Below, one piece after another: positions 1 to 64,000 of a stretch of DNA of 64,000 bases. Each line of letters starts with the position of its first letter. Position 1 is the stretch's first letter. Source of the stretch: Haladaptatus sp. R4 (GTDB lineage: Archaea; Halobacteriota; Halobacteria; Halobacteriales; Haladaptataceae). The stretch covers positions 186,001 through 250,000 of the forward strand of contig NZ_LWHG01000021.1 of NCBI RefSeq assembly GCF_001625445.1. Direction: 5' to 3'. The position numbers and the translations under genes were made by a program. The notes under the pieces are model-generated. The model was not told the DNA's origin, did not search any database, and saw only the letters and a program-made list of their open reading frames with translations.

Positions 1-692
1 AACTCCTCGAACACCCGGATCATCGATTTTGCGACCTCGGGCGTGTTGAAGTTCGAGTAGTCGCCGTGGAAGTAGGCGACCTTCTTATCGGCGTCCTCGC
101 CGTCGTCCCTATTTCGCTCGGCTCGTCGCTTCGAGGCGGCGTCCCCGCCACGTTCGTCCCACCAACTGGTGAACGTCTGCTCGGCGAAGGCGGGGAACTC
201 GCGTTCGCCCGCGATGCCGAGCAGTTTCTCGTAGACGGTCTTCGTCACGTCGAGGCCCATCACGAAGTTGGTGATCCGGGGGAACATCGCGCCGAGCGGC
301 GCGAGTCGGCCGTAGTTCGCCAGGATGCGGTTGCGGATGTACTCCCGCGAGAACTTCGACATCTGCTTGTCCACGTAGTCGCCGCGTGCGGTGTTGTGCA
401 TGCCCGAGAGGGGCACGTTCGACGGGCAGGCGCTGTCACAGCGCATGCAGTTCGAACACGACATGATCGAATCGTCGATGTCGTGGTCGTCCTTGCGCTT
501 GAGTCGCCACTGTTCCGGCCCCTGGAACTTCGGCCCCGGGAAGTCGTCGTCCACTTCCGCGACGGGACACTCCGTGTCGCACGTCGAGCACTTGTAGCAG
601 TCGTCGGACCCCGGTCTGAGGTCGAGCGGTTCGCCTGTAAACACGTCGCGTAGTTCGGCCGCCTCTCGGCTGCCCGTTTCCTTCTCACTCAT
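1..692 (-). CDS. glpC: Anaerobic glycerol-3-phosphate dehydrogenase subunit C (partial, 3' end cut by window edge)
   Basis: Iron-sulfur subunit that passes electrons from the GlpAB flavoprotein to the membrane quinone pool during glycerol-3-phosphate oxidation. About 230 codons are visible. The start is the ATG at 692, which overlaps the glpB stop codon as ATGA. Two ferredoxin-type cysteine clusters are clear: CYKCSTCDTECPV near residues 37-49 and CSNCMRCDSACPS near residues 80-92, both of the CxxCxxCxxxCP type of two 4Fe-4S sites. The reading frame stays open to base 1, so the C-terminal CCG-type domain expected in this family lies outside the window. Co-oriented with glpB and glpA, so most likely the third gene of a glpABC operon. 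Function is firm from family motifs and context. Confidence 0.93.
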   Translation of the reverse strand, partial: MSEKETGSREAAELRDVFTGEPLDLRPGSDDCYKCSTCDTECPVAEVDDDFPGPKFQGPEQWRLKRKDDHDIDDSIMSCSNCMRCDSACPSNVPLSGMHNTARGDYVDKQMSKFSREYIRNRILANYGRLAPLGAMFPRITNFVMGLDVTKTVYEKLLGIAGEREFPAFAEQTFTSWWDERGGDAASKRRAERNRDDGEDADKKVAYFHGDYSNFNTPEVAKSMIRVFEE

Positions 693-1981
693 GGATTGGT
701 ATTCACCTGTTCGCCCGCAAGTCGTCCGGCGACGACGCCCGTCGAAAGCGAGACGCCGCTGCCCGATTTCTCCGCCGCGAAGTCGTAGCCGCCGAGAACC
801 CCACCGGCCGCGCGAAGGTTCCCGAACTCCGGTTCGCCCGCCGAATCGAGTGGGCGCAGTTCGTCGTCCACGTCCACGCCGAACCGCGGGAAGGCGTGGT
901 CGCCGAACGCCTCCTCGTCCGACCAGTCGTAGCGGTCGTCCGGTGCGGGGACGTCGCAGTCGAAAATCGGTTCGGAGACGCGTTCCCGCGTCGAGTCGAT
1001 ACCCTTCCCGACCAAGCCCCCGGTCGCCAACACGAACTGCTCGCCGTGGAACGGGATTGCCGCGCCGTTTCGCTCCACGACGACGGCCTCGATATCGCCG
1101 TCATCGCCCGTCTCGAAATCCACGACCGGGTTTCCGGACGTGGTTCGAACGCCCGCCTCGACGAGAGCCTCGTGAAACGCCGTTTCCAGGCGCATTCCCG
1201 GAATGCTCGGCGGTCCCATCGGCACCTCGAACACGGCCGCGTCGAGTTCGGATTCGAGGCTGGCGATCACTTCTCCGGTCCGCTCCTCGCCGAGCAACGC
1301 CGGGAAGCCGACGCGCTCCGCGCCGTCGAGGTACGGTTCGACCGCATCGGCGAGCGCGGTTCGGATGGGGAGTGACGCGGATACGCCGTCTCTCGGTTCC
1401 TCGATTCGCTCGTTTTCGTCCAGCGCGTGGGCGAGCCGCGTGATTCGAGCGTCGGTCCTGAAATCGCCCGGAAACGCGACCGTCGCGCCGTGGACATCGA
1501 ACGGAACGTCGGCCGAGAGAGCCTCGGAGGCCAGTGGTGCGTCGAAGTCCACCACCGTCTCGAAACCGACGAGCAGGGTGTCCCGGTCGTCGCTGGCGAG
1601 TCCCGCGGCGGTCGCGGGCGGGTACCGTGCGGTCGGTTTGATTTTCCCCCCGAAGGTGGGAACGAGGGCGTTTCGGTCGGTGTGTGCCCCCTCGTAATCG
1701 GCCACCGAATCGAAGAGGTCGAGGCCGTCGCGGACGCCGTCCTCGCCGACGATTCGGTAGGGGTGCTCGTCCGGAAGCCCCGAAATCGCGTCGAACGGGT
1801 CCGAGACGAGTCCGTCGGCGTCCGTGTACCCCAGCACGTCCACGAGGCCGCTCGCGTGCCGGAGCGTGCTTTCCTTGTGCGAGAGCAGACGGACCTGTGC
1901 GCCATCGCGGGCGGCCGAAAGCGCGGCGCTCATCCCGGCGATGCCGCCGCCGATGACCACCACGTCGTCCTCAATCGCCAC
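689..1981 (-). CDS. glpB: Anaerobic glycerol-3-phosphate dehydrogenase subunit B
   Basis: 430-residue flavoprotein subunit of the membrane-associated glycerol-3-phosphate dehydrogenase. The N-terminus holds the dinucleotide-binding Rossmann motif [10 protein letters not shown] (residues about 8-17). A C-terminal segment with a [14 protein letters not shown] stretch fits the FAD-contacting end of the GlpB family. The start ATG at 1981 overlaps the end of glpA by 11 bases and the stop overlaps the glpC start, which argues for one translationally coupled transcript. With glpA and glpC it would oxidise the glycerol-3-phosphate made by the GlpK encoded at 5066-6610. The length is normal for the family and no damage is seen. 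Confidence 0.93.
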
Positions 1982-3638
1982 GCTGGCCTCCGTCGAACGC
2001 CGCGAAGTCGATGTCTTCGGTGGTTTCGTCGCGGTTCATCGTCGTCGCGTGAAGGGCGTAGTTCAGCGCCCCTTGCGAAAGCTGTTCGCCCCACAGACCG
2101 TGACGCTCGCCCTTCCAGCGCTCCTGAAACAGTTCGTCGAGGGCTTTTCGAGATGTGGGTTCGTCGTACTCCGGATGGAGTTCGTTCGCCATCCGGTGAC
2201 AGCAAATCCCGCCCTGACAGTTGCCCATCGAGGACCGGGTGCGGATACGAACCGAGTTCAGGTCGGACCCGGCCCCCTCGATGGCGTCGTGAATCTCCGC
2301 GCGGGTGACGGCCTCGCACTCGCAGATGGTCGGGTTCGGATCACAGCTTTCGAGCACGCCCTCGGCGCGACTGCCGAGTCGCTGGACGCTTCTGCGGCCG
2401 ATGGGCGAGCGCAACCCGAACTCCTCCATGTAGTCGTGAAGCAGGGTGAAATCGTGACTGCCGGGGAGCGGTTCGTCGGCGGTGTGGCAGGTCGCCCTGA
2501 CGCCGAGTCGGTCACAGACGTGGTCGGAAATCTTCTCGGCCATCATCCGATAGGTGGTGAACTTACCGCCGACGATGCTCGCCATCCCCGACAGGTCGTC
2601 GCGCTCCTCGTGGTCCAACAGGAAGAAGTCGCGTGTGATGTCGGTCGGGTCGGTCGTCCCGGTTCCCGGCGGTTCGTACAGCGGGCGAACCCCCCAGAAC
2701 GTCCGGATGGTCCGGGAGTCGCGCAGGATGGGGACGAGTTTCGATAACTCGTCGATCATCATATCCACTTCCCAGCCTTCCTCGGGGTAGTTTTCGGGGT
2801 CCTCGACCTCCTCGTCCGTGGTGCCGAGAATCGCCGTCGTCTCGTGCGGGACGATGATGTCGGCGTCGCCCTTGGGTCGGCAGTGGTTGATGACCGTGTC
2901 CACCTGTCGGCAGTTCATGACCACCATCGCGCCTTTCGAGGGGCGGACTTCGACGTCCACGCCCGCCATCTCGCCGAGTTGTCCGGCCCACGCGCCCGTC
3001 GCGTTGACGACGTACTCGGCGCGAATCTTCTCGGTGGTTCCGGGATGGGAATGGTTCCGTTTGCCCGGCCCGCTCGCGTGGCGGACTTCGACGCCCGTGA
3101 CGTCGCTTCCCTCGACCAGCACGTCGGTCACTTCCGCGTGCGTTTCGATTCGCGCGCCGTGCATCTCCGCGTCGGCGGCGTTGGCCACGCAGAGTCGGAA
3201 CGGGTCGATGGCCCCGTCCGGGACGGAAATCGACCGTTTCACGTCCCCGGTCAGGTAGGGTTCCTGTTCGCGCGCTTCCCTGGCGGTCAGTTCCTCGGCG
3301 GGGATGCCACAATCGCGACAGCCCTGTAGCTTCTCCTCGAAATAATCGTCGTCGTCGCCCTCCAGTTGTACGAACTGGCCGCCGGTCATCTCAACGCAGT
3401 GACTGGCGATGTCCCGGAGGACGCGATTTTCCTCGATACACTCCTCGGCGCTGGCTTGGTCGGAGACGGCGTACCGACCGCCGCTGTGGAGCAGACCGTG
3501 CATCCGCCCCGTGGTCCCGTGGGTGAGGTTGCCCTTCTCGACCAGCGTCACGTCGAGGCCTCGCATGGCGAGGTCTCGGGCGATTCCCGTGCCCGTGGAG
3601 CCACCCCCAATCACGAGCACATCGGCGTCAGTTGCCAT
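1971..3638 (-). CDS. glpA: Anaerobic glycerol-3-phosphate dehydrogenase subunit A
   Basis: Catalytic FAD subunit of about 555 residues that converts sn-glycerol 3-phosphate to dihydroxyacetone phosphate. The N-terminal FAD site reads [12 protein letters not shown] (residues 6-17). The C-terminal third carries a BFD-like [2Fe-2S] domain with a CEC pair near residue 440 and a CQGGICC cluster about 40 residues later, the signature of anaerobic rather than aerobic G3P dehydrogenases. I chose the ATG at 3638 because the protein then begins [13 protein letters not shown] like known haloarchaeal GlpA. A GTG at 3662 adds eight residues and cannot be excluded: the TATA-like box near 3692-3700 would put transcription start around 3668, just ahead of that codon. 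First gene of glpABC. Confidence 0.93.
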
Positions 3639-3662
3639 GTATGACGGTTCGTTGGAATCCAC

Positions 3663-3781
3663 TTTAGTTTACCGACAGTAGCGGTGGTATAGATAAAATA
3701 CGGTCCGGCGGCTCGGATTCCGGCGAAACGCGACGGGCGAGAGACAACTATTATCTACATTCGAACGGTTAGACGGCGGTA
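3663..3781. promoter_or_regulatory. Divergent promoter region between glpA and the AAA ATPase gene
   Basis: A 119-base gap separates the divergent genes. On the minus strand a TATA-like box (TTTTATCTA, 3692-3700) sits 25-35 bases before the expected glpA transcript start. On the plus strand TATTATCT (3749-3756) is about 30 bases before the ATG at 3782, the spacing of a leaderless haloarchaeal transcript. Because the two promoters are so close, one regulator could control both directions. I see no long palindrome and no origin-recognition-box repeat here. Confidence 0.6.
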
Positions 3782-4924
3782 ATGGACATCGGAGAGCGCA
3801 TCGAGCGTCGCCGGGCGACACCCCAGGTCGCCAATTTCGTCGTCGAGTGTGGTGTTCTCAGCCCGATGACACACATCTCGAACCCCGTCGGGCGAGGGTC
3901 CACCTTGGAACGACTGCTCGACGCGCTCGACCCCCTGTTCGACGGACGGCTTCCGTCGAATCTGCATCTGTACGGCCCACCCGGTGCCGGGAAATCGGCC
4001 ATCGTCACCGCGCTGTTCGACCAATTCGCGGAACGGTTGTCCTCCGGCAACGGGCAGATACTGACGACGACCCGCGCCGAGAGCGAGGGCGGGTTCGATT
4101 TCGTCTACATCGACGCCAGACGGGCGGGCACGGCGTTCAAACTGTATCGGTCGGTGCTCGATTCGTTGACCGACGAGCACGTGCCGAAACGCGGTGTCGG
4201 CACGGGAACCCTCCGCCGAAAGTTGGCGACCGCCGTGGAGGACTCGAACCGGGGCGTCGTCGTCGCGGTGGATCACGTCGGTGAAGACGAAACGCTCACC
4301 GCCGCGGAGACGGAGTCGCTCTTCGACGAGACGGACGACTCGCTGGCCGTGATGACGGTCGGCAGAGCGCGCGCGGAGGCGTCGAACGCGCTCGAAATCC
4401 CGGCGTACAGCACCCACGAACTCACGGACATCATCACGGAACGGGCCTCGCGCGGGTTGCGGCAGGGCGTCCTCGACCACGCACAGGTGAAGACGCTCGC
4501 GGAGTGGGCCGAGGGGGACGCCCACGACGCGCTCGCGGCGTTGTTCGGCGCGGTAACGCTCGCCGTCGGGGCGGACGCGGACCGAATCCACGACGGGCAT
4601 CTGACGGCGGGGATGGACGCGGTACCGCGCGACGGCGTTCCGCTCGGTATCGTCCTCTCGCTGCCGGAAAACCGCCGCCACGTCCTCGTCGAACTGCTCG
4701 AACTCGACGCGAGCGTTCGGGTGTCGGTCGAAACCAGCGCGACCGCCATCGCGGCGGAGACGGACCTTTCGGCCGGAACGGTCACTCGCTACCTCTACGA
4801 ACTCGCCGAGGCCGGGGTACTCGAACGGGTGACCTCCGAGAACGGGGTTCGGAGCGGACGGCAACCGAGCAGGCTCGAACCGCGGTTTCCGACGCTCGTG
4901 TTCGAGGCGCTCAACGAAAATTGA
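3782..4924 (+). CDS. Orc1/Cdc6-like AAA+ ATPase with C-terminal winged helix
   Basis: 380 residues. The N-terminal region has the NPVGRGSTLERL element that precedes the Walker A loop of Orc1/Cdc6 proteins, then Walker A GPPGAGKS at residues 65-72. A degenerate Walker B (VVVAVDHV, near 160) has His where most relatives have Glu. Residues about 290-375 look like a winged-helix domain, with a helix-turn-helix-like TDLSAGTVTRYLYELAEAGVLERV segment (about 325-348), and could bind DNA. It lies between the divergent glpABC genes and glpK, an unexpected place for a replication initiator. No origin repeats flank it, so a role in local gene control or as a diverged Orc paralogue is as likely as origin binding. 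The leaderless ATG at 3782 fits the TATA box. An internal ATG at 3866 is possible. Confidence 0.75.
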   Translation: MDIGERIERRRATPQVANFVVECGVLSPMTHISNPVGRGSTLERLLDALDPLFDGRLPSNLHLYGPPGAGKSAIVTALFDQFAERLSSGNGQILTTTRAESEGGFDFVYIDARRAGTAFKLYRSVLDSLTDEHVPKRGVGTGTLRRKLATAVEDSNRGVVVAVDHVGEDETLTAAETESLFDETDDSLAVMTVGRARAEASNALEIPAYSTHELTDIITERASRGLRQGVLDHAQVKTLAEWAEGDAHDALAALFGAVTLAVGADADRIHDGHLTAGMDAVPRDGVPLGIVLSLPENRRHVLVELLELDASVRVSVETSATAIAAETDLSAGTVTRYLYELAEAGVLERVTSENGVRSGRQPSRLEPRFPTLVFEALNEN

Positions 4925-4954
4925 GCGAAGTCACACGCTCCTTGAATGGGCAAC

Positions 4955-4962
4955 ATTTATAA
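4955..4962 (+). promoter_or_regulatory. TATA-like box and about 85-base leader of glpK
   Basis: ATTTATAA at 4955-4962 is the best box A between the AAA ATPase stop (4924) and glpK. A transcript starting near 4982 would have a leader of about 85 bases, unusual in haloarchaea where most messages are leaderless. The leader contains an imperfect CAAT/ATTG inverted repeat around 4985-5000 and ends in a strong ribosome-binding site, AGGAGGTT (5053-5060), six bases before the glpK ATG. The long leader and the Shine-Dalgarno site suggest post-transcriptional or operator-based control of glycerol kinase. I recognise no known riboswitch. Confidence 0.5.
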
Positions 4963-5065
4963 TGAAAGTGTTTGATGTTTACAGCCAATGGCCGATTGCC
5001 AGTAAAAATGGCTGAGTCACCCGATGGATACGGTCATTCAGGCATCGGACACAGGAGGTTATCCA

Positions 5066-6610
5066 ATGGAAACGAACGACACCTACGTCGGCTCGATAGA
5101 CCAAGGAACGACAGGCACCCGGTTCATGGTGTTCGATCACTCGGGAACGGTGGTCGCGAACGCCTACGAGAAACACGAACAGATCTACCCGGAACCGGGG
5201 TGGGTCGAACACGACCCGCTCGAAATCTGGGAGAACACGCAGTCGGTCATCGAATCGGCGCTCGCAGAGGCGAGTATCGACGCCGGGCAGTTGGCGGCCA
5301 TCGGCGTGACGAACCAGCGCGAGACGACGCTGCTGTGGGACGCGGACACCGGCAAACCCGTTCACAACGCCATCGTCTGGCAGGACCGGCGGACGACCGA
5401 CCGCATCGAGGAACTGGAGGCGGACGGGAAGGCGGACGACGTCCGGGCGAAGACGGGACTGCAACCGGACGCGTACTTCGCGGCGACGAAGGCCGAGTGG
5501 TTGCTCGATAATTCGGAACCGATCAAGACCCAGCGCGCTCGCCCGGCGAGTCTGCGCGAGCGGGCCGAAAGCGGCGAAATCCTGTTCGGAACCATCGACT
5601 CGTGGCTGATTTACAACCTGACGGGCGAGCACATCACGGACGTGACGAACGCGTCGCGGACGATGCTGTTCGACATCCACGAGATGGACTGGGACGACGA
5701 CCTCTGTACCGAGTTCGACGTGCCGCGCGCGATGTTGCCCGAGGTTCGCCCGTCGAGCGACGACGAGACCTACGGTTCGACGGACCCCGACGGCTTCTTG
5801 GGTGCGGCGGTCCCCGTCGCGGGCGCACTCGGCGACCAGCAGGCCGCCCTGTTCGGGCAGACCTGTTTCGACGCTGGCGACGCGAAGAACACCTACGGCA
5901 CGGGCAGTTTCTTCCTGCTGAACACGGGTAACGAAGCCGTCGAGAGCGAACACGGCTTGCTCACGACGGTCGGATTCCAGCGTTCGGGCGAACCCGTGCA
6001 GTACGCGCTCGAAGGCTCCATCTTCGTCACCGGCGCGGCCATCGAGTGGCTCGTAGACATGGACCTCATCGAGGACGCCGGGAAGACCGAGAACCTCGCA
6101 CGGAGCGTCGATTCGACGGACGGCGTCTACATGGTTCCCGCGTTCACGGGACTCGGTGCGCCTCACTGGAACCAGCGCGCCCGCGGGACGCTCGTCGGCA
6201 TGACGCGCGGCACCCGGAAGGAACACGTCGTCCGCGCCACGCTCGAATCCATCGCCTATCAGACCCGCGACGTCGCCGAAGCGATGGAGGCCGACAGCGG
6301 CATCGAGGTCGAAACGCTCCGCGTGGACGGCGGCGCGGTGAAGAACAACTTCCTCTGTCAGCTACAGGCCGACATCCTCGGGACGGACATCGCCCGGCCG
6401 GTCGTGGACGAGACGACGGCGCTCGGGTCGGCCTACGCCGCCGGTCTGGCCGTCGGCTACTGGGAGACCGCCGACGAACTCCGGAACAACTGGCAGGTAG
6501 ACCGCGAGTTCGAGGTGGCGATGTCGAGCGACGAGGCCGACGAGAAGTACGGTCGCTGGGAGGACGCGGTCGAGCGGTCGCTCGACTGGGCGAACGACGG
6601 AGGGACGTAA
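5066..6610 (+). CDS. glpK: Glycerol kinase
   Basis: 514-residue FGGY-family kinase that phosphorylates glycerol to sn-glycerol 3-phosphate with ATP, feeding the GlpABC dehydrogenase encoded upstream. The N-terminal phosphate-binding motif SIDQGTTGTR (residues about 9-18), the nucleotide-site GTGSFFLLNTG, and GLGAPHWNQRARG with the following GTRKEH segment are all intact. Length matches bacterial GlpK (about 500). I chose the ATG at 5066 because a perfect Shine-Dalgarno lies six bases upstream and the protein then begins METNDTYVGSIDQG. An earlier in-frame ATG at 5024 adds unconserved residues. The stop codon TAA is immediately followed by the ATG of the next gene, so the two are translationally coupled. 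Confidence 0.96.
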   Translation: METNDTYVGSIDQGTTGTRFMVFDHSGTVVANAYEKHEQIYPEPGWVEHDPLEIWENTQSVIESALAEASIDAGQLAAIGVTNQRETTLLWDADTGKPVHNAIVWQDRRTTDRIEELEADGKADDVRAKTGLQPDAYFAATKAEWLLDNSEPIKTQRARPASLRERAESGEILFGTIDSWLIYNLTGEHITDVTNASRTMLFDIHEMDWDDDLCTEFDVPRAMLPEVRPSSDDETYGSTDPDGFLGAAVPVAGALGDQQAALFGQTCFDAGDAKNTYGTGSFFLLNTGNEAVESEHGLLTTVGFQRSGEPVQYALEGSIFVTGAAIEWLVDMDLIEDAGKTENLARSVDSTDGVYMVPAFTGLGAPHWNQRARGTLVGMTRGTRKEHVVRATLESIAYQTRDVAEAMEADSGIEVETLRVDGGAVKNNFLCQLQADILGTDIARPVVDETTALGSAYAAGLAVGYWETADELRNNWQVDREFEVAMSSDEADEKYGRWEDAVERSLDWANDGGT

Positions 6611-7753
6611 ATGGCGGAACTCTCCTCGCTCTGGGCCATCGAGATGCTCATCGCCGCGTTCGCGGGCGGCGCGTTCGGCGCGGCCGTCGGCGCGCTCCCG
6701 GCGTTCATCTTCACCGGCTTCATGGTCATCGCCGGGGAGGCGGCGAACGTCGTGGGACGCTACGTCGCCGCGACCGGTCCCGGCAAGGCGGGCGAACTCG
6801 GCGCACTGGGTATCACCGGTTCCATCGCGTTCGGTCCGGTGTTCTCCCCCGCGATCAGTTTCGCTGCGGGGACGGCGGCGGCCGCCTACGCCGCGAAACG
6901 CGGCTACATGGAAACCGGCTTCGACTTCCACGAGGCGAAGAACATCGCCTTCGCACAGGGGACGAAACCCGACGTGCTCGTCGTCGGTGGCCTGTTCGGT
7001 ATCCTCGGCTACTGGTTCGTCCAACTTTCGACGATTTACAGCATGCCCTACGACCCCATCGCGATGGGCGTCGTCCTCTCCGCCGCGGCCCACCGACTCG
7101 TGTTCGGCTACAGCATCATCGGAAACGCCAAGAAGGGCCTCCTGAACATGTCCCCGTTCGAGTCGGAGGACCGTCGCATCATCGGCGAACCGGCGGCTGA
7201 CGGCGGGGAATCAGAGGCTGGCGGTTCGCCCGAAACCGACGGCGGAACGGTCGGAAACCGCTTCCTCGTCGAACCGTGGTTGCCCCACCAGTACAAGTGG
7301 GCGAACGTGGCGACGCTCGGCCTCGTCGTCGGGATTCTGGGCGCGTACACGGCCTACGTGACGGGCAGTCCGTTCCTGGCCTTCGGCATCAGCGCGGCCA
7401 GCCTCGTCTTCCTGAACTGCGGCGTCGAGCGGATGCCCGTCACCCACCACATGGCTCTCCCGGCGAGCACCGCCGCGCTGGCGCTCGCCCCGGCGGGCAT
7501 GAACATCACGACGGCATCTCCGGCCGCGATTCAGGCGCAGATTCCGCTCCTCACCGCGCTCGCCGTGGGTGCGGTGTTCGGCGTCGTCTGCGGCCTGTTC
7601 GGCGAGGCGTTCCAGCGCGTGTTCTACTCCCACGCCGACACGCACATGGACCCGCCCGCCGCGAGCATCGTCTTCGGCACGTTCCTCGTCGCGATTCTGG
7701 CCGCACTCGGCGTCTTCCCGCAGAGCGCGTGGGTCGCGTCGCTCGGGATGTAA
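6611..7753 (+). CDS. Polytopic membrane protein coupled to glpK, possible glycerol facilitator
   Basis: 380 residues with about eight hydrophobic segments split into two halves by an acidic, low-complexity linker (about residues 195-220, rich in Gly, Glu and Asp). Each half holds Gly/Ala-rich helices, for example FAGGAFGAAVGALPAFIFTGF near the start and LTALAVGAVFGVVCGLFGEAF near 320. Its ATG follows the glpK stop with no gap. From memory, a homologue beside glpK in Haloferax has been proposed as a glycerol transport facilitator. The sequence does not show the paired NPA motifs of aquaporin-type GlpF, so if it moves glycerol it belongs to another family. The context is strong but the biochemical role is an inference. 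Confidence 0.8.
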   Translation: MAELSSLWAIEMLIAAFAGGAFGAAVGALPAFIFTGFMVIAGEAANVVGRYVAATGPGKAGELGALGITGSIAFGPVFSPAISFAAGTAAAAYAAKRGYMETGFDFHEAKNIAFAQGTKPDVLVVGGLFGILGYWFVQLSTIYSMPYDPIAMGVVLSAAAHRLVFGYSIIGNAKKGLLNMSPFESEDRRIIGEPAADGGESEAGGSPETDGGTVGNRFLVEPWLPHQYKWANVATLGLVVGILGAYTAYVTGSPFLAFGISAASLVFLNCGVERMPVTHHMALPASTAALALAPAGMNITTASPAAIQAQIPLLTALAVGAVFGVVCGLFGEAFQRVFYSHADTHMDPPAASIVFGTFLVAILAALGVFPQSAWVASLGM

Positions 7754-7873
7754 CCTCGGACGTCACGCACCGACGCGTCGGTCGCCGATTTCCGACCATC
7801 GATTTTTCGCCGATTTCCGCGCGAACTCAACGACCTCCGCGTGAACCGGTAGTGAGCGGCAAACCGTAATAGA

Positions 7874-7895
7874 TGAATAGTTGTTCAACTATTCA
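7874..7895. promoter_or_regulatory. Palindromic operator upstream of the ArsR-ArsC fusion
   Basis: A perfect 22-base inverted repeat: arms TGAATAGTTG (7874-7883) and CAACTATTCA (7886-7895) separated by TT. It ends 11 bases before the ATG at 7907, so it overlaps the expected transcription start. A third CAACT/AACAACT half-site follows at 7896-7905. Size, AT-rich core and position fit the binding site of an ArsR-family dimer, most simply the protein encoded just downstream acting on itself. Confidence 0.75.
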
Positions 7896-7906
7896 ACTAA
7901 CAACTC

Positions 7907-8707
7907 ATGGCTCGACAAGACGACCGACTTCGTCGCCTGCTCGACGACGAACTCGACGGGTGTTCGGACGACGACGTGGAACGACGGCGGGAAGAACTGC
8001 TGGCGTTCCGCGAGGACGCATTCGCCGAGGCCGACACCGATCACATTTCGACGCTCTCGGCGCTGGCGAGCGAGACCCGTTATCGGCTGATTCGCGTTCT
8101 CACGACGGCGAACCGCGACCTGTGCGTCTGTGAACTCACGCCGCTGTTCGACGTGAGCGAAAGCGCGCTCAGCCACGCGCTCTCGGAACTCGCCGATGCC
8201 GACCTCGTCACCCGACGGACGGCGGGACGATGGCACTACTACGGGGCGACCGACCGCGCGGAACGCCTCCGTGCCGCGCTGGACGTGGCGTTCTGGGAAC
8301 CACCGACGGTCGCCTTCGTCTGCGTGCAAAACGCCGGACGGAGCCAGATGGCGACCGCGTTCGCTGAGCGGGAGATCGAACGACGGGAGTTCGACGTCGA
8401 ACTCGTGACCGGCGGCACCGACCCGGCGGACCGGGTGCACGAATCCGTCGTGGAGACGATGGCGGAACGCGATTTCGACCTCGCGGACCGAACCCCGCGG
8501 GAGATCACGTTCGAGGAGTTGCAGACCTGCGATTACGTGATCACGATGGGTTGTTCGGCGGCGGACGTGTGCCCGGCCTCGTGGGCGGGCGAAACCCGCG
8601 ACTGGGACCTCGACGACCCCGACGGAGAATCCTCCGAGCGCGTCCGCGAAATTCGGGACGAAATCCGCGGCCGCGTGCGGTCGCTGTTCGACGAAATCGA
8701 GCGCTGA
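7907..8707 (+). CDS. ArsR-type repressor fused to an LMW-phosphatase/ArsC arsenate reductase
   Basis: 266 residues in two domains. Residues about 45-115 form an ArsR winged helix with a CVC pair (Cys73, Cys75) in the DNA-recognition region, the classical As(III)/Sb(III) sensing site, within DLCVCELTPLF. Residues about 133-262 form a low-molecular-weight phosphatase fold: the P-loop FVCVQNAGRSQ with the CX5R pair Cys139/Arg145, a second cysteine pair Cys216/Cys222 in MGCSAADVCP that fits the thioredoxin-coupled ArsC redox relay, and a late DDPDG loop carrying the acid residue. One polypeptide would sense arsenite and reduce arsenate. No arsenite pump (ArsB/Acr3) gene is adjacent. A perfect palindrome lies directly upstream, suggesting autoregulation. 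A phosphatase rather than reductase role cannot be excluded. Confidence 0.85.
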   Translation: MARQDDRLRRLLDDELDGCSDDDVERRREELLAFREDAFAEADTDHISTLSALASETRYRLIRVLTTANRDLCVCELTPLFDVSESALSHALSELADADLVTRRTAGRWHYYGATDRAERLRAALDVAFWEPPTVAFVCVQNAGRSQMATAFAEREIERREFDVELVTGGTDPADRVHESVVETMAERDFDLADRTPREITFEELQTCDYVITMGCSAADVCPASWAGETRDWDLDDPDGESSERVREIRDEIRGRVRSLFDEIER

Positions 8708-8773
8708 GACAGGCGACGGGGGTCGGATAACCGCGAACGCCGAACCTAAGTGTGGAACCGACGAACCCCCGGC

Positions 8774-9448
8774 ATGGTTCCACCGCTCGTTCTCGACATC
8801 GACGGTACGATGACCCGGCCGGACGACTCCATCGACCCGCGATTTTTCGACTTGCTCCCCGACTGGGAGGCCCCAGTCGTCATCGCCACCGGCAAGGCGT
8901 TTCCCTACCCCGTCTCGCTCTGTCACTTCCTCCAGATTCCCGAACTCGTCATCGCCGAGAACGGCGGCATCGTCCTCGCGAACGACGAGATTACGCGCAA
9001 CGGTGACGGGGACGCCGCCCGTAGCGTCGCCGAGAAGTACCGAGAGGCAGGTCACGAGTTGGGGTGGGGCGAAGTGGACCTGACCAACCGCTGGCGCGAG
9101 ACCGAAATCGCCGTCCAGCGCGACCAACCGCTCGGCCCGCTCTCGGAACTCGCCAGCGAGTACGGACAGGAAGTCGTGGACACCGGTTTCGCCTACCACG
9201 TCAAATCCTCCGGCGTGAGCAAGGGCATGGGAATAAAGGCCGTCGCCGAACTGCTCGGACGCGATTTGGAGGAGTTCGTCGCCATCGGCGACTCGGAAAA
9301 CGACGTCTCCACCTTCGGCGTCGTCGGCGAGAGCTACGCGGTGGCGAACGCCGACGAAAAGGCCAAGCGCGCGGCCGAGACGGTCATCGAGGAGTCGTAC
9401 TCGGAGGGGACGATATCGGTTTTGGAGGAAGTTCGAGAGTGGCCGTGA
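8774..9448 (+). CDS. Archaeal phosphoglycolate phosphatase (HAD family)
   Basis: 224 residues. The HAD nucleophile motif VLDIDGTMTRPD sits at residues about 6-17, the ATGKAF threonine motif near 40, a lysine motif around SKGMGIKAV, and the acidic GDSENDVSTF motif near 175. The order and the small cap domain match archaeal TA0175-type phosphoglycolate phosphatases, which remove phosphate from 2-phosphoglycolate. Related sucrose-phosphatase-like enzymes share this plan, so the exact substrate is inferred. I chose the ATG at 8774, since upstream residues are not conserved and the HAD motif then falls at the usual distance from the start. Flanked by the ArsR-ArsC gene and a tiny convergent membrane-peptide gene. 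Confidence 0.88.
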   Translation: MVPPLVLDIDGTMTRPDDSIDPRFFDLLPDWEAPVVIATGKAFPYPVSLCHFLQIPELVIAENGGIVLANDEITRNGDGDAARSVAEKYREAGHELGWGEVDLTNRWRETEIAVQRDQPLGPLSELASEYGQEVVDTGFAYHVKSSGVSKGMGIKAVAELLGRDLEEFVAIGDSENDVSTFGVVGESYAVANADEKAKRAAETVIEESYSEGTISVLEEVREWP

Positions 9449-9472
9449 AAAAAGAGGTGTGTGCGGAGTTCG

Positions 9473-9640
9473 CTAGTTTTGGATGCCGTTTCGATTCGAC
9501 GTGATCGCGACGAGTAGCAGGCAAAGGCCAACGAACAGCGCGTTCACGAACCACGGCGCACCGATTTGTTCGAACGCAAGCGAGCCAACGAATACCGAGA
9601 GGGCCACCAGTGCCGCCTTCACGGTTGGCCGCATAGACAT
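9473..9640 (-). CDS. Small two-helix membrane peptide (hypothetical)
   Basis: 55 codons beginning MSMRPTVKAAL. Two hydrophobic stretches are visible, AALVALSVFVGSLAF (about 9-23) and WFVNALFVGLCLLLVAI (about 30-46), joined by a short loop and followed by a polar tail ending in NRNGIQN. A second start three codons in (9634) is possible. The gene converges on the phosphoglycolate phosphatase gene. No function can be assigned. The clean two-helix pattern and the stop codon right after a polar tail make it more likely real than chance. Confidence 0.6.
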   Translation of the reverse strand: MSMRPTVKAALVALSVFVGSLAFEQIGAPWFVNALFVGLCLLLVAITSNRNGIQN

Positions 9641-10380
9641 GACGATTGATTGAATTCTATTGGGATATATTTGTGGGGGTATTGGAGTATCGAATTACCG
9701 AAATTCAGGTTTCGAGAACACTCCCGTTACAAACGAATGTGTTTGGTTGATTTGTAATCTCAGATGTTGGAGACAGACCTCGAAAGCCCCCGCCCGCTCG
9801 CGGTCCTCCGGAAGACGTTCCGGCTCACATTCGTTCGCGGGCTGCGACTTCCGTGGCCACACTCACGTTCGTTCGTGTGACGCTCGGCCAACATCTCTCA
9901 TCCGCTCGCTCCTTCGTCGCTCACTACTTCGAGAGGGGTCGGCGAGACGACCACGCAATGCGCGAGCGGGCGGCCCCTTTCATCCCATCCCGCACCGCCC
10001 GTGCCACACGCCTCCCCAACCGATTCCTCCGGAAGCGCTTCGCGCTCCTCCGTCATCCCTCGCACGGATTTTCCAAGACGGTTCGACCGGACGCTGGTCG
10101 AACGTCTTGTCAGCGCGCGCCACTCGTCTGGACGAGATACGTGCAAACGAATCAACTCCCACGGCACGCGACATCCTCGTGAGCGGAGCGAAGGAGAGCA
10201 CAAAAGAGCTTGCTCTGATAGGAGGGTGACGAGCGTAGCGAGGAATGTCCGGGGAGGGTGTGGTGCGGTATTGATGCAACTCAGTATTTGGAGTCTTCTC
10301 AATCAAACTGCTCTGTATCGTCATCTCCCGACCAAAACAAAATCGCCCGAAGAGCGTTCACCGAGTCGCTGCTCTCCTCT
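9641..10380. other. 740-base gene-free region rich in inverted repeats
   Basis: Open frames here have codon use unlike haloarchaeal genes and I call none. What it holds: an AGATGTTGG/CCAACATCT inverted repeat that brackets 9762-9896; within it C-rich runs and the CGTTCGTTCG-type words typical of haloarchaeal intergenic DNA; and a strong hairpin at 10074-10109 (stems of six and eight pairs with one bulged base). Further GAGCGGAGCGAAGG and GACGAGCGTAGCG words occur at 10180-10240. The region upstream of the minus-strand acyl-CoA dehydrogenase stop is AT-richer. It may be a pile-up of mobile palindromic intergenic elements. Confidence 0.6.
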
Positions 10381-11523
10381 TTAGTCCAACATCTGCGCCG
10401 CAATCGTGTTCCGCAGGACTTCGCTGGTGCCCTCGTAGATTTCGTTCAGTTTGGCGTCGCGGTAGTAGCGCTCGGCGTCGAAGTCGGTGGTGTAGCCGTA
10501 GCCGCCGTGAATCTGGATGCCCTCGTTGGCCACCTCCCTACTGATTTCGCTGGCGAACAGTTTGGCCTGTGCGGCGTGTTTGATGAAGTCCTCGCCGCGC
10601 ATCTTGCGGTCGGCGGCGCGGTGCATGAGCATCTTCGCGGCCTGAATCTTCGTGTCCATGTCGGCCAGTTTGTGCTGGATGGTCTGGAAGTCGCTGATGG
10701 GGCGGTCGAACTGCTCGCGCTGCTGGGCGTATTCGAGCGCGTCGTCCCGGGCTGCGCGGGCGAGACCGATGCTACGTGCGGCGATGGTGATGCGCCCGCC
10801 GTTGAGCGTCTTCAGGGCGTGGACGAAGCCGTCGCCCTCCTCGCCGAGCAGGCGGTCCTTGGGAATCCGGAGGTCGCTGAACCGGAGTTCGGCGGTCGGA
10901 CAGCCCTTGTCGCCGAGTTTGTGCTCCGTGCCCTCGACGTGGAAGCCGTCGTCCTCCTCGGGACGGACGACGAACGAGGAGATGCCCTTGTTCCCCGCGT
11001 CCTCGTCCGTCTTGGCGAAGACGGTGACGGTGTCGGCGACTGAGCCGTTCGAAATCCAGAGTTTGCCGCCGTTGAGGACGTACTCGTCGCCGTCCTTGTC
11101 GGCCGTGGTGTCCATCGCCGGAACGTCGCTCCCCGCGCCGGGTTCCGAGAGCGCGAAGGCGCCGATGTCGGTGCCCTCGTTGACCGGGGTGAGGAACTCC
11201 TGTTTCTGCTCCTCGTTCCCGAACTCGTAGAGCATGTTACCCGCGAGGCTGGTGTGGGCGGCGACGACGGTTCCGAGGCCGCCGCTCCCGCGTGCGATCT
11301 CTTCGAGGCCGATGGCATAGGAATGGTAGTCGAGTCCGGCCCCGCCGTACTCCTCCGGGAAGGGCATGCCCATCAGGCCGAGGTCGGCCATCTCCGAGAC
11401 GAGGTCGCTGGGGAATTCGTCGGTTTCGTCGATTTCCGCGGCGCGAGGCTTGATTTCCTCGTCCACGAACTCCGCGACCATGTCCCGGATCTGTTTCTGC
11501 TCTGCGGAGAGACTGAAGTCCAT
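10381..11523 (-). CDS. Acyl-CoA dehydrogenase
   Basis: 380 residues, full length for the family. FAD-dependent alpha,beta-dehydrogenation of acyl-CoA thioesters in fatty-acid or branched-chain breakdown, giving electrons to ETF. Signature stretches FALSEPGAGSD (near 125) and LWISNGSVADT (near 158) correspond to the two classical family motifs. The catalytic Glu lies in the IYEGTSEVLRNTI segment near residue 365. Chain-length specificity cannot be read from the sequence. The start ATG at 11523 gives MDFSLSAEQKQIRDM, typical for the family. No pathway partners are adjacent, although an enoyl-CoA hydratase lies at 24565-25344. Confidence 0.94.
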   Translation of the reverse strand: MDFSLSAEQKQIRDMVAEFVDEEIKPRAAEIDETDEFPSDLVSEMADLGLMGMPFPEEYGGAGLDYHSYAIGLEEIARGSGGLGTVVAAHTSLAGNMLYEFGNEEQKQEFLTPVNEGTDIGAFALSEPGAGSDVPAMDTTADKDGDEYVLNGGKLWISNGSVADTVTVFAKTDEDAGNKGISSFVVRPEEDDGFHVEGTEHKLGDKGCPTAELRFSDLRIPKDRLLGEEGDGFVHALKTLNGGRITIAARSIGLARAARDDALEYAQQREQFDRPISDFQTIQHKLADMDTKIQAAKMLMHRAADRKMRGEDFIKHAAQAKLFASEISREVANEGIQIHGGYGYTTDFDAERYYRDAKLNEIYEGTSEVLRNTIAAQMLD

Positions 11524-11630
11524 AACGGAAAATGCGTGCAGTCAATCCTTTACTTTTCCCATCGCGGTCCAACCGGGTCCATTGCTGGCGTACGACATCC
11601 GCTCGCGGGAACCGGTCGTTCCTCGTCGGC

Positions 11631-11939
11631 TTACGACAGTCGCTTGCGGATGGAATCGAGCGTGACGACGCCCTGCACGAGGTACGACGCCTCCTTGCTT
11701 TTCGGCGCGATGGTGGCCGCACCGAGCAGCAGCGCGCCGCGCTTCGCGTTGCCCTTCTGGAAGGCGTACCCCGCCTGCGCGAGCAGGGAGAGGATGTTGA
11801 GTTTGTCGAACGAGATTCCCTGCAGGTCGTCCATCTCCTGCAATCCGTCCAGTCCGTTCAGCGGATTGTTCTCGCCGGGTGCGGCGGACGTGAGCGCTCC
11901 GACGCTGGCACATGCGACGCCGAGTATGGTTCGGATCAT
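11631..11939 (-). CDS. Hypothetical 102-residue protein
   Basis: Begins MIRTILGVACASVGAL, a short hydrophobic stretch that could be a membrane anchor or weak signal, followed by a Gly/Asn/Leu-rich segment and a second moderately hydrophobic region (LSLLAQAGYAFQKGNAKRGALLLGAATIA). I do not recognise the family. Codon use (GC-rich third positions) agrees with the neighbours, which is the main reason to accept it. It lies in the same orientation as the acyl-CoA dehydrogenase gene, about 107 bases upstream of it, so co-transcription is possible. Confidence 0.6.
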   Translation of the reverse strand: MIRTILGVACASVGALTSAAPGENNPLNGLDGLQEMDDLQGISFDKLNILSLLAQAGYAFQKGNAKRGALLLGAATIAPKSKEASYLVQGVVTLDSIRKRLS

Positions 11940-12096
11940 GGACTAGAGTAGAGCGTCCCCACAGGGGAAGGTCTGCGGGGCGAACTTGAAAGCCGTTCAA
12001 GGGGGAATGTGTGGAGAAGCGAGGGACGAGGGCGGAGTGGAAGCGAGAGACACGGGGTTCGAAACCGATTACCGACCGGAACCCGAACGGCGTACC

Positions 12097-12921
12097 ATGT
12101 ACGGCGTGGTGACGCGAAATCCCGAGGAACTCGACTGGCCCGAGTTCGAGCGGGGATTCTACGAGATGAAGGACGTGACGGGGCGTGCAACCGAACCTGT
12201 CGAGATGGGCGTGAACATGATCTCCTGTTTCGGCGACAGCACCGCCGCCGAGAACGACCCCTCGTTGGTGCCGGTGAGCGACGAGGGCGAACTGGCGACC
12301 CGCGAGCAACCGTACTTCGACTGGGGGTACATCTGCCCGACGCGCGAAGCCTACCGAGAAGGACTGTTGGAGATGGTCTCCGACGCCGCCGAGGCCTACC
12401 CCGACGTGCGACTGGACGACATCGGCTTCCCGCGGGCGGAGTACTGCCACTGCGAGCAGTGCGAGGCGGAATTCGCGGAGAGCGACTACGACGACTGGTA
12501 CGCGTGGCGCGCAGACGTCATCACGGAGTTCGTCGCGGAAGCGACCGACCGAATCCCCGGTAAAACGTATCTGACGCTGTACCCCGACCCGTATCCGGGC
12601 CACCTCTACGAGCGCGCCGGACTCGACTTGGACGCGCTGTCGGAACACGTGGACGAGTTCGTCGTCCCGTTGTACGACATGGCCTACTCGACGACCTACT
12701 GGCTCGAAATCATCGCCAGTGGGTTCGCCGACGCGCTCGACATCCCGTTCAGCATCGAACTGTACGCGGTCGATATCGACATCGACGACCTCATTCACGC
12801 CACCGAAGTCGCCGACGCCTACGCGAACGACGTGTTCTTTGGCTACGAATCGGGCAACGCCCGCGGCGCGATTCGGCGGATGGACGCCGACTCACGCGAC
12901 GGCGTCACGCACGGCAACTAG
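12097..12921 (+). CDS. Conserved haloarchaeal-type protein, probable TIM-barrel hydrolase fold
   Basis: About 274 residues from the ATG at 12097 (an upstream ATG at 11986 would add 37 low-conservation residues). The pattern of alternating strands and helices, with acidic residues at strand ends (RLDDIGFPRAEYC, YLTLYPDPYPG, FVVPLYDMAY, FSIELYAVDID), resembles glycoside-hydrolase-like TIM barrels. A CHCEQC cluster near residue 115 suggests a bound metal or a structural site. I cannot name an activity. Its stop codon TAG and the stop of the convergent NUDIX gene share the tetranucleotide CTAG (12918-12921), so the two transcripts overlap tail to tail. Confidence 0.65.
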   Translation: MYGVVTRNPEELDWPEFERGFYEMKDVTGRATEPVEMGVNMISCFGDSTAAENDPSLVPVSDEGELATREQPYFDWGYICPTREAYREGLLEMVSDAAEAYPDVRLDDIGFPRAEYCHCEQCEAEFAESDYDDWYAWRADVITEFVAEATDRIPGKTYLTLYPDPYPGHLYERAGLDLDALSEHVDEFVVPLYDMAYSTTYWLEIIASGFADALDIPFSIELYAVDIDIDDLIHATEVADAYANDVFFGYESGNARGAIRRMDADSRDGVTHGN

Positions 12922-13475
12922 CCGAACTCGTTTTCCTGCCACGCGACCAACTGCTCGCGGTCGCGGGTGTTTTCGGGTAACTTCCCGAACCATTTCGCAT
13001 CCGTTATCTCGCCGTCCGGGTCGCGGACCGTCGGCGTCGTCGTCTTCGCACACGCCTGAAACACGGGGAGGATACCCCACGTCGAGTACTCGCCGCACCG
13101 AATTGCAGTACGGGTTGCGATTCCGAGTCCTTCGTAGTTCGCTTCCACGCCCGCCTCCTCGCAGAGTTCCCGTTCCGCGGTTTCGCGGTAGGACTCGTCT
13201 TCCTGAATGCCGCCGCCGGGGAGCACCCACGTGTCCAACCCGCCGTGCCAGACGAGGAGGATTTCGCCGGACGGCCGATAGACGATGGTGTGTGCGCCGT
13301 ACGGCGCGCCGGTGTCCGAGACGCGCCGGGCGAGCGTCCGAAATCGCCGCCGGGAGACATCGTACGTCCGGGTGAACTCCATAAATCCCGTGTGTCGCTC
13401 CGTCAGTCGATGATAGGCCTGTTCGGCCCGCTGGTCCGCCTCGGTAGCGAGAAACCAGAGGTCATCGAGCGTCAT
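12918..13475 (-). CDS. NUDIX hydrolase
   Basis: 185 residues. The NUDIX box is complete, running from GGGIQEDESYRETA into ERELCEEAGV (about 87-110) and matching GX5EX7REUXEEXGU. The strand before it, HTIVYRPSGEILLVWHG, is typical of the fold. N-terminal residues 1-55 form a helical extension (TEADQRAEQAYHRLTERHTG) of a kind common in haloarchaeal NUDIX proteins. It would hydrolyse a nucleoside diphosphate linked to another group; the substrate is unknown. I chose the ATG at 13475 because the 23 residues upstream of it look like untranslated sequence. Convergent with the 12097-12921 gene. Confidence 0.88.
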   Translation of the reverse strand: MTLDDLWFLATEADQRAEQAYHRLTERHTGFMEFTRTYDVSRRRFRTLARRVSDTGAPYGAHTIVYRPSGEILLVWHGGLDTWVLPGGGIQEDESYRETAERELCEEAGVEANYEGLGIATRTAIRCGEYSTWGILPVFQACAKTTTPTVRDPDGEITDAKWFGKLPENTRDREQLVAWQENEFG

Positions 13476-13640
13476 CGTGTGACTGACCGCGATGTGACTC
13501 GGATGGCGAACGAGAGGGAGAATCCGACCGCGCGGAGAGTGCAATCATGTGCCAGGATATTCGAGCGGGCGAGATAAGCCTTCGGTCGGGGACACTCCGG
13601 AATCGGACGGTTTTTACGACCGGATGGGCTATCCGGCGGT

Positions 13641-13853
13641 ATGAGCTTTGAGGAAGACGACGCGGTCATTCTGCACGACCAGCACAGCGAATACGACGGC
13701 GACGAGGGGACGGTCACGCAAGTCATCGAGAACATGTTCGGCGACGCCACCTACACCGTCAGCTTCGAGGACGGACAGGAAACCGGCGTTCCGGAGGACT
13801 CCCTCGAAGCGGCCGAGGGTGACGCCGACGAAGACGCGGACGACGAAGCGTAA
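13641..13853 (+). CDS. Small acidic SH3/KOW-like protein
   Basis: 70 residues, very acidic. The core (residues 1-52) alternates short beta strands, AVILHDQHSEYDGDEGTVTQ and TYTVSFEDGQETGVPED, in the manner of KOW/Tudor or SH3-like small barrels; the last 18 residues are almost all Asp, Glu and Ala. Such small barrels often bind nucleic acid or protein tails, but no function is known to me for this one. It sits 30 bases before the predicted RNA-binding protein gene in the same orientation, so the two may be co-transcribed. Confidence 0.7.
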   Translation: MSFEEDDAVILHDQHSEYDGDEGTVTQVIENMFGDATYTVSFEDGQETGVPEDSLEAAEGDADEDADDEA

Positions 13854-13883
13854 CTTTTCTTTCCCCCACTCGTACGTACCATC

Positions 13884-14303
13884 ATGGCCAGCGTTCCGTT
13901 TCATTACATCGACCTGCGGGCATTCTGCTATGCGACCGAAGACGACCAGCGCGTGGAGGACGCCCTCGACGCCTACCTCCCCGAGGAGGCCGAAATCGAG
14001 CGCATGAAGAGCGAAGGGCATCTCGGCGACCGAATCCTCATCCTCTCGGCGCGGGTGGAGAACGCCGACGAAATGCGTCACATACTCGGCAAACTCCGCG
14101 AACTGGACGACATCGAGCAAGTGCGCGGGGAACTCGACCAGCGCGTGGACGACAACTGTTCGTTTTTCATCTCGCTCGACAAGCAAGCCGCGTACCGCGA
14201 CGAGGTTCGACTCGGGCAGGGAATCACCCTCCGCGCGAAAGTCGAAGCCTACCCCGCGAAGAAGGAAGCAGCGGTCGAGAACGCCAAGGAGGCGCTCTCG
14301 TAA
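13884..14303 (+). CDS. Predicted RNA-binding, exosome-linked protein (COG1325-like)
   Basis: 139 residues. The opening FHYIDLRAFCYATEDDQRVEDAL, the central SARVENADEMRHILGKL and the final DEVRLGQGITLRAKVEAYPAKK match the archaeal family of small RNA-binding proteins that neighbours exosome genes in many genomes. It probably binds RNA through an L5/YciH-like alpha/beta fold. Family recognition is from memory of conserved stretches. No exosome subunit genes are adjacent here. The start ATG at 13884 gives MASVPFHYIDLRAF, normal for the family. Confidence 0.82.
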   Translation: MASVPFHYIDLRAFCYATEDDQRVEDALDAYLPEEAEIERMKSEGHLGDRILILSARVENADEMRHILGKLRELDDIEQVRGELDQRVDDNCSFFISLDKQAAYRDEVRLGQGITLRAKVEAYPAKKEAAVENAKEALS

Positions 14304-14394
14304 TCACGATTACGGCATCTCTCCCGGAGATAAGCCGACACAAAGTTTATTATGATACCTCGTGTTGTGTGAATCGTTACCACGCAACGCGTGG

Positions 14395-14559
14395 ATGAGT
14401 ATCATGCTAGAATGTCCATACTGTAGTTCTGACCTGAGCCATGGCAGCAGTTCCCGCACGACTCGTAACGGCAATCCGACCGGCCACAAAAGCACCGGTA
14501 CCGAATATGTGTCGTGTCCGGACTGCGGCGGCGTGATAGACGGTTTCTCGGACCACTAA
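14395..14559 (+). CDS. Small zinc-ribbon protein
   Basis: About 54 residues. Two CxxC pairs, CPYC near the N-terminus and CPDC near the C-terminus, are separated by a Ser/Thr/Gly-rich, weakly charged loop and would hold one zinc ion. Starts at 14395 (MSIMLECPYC) or 14404 (MLECPYC) are both possible. A TATA-like TTTATTA at about 14347-14353 supports a short-leader transcript. Small single zinc-ribbon proteins are numerous in haloarchaea and mostly uncharacterised. No function is assigned. Confidence 0.75.
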   Translation: MSIMLECPYCSSDLSHGSSSRTTRNGNPTGHKSTGTEYVSCPDCGGVIDGFSDH

Positions 14560-14630
14560 CCTCGCAAACGCGTCTTTCGAATTTTTGCGGCTGATCGTAC
14601 TCCCGTGGGACAACTCGAACGGTGCCGAGT

Positions 14631-16187
14631 CTACCCGCAGAGCGAGGAAAGGAACGGCGTTCGACATCGAAGTCGGTGAGCGAGCGGTCCGACCGGCACG
14701 GGGAAATCCGAGAGTAACCGAAGCACCTCACAGATTCCCAGCGCTCCTGTCAGGAACGCACAGGAGAGGAAGATGGCGAGTCCGAGCGGGGGAACGACGA
14801 CGAGGGAGAGCGGCAGGGCGATTCCCGAGACGGAGATGGAGTACGTGATGAAGTGCGCCAGAGCGAATATCGGCGGTGCCGCGAGAAGCATCGTCGCGGC
14901 GATGCGGCCGAGACGAGCGTTCGAGAGCGGGTCGAAACCGACCTTCCGCGCGCTCCAAACGTGGAAGAGAAACATCGAACCGTAGCCGATGCTCGTCGAA
15001 ACTGCCGCTCCGGACATCCCGTAGCGGGGAATGAGTATCGCGTTGAGCCCGAGATTTATCGCCGCGGCGGCACCGGTCGCGCGAATCGGGAACCCGAGCG
15101 TTCCCTCGCCCTGACTGATGGCGAGAATCGGCCGCGCGACGGCGAACCCGAGCGCACCCGGCAATAACAGGAGGAGCGGTTTCACCGTCGGCTGAAAGTC
15201 GGAGCCGAGATACACCGGAACGACGTCGGGCGCTAACGCGGCGAGCCCCACCGCCATCACGCCGGTCATGAGTAGCGTGTATCGTGTGGTGCGTGCGGCG
15301 AGGTTCGATATCTTGTCGACCCGTCCCGCCGCCCAGAGTTCGGACGTGGAATGGACGAAGACCGTCTGGAGCGCCAGCGGGACGAACCAGAGGAACTCCG
15401 CCAGTTCGAGCGCTCCCCGGTAGTATCCGACTTGTTTGGAAGTGGTCAGCAGGGTGAGCATCATGAGATCGACCTGATAGAGCGACGTGAGACAGAGGAT
15501 GAGAACGATCGATTGGACGTTGAACGTGAGCAACTCCTTGCGTGGAAACTCCGAGGACGGAACCCTGAAAACGCTCCCCAACGACACTTTGCGGTTGACC
15601 AGCGCGAGGCCGAGGAGGGCGACGGCCGTGCTCGCCGCGATGTTCCCGACGAACATCCCGGTGACACCGTACCCCGCGCTGATGAGCGCGAGGGCGATCC
15701 CGACGAACGTCACCTTCTGTACGATCTGCAGCGGTTCGGAGTAGCGTTCGAGACCGAATCCCATCAGCGTCCGGCGGGCGTACGACTGAAACTGGCTCAC
15801 GACGACGAGGACGGCGAGCAGGTACCCGTATATCTCGTATCCGGGAGGGAGGAGGGAATCGAGGACGCCGCTCCACGTGACGAGCGCGACGAGTCCCGCG
15901 CCGACGAGCGCCAACCCGGACGCCAGTCGAAAGTAGAACCCGACGACGTGGGACGTCCAGTCCGGGAACGCCCTGTTCTCCGCGAGAAACTTCCGGACAC
16001 CGTCGCTCACCCCGGAACTGACGAAGATCATGAACAGCGAGAACGGGGCGAGGAGGCCGTAGTAGATACCGATCCTCTCGGCACCGAGCCATCGATACAG
16101 GATCGGTGTGGTGAGGAGTCCGATGAAGAGCGTGAGCACCTTCGCTCCGGCAACGGACAGAACTCCGTCCGAGATGCTTCGGTCCAT
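14631..16187 (-). CDS. Oligosaccharide/polysaccharide flippase (Wzx/MOP superfamily)
   Basis: 518 residues with about 14 hydrophobic helices spread over the whole length, the plan of the MOP exporter superfamily. The N-terminal block (SVAGAKVLTLFIGLLTTPIL, followed by RWLGAERIGIYYGLLAPFS) is characteristic of Wzx-type lipid-linked oligosaccharide flippases. It would move a lipid-linked glycan across the cytoplasmic membrane for cell-surface glycosylation. Other candidate glycosylation genes in the window are the AglJ-like glycosyltransferase (22162-23070) and the sugar nucleotidyltransferase (37967-38941), but they are not adjacent. The substrate is unknown. Confidence 0.87.
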   Translation of the reverse strand: MDRSISDGVLSVAGAKVLTLFIGLLTTPILYRWLGAERIGIYYGLLAPFSLFMIFVSSGVSDGVRKFLAENRAFPDWTSHVVGFYFRLASGLALVGAGLVALVTWSGVLDSLLPPGYEIYGYLLAVLVVVSQFQSYARRTLMGFGLERYSEPLQIVQKVTFVGIALALISAGYGVTGMFVGNIAASTAVALLGLALVNRKVSLGSVFRVPSSEFPRKELLTFNVQSIVLILCLTSLYQVDLMMLTLLTTSKQVGYYRGALELAEFLWFVPLALQTVFVHSTSELWAAGRVDKISNLAARTTRYTLLMTGVMAVGLAALAPDVVPVYLGSDFQPTVKPLLLLLPGALGFAVARPILAISQGEGTLGFPIRATGAAAAINLGLNAILIPRYGMSGAAVSTSIGYGSMFLFHVWSARKVGFDPLSNARLGRIAATMLLAAPPIFALAHFITYSISVSGIALPLSLVVVPPLGLAIFLSCAFLTGALGICEVLRLLSDFPVPVGPLAHRLRCRTPFLSSLCG

Positions 16188-16330
16188 TACTGTATGCTAC
16201 GGTCGCGTTGGTCGTCCAAATACTTTCTCGCTTGGAACGGAATGATTTTCCCGACCGGATTTCGGATACCGTCGGCAGGCGGGGTGAGCCTCCACAAAGC
16301 GAAGGCTCGCCGGGTAATCGTGATGAAAAT

Positions 16331-16414
16331 GTGCGGGACCGGATTCGAACCGGCGGACCCCTACGGGACAGCGTCCTAAGCGCTGCGCCGTTGGCCTAGC
16401 TTGGCTACCCGCAC
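16331..16414 (-). tRNA. tRNA-Leu (anticodon UAG)
   Basis: 84 bases on the minus strand. The acceptor arms GTGCGGG/CCCGCAC pair fully. The D-arm region AGCCAAGCTAGGCCAACGGC carries the extra bases of class II tRNAs, the anticodon stem CAGCG/CGCTG closes the loop CTTAGGA with anticodon TAG, a long variable arm of about 14 bases follows, and the T arm GCCGGTTCGAATCCGGT is canonical. No intron is seen and no CCA is encoded. It reads CUA and possibly other CUN leucine codons. Confidence 0.95.
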
Positions 16415-16470
16415 GCAGTATGGCTTTTTCATGTGCCGGATAAGTACCTATCGTTCTCGTCGGACGAGCG

Positions 16471-16477
16471 TTTATAT
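16471..16477 (+). promoter_or_regulatory. TATA box of the mini-TFB gene
   Basis: TTTATAT at 16471-16477 is centred 27 bases before the GTG at 16501. That places the transcription start on the GTG itself, so the message should be leaderless. It supports choosing this rare start codon, since no in-frame ATG is present upstream. Confidence 0.7.
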
Positions 16478-16500
16478 CGGATGGCGAGCAACGTTTTCTC

Positions 16501-16821
16501 GTGTATCGGGCACGTGACCACGTCGAAAACGAAGCCTGGCTCGCCGAAATTCAACAGGCCGCGGACCGTCTCGAACTCGAAACCGCCGCTCGCTCGCGAG
16601 CGGCGGACCTCTTCCTCTCGACCGTCTCCGACGCGGATGACCCCGAGGACCGCTCGAAACGCGCGGTCGCGGCCGCCAGCCTGTACGCCGGGTCGCTCAT
16701 CGAGGGCGACCAGCGCTCACAGCAGGTCGTGGCGGACGCGATGGACGTCTCTCGGCTGACCATTCAACAGCGCTGGAAGTCGATTTTGAAAGAGGCCGGA
16801 CTACAACCGCCGTCGTGGTAG
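16501..16821 (+). CDS. Short TFIIB-like cyclin-fold protein (single TFB repeat)
   Basis: 106 residues starting with GTG. The segment AASLYAGSLIEGDQRSQQVVADAMDVSRLTIQQRWKSI (about 62-99) matches a TFB cyclin repeat including its helix-turn-helix that reads the BRE element. There is no N-terminal zinc ribbon and room for only one of the two repeats, so it cannot recruit polymerase as a normal TFB does. It may modulate promoter choice or bind DNA as a stand-alone reader. It lies downstream of and divergent from the tRNA-Leu gene, and converges on coaD with a gap of 15 bases. Confidence 0.8.
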   Translation: MYRARDHVENEAWLAEIQQAADRLELETAARSRAADLFLSTVSDADDPEDRSKRAVAAASLYAGSLIEGDQRSQQVVADAMDVSRLTIQQRWKSILKEAGLQPPSW

Positions 16822-16836
16822 TTGCGTTCGGAAAAT

Positions 16837-17316
16837 TCAATCGCGTCCGTCGTCGTCCGGGGTCAGATTCCCGTGTTCGTCTATCTCGCCGACGACGATT
16901 CGCGTGCTGGAGATGATGTCTCCGTCCTCGGCCTCGACGTGCGGAACGACGACGATTTCGAGCGGGTCGTGTCCCTTCTCAGCTCTGAGTTCGTTGATTC
17001 GCTTGCCGCCGTCCTTCGTCTCGGGAGAGACGATGAGCACGTCGAACTGCTCCTCGGTGGCGATCCCCGTCGGCTCGGTGAGTTTTCGAACCTCGAAGTC
17101 GCGGTCGTGTTCCCCCGCAAAGTCTCGCAGTTCGGCTTCGAGGTCGGCTTTTCGTTCCTCGAACGAGCGGACATGTCGGTCAACGTTTCGAGTCGCGGGA
17201 GCGAGATCGTCGCTCGTCAACCCGACGGTGACATCACCCAACTCGAACGCTCGCTCGAACAACGCCCGGTGTCCATCGTGAACCGGGTCAAACGTCCCAC
17301 CCAACGCAACGTCCAT
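16837..17316 (-). CDS. coaD: Phosphopantetheine adenylyltransferase (archaeal CoaD)
   Basis: 159 residues. Nucleotidyltransferase of coenzyme A synthesis that joins 4'-phosphopantetheine to AMP. The HxGH-type motif GGTFDPVHDGH is at residues 6-16 and the ISSTRI motif near 137 replaces the bacterial KMSKS-like ISST element. The ATG at 17316 puts the motif at the usual distance from the start; longer in-frame starts upstream add Arg-rich residues without conservation. Convergent with the mini-TFB gene. The region from 17317 to 17577 between this start and the FKBP gene holds only the two promoters. Confidence 0.92.
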   Translation of the reverse strand: MDVALGGTFDPVHDGHRALFERAFELGDVTVGLTSDDLAPATRNVDRHVRSFEERKADLEAELRDFAGEHDRDFEVRKLTEPTGIATEEQFDVLIVSPETKDGGKRINELRAEKGHDPLEIVVVPHVEAEDGDIISSTRIVVGEIDEHGNLTPDDDGRD

Positions 17317-17577
17317 ACCCCGGCGAATGGTTCCGCGTGGTTTATCACCTTCGGAACGCCGCGACACCACCGGACGCGGGGTCTCCACCTCGTTGTCGAC
17401 GAGCGAACATATCGGCTAACTTCGGGTGGGGGTCACCGCGAGACGTCGGTTTCGATGAATTTCGGTGTTTCACCCGCTAAAATGCTCGTATGGAGGGAGA
17501 AACGGTTCCCGATCGGCTAAATTCCTCCTCGAAGGCGAAACGTGATTCTTAAGGGCAGAACGGGTGTCGTTTCGGAT

Positions 17578-18495
17578 ATGAGTGACGAACAAGAAGCAGA
17601 TGTAAACGAGGAAGAAGAAACTCAGACAGAGGAGGGGCTGCAGGAAGGAAACTTCATCAGTCTCGATTACACGGCACGAACCGCCGAGGACGAGGACCTC
17701 GTCGACACGACCAGCGAAGAGGTCGCCGAAGAGGAAGGCATCGAGGCGGAAGACCGCGAGTTCGGTCCGCGCACCATCGTTCTCGGTGCTGGCCACATCT
17801 TCGAGGACGTCGAAGAGGACATCTACGGGAAGGAAGCCGGTGACGAGGGAACCGTCTCCGTCGAGCAGGCGTTCGGCGAGTACGACAACGAGCAAGTCCG
17901 CACGATCAGCGCCGACAAGATCGGCGAGGACGACCGCTACCCCGGTGCTCGTGTCAACGTCGACGGCCAGCAGGGCTACGTCGAGACCATCATCGGCGGC
18001 CGCGCACGCGTGGACTTCAACCACCCGCTCGCCGGTGAGGACATCGAATACGACTACGAAATCGTCGAAGAGGTCGAGGACGCGGAGGAGAAGGCCAAGG
18101 GTCTCTTCTCGATGTACATCGACGCCGACCTCGACATGTGGATCGAGACGGACGAGGTCGAAGAGGAAGTCGAGGACGAGGACGGCGAGACCGAGACCGA
18201 GACGGTCGAGAAGGAAACCCTCTACATCGAGGCGACGCCGCAGCTATCGATGAACCAGCAGTGGATGTTCCAGAAACAGCAGATCGCACAGGACGTCATC
18301 GACCGACTCGACCTCGACCGAGTCATCGTTCAGGAGACCATCGACGGCGCCGGTGCCGGTATGATGGGCATGGGCGGAATGGGTGGCATGGGCGGTGCCG
18401 ACCTCGAAGAAGCCCTCGAAGACGCCGACATCGACGAGGACGAACTCGTCGAGGAACTCGAAGCCGACGACGAAGCCGAAGAAGTCGAAGAGTAA
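17578..18495 (+). CDS. FKBP-type peptidyl-prolyl isomerase (SlyD-like, long haloarchaeal form)
   Basis: 305 residues, very acidic. The FKBP core begins FISLDYTARTAEDEDLVDTT after an N-terminal Glu-rich tail, contains the catalytic-domain stretch GPRTIVLGAGHIFEDVEEDIYG, and is interrupted by an insert-in-flap chaperone domain (about 90-145, GQQGYVETIIGGRARVDFNHP) as in SlyD. The C-terminal half adds an unfamiliar alpha/beta segment, then a Met/Gly run with repeated MGGMGGMGG near 275 and an acidic tail. It would speed proline isomerisation and assist folding in the cytoplasm. The Met-rich run is unusual and could bind soft metals or act as a hydrophobic linker. The ATG at 17578 is chosen over 17542 on family grounds. 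Confidence 0.88.
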   Translation: MSDEQEADVNEEEETQTEEGLQEGNFISLDYTARTAEDEDLVDTTSEEVAEEEGIEAEDREFGPRTIVLGAGHIFEDVEEDIYGKEAGDEGTVSVEQAFGEYDNEQVRTISADKIGEDDRYPGARVNVDGQQGYVETIIGGRARVDFNHPLAGEDIEYDYEIVEEVEDAEEKAKGLFSMYIDADLDMWIETDEVEEEVEDEDGETETETVEKETLYIEATPQLSMNQQWMFQKQQIAQDVIDRLDLDRVIVQETIDGAGAGMMGMGGMGGMGGADLEEALEDADIDEDELVEELEADDEAEEVEE

Positions 18496-18504
18496 TCGAG
18501 TCCC

Positions 18505-18554
18505 TCGATTCGTATCGAACCGAATCGAACCACATCGAACCGAATCGATTTTTT
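18505..18554 (+). terminator. Hairpin plus T-run downstream of the FKBP gene
   Basis: Ten bases after the FKBP stop an eight-pair stem (TCGATTCG 18505-18512 with CGAATCGA 18521-18528) is followed by a second copy of the 15-base word ATCGAACCGAATCGA (18514-18528 and 18534-18548), then six Ts (18549-18554). The order hairpin, repeat, T-run fits a transcription end. The internal direct repeat lets two alternative hairpins form. Confidence 0.55.
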
Positions 18555-18576
18555 CGCACGGACGTGAGCGTCGGAT

Positions 18577-19179
18577 ATGCAATCCCCGACCAGACTCTTT
18601 CATCTCCACTTCAACACGCCCGACGTGAACCATGCGGAGGCCGAACTCGACGCGCACGGACTGCCGCCCTACCGGCGATTCGGGCAGGTCGATGGCGAAT
18701 TCCACGCGCTCGACGCGGCGGACCCGATTCCGGACGACTTTCGCCTCCGCCTCCAGAACGCCCAGCGGGGCTACGTGAACGTCACGATAGCACCGGGACG
18801 AAAGCCGCATTTCGACCATCTCGGTCTGTGTACGACCTCGTTCGATGAAATCTGTGACCGTGCGGTAGAGGCGGACTGGTCGGTCCGGGACCGCGACGGA
18901 CGACGGACGTTCGTCATGACCCCGTGGGGGTTCCGGGTCGAACTCCACCCGGACGGGAGCGACGTGGAAACGGACCTCGGACCGTGGGACGACACCCGTT
19001 TCGAGCGGGTCGAACTCACCGTTCCGGACGCAGACGCGGACGAGCAGTTTCGGCGCGTCTTCGGCGACGTTCCGGGGCTCACGTTTCGGGAGGGCGACGA
19101 GGTGCGGGTTCCGGGGTTCGAACTCGGCGGGGCGGCGTTTCCGGGCGGGAAAACCGTGGAGACCGCTTCGTTTCTCTGA
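18577..19179 (+). CDS. VOC/glyoxalase-like protein, two half-modules
   Basis: 200 residues. The opening RLFHLHFNTPDVNHAEAELDAHG and the central HFDHLGLCTTSFDEICDRA each resemble the first beta-alpha-beta unit of a VOC domain; FVMTPWGFRVELHPDGSD ends the first domain with the usual metal-ligand-like GFRVEL strand. The second half (ERVELTVPDADADEQFRRVFGD) is a shorter, diverged module. Enzymes of this fold include glyoxalases and dioxygenases. The particular reaction is unknown. It lies 80 bases after the FKBP gene and converges on a secreted glycoprotein-like gene with the two stops adjacent (19179/19180). Confidence 0.7.
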   Translation: MQSPTRLFHLHFNTPDVNHAEAELDAHGLPPYRRFGQVDGEFHALDAADPIPDDFRLRLQNAQRGYVNVTIAPGRKPHFDHLGLCTTSFDEICDRAVEADWSVRDRDGRRTFVMTPWGFRVELHPDGSDVETDLGPWDDTRFERVELTVPDADADEQFRRVFGDVPGLTFREGDEVRVPGFELGGAAFPGGKTVETASFL

Positions 19180-19878
19180 CTATCCCGTCGCGTTCTCGGA
19201 GTTAATGTTCCGGGCGGACCAGCTTCCGGCGTTCGCGTGCCGAACGACCCCCGAATCGACGCTCGCGTTCTCGATGACGATGTCCGGTCGTGGCTTCGAA
19301 TCCGGATTCGTCACGGCCGGATCGACCTGCGGGTCCGTCGACTGCTCCGGCACCGTGACGTTGGCCGTGGACAGCGTCGTCACGTTCAGCGTGTCGAGGG
19401 ATGCACCTTCGACGGTGAGGTTCTCCAGCACGTGTCGCTCGATGACGCGGTTTTTCACGCCGGGGTCGAACAGATCACCGCCCGGAACGTTCCAGATCGA
19501 GCGGTTTCGGATGACGATTCTATCGGCGCTGACGTTTTTCAGCGTTCCATTCCGGATGTGGACCGTCGAAACCGAGACGTTGTGGAGGGTGACGTTCCGC
19601 TTCGCTCCGCGCTTCGTCCGCAACGTCCCGACGTGAACCGTATCGATGGTCGCGTTGTCCACCGTCGTGTTCCGGAGCGCCCACGTCCTGACGGTCACGT
19701 TCTTGATGGAAACTTTGTAGTTGCCGACTTGGACCGCCGACAGCGCGCTCGGAGACGGAGACGTGTTGGTCGCGGCCGACGTGCTGGTTGCCGTACTGGC
19801 CGCGATGGCTGCACCGCCCGAGACGACGAGAAGAAGCGAGAAGACGAGTGCGAGATGTCTGCCGATTCGGGTTCCCAT
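19180..19878 (-). CDS. Secreted sequon-rich beta-helix-like protein
   Basis: About 232 residues. A hydrophobic signal segment (HLALVFSLLLVVSGGAAIAA, about 8-27) is followed by a Thr/Ser/Ala linker and then repeated units of roughly 10-20 residues built on V-x-N-x-T patterns, for example VSIKNVTVRTWALRN, NATIDTVHVGTLR, NVTLHNVSVSTVHIRN. I count 14 N-X-S/T sequons, far above background, so heavy N-glycosylation is likely. The repeating strand pattern suggests a parallel beta-helix or adhesin-like fold. I chose the ATG at 19878 because TTTATGCT at 19902-19909 on the minus strand is 27-28 bases upstream; starts at 19890 or 19905 are possible. No enzymatic motif is seen. Confidence 0.7.
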   Translation of the reverse strand: MGTRIGRHLALVFSLLLVVSGGAAIAASTATSTSAATNTSPSPSALSAVQVGNYKVSIKNVTVRTWALRNTTVDNATIDTVHVGTLRTKRGAKRNVTLHNVSVSTVHIRNGTLKNVSADRIVIRNRSIWNVPGGDLFDPGVKNRVIERHVLENLTVEGASLDTLNVTTLSTANVTVPEQSTDPQVDPAVTNPDSKPRPDIVIENASVDSGVVRHANAGSWSARNINSENATG

Positions 19879-19923
19879 ACCGGGAAGCATTTCGAGTGAC
19901 AGCATAAACCGGGCCGACCGTTC

Positions 19924-19967
19924 GTTCCAGTTCGCCTCGTTAAGCGTTCCAGTTCGGCCCGTTAAGC
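19924..19967. repeat. Tandem 22-base repeat
   Basis: Two adjacent copies (19924-19945 and 19946-19967) that share GTTCCAGTTCG followed, after a short variable block, by CGTTAAGC. They lie between the pyrI stop (19977) and the start of the sequon-rich protein gene. On the minus strand each copy contains a GCTTAACG word that resembles a weak TATA box, so the repeat may be duplicated promoter or upstream-element DNA for that gene. Confidence 0.65.
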
Positions 19968-19976
19968 CGTCGTTTC

Positions 19977-20438
19977 CTACTTTACGCTGATGTGTGCGGC
20001 GAGGTCGTCGCGGAGTATCGTCTCACAGTACTCACACCGAACGCCGTCGGGGAGCACTTCGAACTTCGAGTCCACCGGTTCGTCCTCGGTCGAGATACAG
20101 TTGCTGTTCGGGCAGGAGAGGATGCCGGTGACGTACTCGGGTCGCTCCAAGCGGTGCTTTTCCGCGACTTCGTACTCCCGGATGATGTTGATGCTCGCGT
20201 CGGGCGCGATGAGCGAGAGCACGTCCACCTCGTTCTGGCTCAACTCCATCCCCTCGACTTTCACGATGTCCTTTCTCCCGACCCGGTCGCTGGGAACGTT
20301 CATCCCGACGCTCACCTCCTCGCCGTCGGCCCCGTCGATGCCGAGAATGGCGAGGACGTTGAGCGCCTGTCCGGCGCGAATGTGGTCGATAACGGTGCCG
20401 TTTCGAATCTTACTGACGCGGAGTTCGTGGTCGCTCAT
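19977..20438 (-). CDS. pyrI: Aspartate carbamoyltransferase regulatory chain
   Basis: 153 residues. Regulatory subunit that binds nucleotides and pairs with PyrB. The allosteric N-terminal half shows the [23 protein letters not shown] block. The zinc domain has four cysteines in the usual spacing: CPNSNC and CEYC plus an intervening [20 protein letters not shown] segment. Its ATG overlaps the pyrB stop as ATGA, so the two subunits are translationally coupled. It takes part in the committed step of pyrimidine synthesis. Confidence 0.96.
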
Positions 20439-21346
20439 TGGTCCTCCAGCATGGAATCCAGCAGTGCCATCCGCACCGGGATGCCGTTGTGTGCCTGTTC
20501 GAAGTATTTCGCGTGTTCCGTCTCGTCCACCTCGGGCGCGATTTCGTCCACGCGCGGAAGCGGGTGCATGATGGTCAAATCGTCCGGCGCGGCTTCGAGC
20601 GTTTCGAGGTCGATTTGGTAGTCGCCCGCGACAGCGCGGTACTCGTTCTCGTCGGGGAAGCGCTCGCGCTGGATTCTGGTCACGTAGAGCACGTCCAAGT
20701 TCGGGAGGATTGCCTCGATATCCGTGTGCTCGCGGACGCTCGCCCCGGCCTCGTGCAGGTCGTAGCGGACGCTTCGTGGCAGTTTCAGGCTCCCCGGACT
20801 GATGAAGTGCTGGTTGGCGTCGAAGTTCGTCAGCGCGTAGGCGAGCGAGTGGACCGTGCGGCCGTATTTCAAGTCGCCCATGATGCCGATGGTGAGGTCG
20901 TCCAGCCCCGCGTTCTCCCGAATCGTGTACAGGTCGAGCAGGGTCTGAGTCGGGTGGTGTCCCGCGCCGTCGCCCGCGTTCAGGAGCGGAACGTCGACGA
21001 ACTCGCCCACCATCTTCGCCGCACCCTGACTCGGGTGGCGCAACACGAGTGCGTCAGCGTATCCCTCGATGACGCGGGCCGTGTCGGCGAGGCTTTCTCC
21101 CTTCTTCACGCTCGACGATTCGACGGGTCCCATGTCGACGATATCGCCGCCGAGGCGCTTGATGGACGTCTCGAAACTCATCTTCGTGCGGGTACTCGGC
21201 TCGTAGAACATCAGTCCGAGCAGTTTTCCCGCGTGTCGATCCGCGAACGCCGACGGGTCGGCGTCGATTTCCGCGGCGTGGTCGAGGACGTCCTCGATGT
21301 CCTGCCGCGTTAGTTGTTTTGTGTCGATAAGGTGGTCGTGCCGCAT
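20435..21346 (-). CDS. pyrB: Aspartate carbamoyltransferase catalytic chain
   Basis: 303 residues. Catalyses carbamoyl phosphate plus L-aspartate to N-carbamoyl-aspartate. The carbamoyl-phosphate site [13 protein letters not shown] (near 50), the HPSQGAAK and [11 protein letters not shown] motifs and the C-terminal HPLPRVDEI motif are complete. The ATG giving [13 protein letters not shown] is preferred; a GTG seven codons upstream (21367) is possible. It is upstream of pyrI with a four-base overlap. The divergent neighbour is the MinD-like ATPase gene, about 80 bases away. Confidence 0.96.
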
Positions 21347-21429
21347 CGTTCGAACAGGGGTCGTCACGCGTCTTGAAAGGTACGGGTCTCACCCCGAAGT
21401 TTAAATCGGATGATGAGTCCACTCCCGGT

Positions 21430-22068
21430 ATGCTCGCTATCGCCGGTGGCAAGGGTGGCTGTGGCAAGACGACGACGACGCTCGGTCTCGCGGGTGCACT
21501 CGGGAGGACGCGCCGGTCCGCCCTCGCCGCGGATGCCGACGTGGACATGCCGGATCTGCATCTGCTCGCGGCCGTCGAACCGACGCCGAACCTCGCCGCG
21601 GTTGCGGCGGGCGAGGATGTCGAGACCGCCACCCATCCGCCGCCGAATCTCTCCGGCGTCGGAATCGTCCCCGCACCACGAACCATGGGCGAACGGATTT
21701 CGCTGGCGGACGCCCTCCCCCGTCTCCCCGGCACTGCTGACCACGTTCTCGTGGACTGTCCGGCGGGTGCTGGCCCGGATGCGGCGACGCCGCTCCGCAT
21801 CGCGGACCACGTCCTGTTGGTGACGACACCCGACCCGGCGTGTCTGCGCGACGCGGCCAAAACCGCCGCGATGGCGCGTGCGCTCGGAACGACCATCATC
21901 GGCGTCGTTCTCACGCGAGCGGACCGTCCCCTTCCGAGGGTCCAGCGACTGCTCGGAACACCAGTGCTCGCCTCGATTCCGGACGGCGGCGTCGCGGTGC
22001 TCTCCGACGAGTCGGTCGTTCGGGCGTACGACCGACTCGCGTCGGTGCTCCTGTCCAAACGGCTCTGA
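21430..22068 (+). CDS. MinD/ParA-type P-loop ATPase
   Basis: 212 residues, shorter than cell-division MinD (about 260). The deviant Walker A GGKGGCGKTT is at residues 6-15 with both lysines, a Walker B-like strand DHVLVDCPAGAGPD is near 110, and an ALAADADVDMPDLH switch I region follows the first helix. The C-terminal amphipathic membrane helix of true MinD is not obvious. Stand-alone members of this family position proteins or chromosomes, or serve as metallocluster scaffolds. No ParB- or MinE-like partner is next to it, so the cargo is unknown. The ATG at 21430 starts MLAIAGGKGG. Confidence 0.85.
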   Translation: MLAIAGGKGGCGKTTTTLGLAGALGRTRRSALAADADVDMPDLHLLAAVEPTPNLAAVAAGEDVETATHPPPNLSGVGIVPAPRTMGERISLADALPRLPGTADHVLVDCPAGAGPDAATPLRIADHVLLVTTPDPACLRDAAKTAAMARALGTTIIGVVLTRADRPLPRVQRLLGTPVLASIPDGGVAVLSDESVVRAYDRLASVLLSKRL

Positions 22069-22161
22069 CCGCCCCCGGAACTTCGTGTGAAAAGAACGCT
22101 CTCGTCGTGGATAGTTCCCGTCTATCGTCGTCATCTGCCGTCGTTCGTCGGCGGTCGCCGT

Positions 22162-23070
22162 CTACCGTCGTTCTTCGATTCGACGCATCTGTTCGCGGTG
22201 CAGTGTCACGATCATGTCGGAGAGGACGCCGAACATCAGCAGTTGCAGGCCGAAGATGATGGAGACACCCGCGACGACGGCGAGTACTTCGTGTGAGATG
22301 TGGCGTGTCACCCACTCGACGCCGACGTAGGCGCCGAGGAACACCCCGAAGAGACCGCTGACGAATCCCATGCTTCCGAAGTAAAAGAGCGGGTTGTTCG
22401 TCTTGGCGAGTTGGTACAGCGTCATGATGATGTCGCCGCCGTCCCAGAGCGGGTGGAGGTTCGTCTCCGAGTCGTCGGGGCGTTCCTCGTACTGGACCGG
22501 GACGACGGCGGTCGGCACGCTGTGTTTGACGCATTCGACGGCGAGTTCGGTTTCGACGCCGAAGCCGTCCGAGGTGAGATACGCCCGCTCGGCCGACTTG
22601 CGGGTGAACGCGCGGTAGCCGCTGAGGATGTCCTTGAAGTTCGAGCGGTGGATGACCGCGAAGGATTCGTTGATGATGCGGTTTCCGAAGTGGTTCAGCC
22701 GCGGCATCGAGCCGTCGTCCATGTCCGCGAATCGGTTGCCGATGACGTGGTCGTACCCATCGTCGAGCGGGGCGAGCATCGTGTCCGCATCCCCGGGTTT
22801 GTACGTCCCGTCACCGTCCAGCATCAGGACGTACTCCGCTTCGATGTGTTCCAGTCCCTCGCGGACCGCTTGGCCTTTGCCGACCCCGCTCTGTTGGATG
22901 ACGCGCGCGCCGTGATCCGTCGCCACGTCGCGCGTTCCGTCGTCCGAGTTCCCGTCGACAACGAGAACGTTCGAAAATCCCTGCTCACGGAAGCCATCGA
23001 TGACCTCGCCAATCGTCTCGGCTTCGTTCAACGTCGGGATGAGTACGCACACGTCCTCTCTGTCGGGCAT
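22162..23070 (-). CDS. aglJ: Dolichyl-phosphate-linked GT2 glycosyltransferase, AglJ-like
   Basis: 302 residues. The GT-A domain has VCVLIPTLNEAETIGEVIDG at the N-terminus, VVDGNSDDGT for nucleotide-sugar binding and the DGDGTY metal motif near 95. Two C-terminal membrane helices (FVSGLFGVFLGAYVGVEW and VLAVVAGVSIIFGLQLLMFGVL, about 228-285) anchor it. The order and the ending strongly recall Haloferax AglJ, which adds the first hexose to dolichol phosphate in S-layer N-glycosylation. Paralogues such as AglD-type synthases share the fold, so the exact position in the pathway is inferred. The flippase at 14631-16187 could act later in the same process. Confidence 0.8.
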   Translation of the reverse strand: MPDREDVCVLIPTLNEAETIGEVIDGFREQGFSNVLVVDGNSDDGTRDVATDHGARVIQQSGVGKGQAVREGLEHIEAEYVLMLDGDGTYKPGDADTMLAPLDDGYDHVIGNRFADMDDGSMPRLNHFGNRIINESFAVIHRSNFKDILSGYRAFTRKSAERAYLTSDGFGVETELAVECVKHSVPTAVVPVQYEERPDDSETNLHPLWDGGDIIMTLYQLAKTNNPLFYFGSMGFVSGLFGVFLGAYVGVEWVTRHISHEVLAVVAGVSIIFGLQLLMFGVLSDMIVTLHREQMRRIEERR

Positions 23071-23147
23071 CGTCGGGAGATGAACACCGGGAGGCTAAAA
23101 GCCCAACCCTTTGACTCTGTCAGCGACGAGAGGGGTAGTGGAAAAGA

Positions 23148-24368
23148 TCAAGCACGGTTGATCGTCACCACGCGTACTCGTCGCCGTGGGTCGCGGTCGT
23201 CGCGCTCCGCGTCGTACGCGTGCTGGCCGTCGACGAAGACGTGCTGGGCGTCGGCGGTGATGTCGAACGGTTCGCCGTCCCAGACGACGAGGTCCGCGTC
23301 CGTCCCTTCTTCCAGCGTCCCCACGCGGTCCTCGATGCCCAGAATCTCGGCGGGATTGCGCGTGACGGTCCGGAGGGCGGCTTCCTCCGGGAGTCCCTCT
23401 CGAATCGCCAGTCCGACACAGACGTCGAGGTGTTCCTGCGGGAGGACGGGTGCGTCGGTCTGGATGGCGATTTTGACCCCCGCGTCGTGGAGGATGCCGG
23501 GGGTTTCGAAGGTGATGTTCGACAGTTCGTACTTCGCGCCGGAGTAAAAGGACGGGCCGACGATGGCGGGGACATCCCGTTTGACGAACTCCTCCGCGAG
23601 CGCGTGACCCTCGGTGGCGTGCTCGATCGACAGGTCCGAGATGCCGAACTCGTCGGTGATGCGGAACACGGTGGCGATGTCGTCGGCGCGGTGGGCGTGG
23701 ACGCGGAGCGGGAGGTCGCCCTCGATGACCCGCGACAGGTTTTCCATGCCCAGGTCGCGCTCGAACGGGTCGCCGTCCTCGGCGGCCTTCTCCCGGCGGT
23801 CGATGTAGTCCTCGGCGTCCATGAACGCCTGTCGGAGGGTGGCCGCGATGCCGGGTCGTGTGGTGGGCTGGCGGTCCTTCTGGTCGCCGTGGAACCGCTT
23901 CGGGTTCTCACCCATCGCGGCCTTCATGCCGTCCTCCCGGATCAGCATCTCGTCGGCGATGTTCCCGTAGGTTTTCATCGAACAGATGATGCCACCGATG
24001 ACGTTCGCGCTCCCCATCCGGGCGCTGACGGTCGTCACCCCGCCCTGGTAGGCGTGGCGAAGGTGCTCGTCACGCGGGTGAAAACCGTCCAGCGCGTTGA
24101 CGTGCGGCGTCACAGGATCCGAGAGTTCGTTCACATCGCCGTCCTCCGGTTCGCCCCACTCGCCCATCCCGGCGTGGCTGTGGGCCTCCACGAGACCCGG
24201 CGTCACTGGCTTCCCACGGGCATCGATGACTTCGGCGTCGTCCGGGACCTCGACGTCACCCTCCGCGCCGACCGCCACGATTTCCCCATCCTCGAACAGC
24301 ACAACACCGCCATCGATGGTTCCCGCGTCGGCGACCGTGCGAACGTCTCCATTGAGAATTGCCTGCAT
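23148..24368 (-). CDS. Amidohydrolase (imidazolonepropionase-like)
   Basis: 406 residues. TIM-barrel metal hydrolase with the usual ligands: VEAHSHAGM (HxH, near 60), RVHAHRADD, IEHATEGHALAEE and IAIQTDAPVLP with the late catalytic Asp. The small beta-sandwich is formed by both ends, MQAILNGDVRTVADAGTIDGG and ADLVVWDGEPFD. The substrate could be a cyclic amide, or the enzyme could act on N-acyl groups; the sequence does not decide. The ATG at 24368 (MQAILNGD) is chosen, with AAATACTC about 30 bases upstream as a possible box A. It is the gene immediately downstream of the G-rich tract 24441-24550. Confidence 0.88.
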   Translation of the reverse strand: MQAILNGDVRTVADAGTIDGGVVLFEDGEIVAVGAEGDVEVPDDAEVIDARGKPVTPGLVEAHSHAGMGEWGEPEDGDVNELSDPVTPHVNALDGFHPRDEHLRHAYQGGVTTVSARMGSANVIGGIICSMKTYGNIADEMLIREDGMKAAMGENPKRFHGDQKDRQPTTRPGIAATLRQAFMDAEDYIDRREKAAEDGDPFERDLGMENLSRVIEGDLPLRVHAHRADDIATVFRITDEFGISDLSIEHATEGHALAEEFVKRDVPAIVGPSFYSGAKYELSNITFETPGILHDAGVKIAIQTDAPVLPQEHLDVCVGLAIREGLPEEAALRTVTRNPAEILGIEDRVGTLEEGTDADLVVWDGEPFDITADAQHVFVDGQHAYDAERDDRDPRRRVRVVTINRA

Positions 24369-24440
24369 GCCACAACCACCGAGGGCGGGAGAATGAGTAT
24401 TTCGGTTCGAAACATAGGTTGCCGATTTCCGCACGTATAA

Positions 24441-24550
24441 CCCATTCATCCACCACTCACTCCCCGCCTACCCCCATTCACCTCCGCCCACTCCCCGCCC
24501 ACTCACCCACTCCCCACCTTCCCACACTCCCCACCTACCCACCGACTACC
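24441..24550 (-). repeat. G-rich low-complexity tract with quadruplex potential (minus strand)
   Basis: On the plus strand this is C-rich with variants of CCCACTCCCC. On the minus strand, which is the sense strand of both flanking genes, it has about eleven runs of three to five Gs separated by one to seven bases. It follows the enoyl-CoA hydratase stop by 15 bases and ends before the amidohydrolase promoter. Composition is far from that of any neighbouring coding DNA. It could form G-quadruplexes in DNA or in the 3' part of the transcript. Confidence 0.7.
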
Positions 24551-24564
24551 TTCGAACCGCTCGA

Positions 24565-25344
24565 TTACTTTCCTTCGAACTCCGGTTCTCCTTCGCCGAA
24601 GAATGCGTCCAGCCCCCGCTTGAAATCGGCCGTCGTGGTCATCCGGGCGATGGAATCCGTCTCGGCGGCCATCTGGGCCGACAGGTCCCGTCCCTGCCCC
24701 CGGTTGAACAGGCGCTTGGTCGCGCCGTAGGCCTTCGTCGGACCGTCCGCGAACTTCGCGGCGAGTTCGTCGAGGCGCTCGTCGAAGTCGGGCGCGACTT
24801 CCGTCGCCAATCCCATCTCGACGGCCGCTTCGGCGTCGATGGGTTCGTCGAGCAGGGCGATTTCCTTCGCCCGCCGAAGGCCGACGATCTTCGGGAGGAA
24901 GAACGTCGAACCTGCGTCGCCGGTCAGACCGACGCGCGGGTACGCGAACTCCAGTCTGGCGTCCTCGGCGAGTAGGACGATGTCGCCCGACAGCGCGAGG
25001 CCGAATCCGCCGCCCGCCGCGACGCCGTTCACGCCGGTCACGACGGGTTTCGGTGCCCGCGCGAGGTTTTCGATGGCGCGGTGGAGGGAGGAGGCGATGC
25101 TTCGAAGCGTCCGGCCGTCGCTCGCGTCGCCCGAGAGCACCGACAGGTCCGCACCCGTGTTGAACACGCCGTCGGTTCCGGTGAGCACGACACACCGCGA
25201 ATCGTCCTCGTACAGGTCGGCCGTCGCCGTCCGCAGTTCGGCGGCCATCGCGGGATTCATCGAGTTGTGCGTTTCCGGGCGGTTCATCGTCACGCGCGCC
25301 ACGTCGTCGGTCCGCTCGACGGAGAGGTGTTCGAACTCTGCCAT
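24565..25344 (-). CDS. Enoyl-CoA hydratase/isomerase (PaaG-like)
   Basis: 259 residues, crotonase fold. The oxyanion-hole motif GADLSVLSGD (near 64) and GVNGVAAGGGFGLALSGDIV (near 104) are intact. The FAYPRVGLTGDAGSTFFLP stretch (near 133) has Asp in place of the second hydratase Glu, the arrangement seen in PaaG-type isomerases acting on phenylacetyl-CoA intermediates, rather than the two-Glu arrangement of plain hydratases. The reaction is therefore left as hydratase or isomerase. No other phenylacetate genes are near. Confidence 0.9.
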   Translation of the reverse strand: MAEFEHLSVERTDDVARVTMNRPETHNSMNPAMAAELRTATADLYEDDSRCVVLTGTDGVFNTGADLSVLSGDASDGRTLRSIASSLHRAIENLARAPKPVVTGVNGVAAGGGFGLALSGDIVLLAEDARLEFAYPRVGLTGDAGSTFFLPKIVGLRRAKEIALLDEPIDAEAAVEMGLATEVAPDFDERLDELAAKFADGPTKAYGATKRLFNRGQGRDLSAQMAAETDSIARMTTTADFKRGLDAFFGEGEPEFEGK

Positions 25345-25486
25345 ACCGGTTCTGTGGGCGGAATCGCCAAAACAGTACCGTGGTACGGCGACCGATCCCG
25401 TGGAGTACGGCGACCGATTTCGATTCCTAACGCTCGCGCGACCGAAGGCTAAGAATTTAGTATCCCTCCTTGAGTAGCGTAGGAAT

Positions 25487-26866
25487 ATGGAGCGATTCGA
25501 CGTTGCGATAGTGGGCGGGGGCCCCGCAGGGATGGCGGCCGGTGAACAAGCAGGGAAACACGGCGCGAGCGCCGTCGTCCTCGAAAAGGGCGTCCCGCGC
25601 GAGGACCGCGAGTTCCTCGGTCCCGACTCGACCGACGCCGCCGGAATGCTGGATTACTGGATCGACATCATGGACGAGGACTACGAGGACATTCCCGACG
25701 AGGTCGTCCTGCAGGTCCTCGACAGCGCGGATTTCATCGGCCCACACGAGGCCGTCACCCTCCGCGGTACGGGCATAGATGCGTCGTACCCCAATATGGG
25801 ATTCACCTTCTTCCGCGCCCGCATGGACGACTGGCTACGGGAGCGCGTCGAGGATGCGGGCACGGAGTACCGCGTCGGCGTCGGCGTCAAGGCCGTCGAA
25901 ACCAACCTCGACGCGGAGTACCGTCACGCGCTTCGACTCGCCGACGGCGAGGACATTGAGGCGAAGTATCTCGTCCTCGCCGACGGGCCACAGCGCCAGG
26001 TTACACTCGGGGCGCTCGATCAGTTCATGCCCGAGGGCAGTTCCACGAGCGACTACCTCAGCCCGCCGGAAGTGAACCACATCGCGTATCAGGAGTACCG
26101 CGAGTTCCCCGAAGAGGTGTTCGAAAAGTCCGCCATCAAGTTCTGGTGGGGCGTCATCCCCGGCGAGACGGCCTATCCGTGGGTCTTCCCGAACGACGGC
26201 ACGGTTGCCCGCGTGGGACTCACCATGCCCATCGGAATGACGTTGGAGGACGTCGACGACCCCGACTCCTACGACCTTCTCCGCCCGGACGACGAGGGAC
26301 TCCCCCGTCCGAACGAGTACATCCGCCGCCTCCTCGAACGCGAGTACGGCGACGAGTACGACATCGAGGAGGACTTCCCGCTCGTGGAGGACCGCGGGAA
26401 ATCGAACGGCACCGAAACGTACCCCATCTCCTCGACGCGGCCCATCGAATCGCCCGTCGGAGCCGGAATCGCCGTCGCTGGCGGTGCGATGGGAACGACC
26501 AGCGCCTTCCACGAGGGCGGCTACCACGTCGCGGTTCGCTCGGGCAAGATCGCCGGAAAACTCGCCGCGACCGACGACATCGAATCGTACAACGACGAGT
26601 GGAAGGACGCGATCGGCGACGAACTCCTGCGTAACATCGCCTTCGCGGACATCGTGGAGGAGTACGGCCCGGACGACTGGGACAAGGCGTTCTCGATGGT
26701 GAACAAACTGCTCAACGACGACGGCACCGGAATCGGAAAGCTCGATTCGTCCAGCCTCTCGTCCGGCGTTCGCGCCGGGAGGCTCATGGCCCAGTACAAG
26801 AAGACGAAGTTCGGCTACCGGAACGGCAAGTACGTGCAGGTCACCGAGGACGAGTACACGTACTGA
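25487..26866 (+). CDS. FAD-dependent oxidoreductase of the geranylgeranyl reductase/FixC type
   Basis: 459 residues. The FAD site VAIVGGGPAGMAAGEQAG is at residues 5-22 and the second FAD motif GAGIAVAGGAMGTTSAFHEGG near 330 matches geranylgeranyl reductases, which have GDA-like variants here. The middle carries the ARMDDWLRERVEDAG arginine motif and a WWGVIPGETAYPWVFP segment. It could saturate isoprenoid chains of membrane lipids or menaquinone, or act as an electron-transfer flavoprotein:quinone type enzyme; the lack of a CxxC cluster argues against the latter. A TATA-like AATTTAGTA lies about 30 bases upstream of the ATG. Confidence 0.82.
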   Translation: MERFDVAIVGGGPAGMAAGEQAGKHGASAVVLEKGVPREDREFLGPDSTDAAGMLDYWIDIMDEDYEDIPDEVVLQVLDSADFIGPHEAVTLRGTGIDASYPNMGFTFFRARMDDWLRERVEDAGTEYRVGVGVKAVETNLDAEYRHALRLADGEDIEAKYLVLADGPQRQVTLGALDQFMPEGSSTSDYLSPPEVNHIAYQEYREFPEEVFEKSAIKFWWGVIPGETAYPWVFPNDGTVARVGLTMPIGMTLEDVDDPDSYDLLRPDDEGLPRPNEYIRRLLEREYGDEYDIEEDFPLVEDRGKSNGTETYPISSTRPIESPVGAGIAVAGGAMGTTSAFHEGGYHVAVRSGKIAGKLAATDDIESYNDEWKDAIGDELLRNIAFADIVEEYGPDDWDKAFSMVNKLLNDDGTGIGKLDSSSLSSGVRAGRLMAQYKKTKFGYRNGKYVQVTEDEYTY

Positions 26867-27440
26867 CGCGACGCCGACCATCCGTTCCGACGTCCGGATT
26901 TTCGGCTCCGAATATCTGTTCTGATAACTGAACCCGAAACTCCTTATTCGGCCGTCGTCTACCGTTCGATGCGCACCTCAGTCCCCGCCGGAGTACTCCC
27001 ACTTCGGGAGCGATGACCGAGCGGAGAACCCAGGTGTGCAACAGTTCAGTGAGCGTAGTGAGCTCCAAAATCACTGCCCGTGAGTCGGGGCTAACTGGCT
27101 CGGAAGTCGGTCGCCATTACTGACGCGACCCGCTTCGACGGTTCAGCCGTCGAAAGTTGGCGATATTCTCGCCCGCCCGGCACGAGGGTTTGCCAGCCGA
27201 CTCGGCACGCCGCCACGGAATGAGGCTGGAGGTTAGTGTTCCGGGCGATATTTCCATTACTCCGACAGAGCCAGTCGAACGTCTCCATTCGATCGGGCAA
27301 AACGTGAGTGTTCGTCACGAGCGTCGTTTCGACCGTACGGAGCGTTGCAAGCGGGAGGACCCCGGCTGATAACTGAATACGCTTTTCGTGGGGTCTTGAG
27401 CGCCTCAATCGACAGTACGGCAGCGAATGTTAGAACCACA
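26867..27440. other. Gene-free region with a hairpin and 12-base direct repeats
   Basis: About 570 bases without a convincing gene. CTGATAACTGAA occurs twice, at 26921-26932 and 27365-27376, flanking about 430 bases. Inside are a perfect eight-pair hairpin (27134-27154) and a GAGCGTAGTGAGC word near 27055. Open frames in the segment have non-haloarchaeal codon use and no motif I recognise. The flanking direct repeats suggest a decayed or non-autonomous mobile element whose target duplication survives, but I see no convincing terminal inverted repeats. Confidence 0.45.
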
Positions 27441-27464
27441 AATAATATTATTAGAGGCGTCTAA
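27441..27464 (+). promoter_or_regulatory. Nramp promoter with metal-repressor-like palindrome
   Basis: The box A AATAATATTA (27441-27450) is directly followed by the palindrome TTAGA-GGCG-TCTAA (27451-27464), and the ATG follows at 27479. The palindrome covers the space between TATA box and transcription start, an ideal repressor site. Its half-sites resemble those of DtxR/SirR-type Mn or Fe regulators known in archaea. The match to a specific regulator is inferred. Confidence 0.65.
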
Positions 27465-27478
27465 ACTACTGTTAACCA

Positions 27479-28720
27479 ATGTCTAATCGTGCGTTCTCCT
27501 TTCGCGAGTTGGCGAAGTACATGGGACCGGGCTTTCTCATCTCGGTCGCGTACATGGACCCAGGGAACTGGGCGACGAACATCTCCGGCGGCGCGAAGTA
27601 CGGCACCGCCCTTCTCTGGGTGATCGTGCTCGCCTCGATGATGGCGATGGGTATCCAAATCGTCGCTGCCAAACTCGGTATCGCTACCGGGAAAGGAATC
27701 GCACAGCTCTGCCGTGAGCGTCTCCCGCGGCGCGTCGTGATCGTCCTCTGGGCGGCCGCCGAACTGGCGATGATCGCCACCGACATGGCAGAGATCATCG
27801 GGGCGGCCATCGGGTTCAGCCTCATCTTCAACATCCCGCTACCCGGCGGTGCGATCCTCGCCGGGGCATCCAGCTTCGCGCTGCTCGGCGTCCGCACCGC
27901 TTACAAACGGGGCTTCCGCGCCATCGAGTACGTGATTATGGCCCTCGTCGGGGTCATCGCCCTCGCCTTCGTCTTCGAGGTCGTGCTCGCCCAGCCAACC
28001 ACCGGACAGGTCGCCGCCGGTCTCGCGCCATCGATCCCGAACGCCGACGCCCTCTACGTCGCCATCGGTATCCTCGGTGCGACCGTGATGCCCCACTCGA
28101 TCTACCTCCACCCCTACATCGTGCAGGACAGACGGGAACGCCTCGTCGCCGAGTCCGGAGACACCGAAGACGTCCACCGCAACCACTTCCGCTACGAATC
28201 GATCGACACGGTCGTCGCACTGTTCGGCGCGATGTTCGTCAACGCCGCGATGCTCGTGGTCGCCGCCGCGGCACTCACCGGAACCGGAATCAGCACACTC
28301 AACGATGCCTACGTCACCCTGAGCGGCGTCTTCGGCACGAACGCCAGCCTCGCGTTCGGCATCGCGCTCATCGCCGCCGGACTCTCCTCCTCGCTCGTCG
28401 CGACGATGTCCGGCCAGACCGTCATGGACGGGTTTCTGGACTGGAACGTGAACGTCTGGATCCGGCGCTCGGTCACGCTGGTCCCCAGTCTCGCCGTCGT
28501 CATCGCCGGGTTCGACCCGACGAGCGTCCTCGTCGCCAGCCAGGTCGCCCTCTCGTTCGAGTTGCCGTTCGTCCTGATACCGCTCGTCTACTTCACCCGC
28601 GAGGAGGGTCTTATGGGCTCGTTCGTCAACCGCACCAGCACGACGGGCGTCATGGGCGCCATCGTCGCGCTGATCTCCGTGCTCAACGTCTGGCTGCTCT
28701 ACACCACGATATTCGGCTAA
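27479..28720 (+). CDS. Nramp-family divalent metal transporter
   Basis: 413 residues, about 11 membrane helices. The metal-binding TM1 motif DPGN is present (residues about 22-25, in YMDPGNWATNISGG) and the TM6 motif is VMPHSIYLHPYIVQ near 203, with Ser after the His where most Nramps have Asn. The methionine of the MPH motif, which favours Mn and Fe over Mg and Ca, is retained. It imports Mn(II) or Fe(II) with proton coupling at the cytoplasmic membrane. The palindromic operator upstream suggests metal-dependent repression. Codon use matches the chromosome, although the upstream gene-free segment looks foreign. Confidence 0.92.
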   Translation: MSNRAFSFRELAKYMGPGFLISVAYMDPGNWATNISGGAKYGTALLWVIVLASMMAMGIQIVAAKLGIATGKGIAQLCRERLPRRVVIVLWAAAELAMIATDMAEIIGAAIGFSLIFNIPLPGGAILAGASSFALLGVRTAYKRGFRAIEYVIMALVGVIALAFVFEVVLAQPTTGQVAAGLAPSIPNADALYVAIGILGATVMPHSIYLHPYIVQDRRERLVAESGDTEDVHRNHFRYESIDTVVALFGAMFVNAAMLVVAAAALTGTGISTLNDAYVTLSGVFGTNASLAFGIALIAAGLSSSLVATMSGQTVMDGFLDWNVNVWIRRSVTLVPSLAVVIAGFDPTSVLVASQVALSFELPFVLIPLVYFTREEGLMGSFVNRTSTTGVMGAIVALISVLNVWLLYTTIFG

Positions 28721-28823
28721 GTTCGGGTGAACGCCGACTTCGGGACGGAGTTGCACGAGCCATCGAAGACCAGTCGTCTCGGGGTCACGTGCGTTGCACT
28801 GCGCGCTAACCGCTATCATCCGA

Positions 28824-28834
28824 TTATATATTTT
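28824..28834 (+). promoter_or_regulatory. TATA box of the small membrane-peptide gene
   Basis: TTATATATTTT at 28824-28834 is centred about 26 bases before the ATG at 28854, predicting a leaderless message. It is one of the strongest TATA boxes in the window, which supports the reality of the 61-codon gene. Confidence 0.65.
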
Positions 28835-28853
28835 CCGAGACACGACACGAGGT

Positions 28854-29039
28854 ATGAGTTCGACGGCAAAACGCCTGTTCGCTATCGGGGCACTGCTCTG
28901 CTTTATCGGGGTATTGTACGGTATCTGGCTCTACTCCACGGCCCCGACGGTTACTTTCGACGACGTCGTTGCCCTTCTTTTCCTCGTGTTACCCGGAGCG
29001 GTATGCACGAAACGAATTTTCGATGACCCCTCGCCGTGA
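28854..29039 (+). CDS. Small two-helix membrane peptide (hypothetical)
   Basis: 61 residues, MSSTAKRLFAIGALL at the start. Two hydrophobic helices, LFAIGALLCFIGVLYGIWLY (about 8-27) and VVALLFLVLPGAVCTKRIF (about 38-56), with a short polar loop. No family is recognised. A strong TATA box at the leaderless spacing makes expression likely. It precedes the esterase gene by about 100 bases in the same orientation. Confidence 0.65.
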   Translation: MSSTAKRLFAIGALLCFIGVLYGIWLYSTAPTVTFDDVVALLFLVLPGAVCTKRIFDDPSP

Positions 29040-29143
29040 GAAGAAGCAGTTCGTGACATCACAGACTCCGACTCACACGAATGGCACCGGAGACCTGCCG
29101 CAGCACGAACAATCATTGGTCTCGATTCCCCAATCGTTCGGGT

Positions 29144-30079
29144 ATGCAAGCCGACGAAATCGACCCACAGGCGAAGGCAGCGGTCGAGCGTCAGGACCTA
29201 TTTCCGCTCCCGCACAGTCGTCGCGGGGTAAAAATCGCCCGCCTCATCACCCGACCGGCGATGTGGCTACAGAATCGGAACCCGCCGAGCGTCGGTGCGA
29301 CCGTGGACCGGACGATTCCCGGTCCCGCGGACGACCTCGACGCTCGCCTCTACCTCCCCGATGCGAACGGACCGTTTCCCACGGTCGTGTTCTTCCACGG
29401 AGGCGGGTTCGTCTTCGGAAGCATCGACACGCACGACTGGCTCTGCCGACACCTCACGCGGGAGAGCGGCCTGGCCGTCCTCTCGGTCGACTACCGACTC
29501 GCACCCGAACACCCCTTCCCCGCGGCGGTCGAGGACGCCCACGCCGCCGTCGAATGGGCGGCCGAAAACCCGGACGCGATCCGTGGAACCGGGGAAATCG
29601 CAGTCGCGGGCGATTCCGCGGGTGGGAATCTAGCCGCCGTCGCCGCGCTCATGGCCGCCGAGCGCGACGGTCCGGAAATCGCCCATCAGGCGCTCATCTA
29701 CCCCGGCGTTGGCGTCGAGGACGACCAGCAGTCCGTCCGAGAGCACACGGGTATCGTCCTCAGCGAATCCGACTTGGAGTGGTACGAACGGTGCTACTAC
29801 GTGAACGAAATCCACCAACGAAACCCGTACGCCGACCCGACGAAGGCGGCCGACGTGTCGGATGTCGCTCCCGCAACGGTCATCACCGCCGGATTCGACC
29901 CGCTCCGCGACGGCGGGAAGGCGTACGCCGAACAACTCGTCCGGGACGGCGTTCCAACGCGCTACGAGAACTACGAGACGATGGTCCACGGGTTCATGAC
30001 GTTACGCGAGGTAGACCGCGCCCACGAAGCCATCGCGGACGTCGCCGCCGACCTCGCGGACGCGCTCGACGAGAACTGA
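29144..30079 (+). CDS. Alpha/beta hydrolase of the hormone-sensitive-lipase family
   Basis: 311 residues. The oxyanion HGGGF motif (near 84), the nucleophile elbow GDSAGG (near 152), the acid in FDPLRDGG (near 250) and the histidine in MVHGF (near 280) form a complete family IV esterase set. It would hydrolyse short-chain esters in the cytoplasm; no signal peptide is present. The ATG at 29144 is chosen because the 21 upstream residues are unconserved. A convergent SDR gene follows, with their stops 22 bases apart. Confidence 0.9.
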   Translation: MQADEIDPQAKAAVERQDLFPLPHSRRGVKIARLITRPAMWLQNRNPPSVGATVDRTIPGPADDLDARLYLPDANGPFPTVVFFHGGGFVFGSIDTHDWLCRHLTRESGLAVLSVDYRLAPEHPFPAAVEDAHAAVEWAAENPDAIRGTGEIAVAGDSAGGNLAAVAALMAAERDGPEIAHQALIYPGVGVEDDQQSVREHTGIVLSESDLEWYERCYYVNEIHQRNPYADPTKAADVSDVAPATVITAGFDPLRDGGKAYAEQLVRDGVPTRYENYETMVHGFMTLREVDRAHEAIADVAADLADALDEN

Positions 30080-30101
30080 CGAAATCCCGTGCCGTCGATT
30101 C

Positions 30102-30941
30102 TCAGTCGGCCGCTTGCCCGCCGTCAACGGGCAACGTATGTCCGGTGATGTACGAGGCGTCGGACGAACAGAGGAACGCCACCGCCCCGGCCATCTCCTC
30201 CGGTTCGGCGATGCGGTCCATCGGAACGTCCCGCATGGCCGACGTATCGAAATCGGACCACATCGTCCGAATCGCCGTTCGAATCAGGTCGATGGCCGTC
30301 CCGAGACGGTCCCGCAGCGACATCGACGACCAAGCGCCGGGGCCGCCCATCAATCCGGATTGGATGTTCGTCTTCGTCGGACCGGGCGCGATGGCGTTGA
30401 TTCGGACGCCCCGACTGGCGTATTCGAGCGCGGCCGACTTGGTCAACCCGACGACTCCGTGTTTGCTGGCCGAATAGCTGGAGAGTCCGCCCATTCCGAC
30501 CAAACCGGCTTCGGATGCCGTGTTGACGATGGCACCGCTTCCCTGTTCGTTCATGACGGGAAGTTCGGCCTTCATGCAGGCCCAGATCCCCTTCAGGTTG
30601 ATGTCGAGTAGCCTGTCCCAGTGACCCTCCTCGATACCGGTCATCTCCACGAAGTCCGTGAGGATTCCCGCGTTGTTGTGCGCGAAATCGAGACTTCCGT
30701 AGGTTTCGACCGCGACGTCGACCATGTGCTCGACGGACGCGAGGTCGGAAACGTCCACTTCGACGAACGTCGCGTCGCCGCCAGCGTCCTCGATGAGTTC
30801 GACCGTTTCTCGGCCGGAATCCTCGACAATGTCGGCGACGACGACGTTCGCGCCTTCCTCTGCGAACCGGCGCGCGGACGCACGCCCGATTCCCGACCCT
30901 GCTCCCGTCACGAGTGCCGTCTTCCCTGCTAATCCGTTCAT
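30102..30941 (-). CDS. Short-chain dehydrogenase/reductase
   Basis: 279 residues. The cofactor motif TGAGSGIG (near 11) and ADIVEDSG after strand two, with an acidic residue, favour NAD(H) over NADP(H). NNAG (near 85), catalytic Ser in the VNTASEAG region and YSASK (near 155) complete the classical active site. The insert around residues 200-235 (GPGAWSSMSLRDRLGTAIDL) is longer than usual and may shape the substrate lid. The substrate is unknown. The ATG at 30941 is preferred over an upstream start at 30965. Confidence 0.9.
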   Translation of the reverse strand: MNGLAGKTALVTGAGSGIGRASARRFAEEGANVVVADIVEDSGRETVELIEDAGGDATFVEVDVSDLASVEHMVDVAVETYGSLDFAHNNAGILTDFVEMTGIEEGHWDRLLDINLKGIWACMKAELPVMNEQGSGAIVNTASEAGLVGMGGLSSYSASKHGVVGLTKSAALEYASRGVRINAIAPGPTKTNIQSGLMGGPGAWSSMSLRDRLGTAIDLIRTAIRTMWSDFDTSAMRDVPMDRIAEPEEMAGAVAFLCSSDASYITGHTLPVDGGQAAD

Positions 30942-31073
30942 GGATGGTTCATCTGGACAATCCAACAGATATTGACATAGCCCTTCGGAAGGGTGGTCGA
31001 TGGTAGCGAACCGACGACCACGACGACTGCTCTGCGTTTCGTAACCTCGGAAGGAGCCGATACCTCGACTGAC

Positions 31074-31424
31074 CTATCTGGCTCCGAATTCGATGGAGAA
31101 CCCGCCCGGCGCTTCGACGTAGAAATCGTAGGTGTTGTGCCGCATTTTGACGTCCGTCACGTCGTAGCCGTCCTCCTCCAGTCGGCGGTGTTTCTCGTCC
31201 ACGAGGTCCTCGTCGTCGACGAAGAAGCCGATGTGGAAACTGCTCGGATACTCGATGTCCTCGCCCTCCTTTCCCCGCATCAGGGTCAGGACGGTCCCGG
31301 CGTCGTCCGAGAGAATCGTGATGGCGGGACTGCCGCCCCGTTTCTCCAAGTCGAAGTACTCCTCGAAGAACGCCGCCGTGGTCTCCACGTCCGATACGGT
31401 GAGGTTGGTGTGGTTCAGTTGCAT
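31074..31424 (-). CDS. VOC-family (glyoxalase-like) protein
   Basis: 116 residues, a single VOC module pair. It begins MQLNHTNLTVSDVETTAAFFEEYF, a typical first strand and helix with His as possible metal ligand, and ends YDFYVEAPGGFSIEFGAR with the Glu ligand in the last strand. Candidate metal-dependent dioxygenase, isomerase or resistance protein; nothing in the neighbourhood decides. The ATG at 31424 is chosen over 31469 because the conserved strand then starts at residue 2. Confidence 0.85.
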   Translation of the reverse strand: MQLNHTNLTVSDVETTAAFFEEYFDLEKRGGSPAITILSDDAGTVLTLMRGKEGEDIEYPSSFHIGFFVDDEDLVDEKHRRLEEDGYDVTDVKMRHNTYDFYVEAPGGFSIEFGAR

Positions 31425-31647
31425 GATGAAATTCGTGGATCGGTCTCGGATTTGGCGACCGACGTTCATCCGAATCCGCCTCGAACTACGGCCCGTGTGT
31501 CGTTAATACCCAGTGCTCGTTTCGGGGTTTCAGGACCAACGGCCGGTTTTCCGTTTCCGAGAGCGTTCGTCATTCCCACTTGTCGGAAAATAAAATTACG
31601 AAGCTAGGGTATATTTTTATTTATTATTATGATTATCCCTACGGTGG

Positions 31648-32850
31648 ATGAAAATACAAAATAGCGGCGTGGGACGGCGGCGATACCTACAGGGTGCCGG
31701 AGCGGTGACGACGCTGGCGCTGTTCGGGAATACGGTCGAGGCGAGGGAGGGTCACGAAGACCACCATCGCCACCGACACGGACGGCGGTCGGACAAACGC
31801 GTCGTCGCGTACTATCCGTCGTGGGCGGGCGATTACACGCCGCGGGACGTGCCGTACGACAAACTAACGCACCTGAACTACGCGTTTCTCGAAACGGAAG
31901 CGAACGGCGAGGTGAAACTCGCCGTCACGGGCGATTACGCCCCAGAAGTGCTGGAACAGTTCGAGGAGATTACGCACGAACAGCCGTGGACGACGTTCAT
32001 GCTCACAATCGCGGAATTCGGGGACAACATGTCGGCCGCGGCCTCGACGGCCGACAGTCGAAAACGGTTCGCCCGAACGGCCGTCGAACACCTCCGAAAA
32101 TACAACTTCGACGGCATCGATATCGACTGGGAGTACCCGGACGGTTCGGTTCGGGAGGACGACCCGGAAAACTTCACGCTGTTGCTCGAAGAACTCCGCA
32201 GACAGTTGGACGAGGCCGGGAAGGAGGACGACCAGCACTACGAACTCAGCATGGCGGCGGCCCCCATTCCGTCGAACATCGACCCGTTGGAGGTTGGGAA
32301 AATCGCGGAGTACCTGGACTTCATCAACGTGATGAACTACAACTTTTATGGGAGCTGGAGTTCCGCGACGAACTTCAACGCGCCGCTGTACGCGCCGTAC
32401 GACGACCCGACGTACTGGCAGGAACTTCTCACGGTGGACCACGCGATGCAGTACTGGGCCGAAAAGCCCATCGCGCGGGACAAACTCGTCTGCGGGACGC
32501 CGTTTTACGGCTTCGTCTTCGAGAACGTCGGAAACGAGAATCAGGGACTGTTCCAACCGTTCGACGGCGCGGACACCCAATCGTATCACGCCATTCGCCA
32601 ACTCAAGAGCAAGCCGCAGTACCAGTATCACTGGCATCGCGAGGCGCGCGTCCCGTGGCTGTATTCGGAGACTGACGACACCTTCGTCACCTACGACGAC
32701 CGTCATTCGGTCATGGAGAAATCCCGGTACGTCAGGGACAACGACTTCGGCGGGATGATGTGCTGGGAACTTTCACACGACCCCAGCAACACGCTCATCA
32801 GCGCGATACACGCCGCGCTCGGCTGTTCGCGCCGACGCGGACGACGATAA
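31648..32850 (+). CDS. Secreted GH18 chitinase
   Basis: 400 residues. The twin-arginine signal GRRRYLQGAGAV is at residues about 9-20, followed by a His-rich stretch (HEDHHRHRHGRR, about 36-47) that could bind metal. The GH18 catalytic motif DGIDIDWEYP (near 155) has the full DxxDxDxE set, and the SMAAAP and INVMNYNFYG strands and final MMCWELSHD barrel strand are typical. It hydrolyses beta-1,4 links in chitin outside the cell. No chitin-binding module is attached. TATA-rich DNA at 31610-31630 gives a leaderless or short-leader promoter. Followed by two tandem Tat-exported esterases, making an extracellular polymer-degradation island. Confidence 0.93.
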   Translation: MKIQNSGVGRRRYLQGAGAVTTLALFGNTVEAREGHEDHHRHRHGRRSDKRVVAYYPSWAGDYTPRDVPYDKLTHLNYAFLETEANGEVKLAVTGDYAPEVLEQFEEITHEQPWTTFMLTIAEFGDNMSAAASTADSRKRFARTAVEHLRKYNFDGIDIDWEYPDGSVREDDPENFTLLLEELRRQLDEAGKEDDQHYELSMAAAPIPSNIDPLEVGKIAEYLDFINVMNYNFYGSWSSATNFNAPLYAPYDDPTYWQELLTVDHAMQYWAEKPIARDKLVCGTPFYGFVFENVGNENQGLFQPFDGADTQSYHAIRQLKSKPQYQYHWHREARVPWLYSETDDTFVTYDDRHSVMEKSRYVRDNDFGGMMCWELSHDPSNTLISAIHAALGCSRRRGRR

Positions 32851-32931
32851 ATATCGCGTCCATCGGGCAATATTTACATATTAACCCACCAATAGATTTT
32901 GTTCGACATCATTGGTACGTTTCGTCATAGC

Positions 32932-33924
32932 ATGAAACTTGACAGGCGAACGCTCCTGCGGTCGGTGGGCGGTACGGTGGCCGCAGCGGGCGTCTTGGGA
33001 AGTTCGGGAACGGCGACGGCGACGGGAAGGTACACGAACCACTACTACGACGGCTTCGACTACTGGCGATACGTCCCGGATTCGGCGGGGTCGAACCCGC
33101 CGTTGATGGTGATGCTCCACGGGTGTTCACAGGACGCGGACCAGTTCCGACAGGAGACACGGATGAACAGCATCGCGGATGAGGAGGGGTTCGTCGTCAT
33201 CTACCCCGATCAGTACAACGCGCGGAACCCGGCCCAGTGCTGGAACTGGTTCTACGATGCGAACACGATGCGGGGCTACGGCGAGGCGGCCGTCATCGCC
33301 GGAATGACGCGGACGACCATCGACGCCGAGAACTGCGACCCCGAGCGCGTGTACGTCGCCGGACTCTCGGCCGGTGCGGCGATGGTGCCGAACCTGCTCG
33401 CGGAGTACGCCGACATCTACGCGGCGGGCGGCGTTCACTCCGGCTTGGAGTACGACGCGGCAGATACATCGGCGGGCGGAACGACGGCGATGCTGTACGG
33501 CGGACCGGACCCCGAACTGAAGGGAACCGACGCCTACGACGCGATGGACATCTACGACACCGTGAGCGAACTGCCGACCATCGTCTTCCACGGGACGGCG
33601 GACACGACCGTCTCCCCCATCAACGGCGAGCAGGCGACGAAACAGGCGATTCAGACCAACGACCTCGCGTCCGATGGATCGGACGACGACAACGTCGATA
33701 CGACGGCCGACCGCACCTACGGCGGCCAAGGGCCGAGTTTGGACTACACTGTATCCGAGTACCACGACGAGAACGGTAACTCGCTCGTCGAACACTGGCA
33801 AGTCGAGGGCATGGATCACGCGTGGTCCGGTGGAGTCGCTGGCGGGGAGTTCACCGCGCCCGGCGGGCCGGACGCCAGTCGGATCATCTGGGAGTTCGTC
33901 TCCGGATTCACGAGGGACCTGTGA
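32932..33924 (+). CDS. Tat-exported PHB-depolymerase-like esterase (copy 1)
   Basis: 330 residues. The Tat signal MKLDRRTLLRSVGG opens the chain. The oxyanion region VMLHGCSQDADQF, nucleophile elbow AGLSAGAAM (GxSxG), acid in HGTADTTVSP and histidine in GMDHAWSGG make up a full Ser-Asp-His triad of the LpqC/PHB-depolymerase type. Cysteines in CWNWF and ENCDP may pair. It would cleave polyester or feruloyl-type esters outside the cell. It is followed after two bases by a close paralogue in the same orientation, and so is co-transcribed. An upstream TTG start (32899) is possible but would bury the Tat motif. Confidence 0.9.
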   Translation: MKLDRRTLLRSVGGTVAAAGVLGSSGTATATGRYTNHYYDGFDYWRYVPDSAGSNPPLMVMLHGCSQDADQFRQETRMNSIADEEGFVVIYPDQYNARNPAQCWNWFYDANTMRGYGEAAVIAGMTRTTIDAENCDPERVYVAGLSAGAAMVPNLLAEYADIYAAGGVHSGLEYDAADTSAGGTTAMLYGGPDPELKGTDAYDAMDIYDTVSELPTIVFHGTADTTVSPINGEQATKQAIQTNDLASDGSDDDNVDTTADRTYGGQGPSLDYTVSEYHDENGNSLVEHWQVEGMDHAWSGGVAGGEFTAPGGPDASRIIWEFVSGFTRDL

Positions 33925-33926
33925 CC

Positions 33927-35207
33927 ATGCGGATGAAACGACGCACCCTCCTGAAGTCCGTCGGCGCGACGGTCGGCGCGAGCACGCTCGTCGCTGGAAC
34001 CAGCAGTGCGGCAGCGGGCGCGTACACCTCGGAAACGTACAACGGCCGGACGTACAAGAAGTACATTCCGACGGGGGCCGACGGATCGGCGATTCCGCTC
34101 GTCGTCATGCTTCACGGCTGTACCCAGAGTCCCGACCAGTTCAAGAACGAGACGAAGATGAACGACGTCGCCGAGAGCGAGACGTTCATCGCCATCTATC
34201 CCGACCAGACGACGAGCGCGAACGCAAACGAGTGTTGGAACTGGTTCGAGGATTCGAACACGACACGGGGCAGCGGCGAGGCCGCACTCATCGCCGGGAT
34301 GGCCGAGGACGTGATGGGGGCGAACACGGTTGACGGAGACCGGGTCTTCCTCGCCGGATTCTCCGCCGGGGCGGGAATGGTGCCGAACCTACTCGCCGCC
34401 TATCCCGACCTGTACGCCGCGGGGGCGGTTCACTCGGGGCTGGAGTACGGCGCGGCCAATGGCGTGACCGACGCGACGATGGCCATGACGCAGGGCGGCC
34501 CGGACCCGCAGACGCAGGGGACGGTGGCGTATCAGGCGATGCAGTCGAACGGCGTCACCGACACGATTCCGACCATCGTCTTCCACGGCACGAGCGACTA
34601 CACCGTCTACCCGAAGAACGGGAATCAGGCCGCCGAGCAGGCCACCCAGACCAACGACCTCGCATCGGACGGAGCCGACGACGACGATATCGACTACACT
34701 GCCGACGCGACGCGAGACGGACAGGCCAGTAGCCTGAGCTACACCGTCTCCGAGTACCGCGACGGGAACGGCGATACCATCGTCGAGAAGTGGATGGTCG
34801 ACAGCATGGGACACGCGTGGTCCGGCGGCGCGCAGGGTGGTTCCTACACCGCCCCCGGCGGCCCGGACGCGAGCCAAATCATCTGGAACTTCTTCGCGGA
34901 CCACCCGCGCGATGGGTCGGGCGGTGGAGGTGGCGGCGACGGTGGAGATGGCGGCAGCGACAACTCTGCACCCACCGCGACGGTCAGCGCCAGTCCGAGT
35001 TCGCCGGACGTCGACGAAACCGTCACCTTCGACGCCAGTGGGTCCAGTGATTCGGATGGCTCTATTGCGAGCTACGACTGGGACTTCGGCGACGGGTCAA
35101 GCGCAACCGGCGCGACCGTCACCCACAGTTACGGGTCGTCGGGGCAGTACACGGCCAGCGTCACCGTCACCGACGACGACGGCAACGACCAGGAAACGAT
35201 TCAGTAA
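33927..35207 (+). CDS. Tat-exported PHB-depolymerase-like esterase (copy 2) with PKD domain, frameshifted at the C-terminus
   Basis: 426 residues as read. Tat signal MRMKRRTLLKSVGA, then HGCTQSPDQF, elbow AGFSAGAGM, HGTSDYTVYP and MGHAWSGG, as in copy 1, then a Gly/Asp-rich linker (about 330-345) and a PKD domain (APTATVSASPSSPDVDETVTF ... YDWDFGDGS) for substrate or cell-surface binding. The frame ends at a TAA right after DQETIQ, but the DNA that follows encodes a good C-terminal domain in another frame, up to 35410. Adding one base at about 35205 (CAG-GTA-ACC instead of CAG-TAA-CC) restores a 494-residue protein. So either a sequencing error or a fresh frameshift has removed the last domain. 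The triad itself is unaffected. Confidence 0.88.
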   Translation: MRMKRRTLLKSVGATVGASTLVAGTSSAAAGAYTSETYNGRTYKKYIPTGADGSAIPLVVMLHGCTQSPDQFKNETKMNDVAESETFIAIYPDQTTSANANECWNWFEDSNTTRGSGEAALIAGMAEDVMGANTVDGDRVFLAGFSAGAGMVPNLLAAYPDLYAAGAVHSGLEYGAANGVTDATMAMTQGGPDPQTQGTVAYQAMQSNGVTDTIPTIVFHGTSDYTVYPKNGNQAAEQATQTNDLASDGADDDDIDYTADATRDGQASSLSYTVSEYRDGNGDTIVEKWMVDSMGHAWSGGAQGGSYTAPGGPDASQIIWNFFADHPRDGSGGGGGGDGGDGGSDNSAPTATVSASPSSPDVDETVTFDASGSSDSDGSIASYDWDFGDGSSATGATVTHSYGSSGQYTASVTVTDDDGNDQETIQ

Positions 35208-35410
35208 CCATTTCGGTCGGCTCCGGTTTCTCGGGCTACTGCGGCACGGCTTACAACTACGAACACGCGGACGCGGGCCGTGCCTATCAGGACACCTCGA
35301 CCGGTGCCTACTACGCCGTCGGCTCCGACGACTACCTCGGCTTCCCGGCCTACACGAGCACGCTGAAGGAAACCTCCGAAGGCTACTACGAAGCCGTCAG
35401 TTCGTGCTGA
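35208..35410 (+). pseudogene. Detached C-terminal domain of esterase copy 2
   Basis: Read in the -1 frame, the bases after the premature stop encode about 67 residues with haloarchaeal codon use: SGFSGYCGTAYNYEHADAG, AYYAVGSDDYLGFPAY, TSTLKETSEGYYEAVSSC, ending at a TGA (35408-35410). The two cysteines near both ends could bridge. The aromatic, Gly-rich composition suggests a carbohydrate- or polymer-binding module. It has no start of its own and is meaningful only as the end of the gene at 33927. Confidence 0.8.
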
Positions 35411-35467
35411 GCCGTTTCCGAAATCGAAGCACCCCCGTTGTTTCATCGGTCGGTCGAAGCCGCCCCG

Positions 35468-35764
35468 TCATTCGGTCTCTCGGATCACGAACGTGGGTTC
35501 GTCGATGGCTTCGCTCTTACATTCGGGACACCGGGAGGGGCGGTTTGCGGGGTTGTCGAACCGGTCGAAGCCACAGTCCCGGCATTCGGGCGGGGCGACG
35601 AGCAGTTGTTCGTCGTTCGATTCGACGGAGCGAGCGATGTGTTCGACGTGGCGAACTGCCGCACCTGCCGTGATTTCGAACTCCCCTGCGAGGGTACTCG
35701 GCGAGGCCGGTTCGGTTCGGAGAAACGCCGCGATTTGCTCGCGCGTCGTCTCGTCGTCGCGCAT
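35468..35764 (-). CDS. HTH transcriptional regulator with zinc ribbon (COG3357-like)
   Basis: 98 residues. The N-terminal half has a winged-helix pattern, TREQIAAFLRTEPASPSTLAGEFEITAGAAVRHVEHIARS, and the C-terminal half has two cysteine pairs, CRDCGF and CPECKS, for one zinc. This plan matches a family of small predicted archaeal transcription regulators. Targets are unknown. It is divergent from the Bat-like regulator, with a 92-base promoter gap (35765-35856) that may serve both. Confidence 0.85.
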   Translation of the reverse strand: MRDDETTREQIAAFLRTEPASPSTLAGEFEITAGAAVRHVEHIARSVESNDEQLLVAPPECRDCGFDRFDNPANRPSRCPECKSEAIDEPTFVIRETE

Positions 35765-35856
35765 ACCAGTCGTTAGTCACGCTGGTTCAAATTACTACCG
35801 CGATGAAACTGACAACATAAACTGTTTTCCCGCCCGGGTGCATGAGATAATTTGCG

Positions 35857-37875
35857 ATGGGGGAGCACACGGCCGGAGGAGACTCATTCGAGACGAGAAC
35901 GACGAGGAGCCATACGGTCCTGTTCGTCGAGCACGAAACCGACATCGCACGGCGACTCGATGGAGGCCACGAGGACCTGACGGTTCACTCCGTCTCGTCC
36001 GCAACGGACTGTCTCTCCCGCCTCGACAGCGACGCCATCGACTGCGTCGTCAGTAACCACCGCTTACCCAATTCGACGGGAATCGCGCTCCTCGATTCGA
36101 TACGCGACGACCATCCGAACCTCCCGTTCGTCCTACTGACGGATAGCGGAAACGAGCGAATCGCCAGCGAAGCAATCGGTCTCGGAGTGAGCGATTACGT
36201 TCCACTGAGCGCGCTCGATGGAACGGAGGAGTTACGACAACGGATCGTTGACGCGATTTACGATCGGATCGGCGGCCACAGCGATAATCACATCAAGACG
36301 CTCATGAGCGCGTTCCCGGACGTCGCCTTCCTCCTGGACGAGACGGGAAAATACTGCGAACTGCTCGTCGGCCCGAACTCGGAGGCCCTCGCCGCGACAG
36401 CGCCGCCGGACCTCGTCGGCCGACAGTTACACGACGTCTTTTCGGACGACATCGCGGACAGTTTTTTACGCCACATCCATCGGACGCTGGAGAGCGGGCA
36501 GGTCGAAACGATGGAATATCCGCTCGCCGTCAAAAGCGGACAACGCTGGTTCGAGGCGCGCTCGACGCCGCTTGGCCAACAGATCAACGGCCGGGACGTC
36601 GTCGTCTGGGTTGCTCGTGATATCACCGAGCGACGGCAACGTGAGCAAACGCTGGCCCATCAGCACGAGGAATTGGAGACGCTGAACCGGATCCACTGGG
36701 TGATACAGGAGGTCATCCGCGACCTCGTGCACGCGGCGACGCGCGACGACATCGAACAGATGGTGTGTGAACGATTGGTCGAATCCGGGTTGTACGAACT
36801 CGCGTGGACGGACGAGAGCGAGGTCAGCCGCGGGGGTGTGACGCCCCGAACCCGCGCCGGTGGAATCGAGGGCTATCTCGACATACTCGTCGAATACGGC
36901 GACAGGCTCGGCGACGACCCCGCGAGCGAGGCGATGCGTAGCGACGAACTGCAGGTGATTCGGGACGTCGGAGAGACGGACATGCTTCCCGAAGAGATAC
37001 GCGAGGAAGCGCTCGACCGCGACATCGAATCGGGGATTTCGATCCCCATCTCGTACGGCAACACGATGTACGGATCGCTGTCGCTCGTCTCGACGCGGAG
37101 CGGCGTGCTCGGCGACCGAGCACAGGCCGCCCTCGAAATCCTCGGGGACACCATCGGCTTCGCCATCAACGCCGCGAAGAACAAGCAGATTCTGCTGTCG
37201 GACAGCACCATCGAACTCGAATTCCACGTGACCGGCTCCCGCGACGCGGTCATGGCTGCCTCCCGTCATCTCAACTGTACGTGTCACCTCATGGGATTGG
37301 TCCCTGCCTCCGACGGGGAGTTGCTACACTACGTTCGCGTCGAGGATGCGCCCGCGGACCGTCTCGAAACCATGCTCTCCGAGGACGAACACGTCGGCGA
37401 GTGCCGACTCATCGACACGGACGACGACGGACTGGTCATCGAGGTTCGGATGACCGAATCGACGGTCAAGCGGTTGGTCGAGGCCGGTGCCGCCGTCCAA
37501 TCCGCGACCGCAAACGGTGGCGAAGTCTCCATCGTCGCCGAAATCCCGCACGAGACGGACGTTCGCAAGGTCGTCGATACGTTTCAGGCGGCGTATCCGA
37601 TGGCGGAACTGGTCGGCAAGCGAACCATCGACCGCCCGATTCAAACCGCACAGGAGTTCCGCCGCTCGCTGACCGACCGTCTGACCGACAGACAGGAGAC
37701 GGCGCTCCGAACCTCGTACTTCGCGGGATACTACGACTGGCCGCGCGGAAGCACCGCCGAAGAGGTCGCCGGCGCGCTCGACATCGCCTCCCCCACGCTC
37801 CATTACCATCTTCGGAAGGCACAACACCAACTGCTCGCCTCGCTGTTCGACGAACGGAACACCGACGAGCCGTGA
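35857..37875 (+). CDS. Bat-like multidomain regulator: pseudo-receiver, PAS, GAF, bacterio-opsin activator HTH
   Basis: 672 residues. Residues about 20-135 form a receiver-like fold (VLFVEHETDIARRL ... FVLLTDSG ... VSDYVPLS), but the usual phospho-acceptor Asp is Asn: VVSNHRLPNSTG where VVSDxRLP is expected. Residues about 140-265 form a PAS domain ending VVWVARDITERRQ. Residues about 275-445 are a GAF-type sensor. The last part has the bacterio-opsin activator domain and the HTH_10 helix-turn-helix (LTDRQETALRTSYFAGYYDWPRGSTAEEVAGALDI, near 610). A one-component or partner-dependent transcription regulator responding to a ligand, redox or light signal. The receiver is probably not phosphorylated. 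The target is unknown; no opsin gene is near. Confidence 0.88.
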   Translation: MGEHTAGGDSFETRTTRSHTVLFVEHETDIARRLDGGHEDLTVHSVSSATDCLSRLDSDAIDCVVSNHRLPNSTGIALLDSIRDDHPNLPFVLLTDSGNERIASEAIGLGVSDYVPLSALDGTEELRQRIVDAIYDRIGGHSDNHIKTLMSAFPDVAFLLDETGKYCELLVGPNSEALAATAPPDLVGRQLHDVFSDDIADSFLRHIHRTLESGQVETMEYPLAVKSGQRWFEARSTPLGQQINGRDVVVWVARDITERRQREQTLAHQHEELETLNRIHWVIQEVIRDLVHAATRDDIEQMVCERLVESGLYELAWTDESEVSRGGVTPRTRAGGIEGYLDILVEYGDRLGDDPASEAMRSDELQVIRDVGETDMLPEEIREEALDRDIESGISIPISYGNTMYGSLSLVSTRSGVLGDRAQAALEILGDTIGFAINAAKNKQILLSDSTIELEFHVTGSRDAVMAASRHLNCTCHLMGLVPASDGELLHYVRVEDAPADRLETMLSEDEHVGECRLIDTDDDGLVIEVRMTESTVKRLVEAGAAVQSATANGGEVSIVAEIPHETDVRKVVDTFQAAYPMAELVGKRTIDRPIQTAQEFRRSLTDRLTDRQETALRTSYFAGYYDWPRGSTAEEVAGALDIASPTLHYHLRKAQHQLLASLFDERNTDEP

Positions 37876-37966
37876 CGAGGACTCCGTTCACGACGGGGAT
37901 GACCCTATTGTATCCAACGGCTGAGGTATGAAAAAGGACTTAGGGGGTCGGAGTGACGGTCAAACC

Positions 37967-38941
37967 ATGAAAGCCGTCGTCCTCGCCGGTGGATATGCGA
38001 CACGTCTGTGGCCGATTACGAAACAGCGACCGAAGATGTTTCTGCCGATCGGTGAAACAACGGTCATCGACCGCATCTTCGCCGACCTCGAAGCCGACGA
38101 GCGTGTCGACACCGTCTACGTGAGCACGAACGAACGATTCGCCGACGACTTCCGCGAGCACCTCGCGGAGAGCGAATTCGAAAAGCCTCAGCTGAGCGTC
38201 GAAGACACGTCCGAGGAGGACGAGAAGTTCGGCGTCGTCGGCGCCCTCGCCCAACTCGTCGAGCGCGAGGAGGTGGACGACGACCTCGTCGTCATCGCCG
38301 GAGACAACCTCATCAGCTTCGACGTCGGCGACTTCGTGAACTTCTTCGAGAACAAGGGAGAATCCTGCCTCGCCGCCTACGACGTCGGCAGCAAGGAACT
38401 CGCGAAAGCCTACGGGTTGGTCGAACTCGACGGCGACCGCGTCGTGGACTTTCAGGAGAAACCGGAAGACCCCCACTCCACGCTGGTCTCCATCGCCTGC
38501 TATGCGTTCACCGCCGAAACCCTCCCGCTTCTCGAACAGTACCTCACCGACGGGAACAACCCCGACGAACCCGGCTGGTTCCTCCAATGGTTGCAGTCGC
38601 GCAACCCCGTTTACGCCTACACCTTCGAGGAAGCGTGGTTCGACATCGGAACCCCCGAAAGCTACCTCGAAGCCGTCGCGTGGTTCCTCGACGGGGAATC
38701 CTACGTCGCCGACAGCGCCACCCTCGACAACGCCGACATCGGCCACAACGTCCACGTGATGGACGGCGCGGAACTGACCGATGCTAACCTCGAAAACGCC
38801 ATCATCTTCCCCGATGCAACGATTCAGGGGTGTGACGTGCGTGACACCATCATAGACGAAGGCACTTACGTCGAGAACATGGACCTGGCTGGCGCACTCA
38901 TCGGTGCACACACCCAGATCACGAATCAGCGGGACGAGTAA
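37967..38941 (+). CDS. Sugar-1-phosphate nucleotidyltransferase
   Basis: 324 residues. The activation motif AVVLAGGYATRLWPITKQRPK (residues 3-23) is that of glucose-1-phosphate thymidylyl- or uridylyltransferases, followed by metal Asp in VVIAGDNLISFD and substrate-contact VDFQEKPEDPH. The C-terminal 80 residues have a left-handed beta-helix-like hexapeptide pattern (ADSATLDNADIGHNVHVMDGAELTDANLENAI). It makes a nucleotide sugar for surface glycans, perhaps for the AglJ-like pathway. The ATG at 37967 gives MKAVVLAGGY; an ATG at 37928 is possible. The gene is followed by the duplicated dph6 tail and hairpin modules. Confidence 0.9.
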   Translation: MKAVVLAGGYATRLWPITKQRPKMFLPIGETTVIDRIFADLEADERVDTVYVSTNERFADDFREHLAESEFEKPQLSVEDTSEEDEKFGVVGALAQLVEREEVDDDLVVIAGDNLISFDVGDFVNFFENKGESCLAAYDVGSKELAKAYGLVELDGDRVVDFQEKPEDPHSTLVSIACYAFTAETLPLLEQYLTDGNNPDEPGWFLQWLQSRNPVYAYTFEEAWFDIGTPESYLEAVAWFLDGESYVADSATLDNADIGHNVHVMDGAELTDANLENAIIFPDATIQGCDVRDTIIDEGTYVENMDLAGALIGAHTQITNQRDE

Positions 38942-39154
38942 ACGCACCTTTCGTTCCCACCTTTTTTCTTCGTCGGGTACCGCGAGAGCCGAAGGCTCTC
39001 GCGTACCACTCCTCGAAAAAATCTGGACCAAAAAAGAGCTCTCGCTCACTTCGTTCGCTCGCGGAACAGTTGCTTACCGCGACTCCGCCCTGCAACCGCC
39101 GCTCGCACTGGTACTGCAAAAGCCCATACCCGCCAACCGCACGGCAAACCGCGA
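38942..39154. repeat. Hairpin/A-tract intergenic module, copy A
   Basis: Starts directly after the nucleotidyltransferase stop. Order on the plus strand: CGCACC and a T-run, a ten-pair hairpin with GAA loop (38976-39007, with a further four-pair outer stem), the A-tract word AAAAAATCTGGACCAAAAAA (39016-39035), then CGCTCACTTCGTTCGCTCGCGG (shorter words inside 39041-39064) and about 90 unrelated bases. Copies B (39281-39387) and C (57174-57235) share the order. Confidence 0.7.
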
Positions 39155-39277
39155 TTACTCGCCCAACTCTGCGTCCGTAATCCGCAACCGTCCGCGGTCC
39201 CCGTCCCACTCGGTTTCGTACTCCAGTTCGATAGGGCGGTCCATGTGCGGCGCATCCGTCACGAGGGTCTCGAACTC
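39155..39277 (-). pseudogene. Duplicated 3' end of dph6 (remnant)
   Basis: 123 bases that repeat the last 41 codons of the dph6 gene (39388-39510). About 77 bases at the upstream end are identical; the remainder has diverged, giving EWDGDRGRLRITDAELGE against EWDGSRGRLHITDAGLDE, each closed by its own stop codon. The two copies lie 233 bases apart with hairpin module B between them. It has no start codon and cannot make protein alone. Confidence 0.9.
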
Positions 39278-39280
39278 ACG

Positions 39281-39387
39281 CACGCACCTTTTTTCCGCTC
39301 GGGTGTCCTCACGCTTTCAGCGTTGCGGGCACCGCTCGTGCAAAAAATCTGCACCAAAAAATGCCGCTCACTTCGTTCGCGGGGAAA
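39281..39387. repeat. Hairpin/A-tract intergenic module, copy B
   Basis: Lies between the true dph6 stop and the duplicated tail. It has the same order as copy A: CGCACCTTTTTTCCGCTCGG, an imperfect stem region around 39303-39341, AAAAAATCTGCACCAAAAAA (39342-39361), then CGCTCACTTCGTTCGCGG. The core A-tract word differs from copy A by one base. On the minus strand it reads as a T-rich double tract after the dph6 stop and may end that transcript. Confidence 0.7.
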
Positions 39388-40095
39388 CTACTCATCGAGG
39401 CCAGCATCCGTAATATGCAGTCTACCACGACTGCCGTCCCACTCGGTTTCGTACTCCAGTTCGATAGGGCGGTCCATGTGCGGCGCATCCGTCACGAGGG
39501 TCTCGAACTCTCCACCCTCGCCGAGAATGTGGACGCCGTACTCCTCGTTGAGTTCCTCCAACTCGTCCAGCGCGTCGGCGTCGAGCGTTCGGCCGAGCCA
39601 CGACTCGTCCAAGCCGTAGGCCGCGACTTGAACGATTTTGATCTCGAAACCGGCGTCGAGCATGGCGTCCGCGAGTTCGCGGGGGTCCTGCTGCCAGAGG
39701 GGAGCGAACAGGTCGATACCGAGGTCGTCACAGAGGTCCTGAATCCGGTGCGTCTGGAACTCGCTTTCGACCGCACCCGCCGTCACGCCCGCGAGGTCAA
39801 GGTCGAGGTCGCGGAGCGCGTCCTCCATGATTTCGGTTTCCATGTCGCCCTGTTCGCCCGCGTCCTCGACCGATTTGGCGTCGAAGTCACCCTCGACGTT
39901 CACGAGCGGAATGCCGATGCTTTCGGCGGCGAGCGCCGTGAGTTCCGTCGCCGGAACGTGGTACATGTACGAGTCGCCTTTCGGGTGAACGGTGAGCAGT
40001 CGCTCGACGTTCAGGCCCGCTTCGAGCGCACGGTAGAGCGCCCACGAGGAGTCCTTGCCGCCGGAGAAGAGGCTGACCCACGCCTGCTGATTCAT
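39388..40095 (-). CDS. dph6: Diphthine--ammonia ligase
   Basis: 235 residues. ATP pyrophosphatase that amidates diphthine to diphthamide on elongation factor 2. The PP-loop SGGKDSSWALY is at residues 10-20. The family stretches GDFDAKSVEDAGE, LWQQDPRELADAMLDAGFE and GEGGEFETLVTDAP (near 190) are intact. Length and start (MNQQAWVSLFSGGKDS) are normal for the archaeal family. Its last 41 codons are duplicated downstream at 39155-39277. Confidence 0.93.
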   Translation of the reverse strand: MNQQAWVSLFSGGKDSSWALYRALEAGLNVERLLTVHPKGDSYMYHVPATELTALAAESIGIPLVNVEGDFDAKSVEDAGEQGDMETEIMEDALRDLDLDLAGVTAGAVESEFQTHRIQDLCDDLGIDLFAPLWQQDPRELADAMLDAGFEIKIVQVAAYGLDESWLGRTLDADALDELEELNEEYGVHILGEGGEFETLVTDAPHMDRPIELEYETEWDGSRGRLHITDAGLDE

Positions 40096-40132
40096 ATGAT
40101 GGTTTGCGAGTCGGGGAATAAATGAACCTCGG

Positions 40133-41272
40133 TTACTCGGCCAGTTCCTCGTTGATGGTCGTCCCGCTAATGTAGGACGCCACGCGAACGCCGATGAGGC
40201 TGACGAGGACGCCGAGGACGACGTACACCGCGAGTCGGGTTCCGGGGTCGAGCGTGAGTCGCTGAATGGTCGTCCGCCCGATCATTATCTGGGGAATCAC
40301 GACGGGCTTGATGTTTCCGGCGCGCTGGAGGAAGTAGGCCGAGAACCCGCGGACGACCAACCCGACCGCGAGCACGCCGAACGGCAGGTTGAGATACGAG
40401 TTCCGTACGCTGTCGTTGCGGATGACCTCGTCCAGCAAGCGACCCATGCTGGCGGTGAGCGCGGCGACGGCTATCCACGGGACGCTCTCGAAGACGAACG
40501 CCATCGCGGTCATGAGGACGTTGCCGGTGGAGTCCATCGGCGCGGCCCGGAGCGCCCCGGCGAACACGCCGATGAGCGATAGCCCCACGGCGACGACGTA
40601 GGTGACGATGGAAACCCGACCGGAGTAGAGAGCGTCGCGGGCCTCGCCGGGCAGGTTACGGAAGTAGGACCCGATGGCGAGTCCCTTGTACAGCGCGAAC
40701 AGGCCGACGACGGCCGCAATGGCGGACGTCGCCATGGCGAGGCCCAACTTCAGGAGCAGGACCGGAAACGCGATGAGCGCGATGCCGGTCGGAACGAGGA
40801 CGGTCTGGCGCAGTTCCTCGTCCGCGAGGAACTGCTTCAGGAGATAGTAGGTGGACTCGATGTCGCGGGCCTGTCGGACGACCACGCGGTCCACCGCGTC
40901 CACTCGGACGCGACTCTCCACGATGGGGACGAGGCGTTCGTCCTCCGCGCTATCGATGACGATGATCGTCGAGTCGGGGTGGTGTTCCGCGATGAGGTCG
41001 TCGAGTTGGGCGGCCACGGCGCGGTCGGCACCGACCCGTGTGTCGGCGGTACCGGAGATGACGGCGACCATCGATTCCTCGTCTTCGTCCCGCAGGTCGC
41101 GGGCCACGCGGAGCGCTTCGAGGAGACAGTTGACACTCGAATCCTCTGGGTCGGCCAACCCGACATCGGTGACGAGCGCCTGGACCGCTTCCCATCCCGC
41201 GACGGGCATCTCCAACCCCGTCTTGCGTCCGATGTCGTCGTTTCTATCGACACACACCACCAGCGTACTCAT
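40133..41272 (-). CDS. DUF373-family membrane protein
   Basis: 379 residues. The soluble N-terminal 150 residues (STLVVCVDRNDDIGRKTG ... VISGTADTRVGADRAVAAQLDDL ... TIIVIDSAEDERLVPIVESR) resemble a Rossmann-like domain, and the rest holds six to seven membrane helices. This is the archaeal DUF373 family; its function is unknown. Conserved Asp/Asn/Arg residues in VDRNDDIGRKTG and the SGT loop look like a nucleotide or metal site. The ATG at 41272 is chosen: a TTTTTATCC box about 28-35 bases upstream fits a leaderless transcript. Confidence 0.88.
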   Translation of the reverse strand: MSTLVVCVDRNDDIGRKTGLEMPVAGWEAVQALVTDVGLADPEDSSVNCLLEALRVARDLRDEDEESMVAVISGTADTRVGADRAVAAQLDDLIAEHHPDSTIIVIDSAEDERLVPIVESRVRVDAVDRVVVRQARDIESTYYLLKQFLADEELRQTVLVPTGIALIAFPVLLLKLGLAMATSAIAAVVGLFALYKGLAIGSYFRNLPGEARDALYSGRVSIVTYVVAVGLSLIGVFAGALRAAPMDSTGNVLMTAMAFVFESVPWIAVAALTASMGRLLDEVIRNDSVRNSYLNLPFGVLAVGLVVRGFSAYFLQRAGNIKPVVIPQIMIGRTTIQRLTLDPGTRLAVYVVLGVLVSLIGVRVASYISGTTINEELAE

Positions 41273-41409
41273 TCGGTATTCCACCCCAGACGGCGAAAGG
41301 ATAAAAAGGTCGTCTTTATTCCGACTGTTCCAATGAATTACATACCGGTCGATCCGTTACTCGTTCGTCGTCATCGTCGAATCGGGTACGAGCAGTGTGA
41401 CATCGACAG

Positions 41410-42591
41410 TCAGACGTTCCCGTTCAGCGCATCGAAGATTCCGTCGATGAACTCCCGGTCCAACCAGAGACCCGCTTCCATTCCCCCGGCGATGACCGCC
41501 GATTCGACCGGCACTTGCCCGCCACCCATCCGTGCGTGCCCACCGGCGTCGGCACCCGGGATGTCCGTGACGGCCGCCTGCAGTGCCTTCCCCATGTGAA
41601 CCCGGTCGTCGCGCGACCGTCCCGAGATGTAGAGCGTGTCCTCGCGCTTGCCGTAGACGACGACGGCCGTCACCCCTTCGAGTTGCATGAGTTCGTCCGC
41701 TGCCTGCGGAATCGCGTCGGCGTTCGAGAGCGAGCCAACGTTACAGACCGCAAAGGAACCGCGAACTTCCCGTTCCGTGATCGCCCGCGACTTGATTTCC
41801 AGCACTTCGGCGCTCACCTGCGGGTTCGCGATTCGGTCGAGGCGGTGCTCGTCCACGCCGCGATAGAGGTACGCACTCGCCGAGAACTCCGCCGCCGAAC
41901 AGCCGTTCGTCAGGTGTTTCGTGTCGGACTGAATCCCGTACAGCAAGCCGGTGGCGATGTGGGACGGGAGAACGAACTCGTCCTCGGGCGGAATCTCGTC
42001 CGGACCGACGGGCGTCGCTCCGAGGTCGTCGAAGTACTCCGCGACGATGGTCGAACACGCGCCGTACTTCGTTCGCTTGTCCGTGAACACCTCGCCGGTA
42101 CCGTTTCCGGGATGGTGGTCGATGACGGCGTACGGTTCGATCCGTTCCGCGCCGTTGAATCCGCGCGGAGTGTTGTGATCGACGAGAACGATGGTAGAAG
42201 CAGCGAGGTCGGTTACGTGTTCGACGCGGTCGAGTTCGAGGTCGAGAATGGTTCGGAACGCGCGGTTTTCCTGGTGTCGTATCTGCCCTGTATACTGCAG
42301 TGTTACGTCCGTTCCGACCGTTTCCGCGAGATACGCGATTGCGATACCACACGCCATCGCATCAGGGTCGGGATTGGGGTGCAACAGGACGACGAGTTCG
42401 TCCCGTTTCGCTAACGCCCGTTTGAGCCGAGCTCCCTTCGGTCGCCGAATCCAGCGGACGACCAGCCACGCCGACACCGCCAACACGACCGCGCCGAGGA
42501 CGGCCCCGACGACCAACATCGGATTGTCGGAACTGTAGAGTTGCACACTGCGGAACAGCCCCTGAACCGACTGGTCGGCCCGTAGCTCCAT
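41410..42591 (-). CDS. Membrane-anchored DHH/DHHA1 phosphoesterase
   Basis: 393 residues. One N-terminal membrane helix (MLVVGAVLGAVVLAVSAWLVVRW, about 25-47), then the DHH domain: LLHPNPDPDAMACG (motif I), LVDHNTPRG (motif II), the name-giving AVIDHHPGNG (motif III, near 167) and the DHHA1 domain with GGHARMGGGQ near 358. Enzymes of this type cleave cyclic di-AMP, nano-RNA or polyphosphate. The membrane anchor suggests GdpP-like second-messenger turnover, but no GGDEF-like or PAS domain is present. The ATG at 42591 is chosen because longer in-frame starts add Arg-rich residues without the membrane helix context. Confidence 0.87.
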   Translation of the reverse strand: MELRADQSVQGLFRSVQLYSSDNPMLVVGAVLGAVVLAVSAWLVVRWIRRPKGARLKRALAKRDELVVLLHPNPDPDAMACGIAIAYLAETVGTDVTLQYTGQIRHQENRAFRTILDLELDRVEHVTDLAASTIVLVDHNTPRGFNGAERIEPYAVIDHHPGNGTGEVFTDKRTKYGACSTIVAEYFDDLGATPVGPDEIPPEDEFVLPSHIATGLLYGIQSDTKHLTNGCSAAEFSASAYLYRGVDEHRLDRIANPQVSAEVLEIKSRAITEREVRGSFAVCNVGSLSNADAIPQAADELMQLEGVTAVVVYGKREDTLYISGRSRDDRVHMGKALQAAVTDIPGADAGGHARMGGGQVPVESAVIAGGMEAGLWLDREFIDGIFDALNGNV

Positions 42592-42658
42592 ACCCTCGAA
42601 ATCGACTGGGGAAACCAAGAACTTTTCCCAACGGTTACAGGTGTCAGACGATTCGGAA

Positions 42659-43498
42659 CTATCGATACGAGTCAATCGCCGCCCGATACCCCTCTCGGTA
42701 CGTCGGATAGCGGTATTCGTAGCCCATTCCGCGGAGTTTTTCGTTCGAACAGCGCTTGCTCGCTCGCGCCCGCTCGCTCGTTGGCTCGTCCCGCGGCGGG
42801 TGGGGAACGCCACACTCGTCCGCGAGCCAATCCGCCAGCACCGGTTTCCGGACTGGTTCGTCGTCCGTCGCGAGAACGACATCGTTCCGACCGTTCCCGG
42901 TTTCGAGGAGGTATCGAATCACGCCCGCCGCATCGTCGCGGTGGATCACGTTCAGATACCGGTCGGAGACCGGCCCCTCCAGATACCGCTCCAATCGATA
43001 GCGATCCGGGCCGTACAGCCCTGAGAACCGAGTTATCGTCCAGTCCCACCCGCGGTCCTCCTGCACGATTTCCTCGGCCTCAGCCAGAATCCCCTCCCGC
43101 TCGGTTCGCGGGTCCAACGGCGTCGATTCGTCCACCCACTCCCCATCCCTGTCGCCGTACACTCCCGTACTCGACGTGTAGACGATTCGTTCGGGCGGCG
43201 AACCCCGACCCGCGAAGTGGTCGAGGGTCGTCCGCAATCCATCGACGTACGCCGTCCGCGCCGCCTCCGAGTCGCGGCCGTCCGCGCTCACCGCGTAGAC
43301 GAGCACGTCCACTTCGGGAATCGACGCGAGGGAATCCGCGTCCGTCACGTCCGCCTGTACGGCATCGGCACCGACCTCCTCGACCGCCCGGAGACCGTCC
43401 TGAGACCGCCGAACACCGACCACGTCGTGTCCATCCGCGAGCAGTCCACGCGCGAGTGCAAGACCGACGTAGCCGCAACCGAGTACTCCGACGTTCAT
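42659..43498 (-). CDS. NAD-dependent epimerase/dehydratase-like atypical SDR
   Basis: 279 residues. Starts MNVGVLGCGYVGLALARGLL (a GxGxxG cofactor site at residues 7-12), with the VYTSSTGVYGDRDGEW active-site region (near 107) where Tyr of a YxxxK-type motif is displaced, typical of atypical extended SDRs. It probably acts on a nucleotide sugar or serves as a reductase; the substrate is unknown. The C-terminus carries a Lys/Arg-rich helix (SERARASKRCSNEKLRGMGYEY). It is followed by the DUF5791 gene in the same orientation but not coupled to it. Confidence 0.83.
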   Translation of the reverse strand: MNVGVLGCGYVGLALARGLLADGHDVVGVRRSQDGLRAVEEVGADAVQADVTDADSLASIPEVDVLVYAVSADGRDSEAARTAYVDGLRTTLDHFAGRGSPPERIVYTSSTGVYGDRDGEWVDESTPLDPRTEREGILAEAEEIVQEDRGWDWTITRFSGLYGPDRYRLERYLEGPVSDRYLNVIHRDDAAGVIRYLLETGNGRNDVVLATDDEPVRKPVLADWLADECGVPHPPRDEPTSERARASKRCSNEKLRGMGYEYRYPTYREGYRAAIDSYR

Positions 43499-43540
43499 AT
43501 CCCTCCTTCGAACGGGACGCGGATAACTTCCCTGAAACTG

Positions 43541-43972
43541 CTATCGGTCGTTTCGCTTGGCGATAGCGTGGTGGATGCGCGCGTACTCGTCCAGCGTCAT
43601 CGGTCCTCGCCCCTCGATTTTCTTTTGGATAGCGCGCGCTTCGAGGTCGCCGTCGATCTCCCTCGCGAGCGTGTCGATGTCCACTACGCCCGTCGTCATA
43701 CCCATCAACAGGTGGTCGCGGACTTCGAGGAGGATCGAGTCCGCATCCGGCATTCCGTCCGCAGTCGCGAGAATCGCGGCGGCATCTTCGAGCGTCATGT
43801 CGACCGCCTCGCCGTCGGCAACCGATTCGACCATTTCGGGGTCGAGGTCCGTCTGGTCTACCACTTCGTCGGGGCCGACCGACGCGACCGTCTCCGCGAG
43901 GTTTTCCAAGTACGCCTCGTGTACCTTCGTCGGCGTCGTCTCGCCGGGGTCATCTATCTCGTCGTAGAGCAT
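43541..43972 (-). CDS. DUF5791-like protein
   Basis: 143 residues, all soluble and acidic. It reads MLYDEIDDPGETTPTKVHEAYL, then helix pairs VGPDEVVDQTDLDPEMVESVADGE and MTLEDAAAILATADG that resemble a small helical or HTH-like domain, and a C-terminal LDEYARIHHAIAKRNDR tail. I recognise it as the haloarchaeal DUF5791 family from memory; no function is known. Its start region overlaps the 3' end of the DUF7286-like gene by 23 bases, so it may be the last gene of that operon. Confidence 0.7.
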   Translation of the reverse strand: MLYDEIDDPGETTPTKVHEAYLENLAETVASVGPDEVVDQTDLDPEMVESVADGEAVDMTLEDAAAILATADGMPDADSILLEVRDHLLMGMTTGVVDIDTLAREIDGDLEARAIQKKIEGRGPMTLDEYARIHHAIAKRNDR

Positions 43973-46900
43973 GGTCGTCACGAAGGACGCGGGCGTCAAA
44001 TGGGTTGTCACTCCGATTTTTCCACCCGGACGAGCGTTCGTCGGCGTTCCCGTCCACGTCACCCACGCCAGTCTTTCCCGGCGGGACCGCGACGACGACG
44101 GTCGTTCCCGTATCGAACGAAACCGGCGTCGTCCGTCCAACGGTCTCCTTGGCACCATCGCCGTCGGCGTCCAACCGAACGACCCCGGCCTGTCGGGAGT
44201 ACGCGACCGACGCACCCGGCGAGGTCGGCGCTCCCTCGCGTGCACGGACCGTAAACCGAGCGTACATCCCCGAGACGTCCACCTGCCAGACGTTGACCGT
44301 GGCGTACCAATAGCCGGGAACCGGCGTGACCGGCAGTCCTGCGGGCATGTTCGCCATCGTTTCGCTGATCGATTCGTTCAACCGCCGCCGAACGCGCTTC
44401 TCGATGTACCCCTGGGCCGCCCCTTTCAGTTTCTCGGTTAACACCGTTCGAGCGGCCTTCACGACCGGTTTGACGCTCGATTCTTTCACTCCGTCGGCGT
44501 TCTTCCGTGCGGATTCGAGGCCGAACCGAATTCGGAGCGTCACCGCATCGCGTTGCATCCGCGTCCATCGTTCCCGTCGTCCCCCTTCGATCTCGATCTC
44601 TCGCGCGATACTCGTGGCGGCGGAACCGTTCGTCACGGCGATTGCCCGGTTGGCCGTCGTTCGCCAGCGTGCCATGCCTCGATGCACTGCCGCACGGGAT
44701 TCCGAACCGGACAGATCGACCGCATCGCTCGTGGCGAGTTCCGTTTCCAGTTCGCGCTCGATGTCGTCGAGCGACGCGTCGAGGTTGCGCTGTAGTTCGT
44801 CCCGCTGGCGGCGGAGCGACGCGTTCGCCCCACCGGCGAGCGTTTCGTTCGCGGCCCGCAGGGCGAAGCCAGCCTTTCGAACGCTCACCCGTTTCGGCTC
44901 CCGTCCGTCCGGCAGCAACGACGTGATCGTGTCCGAGATGTCGCCCGACGGGACGGTGAACAGATTGACGTTTCGCGCCGCGAGCGGGTAGGCCGTCGTT
45001 CCCTGCGGCACGGCGGAGACGTGGCGATGCTCGACGGCGGAGAGCGTGAGATACGGCGGTGCACCGTCGACGCTAAGGTTCACTGGCTCGCCGGGACCGG
45101 CCGTCTGCAGGGGATGCCGTGACGGCGACGTGACGTTCGTCCGCGCGGCGAGAATCCGTTGAATCCGGTCGAGCGGGATTCCGGTGGCACCCTTCACAGC
45201 CTCCTCGAAACCCTTCTGCTCCCGTCGAGTACGATTGGCCCTGCTATCGAGCCGATCGATGACCGAATCGAGGTACGTGGCACGGGCCGCGTATCGAGCC
45301 CGATCCGCTGCGCTGTCGTAGCTCGACGGCGCGTCGATGAGTTCGCTTCGGCGCGCACGAAGGACGCGTGCGAGTTTCGCCGCCGGGTTCGTCTTTCCCG
45401 CCGCGAGATTTCCGCGTGAGACCGTCACCGAGAGGTTTCGAATCCGGTTCCGGAGCCCCCGTACGTCGCTGTACGCCCACGACCGAACTTGGCTCGGATA
45501 CCGCCCCTGTATCGTCACCGGTTGCGTATTCAGCGTGCCGGACACCGCACGTCGTGCGAGTTCGTCCGCTCCACCGCGGTCGGTGACGAGTCGTTCGATC
45601 GCCTTCCCGGGAACGTCGGCGAGGTTCGGTCCTGAAAACGGCCCGCCCGGTTCGTACGCCGTCGGAAGCGGGCGGATTGGTGCGCGTTCGGTCGTCCGAT
45701 GATCACCTGCGACCCCGAGAGAGACGACGAACTCGTCCGTCCAGTGTTGGGTCGTTATCGTGGTGTGGCTCGTTCGCGCCGCTCGACCCGCACGGTCCGC
45801 ACGATTCCTCCGGCGATGTCGTTGCGAACCGCTGGACCCGTTTTCGCGTTTCCAGCGCCGAATCACCGTGTGCTCCTGCACGACGCGGCGAGCACCCGTC
45901 CAGAGGAGGTGCCATCCGCTCGGCGTTCCGAGCGAGTTCGATGATTTCCCTCTCTCTTCGACGACAGTGTGCGTTTTCGTCCGTTGGCCGACGAGCGTCC
46001 AGTTCTCTCCCGGCGAGTGCTGCCGCGGTTCGTGTTCGTCGTGGACGTGTCGAACCGTCGCGGCCGAGCGGGCGGAAACGCGGTACGCCGACCCGACCGA
46101 CGACGCCAGTTCGCTCGATGTGCCGCCGTCGATGAGAGCCAGCAACGCTCGGTCCGCCGAGCGATTCACGCCGATTTTCGTCCTCGTCTCGGGCGAGTAC
46201 GTCGAGTTACTCGGCGAGGGAATCGTCCGAAAGTCGCCGTCACCGCCGGTTGCCGAGTCGGCCGTATCGAGGACGAGATTCGTCCACAGTTCACCGTGTT
46301 GGGTCGTCGGCGCGAGGAGGTCGGTCAGACCGACTCGTGCGGTAGCGCGCCGAAGGCTTTGCCGTCCGCGCGGGTCGCTGACCCCGAACGATTTCCGCTG
46401 TTCTTCGAGAACCGCGCCGTTCGTCATCAGTTCGATGTGGCGGTTGCCGAGCACGTTTGCGATCGGCGCACCGCCGTACTGGGCGTACCCGCGCGCCCAC
46501 GTCACGGCGTACAGTCGCGCGGTCAATCGGCGGCCGAGTCCAGGGTCGAGCGGCCCGTTGTTCAGCCGTCGCTCGAATCGCTGTACTCGTTCGTGGAGCG
46601 CGAGGACGGGTGTCTCCACGACGAGCGTCATTTCCTTTTCCGCGCTTGCGACGGTCGTACTGCCACGAGTCGCACGGAGCGACACGTTCTCGATTCGGAC
46701 GCGGAGGCCCGCCTCGGTCGGCTTTCCGACCGGTTCGATGCGGACCCGTCGCTTCGCCCGCCGGAGCGCAACTGCGTTCGGTGTGGCCCGAAGCGACGCG
46801 GTCGCACGAACGTCACCCACGTGCGCCGAAACGGAGCGTAACCGCTGGCGGGCGGCGAGGTAGATTCGAAGGCGGAGGTAATCGCGGAACGGGGTGGAGT

Positions 46901-47162
46901 CGTTGATGATCCGACCCGTAGTCGTGTTCGACAGTTCGATGAGCGGTTGAGCGGCGGCCGCTCGCCCGGCCTGCTGTACCGCCTCGCGGAGTGCAGTGTG
47001 GCTACCGGCGGTCACGCTTCGCATGCTTCGATCGACGTTTTCGTTCACCTGCGGTGACTGTCGGGTGACCAACGCACCCGCGAAGGTGACGCTCCCGACC
47101 AACAGCAGGACGCCGATGAGCGCGAACGGAACCCTGCCTCGGGTGTCGTCGGCAAACCTCAT
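43950..47162 (-). CDS. Large membrane-anchored extracellular protein of the pilus locus (DUF7286-like)
   Basis: 1070 residues. A short N-terminal charged region with RGRVPF precedes one hydrophobic helix (ALIGVLLLVGSVTFAGALV, about 14-32). The rest is a long, Arg/Thr-rich, mostly hydrophilic domain with many coiled-coil-capable helices (for example around 620-680 and 770-830) and a C-terminal beta-rich section near 930-1050 (GYWYATVNVWQVDVSGMYARFTVRARE). RG plus a hydrophobic helix recalls the start of TadG-like pseudopilins. It is probably exported and assembled by the ATPase/PilC-like pair upstream. The ATG at 47162 overlaps the previous gene's stop (ATGA). An extra start at 47171 is possible. 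The function is unproven. Confidence 0.75.
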   Translation of the reverse strand: MRFADDTRGRVPFALIGVLLLVGSVTFAGALVTRQSPQVNENVDRSMRSVTAGSHTALREAVQQAGRAAAAQPLIELSNTTTGRIINDSTPFRDYLRLRIYLAARQRLRSVSAHVGDVRATASLRATPNAVALRRAKRRVRIEPVGKPTEAGLRVRIENVSLRATRGSTTVASAEKEMTLVVETPVLALHERVQRFERRLNNGPLDPGLGRRLTARLYAVTWARGYAQYGGAPIANVLGNRHIELMTNGAVLEEQRKSFGVSDPRGRQSLRRATARVGLTDLLAPTTQHGELWTNLVLDTADSATGGDGDFRTIPSPSNSTYSPETRTKIGVNRSADRALLALIDGGTSSELASSVGSAYRVSARSAATVRHVHDEHEPRQHSPGENWTLVGQRTKTHTVVEERGKSSNSLGTPSGWHLLWTGARRVVQEHTVIRRWKRENGSSGSQRHRRRNRADRAGRAARTSHTTITTQHWTDEFVVSLGVAGDHRTTERAPIRPLPTAYEPGGPFSGPNLADVPGKAIERLVTDRGGADELARRAVSGTLNTQPVTIQGRYPSQVRSWAYSDVRGLRNRIRNLSVTVSRGNLAAGKTNPAAKLARVLRARRSELIDAPSSYDSAADRARYAARATYLDSVIDRLDSRANRTRREQKGFEEAVKGATGIPLDRIQRILAARTNVTSPSRHPLQTAGPGEPVNLSVDGAPPYLTLSAVEHRHVSAVPQGTTAYPLAARNVNLFTVPSGDISDTITSLLPDGREPKRVSVRKAGFALRAANETLAGGANASLRRQRDELQRNLDASLDDIERELETELATSDAVDLSGSESRAAVHRGMARWRTTANRAIAVTNGSAATSIAREIEIEGGRRERWTRMQRDAVTLRIRFGLESARKNADGVKESSVKPVVKAARTVLTEKLKGAAQGYIEKRVRRRLNESISETMANMPAGLPVTPVPGYWYATVNVWQVDVSGMYARFTVRAREGAPTSPGASVAYSRQAGVVRLDADGDGAKETVGRTTPVSFDTGTTVVVAVPPGKTGVGDVDGNADERSSGWKNRSDNPFDARVLRDDHALRRDR

Positions 47163-47992
47163 GCGGACCACGTCCTGACGACGAGTTCGGTTCGTCCGAC
47201 GGCGACCGAACGCGCGGCATCGGTCGGCGTCCCGAACGACCGTCGAATGTCCGATTCGATCGTTCTCGCCATCGCGTCAATGAGCGCCCGCCTCGTTTGC
47301 TGGCTACCGAGTCGGGGAGACGCCGAATCCACCGCGTCGTACGACCGAATCAACCGCCGAAATCGACGCGCGACGACGATTCCGGTTTCACGGTCTCGAA
47401 GGGCCAACCTCGTGGATTCGTTTGGAACCAATCCGGCGACGATTCCGGCGGCGACGACGCGAGCCACGCCGCGATAGCCGTCACGACGGGCGGCGGCGAG
47501 CGCTCGCGTTCGAACCCGTGGCATGCCGCTCGGAATCGAGCGAACGGCCGCGTGGACGTCCGCGTCGTGGGGTGGTGACTCGCCGAGCGCGAACCGACCG
47601 CCGAGTTCGGAATCACGATACGGTTCCCATCGAACGAGGAGTTGTACGTCGGCCGGATATCCGAGTCGCTCCCATACGCGACGGCCGACTGCGCGTTCGA
47701 ACGAATCGCTCGTCGGTGACGACTCGGTTCCGCGAATCATCGTGTTGGCGAGTGCGGCCTTCCCGAGGTGTTCGGCGAGCGTTCCGTGCGTCGTCGGGTG
47801 GACCGTTCCGGAATCGGACGAAATCGTGTAGTTCACGTTCGCCGTACTCGTTTCGAGGACGTTCGCCGTCGATTCGGCGGTTCGCGTTCGAATCGGCGAG
47901 TCGAGTGGCTTCGCGCCGACGAGGACGAAGGCGCTGGCACTGACCAACAGCAGACACAGCGTCACGTCGACGACGGTGCTGATGGCCCTCAT
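47159..47992 (-). CDS. Pseudopilin-like anchored protein (DUF7284-like)
   Basis: 277 residues. Begins MRAISTVVDVTLCLLLVSASAFVLVG, a positively charged start followed by one hydrophobic helix, as in archaeal pilin-like and TadE-like proteins. The remainder is soluble, with VNYTISSDSGTVHPTT and a helical second half. No enzyme motif is seen. The ATG at 47992 overlaps the upstream stop by the ATGA arrangement; a start two codons earlier (47998) is possible. Fourth gene counted from the 48850 promoter if read DUF7283, 7285, 7284, 7286. Function is inferred from context only. Confidence 0.78.
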   Translation of the reverse strand: MRAISTVVDVTLCLLLVSASAFVLVGAKPLDSPIRTRTAESTANVLETSTANVNYTISSDSGTVHPTTHGTLAEHLGKAALANTMIRGTESSPTSDSFERAVGRRVWERLGYPADVQLLVRWEPYRDSELGGRFALGESPPHDADVHAAVRSIPSGMPRVRTRALAAARRDGYRGVARVVAAGIVAGLVPNESTRLALRDRETGIVVARRFRRLIRSYDAVDSASPRLGSQQTRRALIDAMARTIESDIRRSFGTPTDAARSVAVGRTELVVRTWSA

Positions 47993-48387
47993 GGCCACAC
48001 CACCACGCGCAACGTGCCCGGGTGGATGTCCCCGGGATCGATCTGCACGCTCACGGTCGCCGTCGCCGCGTCGGTAGCGTCAGAGTTCTTCGGAGGTGTC
48101 GACCCTTCGTGCCACTCGCGTGATCCTGCCGAGAGGGAGACGTTGAGGTGATAGCCGTCGGGATTCGCGGTGGAAGCGCCCGCGAGACGAGCAGGGTGGA
48201 CGATTCCGTTCGAAATTATTCGATCCTGGACCGCCGAGAGCGTCGTCGGCGCGAGTGTTCGCTCTGAACGTGGCATCGCGCTTCCGAGGACGCCGGTGTA
48301 GGTGAGCAGTCCGAGACAGACGGCGAAGACGGCGACGAGGGCAGCGATCGGTTCGGTCTGCGCCCTAGCCCGAGACCAGCGTCGCAT
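47989..48387 (-). CDS. TadE-like small pseudopilin candidate (DUF7285-like)
   Basis: 132 residues. The start RRWSRARAQTEPIAALVAVF is the most pilin-like in the locus: charged residues, AQTE with a Glu placed as in TadE/prepilin mature starts, then a hydrophobic helix of about 20 residues (PIAALVAVFAVCLGLLTYTG). The remaining hundred residues are polar and would lie outside the membrane. The ATG at 48387 lies within the end of the upstream gene (overlap of 23 bases), so translation is coupled. No signal peptidase site can be fixed by eye. Confidence 0.78.
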   Translation of the reverse strand: MRRWSRARAQTEPIAALVAVFAVCLGLLTYTGVLGSAMPRSERTLAPTTLSAVQDRIISNGIVHPARLAGASTANPDGYHLNVSLSAGSREWHEGSTPPKNSDATDAATATVSVQIDPGDIHPGTLRVVVWP

Positions 48388-48850
48388 CGACTCCTCCCCA
48401 CGAAACACAGCGCACGCGAAGCCTGCTCTCCGCCCGTTCCCACGACGGTCGTCGATTCCGTGCGGTCCGAACCGCCCGCCGGAACGCATCCGACGAGTCG
48501 AACACTGCTGATGGCGGCGTACCGGACAGAATGCGGCGCAATTTCCTATCGGAACCGTCGCTAGCCGCGAACACGGGGACGACCGGGCCGTACCGAAACG
48601 TCGCGTGTGCGGTGCCGCCGTCGTCGCGCAAGCCGAGACGGCGGGAACCGAGTCGAATCTGCCGTGCTGTAAGCGGATGTTCCGCAGTCGCGGAGTACGT
48701 ACAGCCAGCGACGGAATCGACCGTGTCGGCGACGCTGGCGGCGTCGGGGGGTGGCGACGTGGGCAGGTCGATGGCGACGCCGAAGACGGCGAGACTCACC
48801 GTTGCGACACCGAGCCAAACGTACCACGCGTCGAGAGGTGCGTCGAACAT
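48365..48850 (-). CDS. Anchored small protein of the pilus locus (DUF7283-like)
   Basis: 161 residues. One N-terminal hydrophobic helix (YVWLGVATVSLAVFGVAI, about 10-27) and a soluble extracellular domain of about 130 residues. Two cysteines (GCTYSA and VRCVSWGG) are far apart and could pair. The ATG at 48850 is leaderless behind the TATA box at 48875-48882. First gene of the downstream transcript that continues into the DUF7285-, 7284- and 7286-like genes with overlaps at each junction. Confidence 0.78.
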   Translation of the reverse strand: MFDAPLDAWYVWLGVATVSLAVFGVAIDLPTSPPPDAASVADTVDSVAGCTYSATAEHPLTARQIRLGSRRLGLRDDGGTAHATFRYGPVVPVFAASDGSDRKLRRILSGTPPSAVFDSSDAFRRAVRTARNRRPSWERAESRLRVRCVSWGGVDATLVSG

Positions 48851-48874
48851 GGGCCGGAGTCGTCCCGTTTTCGT

Positions 48875-48882
48875 ACTTAAAT
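48875..48882 (-). promoter_or_regulatory. TATA box of the DUF7283-7286-like transcript
   Basis: ATTTAAGT on the minus strand (plus 48875-48882) is centred 28 bases before the ATG at 48850, so that message should be leaderless. It means the four anchored-protein genes can be transcribed independently of the ATPase/PilC-like genes upstream. The rest of the gap 48851-49061 holds no clear gene. Confidence 0.65.
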
Positions 48883-49061
48883 GCTCGTACGAAACGATTC
48901 GTATTGTACACCGAGAGTTCGACGACGGAATTTCATCGGAGGTGGTCTTCGCTCTCAACTTCGTCGGTGTCATCGTGTTCCTCGTCCGGGACCGTCGTCG
49001 GTTGTGGAAACAAAGACGCGAATCGAACTGAACGCCGTTCGGACGACCTCCGACCGACGGA

Positions 49062-50780
49062 CTACGTCAGCGCTCCGGCGAACACGAACGCGAGGAGATA
49101 GACGACGGTCGCCGACAGCAACGATTGGCCGACCCGATACCCGACCAACGTCCGGTCCAGGCCGTGTTCGAGTCCGATCGCGAGCGTCGTGATGATGGTC
49201 GAAAGGGCGAGGACGTACACGCCGACGGCGAGTCCCAACACGCCGACGGGAAACGCGCCACCGCCGCCAAACGATCCCCCGACGCTCGCCATCCCTCCGG
49301 CGAGTGCGACGGTCGCACCCGAAACCAGTGGCCCGAATATCGCGGCTGTGTGGCGGAGCGTCTCGGTAACCTGCGAAAGTTCGCGCCGTGCCTCTCGTTC
49401 GACGCTCTGGAGGTCGTCGATGTGGTCGGCCATCGCCACCACGGCACCCCCGGCAGGTCTCCCTTCGCTGGCGGCGAGCGCGAGGAGTGCGACTGCGCTC
49501 CTCGCGCGGGGACTGGGAACCGTCGATAGTGAGCCGTACTCGCCGAGAAACGACTCTTTGACGCCCATTCCGAATTGCCGCTGAATCCGCGTTGCCCGGT
49601 CGAAGACGGCACCCGTCTCCCCGGAGAGTTCGTCTCCGGCGGCGACGATGGCCGCCTCGACCGCCTGCCCTTCGTTCACCCGCCGACCGACGAGATAGAG
49701 GGCGTCGGTGAGCCCCGATTCGACCGCCCGAACGTGATCCCTGATGTGGACGGTCGAACGCGTGGATCCGACCGACAGTGCACCGACGAGACAGCCACCG
49801 CAGGCGATCCAGCGCGTCCAACTCGGTAGCAGTAGCGTCGTAACGATCAGCGCGACACCCCCCGCGCCGAGACCGAGCGCGACGATGGGCCATCGCTCGT
49901 CGGGAACGTCGGGATTCGACCGTGACACGTCCGGCGGCGGAAAGGCGACCGGCCGCCGGGTGAGCAGCCAAACGCTTGCGCCCAACAACAATGCGGGGAG
50001 CAGAACGTCGTACCCGACGACCAATACGGCAGGCGACATGGGCACTCCCGCCGTCTTCGCCGCCGGAAGTACCGCGACGAGCGCAAGCGGGAGCAGAACC
50101 CCGAACGCGTACAGTGCGGTCGCCGGTCCCCGAATTTCGGTCACGAACTCGGCCATCCGTTCCCGCGTGCCGTCGAGAATCGCCGTCAGCGCGCGGTCGA
50201 GCGTCCGCGTTCGTTCCTCCGCCGGTGCCTCGCTCGCCGCCGCGATCAGTACCATCGAGCGGTGAAGCGCGGGATTCCACGATTCCCACTCCGCCGCGAA
50301 CGACGTCAGTCCGGACGTCGGCGACCCGGCCGCGCGGCGAACGTGGTCGCCCAGACTCGACGCGAGCGACCCATCACCGGTCCGTGAGGCGAACGCGGCG
50401 GCACCTTCCGCCGTCGGTTCGATTCGCATCCACAGGACGGCCCTGGCCGCGAGGTCGGGCGCGTCGCCGAGCGCCTGCGTCCGTTTCGCGGCGGCGAGGA
50501 GTTCGGGAACCCGTCGAAGCGACGCCGAGACACCGACCGCGAGAGCGACCGATAGGCCACCGACCACGAGGCGGAGCGCCGGTTTCACCAGTGCACCACC
50601 GACGACTCCGACGAGACACCCGAGGATCACCGCGGCGTTCGCGGCGCGGGCGACTTCGCGACTTCCGACGTTTCCGTTCAGAAACCCCATCGCTCGCTCG
50701 ATGTCGGCATCCGAACTGACGTCCCACGGATAAAGCCGAGCGAGGGACGAACACAGCGTTTCGAAGGGTTCGAGGATCAC
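49062..50780 (-). CDS. PilC/TadC-like type II secretion F-domain membrane protein, two modules
   Basis: 572 residues. Two T2SS-F modules: helical cytoplasmic segments around 60-190 and 340-480 precede hydrophobic helix pairs (about 200-300 and 490-570), nine or so helices in total. The second module contains the family-like PSPRARSAVALLALAASEGRPAGG and EREARRELSQVTETLRHTAAIFGPLVSG stretches. It forms the inner-membrane platform that couples ATP hydrolysis to filament or pseudopilin assembly. Start is GTG at 50780, overlapping the true stop of the ATPase gene as GTGA when the frameshift there is corrected. Close partner of the 50777-52728 ATPase. Confidence 0.85.
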   Translation of the reverse strand: MILEPFETLCSSLARLYPWDVSSDADIERAMGFLNGNVGSREVARAANAAVILGCLVGVVGGALVKPALRLVVGGLSVALAVGVSASLRRVPELLAAAKRTQALGDAPDLAARAVLWMRIEPTAEGAAAFASRTGDGSLASSLGDHVRRAAGSPTSGLTSFAAEWESWNPALHRSMVLIAAASEAPAEERTRTLDRALTAILDGTRERMAEFVTEIRGPATALYAFGVLLPLALVAVLPAAKTAGVPMSPAVLVVGYDVLLPALLLGASVWLLTRRPVAFPPPDVSRSNPDVPDERWPIVALGLGAGGVALIVTTLLLPSWTRWIACGGCLVGALSVGSTRSTVHIRDHVRAVESGLTDALYLVGRRVNEGQAVEAAIVAAGDELSGETGAVFDRATRIQRQFGMGVKESFLGEYGSLSTVPSPRARSAVALLALAASEGRPAGGAVVAMADHIDDLQSVEREARRELSQVTETLRHTAAIFGPLVSGATVALAGGMASVGGSFGGGGAFPVGVLGLAVGVYVLALSTIITTLAIGLEHGLDRTLVGYRVGQSLLSATVVYLLAFVFAGALT

Positions 50781-52728
50781 GCCGGATCACCGACCCCGTC
50801 CAACCGTTTCGTCGTGGCCTCGAACGACGGATTCGTCCGTTCGATCCGTCGTTCCATATCCTCGGTTCGGCGGCGAGGGCCGCCCGAACGTCGGCATACG
50901 TCTCCGCTGACTTCGCGAGCGAGGCCGCGAAGACGCTGTTGCCGCGCTCGATTCGACCGGTCGAGACGAGATTTCCGTCCCGTCGTTCGTACAGCGGTTC
51001 GAAGCGGACGGCGGTTCCGTCCACTTCGATTCCATTCGTTTCGGACCCGCTCGTTTCGAACCCGCCGCTCGAAACGACCTCCTCGATGCGCTTCACGCGT
51101 TTGCCGTGCTGTCCGTCGATTTCGTAGGATTCGGTCGTGACGACGAAGTCCGTCGTCGCGAACGACGACGGAGGGACGCCGAGGTCGGTGACGACCCGCT
51201 CGTACACCGCGTCGCCACAGTCGCCGTGGATCGTTCCGAGGACGGCATTACTACTCGCGCCGACTCGCATCGCCTCGTAGAGGACGCTCGCCTCCTCGCC
51301 GCGAACTTCCCCGACGACGAGCGCGCCGTCCCCCAATCGAAGGGCCGTCCGAAGCGCATCGGCGGGGCGAAGTCCGGGTTCGTCGTCGCTCGCGGTCGTT
51401 CGAAGCGCTTGCACGTCGCGCCCCCCGTCTTGTAACGACTCTATCGGTAGTTCCGGCGTGTCTTCGAGGACGACCGTTCGAACCTCGTGAGGGAGTTCCC
51501 GGAGTAACGCTCCGAGAAGCGTCGTCTTGCCCGCGCCGCGGGAACCTGCCACGAGCCCGGTTCCCGCACGTTCGACGCCGACCGAAAGGAGCGCGGCGGC
51601 GTCCGTCGAAAGCGTCCCGTTAGCGACCAGCGCCGGGAGCGTCCATCGCTCCTCGCCCTCTACGCGGAAGGCGAAGCCGATGCCGTCGCTGACGGGACGG
51701 GTGACGCCCGCGACGCGGACGCTCGTGCCATCGACCTCCGCGACGGCGTCGAGCGTCGGACTCGCCCGCGAGAACGCTCGCCCGCTCGTTCGACGGAACC
51801 GGGAGGCGAGCGAGGCCGCACCATCGTCGGTGAGGCGGACGTTGGTTCGCATCCGTTCGCCGTCGACCCGCACGCGAAGCGGGTTTTGCGAGACCGGAGC
51901 CGTCGCGAAAACGTCCGAAACGGCGGGGTCCGCGAACAGGTCGGACAGGACGCCGTACCCCTGCGTGTATTTTTCGAGGACGGGGGAGAGGGTATGGACG
52001 GCCTCGGCTGAGTCATCAACCGTCCTGACCGCCCGCCCCGGTGCTCGTTTTCCCCCCGTGACTCCGCCGTCGGCGAGGAGCGTCGCGGCCCGGTCGAGCG
52101 TCCCGAACGCATCCTCGTCGAGGGTGTACTCCACCGGTTCGAGATGGTAGGTTCGACGAGCGTCGGTGGCTGAATCCGCCGAGTCGGCGTCGTAGTATCG
52201 AACGGTCGCACCCGTCGAAAGCGTGTACTGGTCGTCCAGGCGGGCGTTCGCGGGTGGACGAAGGGTTATCCGGGAGCGAGCGATAGTCGGACCGACGAAC
52301 GGCCGGAAGAGCGTCGAGTAATCGTCGAACCGATGGATGCCCTCCGCGAACCCGGTTTCGGCGGCGATATCGTTCACGGGTGACGCTCTCCCGATGGCGT
52401 CGAAACCCGCCCGGAGCGGGTCCGAACGCGCTCGTTCGGCGAGCGTGGCGTCGTGTGGGGTGACGCGGTCGATGAATCGACCGGCCGCCGAGAGAAACGC
52501 CGCACCGTCGCCATCGTAGGTGCGTTCGACGCCTCCGGAGCGTATCACGATACAGTCGGCGTCGCGGTCGGTGAGCGCATCCAGAACCGTCGCACGGCAA
52601 GCGGGGCGGTCTTCGAGCGTTCCCCGTCCCGAACAGTCGTTCGAATCGACGACCAACGTCGTGCCGTCGAACGAGGGGTCACAGCGGCAGTCACGGTCGT
52701 CGGTGGATTTCGACAGTGGGTTCCACAT
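50777..52728 (-). CDS. Type II/IV secretion ATPase of the pilus locus, frameshifted near the 3' end
   Basis: 650 residues when one missing base near 50870 is restored. Walker A GSRGAGKTT at residues about 394-402, a Walker B-like VVGEVRGEEA near 470, and the His box GTIHGD near 498 match VirB11/PilB ATPases. The N-terminus holds four cysteines (14, 16, 32, 44) in a CxC...C...C pattern that could bind zinc or a cluster. As read, the frame leaves the family after RAALAA and runs through the next gene; adding a C gives AARTEDMERRIERTNP and a stop TGA at 50777-50779 that overlaps the GTG of the next gene. So the ending in this sequence is broken by either error or mutation. It would power the system in the cytoplasm. 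Confidence 0.85.
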
Positions 52729-52752
52729 GGTCGCCCGTGGTCGCGTCTTCCG

Positions 52753-52760
52753 ATTTAAAG
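52753..52760 (-). promoter_or_regulatory. TATA box of the secretion ATPase gene
   Basis: CTTTAAAT on the minus strand (plus 52753-52760) is centred about 28 bases before the ATG at 52728 and overlaps the stop codon of the DUF7311-like gene (52755-52757). The ATPase gene therefore probably has its own leaderless transcript even though it is only 26 bases downstream of its neighbour. Confidence 0.6.
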
Positions 52761-53297
52761 CTCAGCCGCCGGAACGACGAGGACGGTGCGCTTCCCGCGA
52801 TACTCGACCAACAACAGCGCGACGTCGATTCGGTCGGGTGCGCGAACGACGAGCGGCGTTCCGTCCGGTTCGACCGACCATTCGTGGTCGGCGTCCGTCG
52901 TTGCGACGCGCACGTCGAACGGGACGTGTCGAACGTGGGTCGTGCCGCCGACGCGATAGGCGAGCACGTCCCCGGATTCGTCCTTCGGAATTCGTCCGTT
53001 TTCGGGAACGCCGCCGACCGCGACGAACTCGATAGTCCCGGTCGTCGCCGATTCGGCGGGGAGCGATAGCGAAACCACTCTACGTGCGCCGAGCGAGTCG
53101 AGGGTGTTCGATTCGCCGTCGTCCTCGAAGGGAACGGCGTTTTCGTCCGCGAGGTCGGTCATCGAGCGGGAAACGGTCGTCACCGCCGATTCTGCGTGGT
53201 ACTCCGCGCGATTAGTTCGTGCGTGGTCGATTGCGGGGAGGGAGACGCTACAGAGTGCGACCGCGAGCACCACCGCGAGAACTGTCCGGACGCTCAC
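52755..53297 (-). CDS. Anchored small protein of the pilus locus (DUF7311-like)
   Basis: 180 residues. One N-terminal hydrophobic helix with MSVRTVLAVVLAVALCSVSLP (residues 1-21), then a predominantly beta-like extracellular domain (ARRVVSLSLPAESATTGTIEFVAVGG, THVRHVPFDVRVATTD, DVALLLVEYRGKRTVLVVPA). Pilin- or minor-pseudopilin-like by topology. The ATG overlaps the stop of the coiled-coil gene upstream (ATGA). Function is inferred from context. Confidence 0.78.
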   Translation of the reverse strand: MSVRTVLAVVLAVALCSVSLPAIDHARTNRAEYHAESAVTTVSRSMTDLADENAVPFEDDGESNTLDSLGARRVVSLSLPAESATTGTIEFVAVGGVPENGRIPKDESGDVLAYRVGGTTHVRHVPFDVRVATTDADHEWSVEPDGTPLVVRAPDRIDVALLLVEYRGKRTVLVVPAAEL

Positions 53298-53755
53298 AGC
53301 AGTTCCCGGAGACGCGTCGTCAACGAGCGTTCGTTCGATTCGGCGTGATCGTCGGGACGCGCCGATTCGAGGGGCGGAATTTCGGAGCGAGATCGTCGGT
53401 CAGCGTCGGAACTCTGCCCCGGGGGAGTTCGATTGAAATCGGTGTGGGAGGGACGGGAATTGCAGGACTCGTGCGTTTCGAGTCGTTCCTGACACTCCTC
53501 GGCCGTCGCAAGCGCGGCGTCGGCCCGCCGTTCAACGTCGGCGTTGACGGCACGAACGTCGCCGACGTAGCCACGGAGCGCCAAAATGGCGGCTTCGAGT
53601 TCGTCCTGTTTCGCTTCGAGTTCGTCGAGGCGTGCCGTGAGTTCGGTGGTCGTCCTCCGGAGTTCCGCGTCGTCCTGTAACTCGGGTATCTCGCCGTCGG
53701 TCACCGTTCGTTCGAGAATGGACACGCGCTCGGAGAGTGTTTCGAAGTCGGGCAT
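53294..53755 (-). CDS. Coiled-coil protein of the pilus locus (DUF7310-like)
   Basis: 153 residues. Residues about 1-90 form a long coiled coil with heptad Leu/Ile/Val (TLSERVSILERTVTDGEIPEL, then RRTTTELTARLDELEAKQDELEAAILALRG), and the C-terminal third is disordered and charged. No membrane segment is present. It may scaffold the ATPase or dimerise partner proteins. First gene of the pilus locus; ATTTAAAAT about 29 bases upstream (53780-53788) supports a leaderless ATG at 53755. Confidence 0.78.
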   Translation of the reverse strand: MPDFETLSERVSILERTVTDGEIPELQDDAELRRTTTELTARLDELEAKQDELEAAILALRGYVGDVRAVNADVERRADAALATAEECQERLETHESCNSRPSHTDFNRTPPGQSSDADRRSRSEIPPLESARPDDHAESNERSLTTRLRELL

Positions 53756-53779
53756 CGACGGGATTGGTCGCGAATCGGT

Positions 53780-53788
53780 ATTTAAAAT
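53780..53788 (-). promoter_or_regulatory. TATA box at the head of the pilus locus
   Basis: An ATTTTAAAT-type box on the minus strand (plus ATTTAAAAT, 53780-53788) lies about 29 bases upstream of the coiled-coil gene's ATG at 53755. It is the first of three such boxes in the locus, the others being at 52753 and 48875. Confidence 0.6.
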
Positions 53789-53910
53789 TTCAGGGACAGT
53801 TCGACACCCATCGACTTCCAGTGAGGATCGAGGGGGCACATTTTTTGCCCGAAATCCTCCGTTTGGATTACGTCGGAAAACTTATGGGTCATGGTTCATT
53901 TCAATCCGCC

Positions 53911-54987
53911 ATGAAAGTCGTCCTGATTGGTGTCGGTCAAGCGGGTGGGAAGCTGACACAGAGGCTCGCCGAATTCGACGCGAGCATGGATTTCGATGCG
54001 GTGCAAGGTGCGTTGGCCATCAACTCGGCAAAGACGGATTTACAGTCACTCGATGTAGATACCGTTCTCATCGGACAGGACCGGGTGAAGGGTCACGGTG
54101 TCGGTGGCGATAACGAACTCGGTGCCGAAGTGATGCAAGACGACGCTGGCGAAGTGATGAACTCCCTCGACGGACGGATCACAGCGCGGGCGGACGCCCT
54201 CTTCGTCGTCGCCGGACTCGGCGGCGGGACCGGAAGCGGCGGCGCGCCGGTGCTGATCCACGAACTCCAACAGATTTACGAGATTCCCGTGTACGCACTC
54301 GGCGTCCTCCCGGGACGGGGCGAAGGTTCGATGTACCAGGCCAACGCCGGTCGTTCGCTGAAAACCGTCGTCCGCGAGGCCGACGCGACGCTTCTCATCG
54401 ACAACGACGCGTGGCACGAGTCGGGTCAGAGCGTCGGCGAAGCGTTCGAGAGCATCAACCAGCAAATCGCCCAACGTGTCGGCTTACTCCTCGCATCCGG
54501 GGAGGCGGTCGAAGGCGTCGGCGAGAGCGTCGTGGATTCGAGCGAGGTCATCAACACGCTTCGCTCGGGCGGCGTCGCGGCGCTCGGCTACGCCAGTGCG
54601 GGTGCCAGTGAGGACAGCGCCGAGAACATCAACACCGTGACGAGCAACACGCGGCAGGCGATCCTGAGCAACCTCAGCATGCCGAAAGCGACGGACGCCG
54701 ACTCCGCGCTCCTCGTCGTCGCCGGGGATTCGGACAGGATTCCACGGAAGGGTGTCGAGAAGGCGCGCAAGTGGCTCGAAGGCGAAACCGGGAGTCTACA
54801 GGTCCGTGGCGGGGACTTCCCACTCGACAGCGAACGACTCGCGTCGTTGGTCCTCCTCGGCGGCGTCGAACGCTCGCCGCGCATGCAGGAGTTCATGGAA
54901 CGCGCGAAGGAGGCGAACAAACAGGAAGAGCGCACGGAAGCCCCGGCCGAGATGTTCCACAACGACCAACTCGACGACTTGTTCTGA
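53911..54987 (+). CDS. cetZ: CetZ tubulin-like protein
   Basis: 358 residues. N-terminal MKVVLIGVGQAGGKLTQ has the GTP-binding first loop of tubulin/FtsZ proteins. The T4 loop GLGGGTGSGGAPV near 105-117 is complete. The catalytic T7 loop region with acidic residues, and the C-terminal tail ending HNDQLDDLF, fit CetZ, the archaeal tubulin family that controls cell shape and motility rather than division. It would polymerise on GTP binding. The ATG at 53911 is preceded by a TATA-like AAACTTA about 27 bases upstream. Divergent from the pilus locus. Confidence 0.92.
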   Translation: MKVVLIGVGQAGGKLTQRLAEFDASMDFDAVQGALAINSAKTDLQSLDVDTVLIGQDRVKGHGVGGDNELGAEVMQDDAGEVMNSLDGRITARADALFVVAGLGGGTGSGGAPVLIHELQQIYEIPVYALGVLPGRGEGSMYQANAGRSLKTVVREADATLLIDNDAWHESGQSVGEAFESINQQIAQRVGLLLASGEAVEGVGESVVDSSEVINTLRSGGVAALGYASAGASEDSAENINTVTSNTRQAILSNLSMPKATDADSALLVVAGDSDRIPRKGVEKARKWLEGETGSLQVRGGDFPLDSERLASLVLLGGVERSPRMQEFMERAKEANKQEERTEAPAEMFHNDQLDDLF

Positions 54988-54998
54988 GGAGCTTTTTC

Positions 54999-56154
54999 CT
55001 ATTCGCACTCGTCCCGGACCAACGCCTCGATACGGTCCAGACCGAGTTCGATTCGGTCGAGACCGTTGGCGAAACTCAGTCGCAGATAGCCTTCCCCGCG
55101 TCGCTGAACGCGCCGCCGGGTGCGGTGACGACGCCGTAATCGGACAGGAGGCGCTCGGCGATGTCGAAACTCGATCCGTCCAGTTCGCTCACATCGAGGA
55201 AGGCGTAAAAAGCACCTTCCGGGCGTGGGCAGGAGATGTGTGGAATCTCCGCGACGCGCTCGGTCAGGTAATCGCGGCGTTCGCGGAACGCGGCGTGCAT
55301 CTCGCGGACCGGTTCCTGCGTCCCGGTTATGGCCGCGAGTGCGGCCTGCTGGCCGACGCTCGATGGGCAGGCGGTCGTACTCTCTCCGACCTGTGTGGCG
55401 GCCTCGACGACGGACTCCGGTCGACGAGCCATCCCATCCGCCACCCCGTCATGGAGTAGGTTTTCGAGCAGGAATCGACCGTCAGGAGGCCGTCGTAGTC
55501 GGTGTACGAGGAGATGCGGCGGTATTCATCGTCGTACGTCAACCGGGCGTACACCTCATCCGCGATGACGTAGGCGTCGTGTTCCGCCGCCGCATCGACG
55601 ACCGCTTTCACGGCGTCCTCGCCGTAGACACGGCCGGTGGGGTTCGAGGGCGTCGTCAGAATCACCGCGGCGGTGTCGTCGTTCATGTGGTCGATGATCC
55701 GCTCGGCGTCGAGGTCGAACCTGTCCTCGGCCAGGAGCGGGACCTTCACCGGTTCGGCGTCCGCGAGGACGACCTGATTCTCGTAGTTCGGCCACACCGG
55801 CGTCGGGAGGATTACCTCGTCGCCGGGGTCCGCGATGGCCAGAATCGCCAACGCCAACGCTTCCATTCCGCCGTTCGTGACCGTCACTTCCTCGGGAGCG
55901 AACGAAACACCCGTCTCCGACTCCATCCGTTCCGCGATTGCGGCGCGGAGCTCGGGGATTCCCGCCCCGGAGGTGTAATGGGTTTTTCCCTCGCGGGCGG
56001 CGTCCGCCGCCGCGTCGATGACGTGTTCCGGCGTATCGAAGTCCGGTTCGCCGACTTCGAGCCTGACGAGGTCGCCGCCCTGCTGCTCGGCGAGTTCGAA
56101 CATCACGCGAATCCCCGAGCGTTCGAAGGTGTCTGCCCGTGCGGAAATCTTCAT
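54999..56154 (-). pseudogene. Class I/II aminotransferase interrupted by two frameshifts
   Basis: PLP-dependent aspartate-family aminotransferase. Intact landmarks: the LEVGEPDFDTPEHV start, TVTNGGMEALALA for PLP phosphate, TTPSNPTGRVY, and VDSCSKTYSMTGWRMGW, which holds the catalytic Lys. The frame then slips near 55422 (net minus one base) and continues as RPESVVEAATQVG...PRPEGAFYAFLD, slipping again near 55093 in a run of Gs before GEGYLRLSFANGLDRIE and a stop at 54999. Adding the two bases gives exactly 386 codons (385 residues), the usual family length. So it is a nearly intact gene broken either by sequencing error or by recent mutation. Confidence 0.88.
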
Positions 56155-56276
56155 GTTTTCGACCGTGGTTGTCCCGTGTCAAGTAGCTTCGTAGTCCCCC
56201 CGCGCCTTGCCGGGTTGGGGATGGAAAGGAAACGCGGACGGGAACCTATTAGACCGATCCACCATCAGTTTCGAGT

Positions 56277-57173
56277 ATGGTATCGGAACTGTTCGACGCC
56301 GAGCGATGGGAGGAGATTTCGGATTTCGATTTCCGCGACATCACGTACCACCGAGCCAAAGACCAAGGGACGGTCCGAATCGCCTTCGACCGCCCCGACG
56401 TGCGCAACGCCTTCCGGCCCGGAACCGTGGACGAACTGTATCGCGCGCTCGACCACGCCAAACGCCAATCGGACGTCGGCTGTGTGCTCCTCACCGGCAA
56501 CGGTCCGTCCTCGAAGGACGGCGGCTGGGCGTTCTGCTCCGGCGGCGACCAGCGCGTTCGAGGGGGAGAAGGATACGAATACCAGGGGGAGGACGCCGAC
56601 AGTAAGGACGCGTCGGAGGCGGGCCGCCTGCACATCCTCGAAGTCCAGCGTCTCATCCGTCACATCCCGAAGCCCGTCATCTGCGTCGTCCCCGGATGGG
56701 CCGTCGGCGGCGGCCACAGTCTCCACGTCGTCTGCGACATGACGCTGGCCTCGGCGGAGCATGCAAAATTCCTCCAGACCGACCCCGACGTGGCGAGTTT
56801 CGACGGCGGGTTCGGGTCGGCCTACCTCGCTCGACAGGTCGGCCAGAAGAAGGCCCGCGAAATCTTCTTCCTCGGCAAGACCTACTCCGCCGAGGAGGCC
56901 GAGGAGATGGGCATGGTCAACGAATCGGTTCCCCACGAGGAACTGGAGGACGTGGCGCTGGACTGGGCCGAGGAAATCAACGGCAAGAGTCCGACCGCGA
57001 TTCGGATGCTGAAATACGCCTTCAATCTGGAGGACGACGGTCTCGTCGGCCAGCAGGTGTTCGCCGGGGAAGCCACCCGTCTGGCGTACATGACCGACGA
57101 AGCCCAAGAGGGACGGGACGCGTTCGTGGAGAAGCGCGACCCGGACTTCTCGGACTATCCGTGGCATTACTAA
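56277..57173 (+). CDS. menB: 1,4-Dihydroxy-2-naphthoyl-CoA synthase (MenB)
   Basis: 298 residues. Crotonase-fold enzyme that closes the naphthoquinone ring in menaquinone synthesis. The MenB-specific stretches SGGDQRVRGGEGYEY (near 98-112), GWAVGGGHSLHVVCDMTLAS (near 140) and QTDPDVASFDGGFGSAYLAR (near 163) are all present, which separates it from ordinary enoyl-CoA hydratases. No other men genes are next to it; the split aminotransferase is divergent. CCTATTAG about 27 bases upstream fits a leaderless ATG at 56277. The stop is followed directly by module copy C. Confidence 0.94.
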   Translation: MVSELFDAERWEEISDFDFRDITYHRAKDQGTVRIAFDRPDVRNAFRPGTVDELYRALDHAKRQSDVGCVLLTGNGPSSKDGGWAFCSGGDQRVRGGEGYEYQGEDADSKDASEAGRLHILEVQRLIRHIPKPVICVVPGWAVGGGHSLHVVCDMTLASAEHAKFLQTDPDVASFDGGFGSAYLARQVGQKKAREIFFLGKTYSAEEAEEMGMVNESVPHEELEDVALDWAEEINGKSPTAIRMLKYAFNLEDDGLVGQQVFAGEATRLAYMTDEAQEGRDAFVEKRDPDFSDYPWHY

Positions 57174-57235
57174 CCACCTTTTTATCGAGAGGGTCGCTTT
57201 GCGACCCTCGATAAAAACCGGGACCAAAAGCCTGC
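57174..57235. repeat. Hairpin/A-tract intergenic module, copy C
   Basis: Immediately after the menB stop: CCACC, then a 17-pair hairpin (57181-57219: five Ts, ATCGA, a two-base bulge, GGGTCGC, loop TTT and the complement ending in five As), then AAAAACCGGGACCAAAAG (57215-57232). This has the same order as copies A and B near 39000. It is well placed to end menB transcription. Confidence 0.65.
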
Positions 57236-57510
57236 GGCCCTCCCGCCTGAAGACCTTCGCTCTTCCGTGCTCCCGCTTGCTCGGGAAAACAAACCGCGTC
57301 TTCCCTGCCCTCGTTCGCGTTGCTCACGAGGACTTCGCTCGCGGGAACGATGGTCGGGCCTTGGCCCGCTCACAGTTCGAGGCGCGGAGCGCCTCGTTGC
57401 TCGCGGTGAGTGACTGCCCGCCACGTTTCGGTCAGATTCGATCCGACGTCGTCGGGATACTCGTCGGATTGGTGCACGTCGATATTCGACGACGATGGAA
57501 CCGTTCTCCG
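57236..57510. other. Palindrome-rich spacer with no gene
   Basis: C- and G-rich words repeat in the style of haloarchaeal intergenic DNA (GACCTTCGCTCTTCC, CTCGTTCGCGTTGCTCACGAGG, GAGGCGCGGAGCGCCTCG, which forms a hairpin around 57380-57397). I see no coding signature. Confidence 0.5.
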
Positions 57511-57679
57511 TTTAAGTGGTTCTGGTGACAAGGTAGAGATATGGACGGAATGCGGCCGGTTCTACTGACGCAACTTCCCGATAGCGGTCGCTCTCTACTT
57601 CCCTTTCGAATCCCATCTGTCGTCGGAGGCGCGAGTTCTCTTTAAGTGGTTCTGGTGACAAGGTAGAGATATGGACGGA
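57511..57679 (+). repeat. Promoter-like 39-base direct repeat, two copies 130 bases apart
   Basis: The same 39 bases occur at 57511-57549 and 57641-57679. Each begins TTTAAGTGG, a TATA-like word, and has ATATGGACGGA 28 bases later, so each could start a leaderless message at its ATG: the first a 34-codon frame beginning MDGMRPVLL, the second only nine codons. After the repeats the following 40 bases are also similar. The copies lie in the gap between the convergent menB and 57742-58167 genes. Confidence 0.6.
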
Positions 57680-57741
57680 GCGAGGTCGCTTCTGTGGTGA
57701 TGTAATTCCCGGATAGCGACCCGCACGAACGAATTTTGTTC

Positions 57742-58167
57742 TCAGTCGGCCGTTGGTGAGGACGATTCCTGCTCGGTGTAATTATCGTCAGTAGCGACGC
57801 CGTCATCGCCTTTCGCGATGCCGATCTCGACGCCGATTGCGGCGCTGGCGAGTCCGACACCGAAGACCAAATACCAGAGCGCGACCGTGAGGTCCTCGGG
57901 AATCGGGAGATCCATGTGGACGCCGAACTGGGCACCGCCGAACACCACGACGACGAGGAGCGCACTCCAGCGGTGACTTCGCGCACTCCACCAACTGCCC
58001 TTCGAACGCCACACGTCCCGACGTCGAACAGCGAGCCATCCGGCGACGGCGAACACCATCCAAATGACAGCAGCCAACTGCGGGTCCCAGTAGCCGTCGA
58101 GATACAGCACCGAAACGGGGAGCGAGCCGATAATCACACCGGCGAGGGGGGCGAGCGGATTTTTCAT
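57742..58167 (-). CDS. Four-helix membrane protein (hypothetical)
   Basis: 141 residues. Four hydrophobic helices (about 6-24, 30-47, 68-84 and 92-113) with short loops and a charged segment RRRDVWRSKGSWWSARSHR between helices 2 and 3; the C-terminal 25 residues are acidic and Ser-rich. I recognise no family. It is convergent with menB across the repeat-rich gap. The divergent neighbour is the RNA polymerase epsilon gene. Confidence 0.75.
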   Translation of the reverse strand: MKNPLAPLAGVIIGSLPVSVLYLDGYWDPQLAAVIWMVFAVAGWLAVRRRDVWRSKGSWWSARSHRWSALLVVVVFGGAQFGVHMDLPIPEDLTVALWYLVFGVGLASAAIGVEIGIAKGDDGVATDDNYTEQESSSPTAD

Positions 58168-58298
58168 ACGAACACAATACAGTCAAGTGAAAAGTAACTT
58201 TGGCTCACGAATACGTCGTCCCACGACTTTCCCCCAGAGTGTCAAGAATCCTTCCCGAAACCGACCTTTGAACTATATCCACCGAGTAGAAGGGGACG

Positions 58299-59042
58299 AT
58301 GCGTCAAACCGACGGCGACTCGCACGACGTCCACTGGCAGTTCGCCACGGGGGACGACGCGGCGGACCAGCCCCGCCGACTCAGCAGGCGGCCGGGGGAC
58401 GGTACGGTTCAGCGGGCAGACCTCCAGCGCGACCAGTCGGTTCGTCGGTGGGGACCGGTCACGCCGAGCGCGACGGTCATCGGCCGGGCGAACTCGCCGG
58501 AGTCGGACCTGAGCGAGAACATCCGCCGACTGCACGAGGAACGACACTCCGCGATGGCGGGTCACAGCAGTCGAATGCACCAACTGGACAAGCTTCGGGT
58601 CAGCCACGCGCTGTGTAACGACCTGTCGCTGACGCCGTGGCAGCGCGACTGCGTCATCGGCATCATGAGCGAGTTGGACCTCACCGCCTTCGGAAGCCAG
58701 CGGGCCATCCCGAAGGTCGCGCTGGTCGTCATCCGACACGTCGTGGACCGTGAGCGCGAACAGTACCTCGGACTGCACGACTCCGACTGGATTCGCGAGC
58801 AACCACCCGAGCAACTGACCGACCTCTACGAAACGTTTCAGTCGCTCACCGACGAGAACCGATTCACCGAACTTACAGAAAAACACGGTCTCGACATCAC
58901 GAGCCTGAATCGGCTCCGTCGCGTCCTCAAGGAACAGTTGGAGGACGGCGACCTGGAGTACGCCGTCCACGGTCGGAACCCCTATCGTGACCCGAACCTG
59001 CCCAGTCTGACCGACCGATGGGGCGATCAGGGAAGCGACTGA
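58299..59042 (+). CDS. rpoeps: DNA-directed RNA polymerase subunit epsilon (haloarchaeal)
   Basis: 247 residues, no membrane segments. The RRLSRRPGDG, WGPVTPSATVIGRANSPESD, HQLDKLRVSHALCNDLSLTPWQRD and AFGSQRAIPKVALVVIRHVVDRE stretches agree with my memory of the protein annotated as RNA polymerase epsilon in Halobacterium and its relatives. The fold is helical and TFB/cyclin-like in its second half. It may help polymerase function in high salt, but its exact role is not settled. A TATA-like CTATATCC is about 25 bases before the ATG. Confidence 0.75.
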   Translation: MRQTDGDSHDVHWQFATGDDAADQPRRLSRRPGDGTVQRADLQRDQSVRRWGPVTPSATVIGRANSPESDLSENIRRLHEERHSAMAGHSSRMHQLDKLRVSHALCNDLSLTPWQRDCVIGIMSELDLTAFGSQRAIPKVALVVIRHVVDREREQYLGLHDSDWIREQPPEQLTDLYETFQSLTDENRFTELTEKHGLDITSLNRLRRVLKEQLEDGDLEYAVHGRNPYRDPNLPSLTDRWGDQGSD

Positions 59043-59097
59043 CCGGGCGACGAAGGGGGGTTTGATTTTGCTTCGACTCCAGCCGCTACGATGGAGA

Positions 59098-59643
59098 TTA
59101 CTCCGTTTCTCTTTCCTCGTCGCGTCGAACTCTAGTACGACGACTCCAACTCTCGAACCCGGGTTGAAACACTCGAATACCCTTGTAGCGGAGGAGGTCC
59201 GCGGCACGCTCGACCTCCCGTTCGCTCGGAAAGTGAATCTCGATCTCGTCGTCGGACGTATGGAGGAGCCGGAGCGTCGGTTCGTCGTCGTGATGCTCGA
59301 TTTCGCGGATGTCGGTGAAACGGACGGTCCTGTCCCGGCGGAGGAGTGGAAGCACCGCTTTGAGGACGACCACCATCACAGTGATCGTAGCGATCGAGAT
59401 CAGGGTACCGATCGGAGAAGCTCTGTTCGAGAAGTCGAGAAAATGGAGAACCGCCTGACCCACGGTTCCCACGGTCACCAGCGTCGTCAGGACGAACCAC
59501 GCTCGCCGGGGAAGACCGTGGCCGACCCAGTTGTCGAGACACACCTTGCGGAAAAAGCCGCGTAGGGTCCGCCGAACGCGGAGTTCACCGTTCCGGACGA
59601 CGAGTCTCCCTCGTTCGGTTCGAACGGTATCGTCGGCCGTCAT
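59098..59643 (-). CDS. Two-helix membrane protein with PH-like C-terminal domain
   Basis: 181 residues. Cytoplasmic start, then two hydrophobic helices (AWFVLTTLVTVGTVGQAVLHFL and PIGTLISIATITVMVVVLKAVLPLL, about 48-100), then a soluble RFTDIREIEHHDDEPTLRLLHTSDDEIEIHF segment reminiscent of bacterial PH-like domains. Function is unknown. The gene starts 10 bases after the acidic 61-residue gene's stop, so the two are probably co-transcribed. Confidence 0.75.
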   Translation of the reverse strand: MTADDTVRTERGRLVVRNGELRVRRTLRGFFRKVCLDNWVGHGLPRRAWFVLTTLVTVGTVGQAVLHFLDFSNRASPIGTLISIATITVMVVVLKAVLPLLRRDRTVRFTDIREIEHHDDEPTLRLLHTSDDEIEIHFPSEREVERAADLLRYKGIRVFQPGFESWSRRTRVRRDEERETE

Positions 59644-59653
59644 TCTTCAGCCA

Positions 59654-59839
59654 TTATTCGTCGGTCGTCTCTTCGTCGTGGTCGCGCCCTTCCTGGTCGT
59701 TCGTCCCATCGTCGAAGTGGATTTCCTCCATCAGGTCCGAGATTTCGTCCACGATTCGTTTTCGGTCATCCTGTGCAGGTTCGTCGTCTGTCCGTGTGTC
59801 GTCTTCGGTTCGCGTATCCCCCGTCGTGTCGTCGCCCAT
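59654..59839 (-). CDS. Small acidic protein (hypothetical)
   Basis: 61 residues, almost half Asp or Glu, with one amphipathic helix (RKRIVDEISDLMEEIHF, about 26-42) between two disordered acidic tails. It is 10 bases upstream of the 59098-59643 gene and in the same orientation, which is the main support. Function unknown. Confidence 0.55.
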   Translation of the reverse strand: MGDDTTGDTRTEDDTRTDDEPAQDDRKRIVDEISDLMEEIHFDDGTNDQEGRDHDEETTDE

Positions 59840-59937
59840 CGAAATCGTGTACTCCGTCCCCTAGTTGTTCGTGCTGGTAAAAATCAGTTCGGAAGACCGA
59901 TGTTTGGCTCGATTCGGTGCCAATTCGCGACGACGAC

Positions 59938-60528
59938 CTACTTCGGGATCGTCCACCCGTAGTGGGCTAACATGGCGAACGTGATGACGCCGAGCGACAG
60001 GGAGAGGATCCACGCCGAGGCCGCGATTCGGCCGATCTTCTTGTGCGGCGTGTTCCGCAGTTCGGCGGGTGTGTGACTGAGTCCGAGGACGATGGCGAAC
60101 AGCACGACGGGAACCGAGATAACCGAGAGCATGATGTGAATCGCGAGCATGATGACGTAGGCGTAGTAGAGGATGGAGGTGTGCGCCAAATCGATGTGTT
60201 TCTCGCCGCCGCCACCGCCGACTTTCGTGAGGTAGAGCGCGAGAAAGACGAGAATGAGGACGAACGAGGTGATCATCGCGGCGCGGTGTTTCCTGACCTC
60301 GCCGTTGCGAATCCAGTACCACCCGAGTGCGAGCGAGATAGTCGCAATGGTGTTCACGATCGCAATTCCGTCCGAGAGCATGTCGATGGTTCCCCGCCCG
60401 ATGTGCGGGTAGATGGGGAGGATGCCCGCAAACGTCCCGAGGACGAGGATGTACCCGATAACCGAGAGGATCGCCGTCACTTTCAGAGGACTCTCCCGCG
60501 CCCGTTCCCGCGCGTTCGCCGTAGCCAT
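59938..60528 (-). CDS. DUF420-family membrane protein
   Basis: 196 residues with six hydrophobic helices. Conserved histidines lie in PHIGRGTIDM, EKHIDLAHTSILYYAY and IHIMLSVISVPV. This matches the DUF420 family, which includes proteins linked to heme-copper oxidase assembly in bacteria, so a role in heme or copper handling is plausible. No oxidase genes are in the window. The ATG at 60528 is chosen, because the longer frame upstream (to 60669) adds an Arg-rich stretch without conservation. Confidence 0.85.
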   Translation of the reverse strand: MATANARERARESPLKVTAILSVIGYILVLGTFAGILPIYPHIGRGTIDMLSDGIAIVNTIATISLALGWYWIRNGEVRKHRAAMITSFVLILVFLALYLTKVGGGGGEKHIDLAHTSILYYAYVIMLAIHIMLSVISVPVVLFAIVLGLSHTPAELRNTPHKKIGRIAASAWILSLSLGVITFAMLAHYGWTIPK

Positions 60529-60752
60529 GCACGCACGTTTGGACTGCCGGGGTAAGGTGGCTTCGCTTCGTTCTCGATTCCTGGGATTGGTCGAGCGGGA
60601 TTTCGAAGTGGGGGGATCAATACGCGGAATCCGAGACGGTCCGTGACGAGTAACCGGCCAGCGGGGCATAACAACCGGACTTGTTTTTTCGCAATTCGTT
60701 TTTCACATGTATTTCCGTTAAAGTGAAACCCGAACGCGGGGAAGGGTGGTGT

Positions 60753-61169
60753 ATGAGCGCAGATCAGGAACAGCAGTCGATTCGCTGCCTCGTCGCCAAG
60801 GTCGGTCTCGACGGGCACGACCGCGGTGCACACGTTATCGCCCGGGCGTTCCGTGACGCCGGGTTCGAGGTCATCTACTCGGGGCTTCACAACGCTCCCG
60901 ACGAAATCGTGCAGGCGGCCGTGCAGGAGGACGTGAACGTCCTCGGTATCTCCATCCTCTCCGGGGCACACGACACGCTCGTCCCGAAAATCGTCGAGGG
61001 GCTAAAGGAGTACGACGCGTTCGACGACACTCTCATCCTCGTCGGCGGTGTCGTCCCCGACGACGACAAGGCGGAACTCAAGGAACTCGGTGTCGCGGAG
61101 GTGTTCGGTCCGGGAACGCCGATGGAAGAGACTATCGAGTTCGTCCGTGAAAACGCGCCCGAACGATGA
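60753..61169 (+). CDS. Methylmalonyl-CoA mutase, cobalamin-binding subunit
   Basis: 138 residues. The base-off cobalamin motif DGHDRGA (DxHxxG, near 22) is intact, followed by SGLH, SILSGAHDTLVP and GGVVPDDDKAEL, as in the C-terminal domain of methylmalonyl-CoA mutase. As a separate small subunit it must pair with a large catalytic chain encoded elsewhere, as is usual in archaea. It takes part in propionyl-CoA use through succinyl-CoA. The stop overlaps the meaB ATG as ATGA. TTAAAG at about 60719-60724 is the likely box A. Confidence 0.93.
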   Translation: MSADQEQQSIRCLVAKVGLDGHDRGAHVIARAFRDAGFEVIYSGLHNAPDEIVQAAVQEDVNVLGISILSGAHDTLVPKIVEGLKEYDAFDDTLILVGGVVPDDDKAELKELGVAEVFGPGTPMEETIEFVRENAPER

Positions 61170-62164
61170 GCGCGACGCACACGGATCTACTCGCAGACCT
61201 CCTCGACGGGAAGCACCGGGCGCTGGCACGCGTCATCACGAAGATCGAGAACCGCGAACCCGGCTATCGGGAACTCGTCTCGGAACTCCACACGCACACT
61301 GGCGACGCCGAAATTATCGGTATCACCGGTAGCCCCGGCGCGGGCAAATCGACGCTCGTGGACAAGGTGGCGAACTACTACCGCGAGCGCGGCGAGACGG
61401 TCGGCGTCATCGCCATCGACCCCTCCTCCCCGTTCACGGGCGGGGCCGTCCTCGGCGACCGCATCCGGATGGCGAGTAACGTCGGCGACATGGACGTATT
61501 CTTCCGGTCGATGAGCGCCCGTGGTAGCCTCGGCGGTCTCTCCACCGCGACCTCGGATGCCGTGAAGGCGCTCGACGCGTTCGGCAAGGACAAGATCATC
61601 GTCGAGACGGTCGGTGCGGGGCAGAACGAGATCGACATCGTGAAAACCGCCGACACGGTCGCCGTGTTGGTTCCCCCCGAGAGCGGCGACAACGTCCAGA
61701 TGCTCAAGGCGGGCATCCTCGAAATCGCCGACGTCTTCGTCGTGAACAAGGCGGACTTGCCGGGTGCCGACCGCGCCGTCTCGGACCTCACCGAGATGGT
61801 ACACATGCGCGACGGAACACCGACGCCGGAGTTCGGCGACGGCGTCGAGGGCTACGACTGGGAACCCCCCATCGTGGAGACGATAGCGAAGGACGGCGAA
61901 GGTGTCACGGAGTTCATCGAGGTGCTGGACGAACACCACGACCTGCTCGAATCGACGGGCATGCTCGACGCGAAAACCCGAACGAGATACGCGGAGGAGA
62001 TTCGAGCACTCCTGCGCGAGGACGCCAACCGACTCGTCGCGTCGGAAATCGAGTCGCGTGGTGGAATCGCGGAACTGGTCGAAGCCGTTTTCGAGCGTGA
62101 AACCGACCCGTATTCGGTCGCCGACGAGGTCATCACGCCCATCGAAGACTGTATTCACGACTGA
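61166..62164 (+). CDS. meaB: Methylmalonyl-CoA mutase-associated GTPase MeaB
   Basis: 332 residues. G3E-family GTPase that guards adenosylcobalamin loading and protects the mutase. Walker A GITGSPGAGKSTLVD (near 50), VIAIDPSSPFTGGAVLGDRIRM, the ETVGAGQNEIDI switch and VVNKADLPGA (NKxD, near 190) are all present. Translationally coupled to the cobalamin-binding subunit, a strong functional link. Ends 44 bases before an alpha/beta hydrolase gene. Confidence 0.93.
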   Translation: MSATHTDLLADLLDGKHRALARVITKIENREPGYRELVSELHTHTGDAEIIGITGSPGAGKSTLVDKVANYYRERGETVGVIAIDPSSPFTGGAVLGDRIRMASNVGDMDVFFRSMSARGSLGGLSTATSDAVKALDAFGKDKIIVETVGAGQNEIDIVKTADTVAVLVPPESGDNVQMLKAGILEIADVFVVNKADLPGADRAVSDLTEMVHMRDGTPTPEFGDGVEGYDWEPPIVETIAKDGEGVTEFIEVLDEHHDLLESTGMLDAKTRTRYAEEIRALLREDANRLVASEIESRGGIAELVEAVFERETDPYSVADEVITPIEDCIHD

Positions 62165-62208
62165 TTTCTGGCATAACGGATAAACCCGTTCGGGTCGCCC
62201 CTTCACGT

Positions 62209-63147
62209 ATGAATCTTCGACGACTTGCGGCGGCGACGGCTGGCGGAGTTGGACTCACGGCAGCGCTCAATCGATCGCTCGCCCGAAGTGCGGAACCGCT
62301 CGACCCGCCGCTCGAAGGGTTTCAGGGAACCTATCGCTGGCGCGGGTTCGACGTAGCCTACACCGAAGCGGGTGACCCGGACAACCCCGACGTTCTTTTC
62401 CTCCACGGGATTCACGCCGCCGCATCGAACAAGGAATTCGACCAGATTTTCAGGCAACTGGCCCAGCAGTACCACGTCATCGCACCCGACCTTCCCGGAT
62501 TCGGGCGGTCGTCGCGACCGCCGGTCGTGTACACCGCGTCGCTGTACACCTCGTTCGTCGTGGACTTCGCCGAGGACGTGACCGATAACGCCATCTGTCT
62601 CGTGTCGTCGCTCTCCGGGGCGTACGCCACGCTCGCACAGGTCGAGACGGGCGCGTTCTCCCAACTGGAACTCATCTGTCCGACCGACGACGCCGGAAAG
62701 CGTCGGAAGTGGCTTCGAAACCTCGTTCGGTCGCCGCTCCTCGGAACCGCGCTGTTCAACGCCATCGCCAGCAAGCGCTCGATTCGCCGGTTCAACGAAC
62801 GCGACGGCTACTTCAGCGAGGCGTCGTACACGGAGAAGGACGTCGAGTTCGAGTGGCAGACCGCCCACCAACCCGGTGCCCGGTTCGCACCCGCGTCGTT
62901 CGTCTCGGGGTATCTCAACCCGGACGAGGACCTGGGCGAGGAACTCGCGCGCGTGGACGTCCCCGTAACGCTCGTCTGGGGGCGAGAAGCGAAGGTCACG
63001 CCGCTCGAAGGCGGAAAAGAACTCGCGGACGAAGCCGACACGCGCCTCGTCGTGTTCGACGAGGCGCGACTGCTTCCGCACGTCGAACATCCGGGGCCGT
63101 TTCTGGACGTCCTATTCGACGAACTAGCGCCGCTCGAACAGCAGTAG
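62209..63147 (+). CDS. Alpha/beta hydrolase
   Basis: 312 residues. LFLHGIHAAASNKEFDQIF supplies the oxyanion turn and VIAPDLPGFGRSSRP the second strand. The nucleophile elbow reads VSSLSGAYA instead of a classical GxSxG: the glycines around the putative Ser are replaced, a variation I recall in other haloarchaeal hydrolases. A late His is in LLPHVEHPG. The N-terminus (LRRLAAATAGGVGLTAALN) looks like a membrane-anchor or weak signal segment. Substrate unknown. The last 24 bases overlap the convergent DUF35 gene. Confidence 0.8.
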   Translation: MNLRRLAAATAGGVGLTAALNRSLARSAEPLDPPLEGFQGTYRWRGFDVAYTEAGDPDNPDVLFLHGIHAAASNKEFDQIFRQLAQQYHVIAPDLPGFGRSSRPPVVYTASLYTSFVVDFAEDVTDNAICLVSSLSGAYATLAQVETGAFSQLELICPTDDAGKRRKWLRNLVRSPLLGTALFNAIASKRSIRRFNERDGYFSEASYTEKDVEFEWQTAHQPGARFAPASFVSGYLNPDEDLGEELARVDVPVTLVWGREAKVTPLEGGKELADEADTRLVVFDEARLLPHVEHPGPFLDVLFDELAPLEQQ

Positions 63148-63501
63148 TCGGTCACCGTTCGTTTTCGATTCGCCGATAGTCAGGGAAACGGTATCCCCGA
63201 CCGCCACGTCGTCGGGTGCCATCGCGGTCACTCGAACCGGCCCGAAGTCGGCGATTGCGGTCGTGTACGGTGCGTCGTCCGCGAACGACGGTGCCGCGAC
63301 GTGGACGACGGTGTACGTGTCGATAGTTCCGGTTTCGGGGAGCGGCGTCTCTTCGAGGCCGATTTCCCCGCACTCGGGGCAGATTCGACGCGGCGGCAGC
63401 GAGCCGTGTCCGTTCGAACATTCGAGGTAGTAGGCGTTTCCGTCCTCGATGGCGTCCAACCACTCGTCGTAGCCCGTGTTTGCGTGCTCGTTCTCGCTCA
63501 T
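63124..63501 (-). CDS. Zn-ribbon/OB-fold protein (DUF35), thiolase partner
   Basis: 125 residues. The N-terminal part has a rubredoxin-like zinc ribbon, LECSNGHGSLPPRRICPECGE, and the C-terminal half an OB fold (GTIDTYTVVHVAAPSF, ITAMAPDDVAVGDTVSLTIG). In archaea such proteins bind thiolases and channel acyl-CoA. Its ATG overlaps the stop of the thiolase upstream, and convergence with the hydrolase gives a 24-base overlap of coding ends. Confidence 0.9.
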   Translation of the reverse strand: MSENEHANTGYDEWLDAIEDGNAYYLECSNGHGSLPPRRICPECGEIGLEETPLPETGTIDTYTVVHVAAPSFADDAPYTTAIADFGPVRVTAMAPDDVAVGDTVSLTIGESKTNGDRLLLFERR

Positions 63502-64000
63502 TTGTGGACCTCCAAAACGTGAACCGTCGCACTCGCGACCGTGCCACCCGCGTTGTGGGCCACGCCGACTTTGGCGTCCGGGACGGCGTCGCTGTTGGGG
63601 TGGTCGCCGCGCAGGATGCGCGTCATCTCGGCCAGTTGGCTGGCACCCGTCGCGCCGACGGGGTGACCCTTGGCCTTCAGGCCGCCCGAGAGATTGATCG
63701 GGCGGTCGCCGTCACGTGTCGTCTCGCCGCGCTTGGCCGCGCCGATTCCCTCGCCGGGTGCGTAGAAGTCGAGGGCTTCGAGCGCCAGCACTTCCGCGAT
63801 GGTGAAACAGTCGTGCACCTCGGCGACGTCCACGTCGTTCGCGTCGATTCCTGCATCTGCGTAGGCTTCCTCGGCGGCCTCCTCGGCCGCAGGCGAGCGG
63901 GCGAGGTACTCGCGCCCTTGGAGCGCCATCCGGTCGCCGCCCTGTCCGGTTCCCGTGACCGAAACCGGCGCGTCGAGGCCGTGTTCCTCGGCGTACTCGT
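63498..64000 (-). CDS. Thiolase / SCP-x-like acetyl-CoA acyltransferase (partial, start beyond window)
   Basis: At least 167 residues of the C-terminal part, reading out of the window at the right edge. The VAEVHDCFTIAEVLALEALDF stretch and the NLSGGLKAKGHPVGATGASQ motif with the catalytic His, plus VAHNAGGTVASATVHVL, are typical of the thiolase C-terminal domain, SCP-x branch. The Cys-bearing N-terminal half is not visible. Coupled by ATGA overlap to the DUF35 protein. Confidence 0.9.
   Translation of the reverse strand, partial: EYAEEHGLDAPVSVTGTGQGGDRMALQGREYLARSPAAEEAAEEAYADAGIDANDVDVAEVHDCFTIAEVLALEALDFYAPGEGIGAAKRGETTRDGDRPINLSGGLKAKGHPVGATGASQLAEMTRILRGDHPNSDAVPDAKVGVAHNAGGTVASATVHVLEVHK

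Follow-up and report, generated by a model that had tools for sequence, protein, structure and literature searches.

Doubled dph6 gene ends around a dispersed palindromic module in Haladaptatus sp. R4 and other haloarchaea

In Haladaptatus sp. R4, the last codons of dph6, the gene for diphthine--ammonia ligase, are repeated just downstream of the gene with a palindromic module in between, which raises the question of how one gene came to have two ends and which of them is the original. The locus was analysed in a window of 64,000 nucleotides (contig NZ_LWHG01000021.1, positions 186,001 to 250,000), and its features are listed in Table 1. The dph6 product matches Pfam family Diphthami_syn_2 (PF01902; E 7e-59). 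As an earlier note on this DNA had stated, the last 123 bp of the gene (minus strand, stop at 39388) are present again at 39155-39277, forming a direct repeat (39156-39277 and 39389-39510) with a spacing of 233 and 84% identity across 122 nt. By exact comparison, the gene-upstream part of the two tails, up to the residues WDG, is identical at 77/77 positions, whereas the part adjoining the stop agrees at 26/46 and differs at 20/46 sites; these diverged ends are hereafter E1 (functional gene) and E2 (downstream copy). The silent and coding changes noticed earlier are both real: most are synonymous and four alter an amino acid (SRGRLHITDAGLDE vs DRGRLRITDAELGE). The stop codon is TAG in the gene and TAA in the copy. 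The suggestion that the identical block ends at a module edge held for one side only: the second tail starts precisely at the edge of module B (39277/39278), but the switch from identical to diverged sequence falls at 39433/39434, within dph6 and not at any module edge. Across 816 kb of the contig, the dph6 pair is the only repeat of more than 100 bp and more than 80% identity overlapping an ORF end within 2.5 kb. A chance local repeat was rejected, since local tail duplication was found at only 2 of 1199 ordinary ORF ends, one of them that of dph6 itself.

Table 1. Features of the dph6 locus in the window, with two comparable loci elsewhere in the same genome
Feature	Position	Strand	Description	Basis
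dph6 (diphthine--ammonia ligase)	39388..40095	-	functional gene, 235 aa	ORF + Pfam
Core of tail copy 1 (T1)	39434..39510	-	77 bp shared without mismatch with tail copy 2; native-like	
E1	39388..39433	-	last 46 bp of functional dph6; outlier, probably imported	
Spacer with module B (S_B)	39278..39387	-	110 bp; foreign S element	
S_B palindrome	39284..39361	-	T6-GGTGCAGA-T6-GC...hairpin...GG-A6-GGTGC	
Tail copy 2 (T2)	39155..39277	-	77-bp core + native end E2, own stop, outside gene	
Native dph6 3' UTR	39036..39154	-	displaced along with tail copy 2; aligns with L144 dph6 3' UTR	
Module A (S_A)	38957..39035	-	native S element between convergent dph6 and nucleotidyltransferase genes	
Convergent neighbour, sugar nucleotidyltransferase-type	37928..38941	+	337 aa; name read from sequence	ORF
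Locus L341 (tail, module, tail copy)	G000:C11:183541-183598		window's own genome, outside window; behind ileS in the order given	
Locus L356 (tail, module, tail copy)	G000:C11:227271-227322		window's own genome, outside window; behind etfA-like gene in the order given	

Native and foreign parts were distinguished by comparison with the nearest single-tail relatives, L144 (genome G003) and L145 (genome G004), which display the dph6 site without an insert; the convergent neighbour is also present at relatives' loci. The gene body is 88% identical to that of these relatives and the 77-bp core matches them at 67-70/77 positions; core and gene body stand at 87-91%. The downstream end E2 matches L145 at 39/46 and L144 at 34/46 positions, against 30/46 and 27/46 for E1, and the GC content of E1 is 0.52 vs 0.63 for the gene. 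What follows the second tail aligns with the 3' UTR of L144 and then with the L144 module; with this module, which occupies the same place, module A shares 88% identity. Module B is 69% identical to the orthologous L144 module and 65% identical to module A, for which reason it was rejected as a plain copy of the latter; it is 84-87% identical to elements of the same family at other loci in genomes G229, G002 and G004.

Because E2, the 3' UTR and module A match the single-tail relatives better than do E1 and module B, the downstream tail with module A represents the original gene end, with E1 and module B probably inserted ahead of it. The two ends differ mostly at synonymous sites, stop codon included, and both therefore evolved as parts of working genes, an outcome that conversion of a live gene against a decaying duplicate would not produce. 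The recent conversion of one stretch that the earlier note offered is unneeded at a locus where E2, the 3' UTR and module A are native and E1 and module B are the outliers, and gene conversion alone does not account for these differences. A search for the donor of E1 returned none, the best matches reaching only 32-33/46, and among the matches listed from other genomes in a DNA search with E1 plus S_B only the module was found and no E1.

The module, designated S, is a palindromic sequence of about 50-110 bp with the layout T5 GGTCCAG T5, hairpin, A5 GGTGG, its ends being CCANNTTTTT...AAAAANNTGG. It behaves as a discrete repeat, with sharp edges in differing genomic contexts; its right end hardly varies (the A-run and GGTGG, then 0-14 nt) and its left end varies in position relative to the first tail (T1). 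The outer triplets are complementary in 121 of 125 family members and fall into four types (CCA/TGG 106, GCA/TGC 7, CGA/TCG 4, GTA/TAC 4), compared with a mean of 92 and a maximum of 100 in shuffles that ignore kinship; the pair GCA/TGC of module B is compensatory to the usual CCA/TGG. Base pairs next to the outer triplets covary as well, kinship again being ignored, and the lengths of the T-run and the A-run are correlated at 0.91. Module A and the module of L140 fold better than shuffled sequences (z -3.0 and -2.5), and module B folds no better (z -0.65). In genome-wide counts, which rest on pattern searches with S loci picked by exact motif, the pattern TTTTGGTCCAGMTTTT gave 0-24 matches per genome across 28 genomes and its reversed control gave 0. 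A stricter full-module pattern was present in 15 of the 43 class genomes of the draw and in 0 of 204 other Halobacteriota genomes, and S is confined to haloarchaea within the sample. No Rfam family matched S at E up to 1.

Genes followed by S have T-runs behind them on both strands. Most copies of S in the genome of the window and in two relatives lie between convergent genes, and their right end is often 0-20 bp away from the stop of the neighbouring gene; in the window, 15 bp separate the stop of the convergent neighbour from module A. This arrangement fits a two-way terminator, and S may act, or be tolerated, as a putative two-way transcription terminator at gene 3' ends, a proposal that shares the even odds of the whole reading set out below. 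Terminators of Haloferax volcanii comprise T stretches and hairpins, according to the consulted portion of PMC7237163. Like the T-run terminators described there, S combines a hairpin with T-runs that immediately follow genes on both strands, in many cases where two genes converge. Unlike them, the S elements form a defined palindromic family in which T-runs pair with A-runs and the outer triplets covary, and a tail copy often follows them; nothing resembling S was found in that portion of PMC7237163. No description of S, or of its layout with two tails, was found in the open-access full-text literature as represented by the excerpts retrieved. At L357, L364 and L366, S adjoins apparent tRNA 3' ends in convergent orientation, as read from sequence.

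The same succession of gene tail, S and tail copy (T-S-T) recurs well beyond dph6. Calling tail copies by detection thresholds, we found one behind S at 24 of 41 non-dph6 S loci in six other genomes, with lengths of 29-70 bp, and at 16 of 31 modules in a wider sample, which overlaps partly with the former, takes in two dph6 loci and scores each member of an array separately. Repeats at other genes span 27-77 bp. The targets include ileS, argF, hisF, pheT, gatA, ilvD and purH-like, thiolase, SDR and glutaredoxin genes, some of these names having been assigned from translated C-termini, and the same target genes recur in different families; the window's own genome has the layout behind ileS and an etfA-like gene. 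Modules resembling S_B lie at the phosphotransacetylase (pta) genes of the sister species G002 and G004, flanked by local tail copies that are 102/102 identical in G004 and show synonymous differences in G002; the glutaredoxin copies are 55/55 identical. A dph6-specific function of the second tail was rejected, the layout behind many other genes being identical. In genome G078 (C1:2160431-2160703), three tandem modules 109 bp apart stand behind a thiolase gene with tail copies between them. At L264 (G401:C1, about 1019036), S apparently lies between two copies of a gene 5' end, MSDSTDDGPEYDVDFREN.. and MTEDPEYDVDFREN.., and S may thus also affect gene starts.

Among haloarchaea, a tail search detected an adjacent partial extra dph6 tail in 33 of 391 genomes (34 loci with G026), all within about 0.6 kb of the gene and spread over four families. 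Together with the many other target genes, the T-S-T around the same module at 33 other dph6 loci lends strong support to the module-associated rearrangement that the earlier note had considered, and equally to its view that the locus illustrates how such modules may spread. The copied tail mostly starts either at GAGAC (ETLV) or upstream of it by a few codons, and the repeat is mostly about 100-125 bp long. The spacers between tails measure 49-488 bp, carry S and mostly end in the A-run GGTGGTTCT or in GGTAC; G170 (L121) was omitted from this analysis owing to assembly N within its tail array. The note had envisaged that relatives with evenly diverged tails would make conversion unnecessary, and the outcome is mixed, as near-identical pairs (L132, identical throughout at 110/110), evenly diverged pairs and mosaic pairs in which the core is identical and the end has diverged (L138, L140, L128) all occur.

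Both gain and loss are visible among these loci. Three tails are present in L122 and L135, and L044 bears successive insertions in the order tail, S, tail, S remnant and end remnant, for which the module-less dph6 sites L038 and L040 serve as comparators; L055 looks like a deletion derivative. Comparisons with sister species, in which E2 and E1 matched the sister at 36 and 31 (L111), 43 and 39 (L119), 47 and 44 (L120) and 45 and 36 (L134) of 48 positions, mostly place the native end downstream, as in the window, with some ties. The polarity is reversed in L138, where the native-like end sits on the functional tail. L222, used as a sister site in the comparisons, bears an end remnant and hence is no virgin site, so the histories of dph6 3' ends are layered. 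Within genus g75, the sister species represented by L134 and L138 seem to have exchanged the two dph6 ends between functional and displaced positions.

Taken as a whole, S sits directly behind conserved genes, followed by a duplicate of their last 30-120 bases, and it probably moves, carrying or duplicating gene ends. The reading we prefer, to which we assign a probability of about 0.5, is that a foreign gene end was inserted together with S, a dispersed terminator-like element, and that homologous recombination spreads the T-S-T arrangement. In the window, homologous recombination into the conserved native core at the 3' end of dph6 would have brought in a foreign segment made up of E1 and S_B. 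The gene would have kept an intact C-terminus, now encoded by E1. The native end would have been displaced downstream, along with its 3' UTR and module A, and would now follow a second copy of the 77-bp core. Since T2 shares homology with the gene, any T-S-T allele brings its own right homology arm, and we infer that it could spread by this recombination route between species, even those with differing flanks. Homology-facilitated illegitimate recombination is similar in that a homologous arm and a non-homologous junction could join a foreign end and S to the start of a tail; it differs in that the right end of S is nearly constant rather than random. This near-constant right end, together with the variable start of T2, argues against random breakage. 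The first junction of tail and S may have arisen by long target duplication, by microhomology-mediated template switching or otherwise, all of these routes being unproven. Microhomology at this junction is weak: comparing the end of S with the gene sequence directly ahead of the tail gave a local score of 4.26, against 3.84 in shuffles (one of 300 attained 4.26), and ungapped identity was not enriched. The opposite polarity of L138, the end remnant at the sister site L222, the missing donor of E1 and the failure to identify an enzyme that would move S count against the preferred reading.

The main competing account, close to the view taken in the earlier note, is that a resident unit of tail and module was tandemly duplicated and then diverged, with partial gene conversion of the core; we hold it to be a tentative minority option overall, and the data on the window already speak against it there. 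It gains some plausibility from variable left ends, truncated second modules and tandem arrays: near-identical arrays of tails and modules occur in G078 (three modules), G080, G084, G085, L254 and L266, and at L374, L362 and L347 the second tail leads into a second S that is cut short at its T-runs or within the hairpin. Haloarchaea are also described as highly recombinogenic in the available part of PMC3988388, and such high recombination would favour tandem duplication with conversion. Yet S_B and S_A, at just 65% identity, are not copies of each other; E1 and E2 differ at close to half of their sites, mostly synonymously, with E2 native-like; and most dph6 loci of the Natrialbaceae type (family f8) lack a second S behind T2. 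It is rather unlikely that S is instead a transposable, MITE-like element generating target duplications that are unusually long and differ in size, from 27 to about 125 bp, with later recombination producing the mosaics of T1 and T2. The sharp edges of S in different contexts, the invariably local origin of the tail, the inverted repeats at its outer ends (all four triplet types) and perfect long repeats (pta of G004, dph6 of L132, glutaredoxin) would suit such an element, and S resembles both MITEs and REP-type palindromic repeats in being short, non-coding, palindromic, dispersed and intergenic. MITEs, however, have short target duplications of fixed length, whereas S is flanked by 27-77 bp of local gene end at other genes and mostly about 100-125 bp at dph6, in copies that are often diverged and at recurrent conserved genes; moreover, its left end relative to T1 is not constant, covarying outer pairs suit a structure better than fixed transposase sites, and no transposase or autonomous relative was noticed.

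Prophage e14 and phage 21 at E. coli icd are kilobases long, carry an integrase and use one target gene; integration of this type classically substitutes an element-borne gene end for the native one, which is displaced. The window resembles this outcome, as the insert brings a substitute 3' end with mainly synonymous differences (E1 being the outlier) and the native end stays downstream with its flank; successive accretion at L044 likewise agrees with a site-specific integrative element, reduced to a scar or a minimal version, that uses the 3' ends of dph6 and other genes as attachment sites. Nevertheless, we consider this improbable. The insert here is about 230 bp and contains no gene, no integrase gene or element body lies in the 110-bp spacer or in the spacers measured at the other loci, and the same module stands behind many different genes. 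No far dph6 tail copies were found in 391 genomes, and no attP copy in 50,697 phage records, plasmids or IMG/VR viral contigs, plasmids having only full dph6 genes; a large integrative element was rejected on these grounds. Least credible, and very improbable in our view, is that T2 is a reverse-transcribed copy of a terminated mRNA 3' end set behind S. The 102/102 copy at pta of G004 leaves room for an RNA template or a long target duplication, as it stops at a T-run, where an archaeal transcript would end (a T stretch is a known Haloferax terminator in the consulted portion of PMC7237163), and start points of T2 vary across 27-77 bp. Synonymous divergence of T1 and T2 with a native E2 would be unexpected from such a template, and the second tail of L347 ends inside a hairpin.

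It is also conceivable, though doubtful, that S represents a previously undescribed haloarchaeal class of non-coding mobile element, spread by a dedicated process other than ordinary recombination that copies 30-120 bp of the target end each time; if so, S would land in conserved genes without breaking them. In S, a dispersed and structurally constrained intergenic module is tied to recurrent, datable rearrangement at essential genes across an archaeal class. If the preferred reading is right, haloarchaeal gene 3' ends, comprising C-terminal codons, stops and terminators, are regularly swapped between species as small cassettes, which would affect the annotation of orphan tails, gene-end phylogenies and ideas on terminator spread. 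Several Natrialbaceae plasmids (hits H1-H9) carry a complete second dph6-like gene. A further local 3'-end duplication, of 40 bp and 90% identity, lies about 1.4 kb from dph6 at G322:C1, about 20409.
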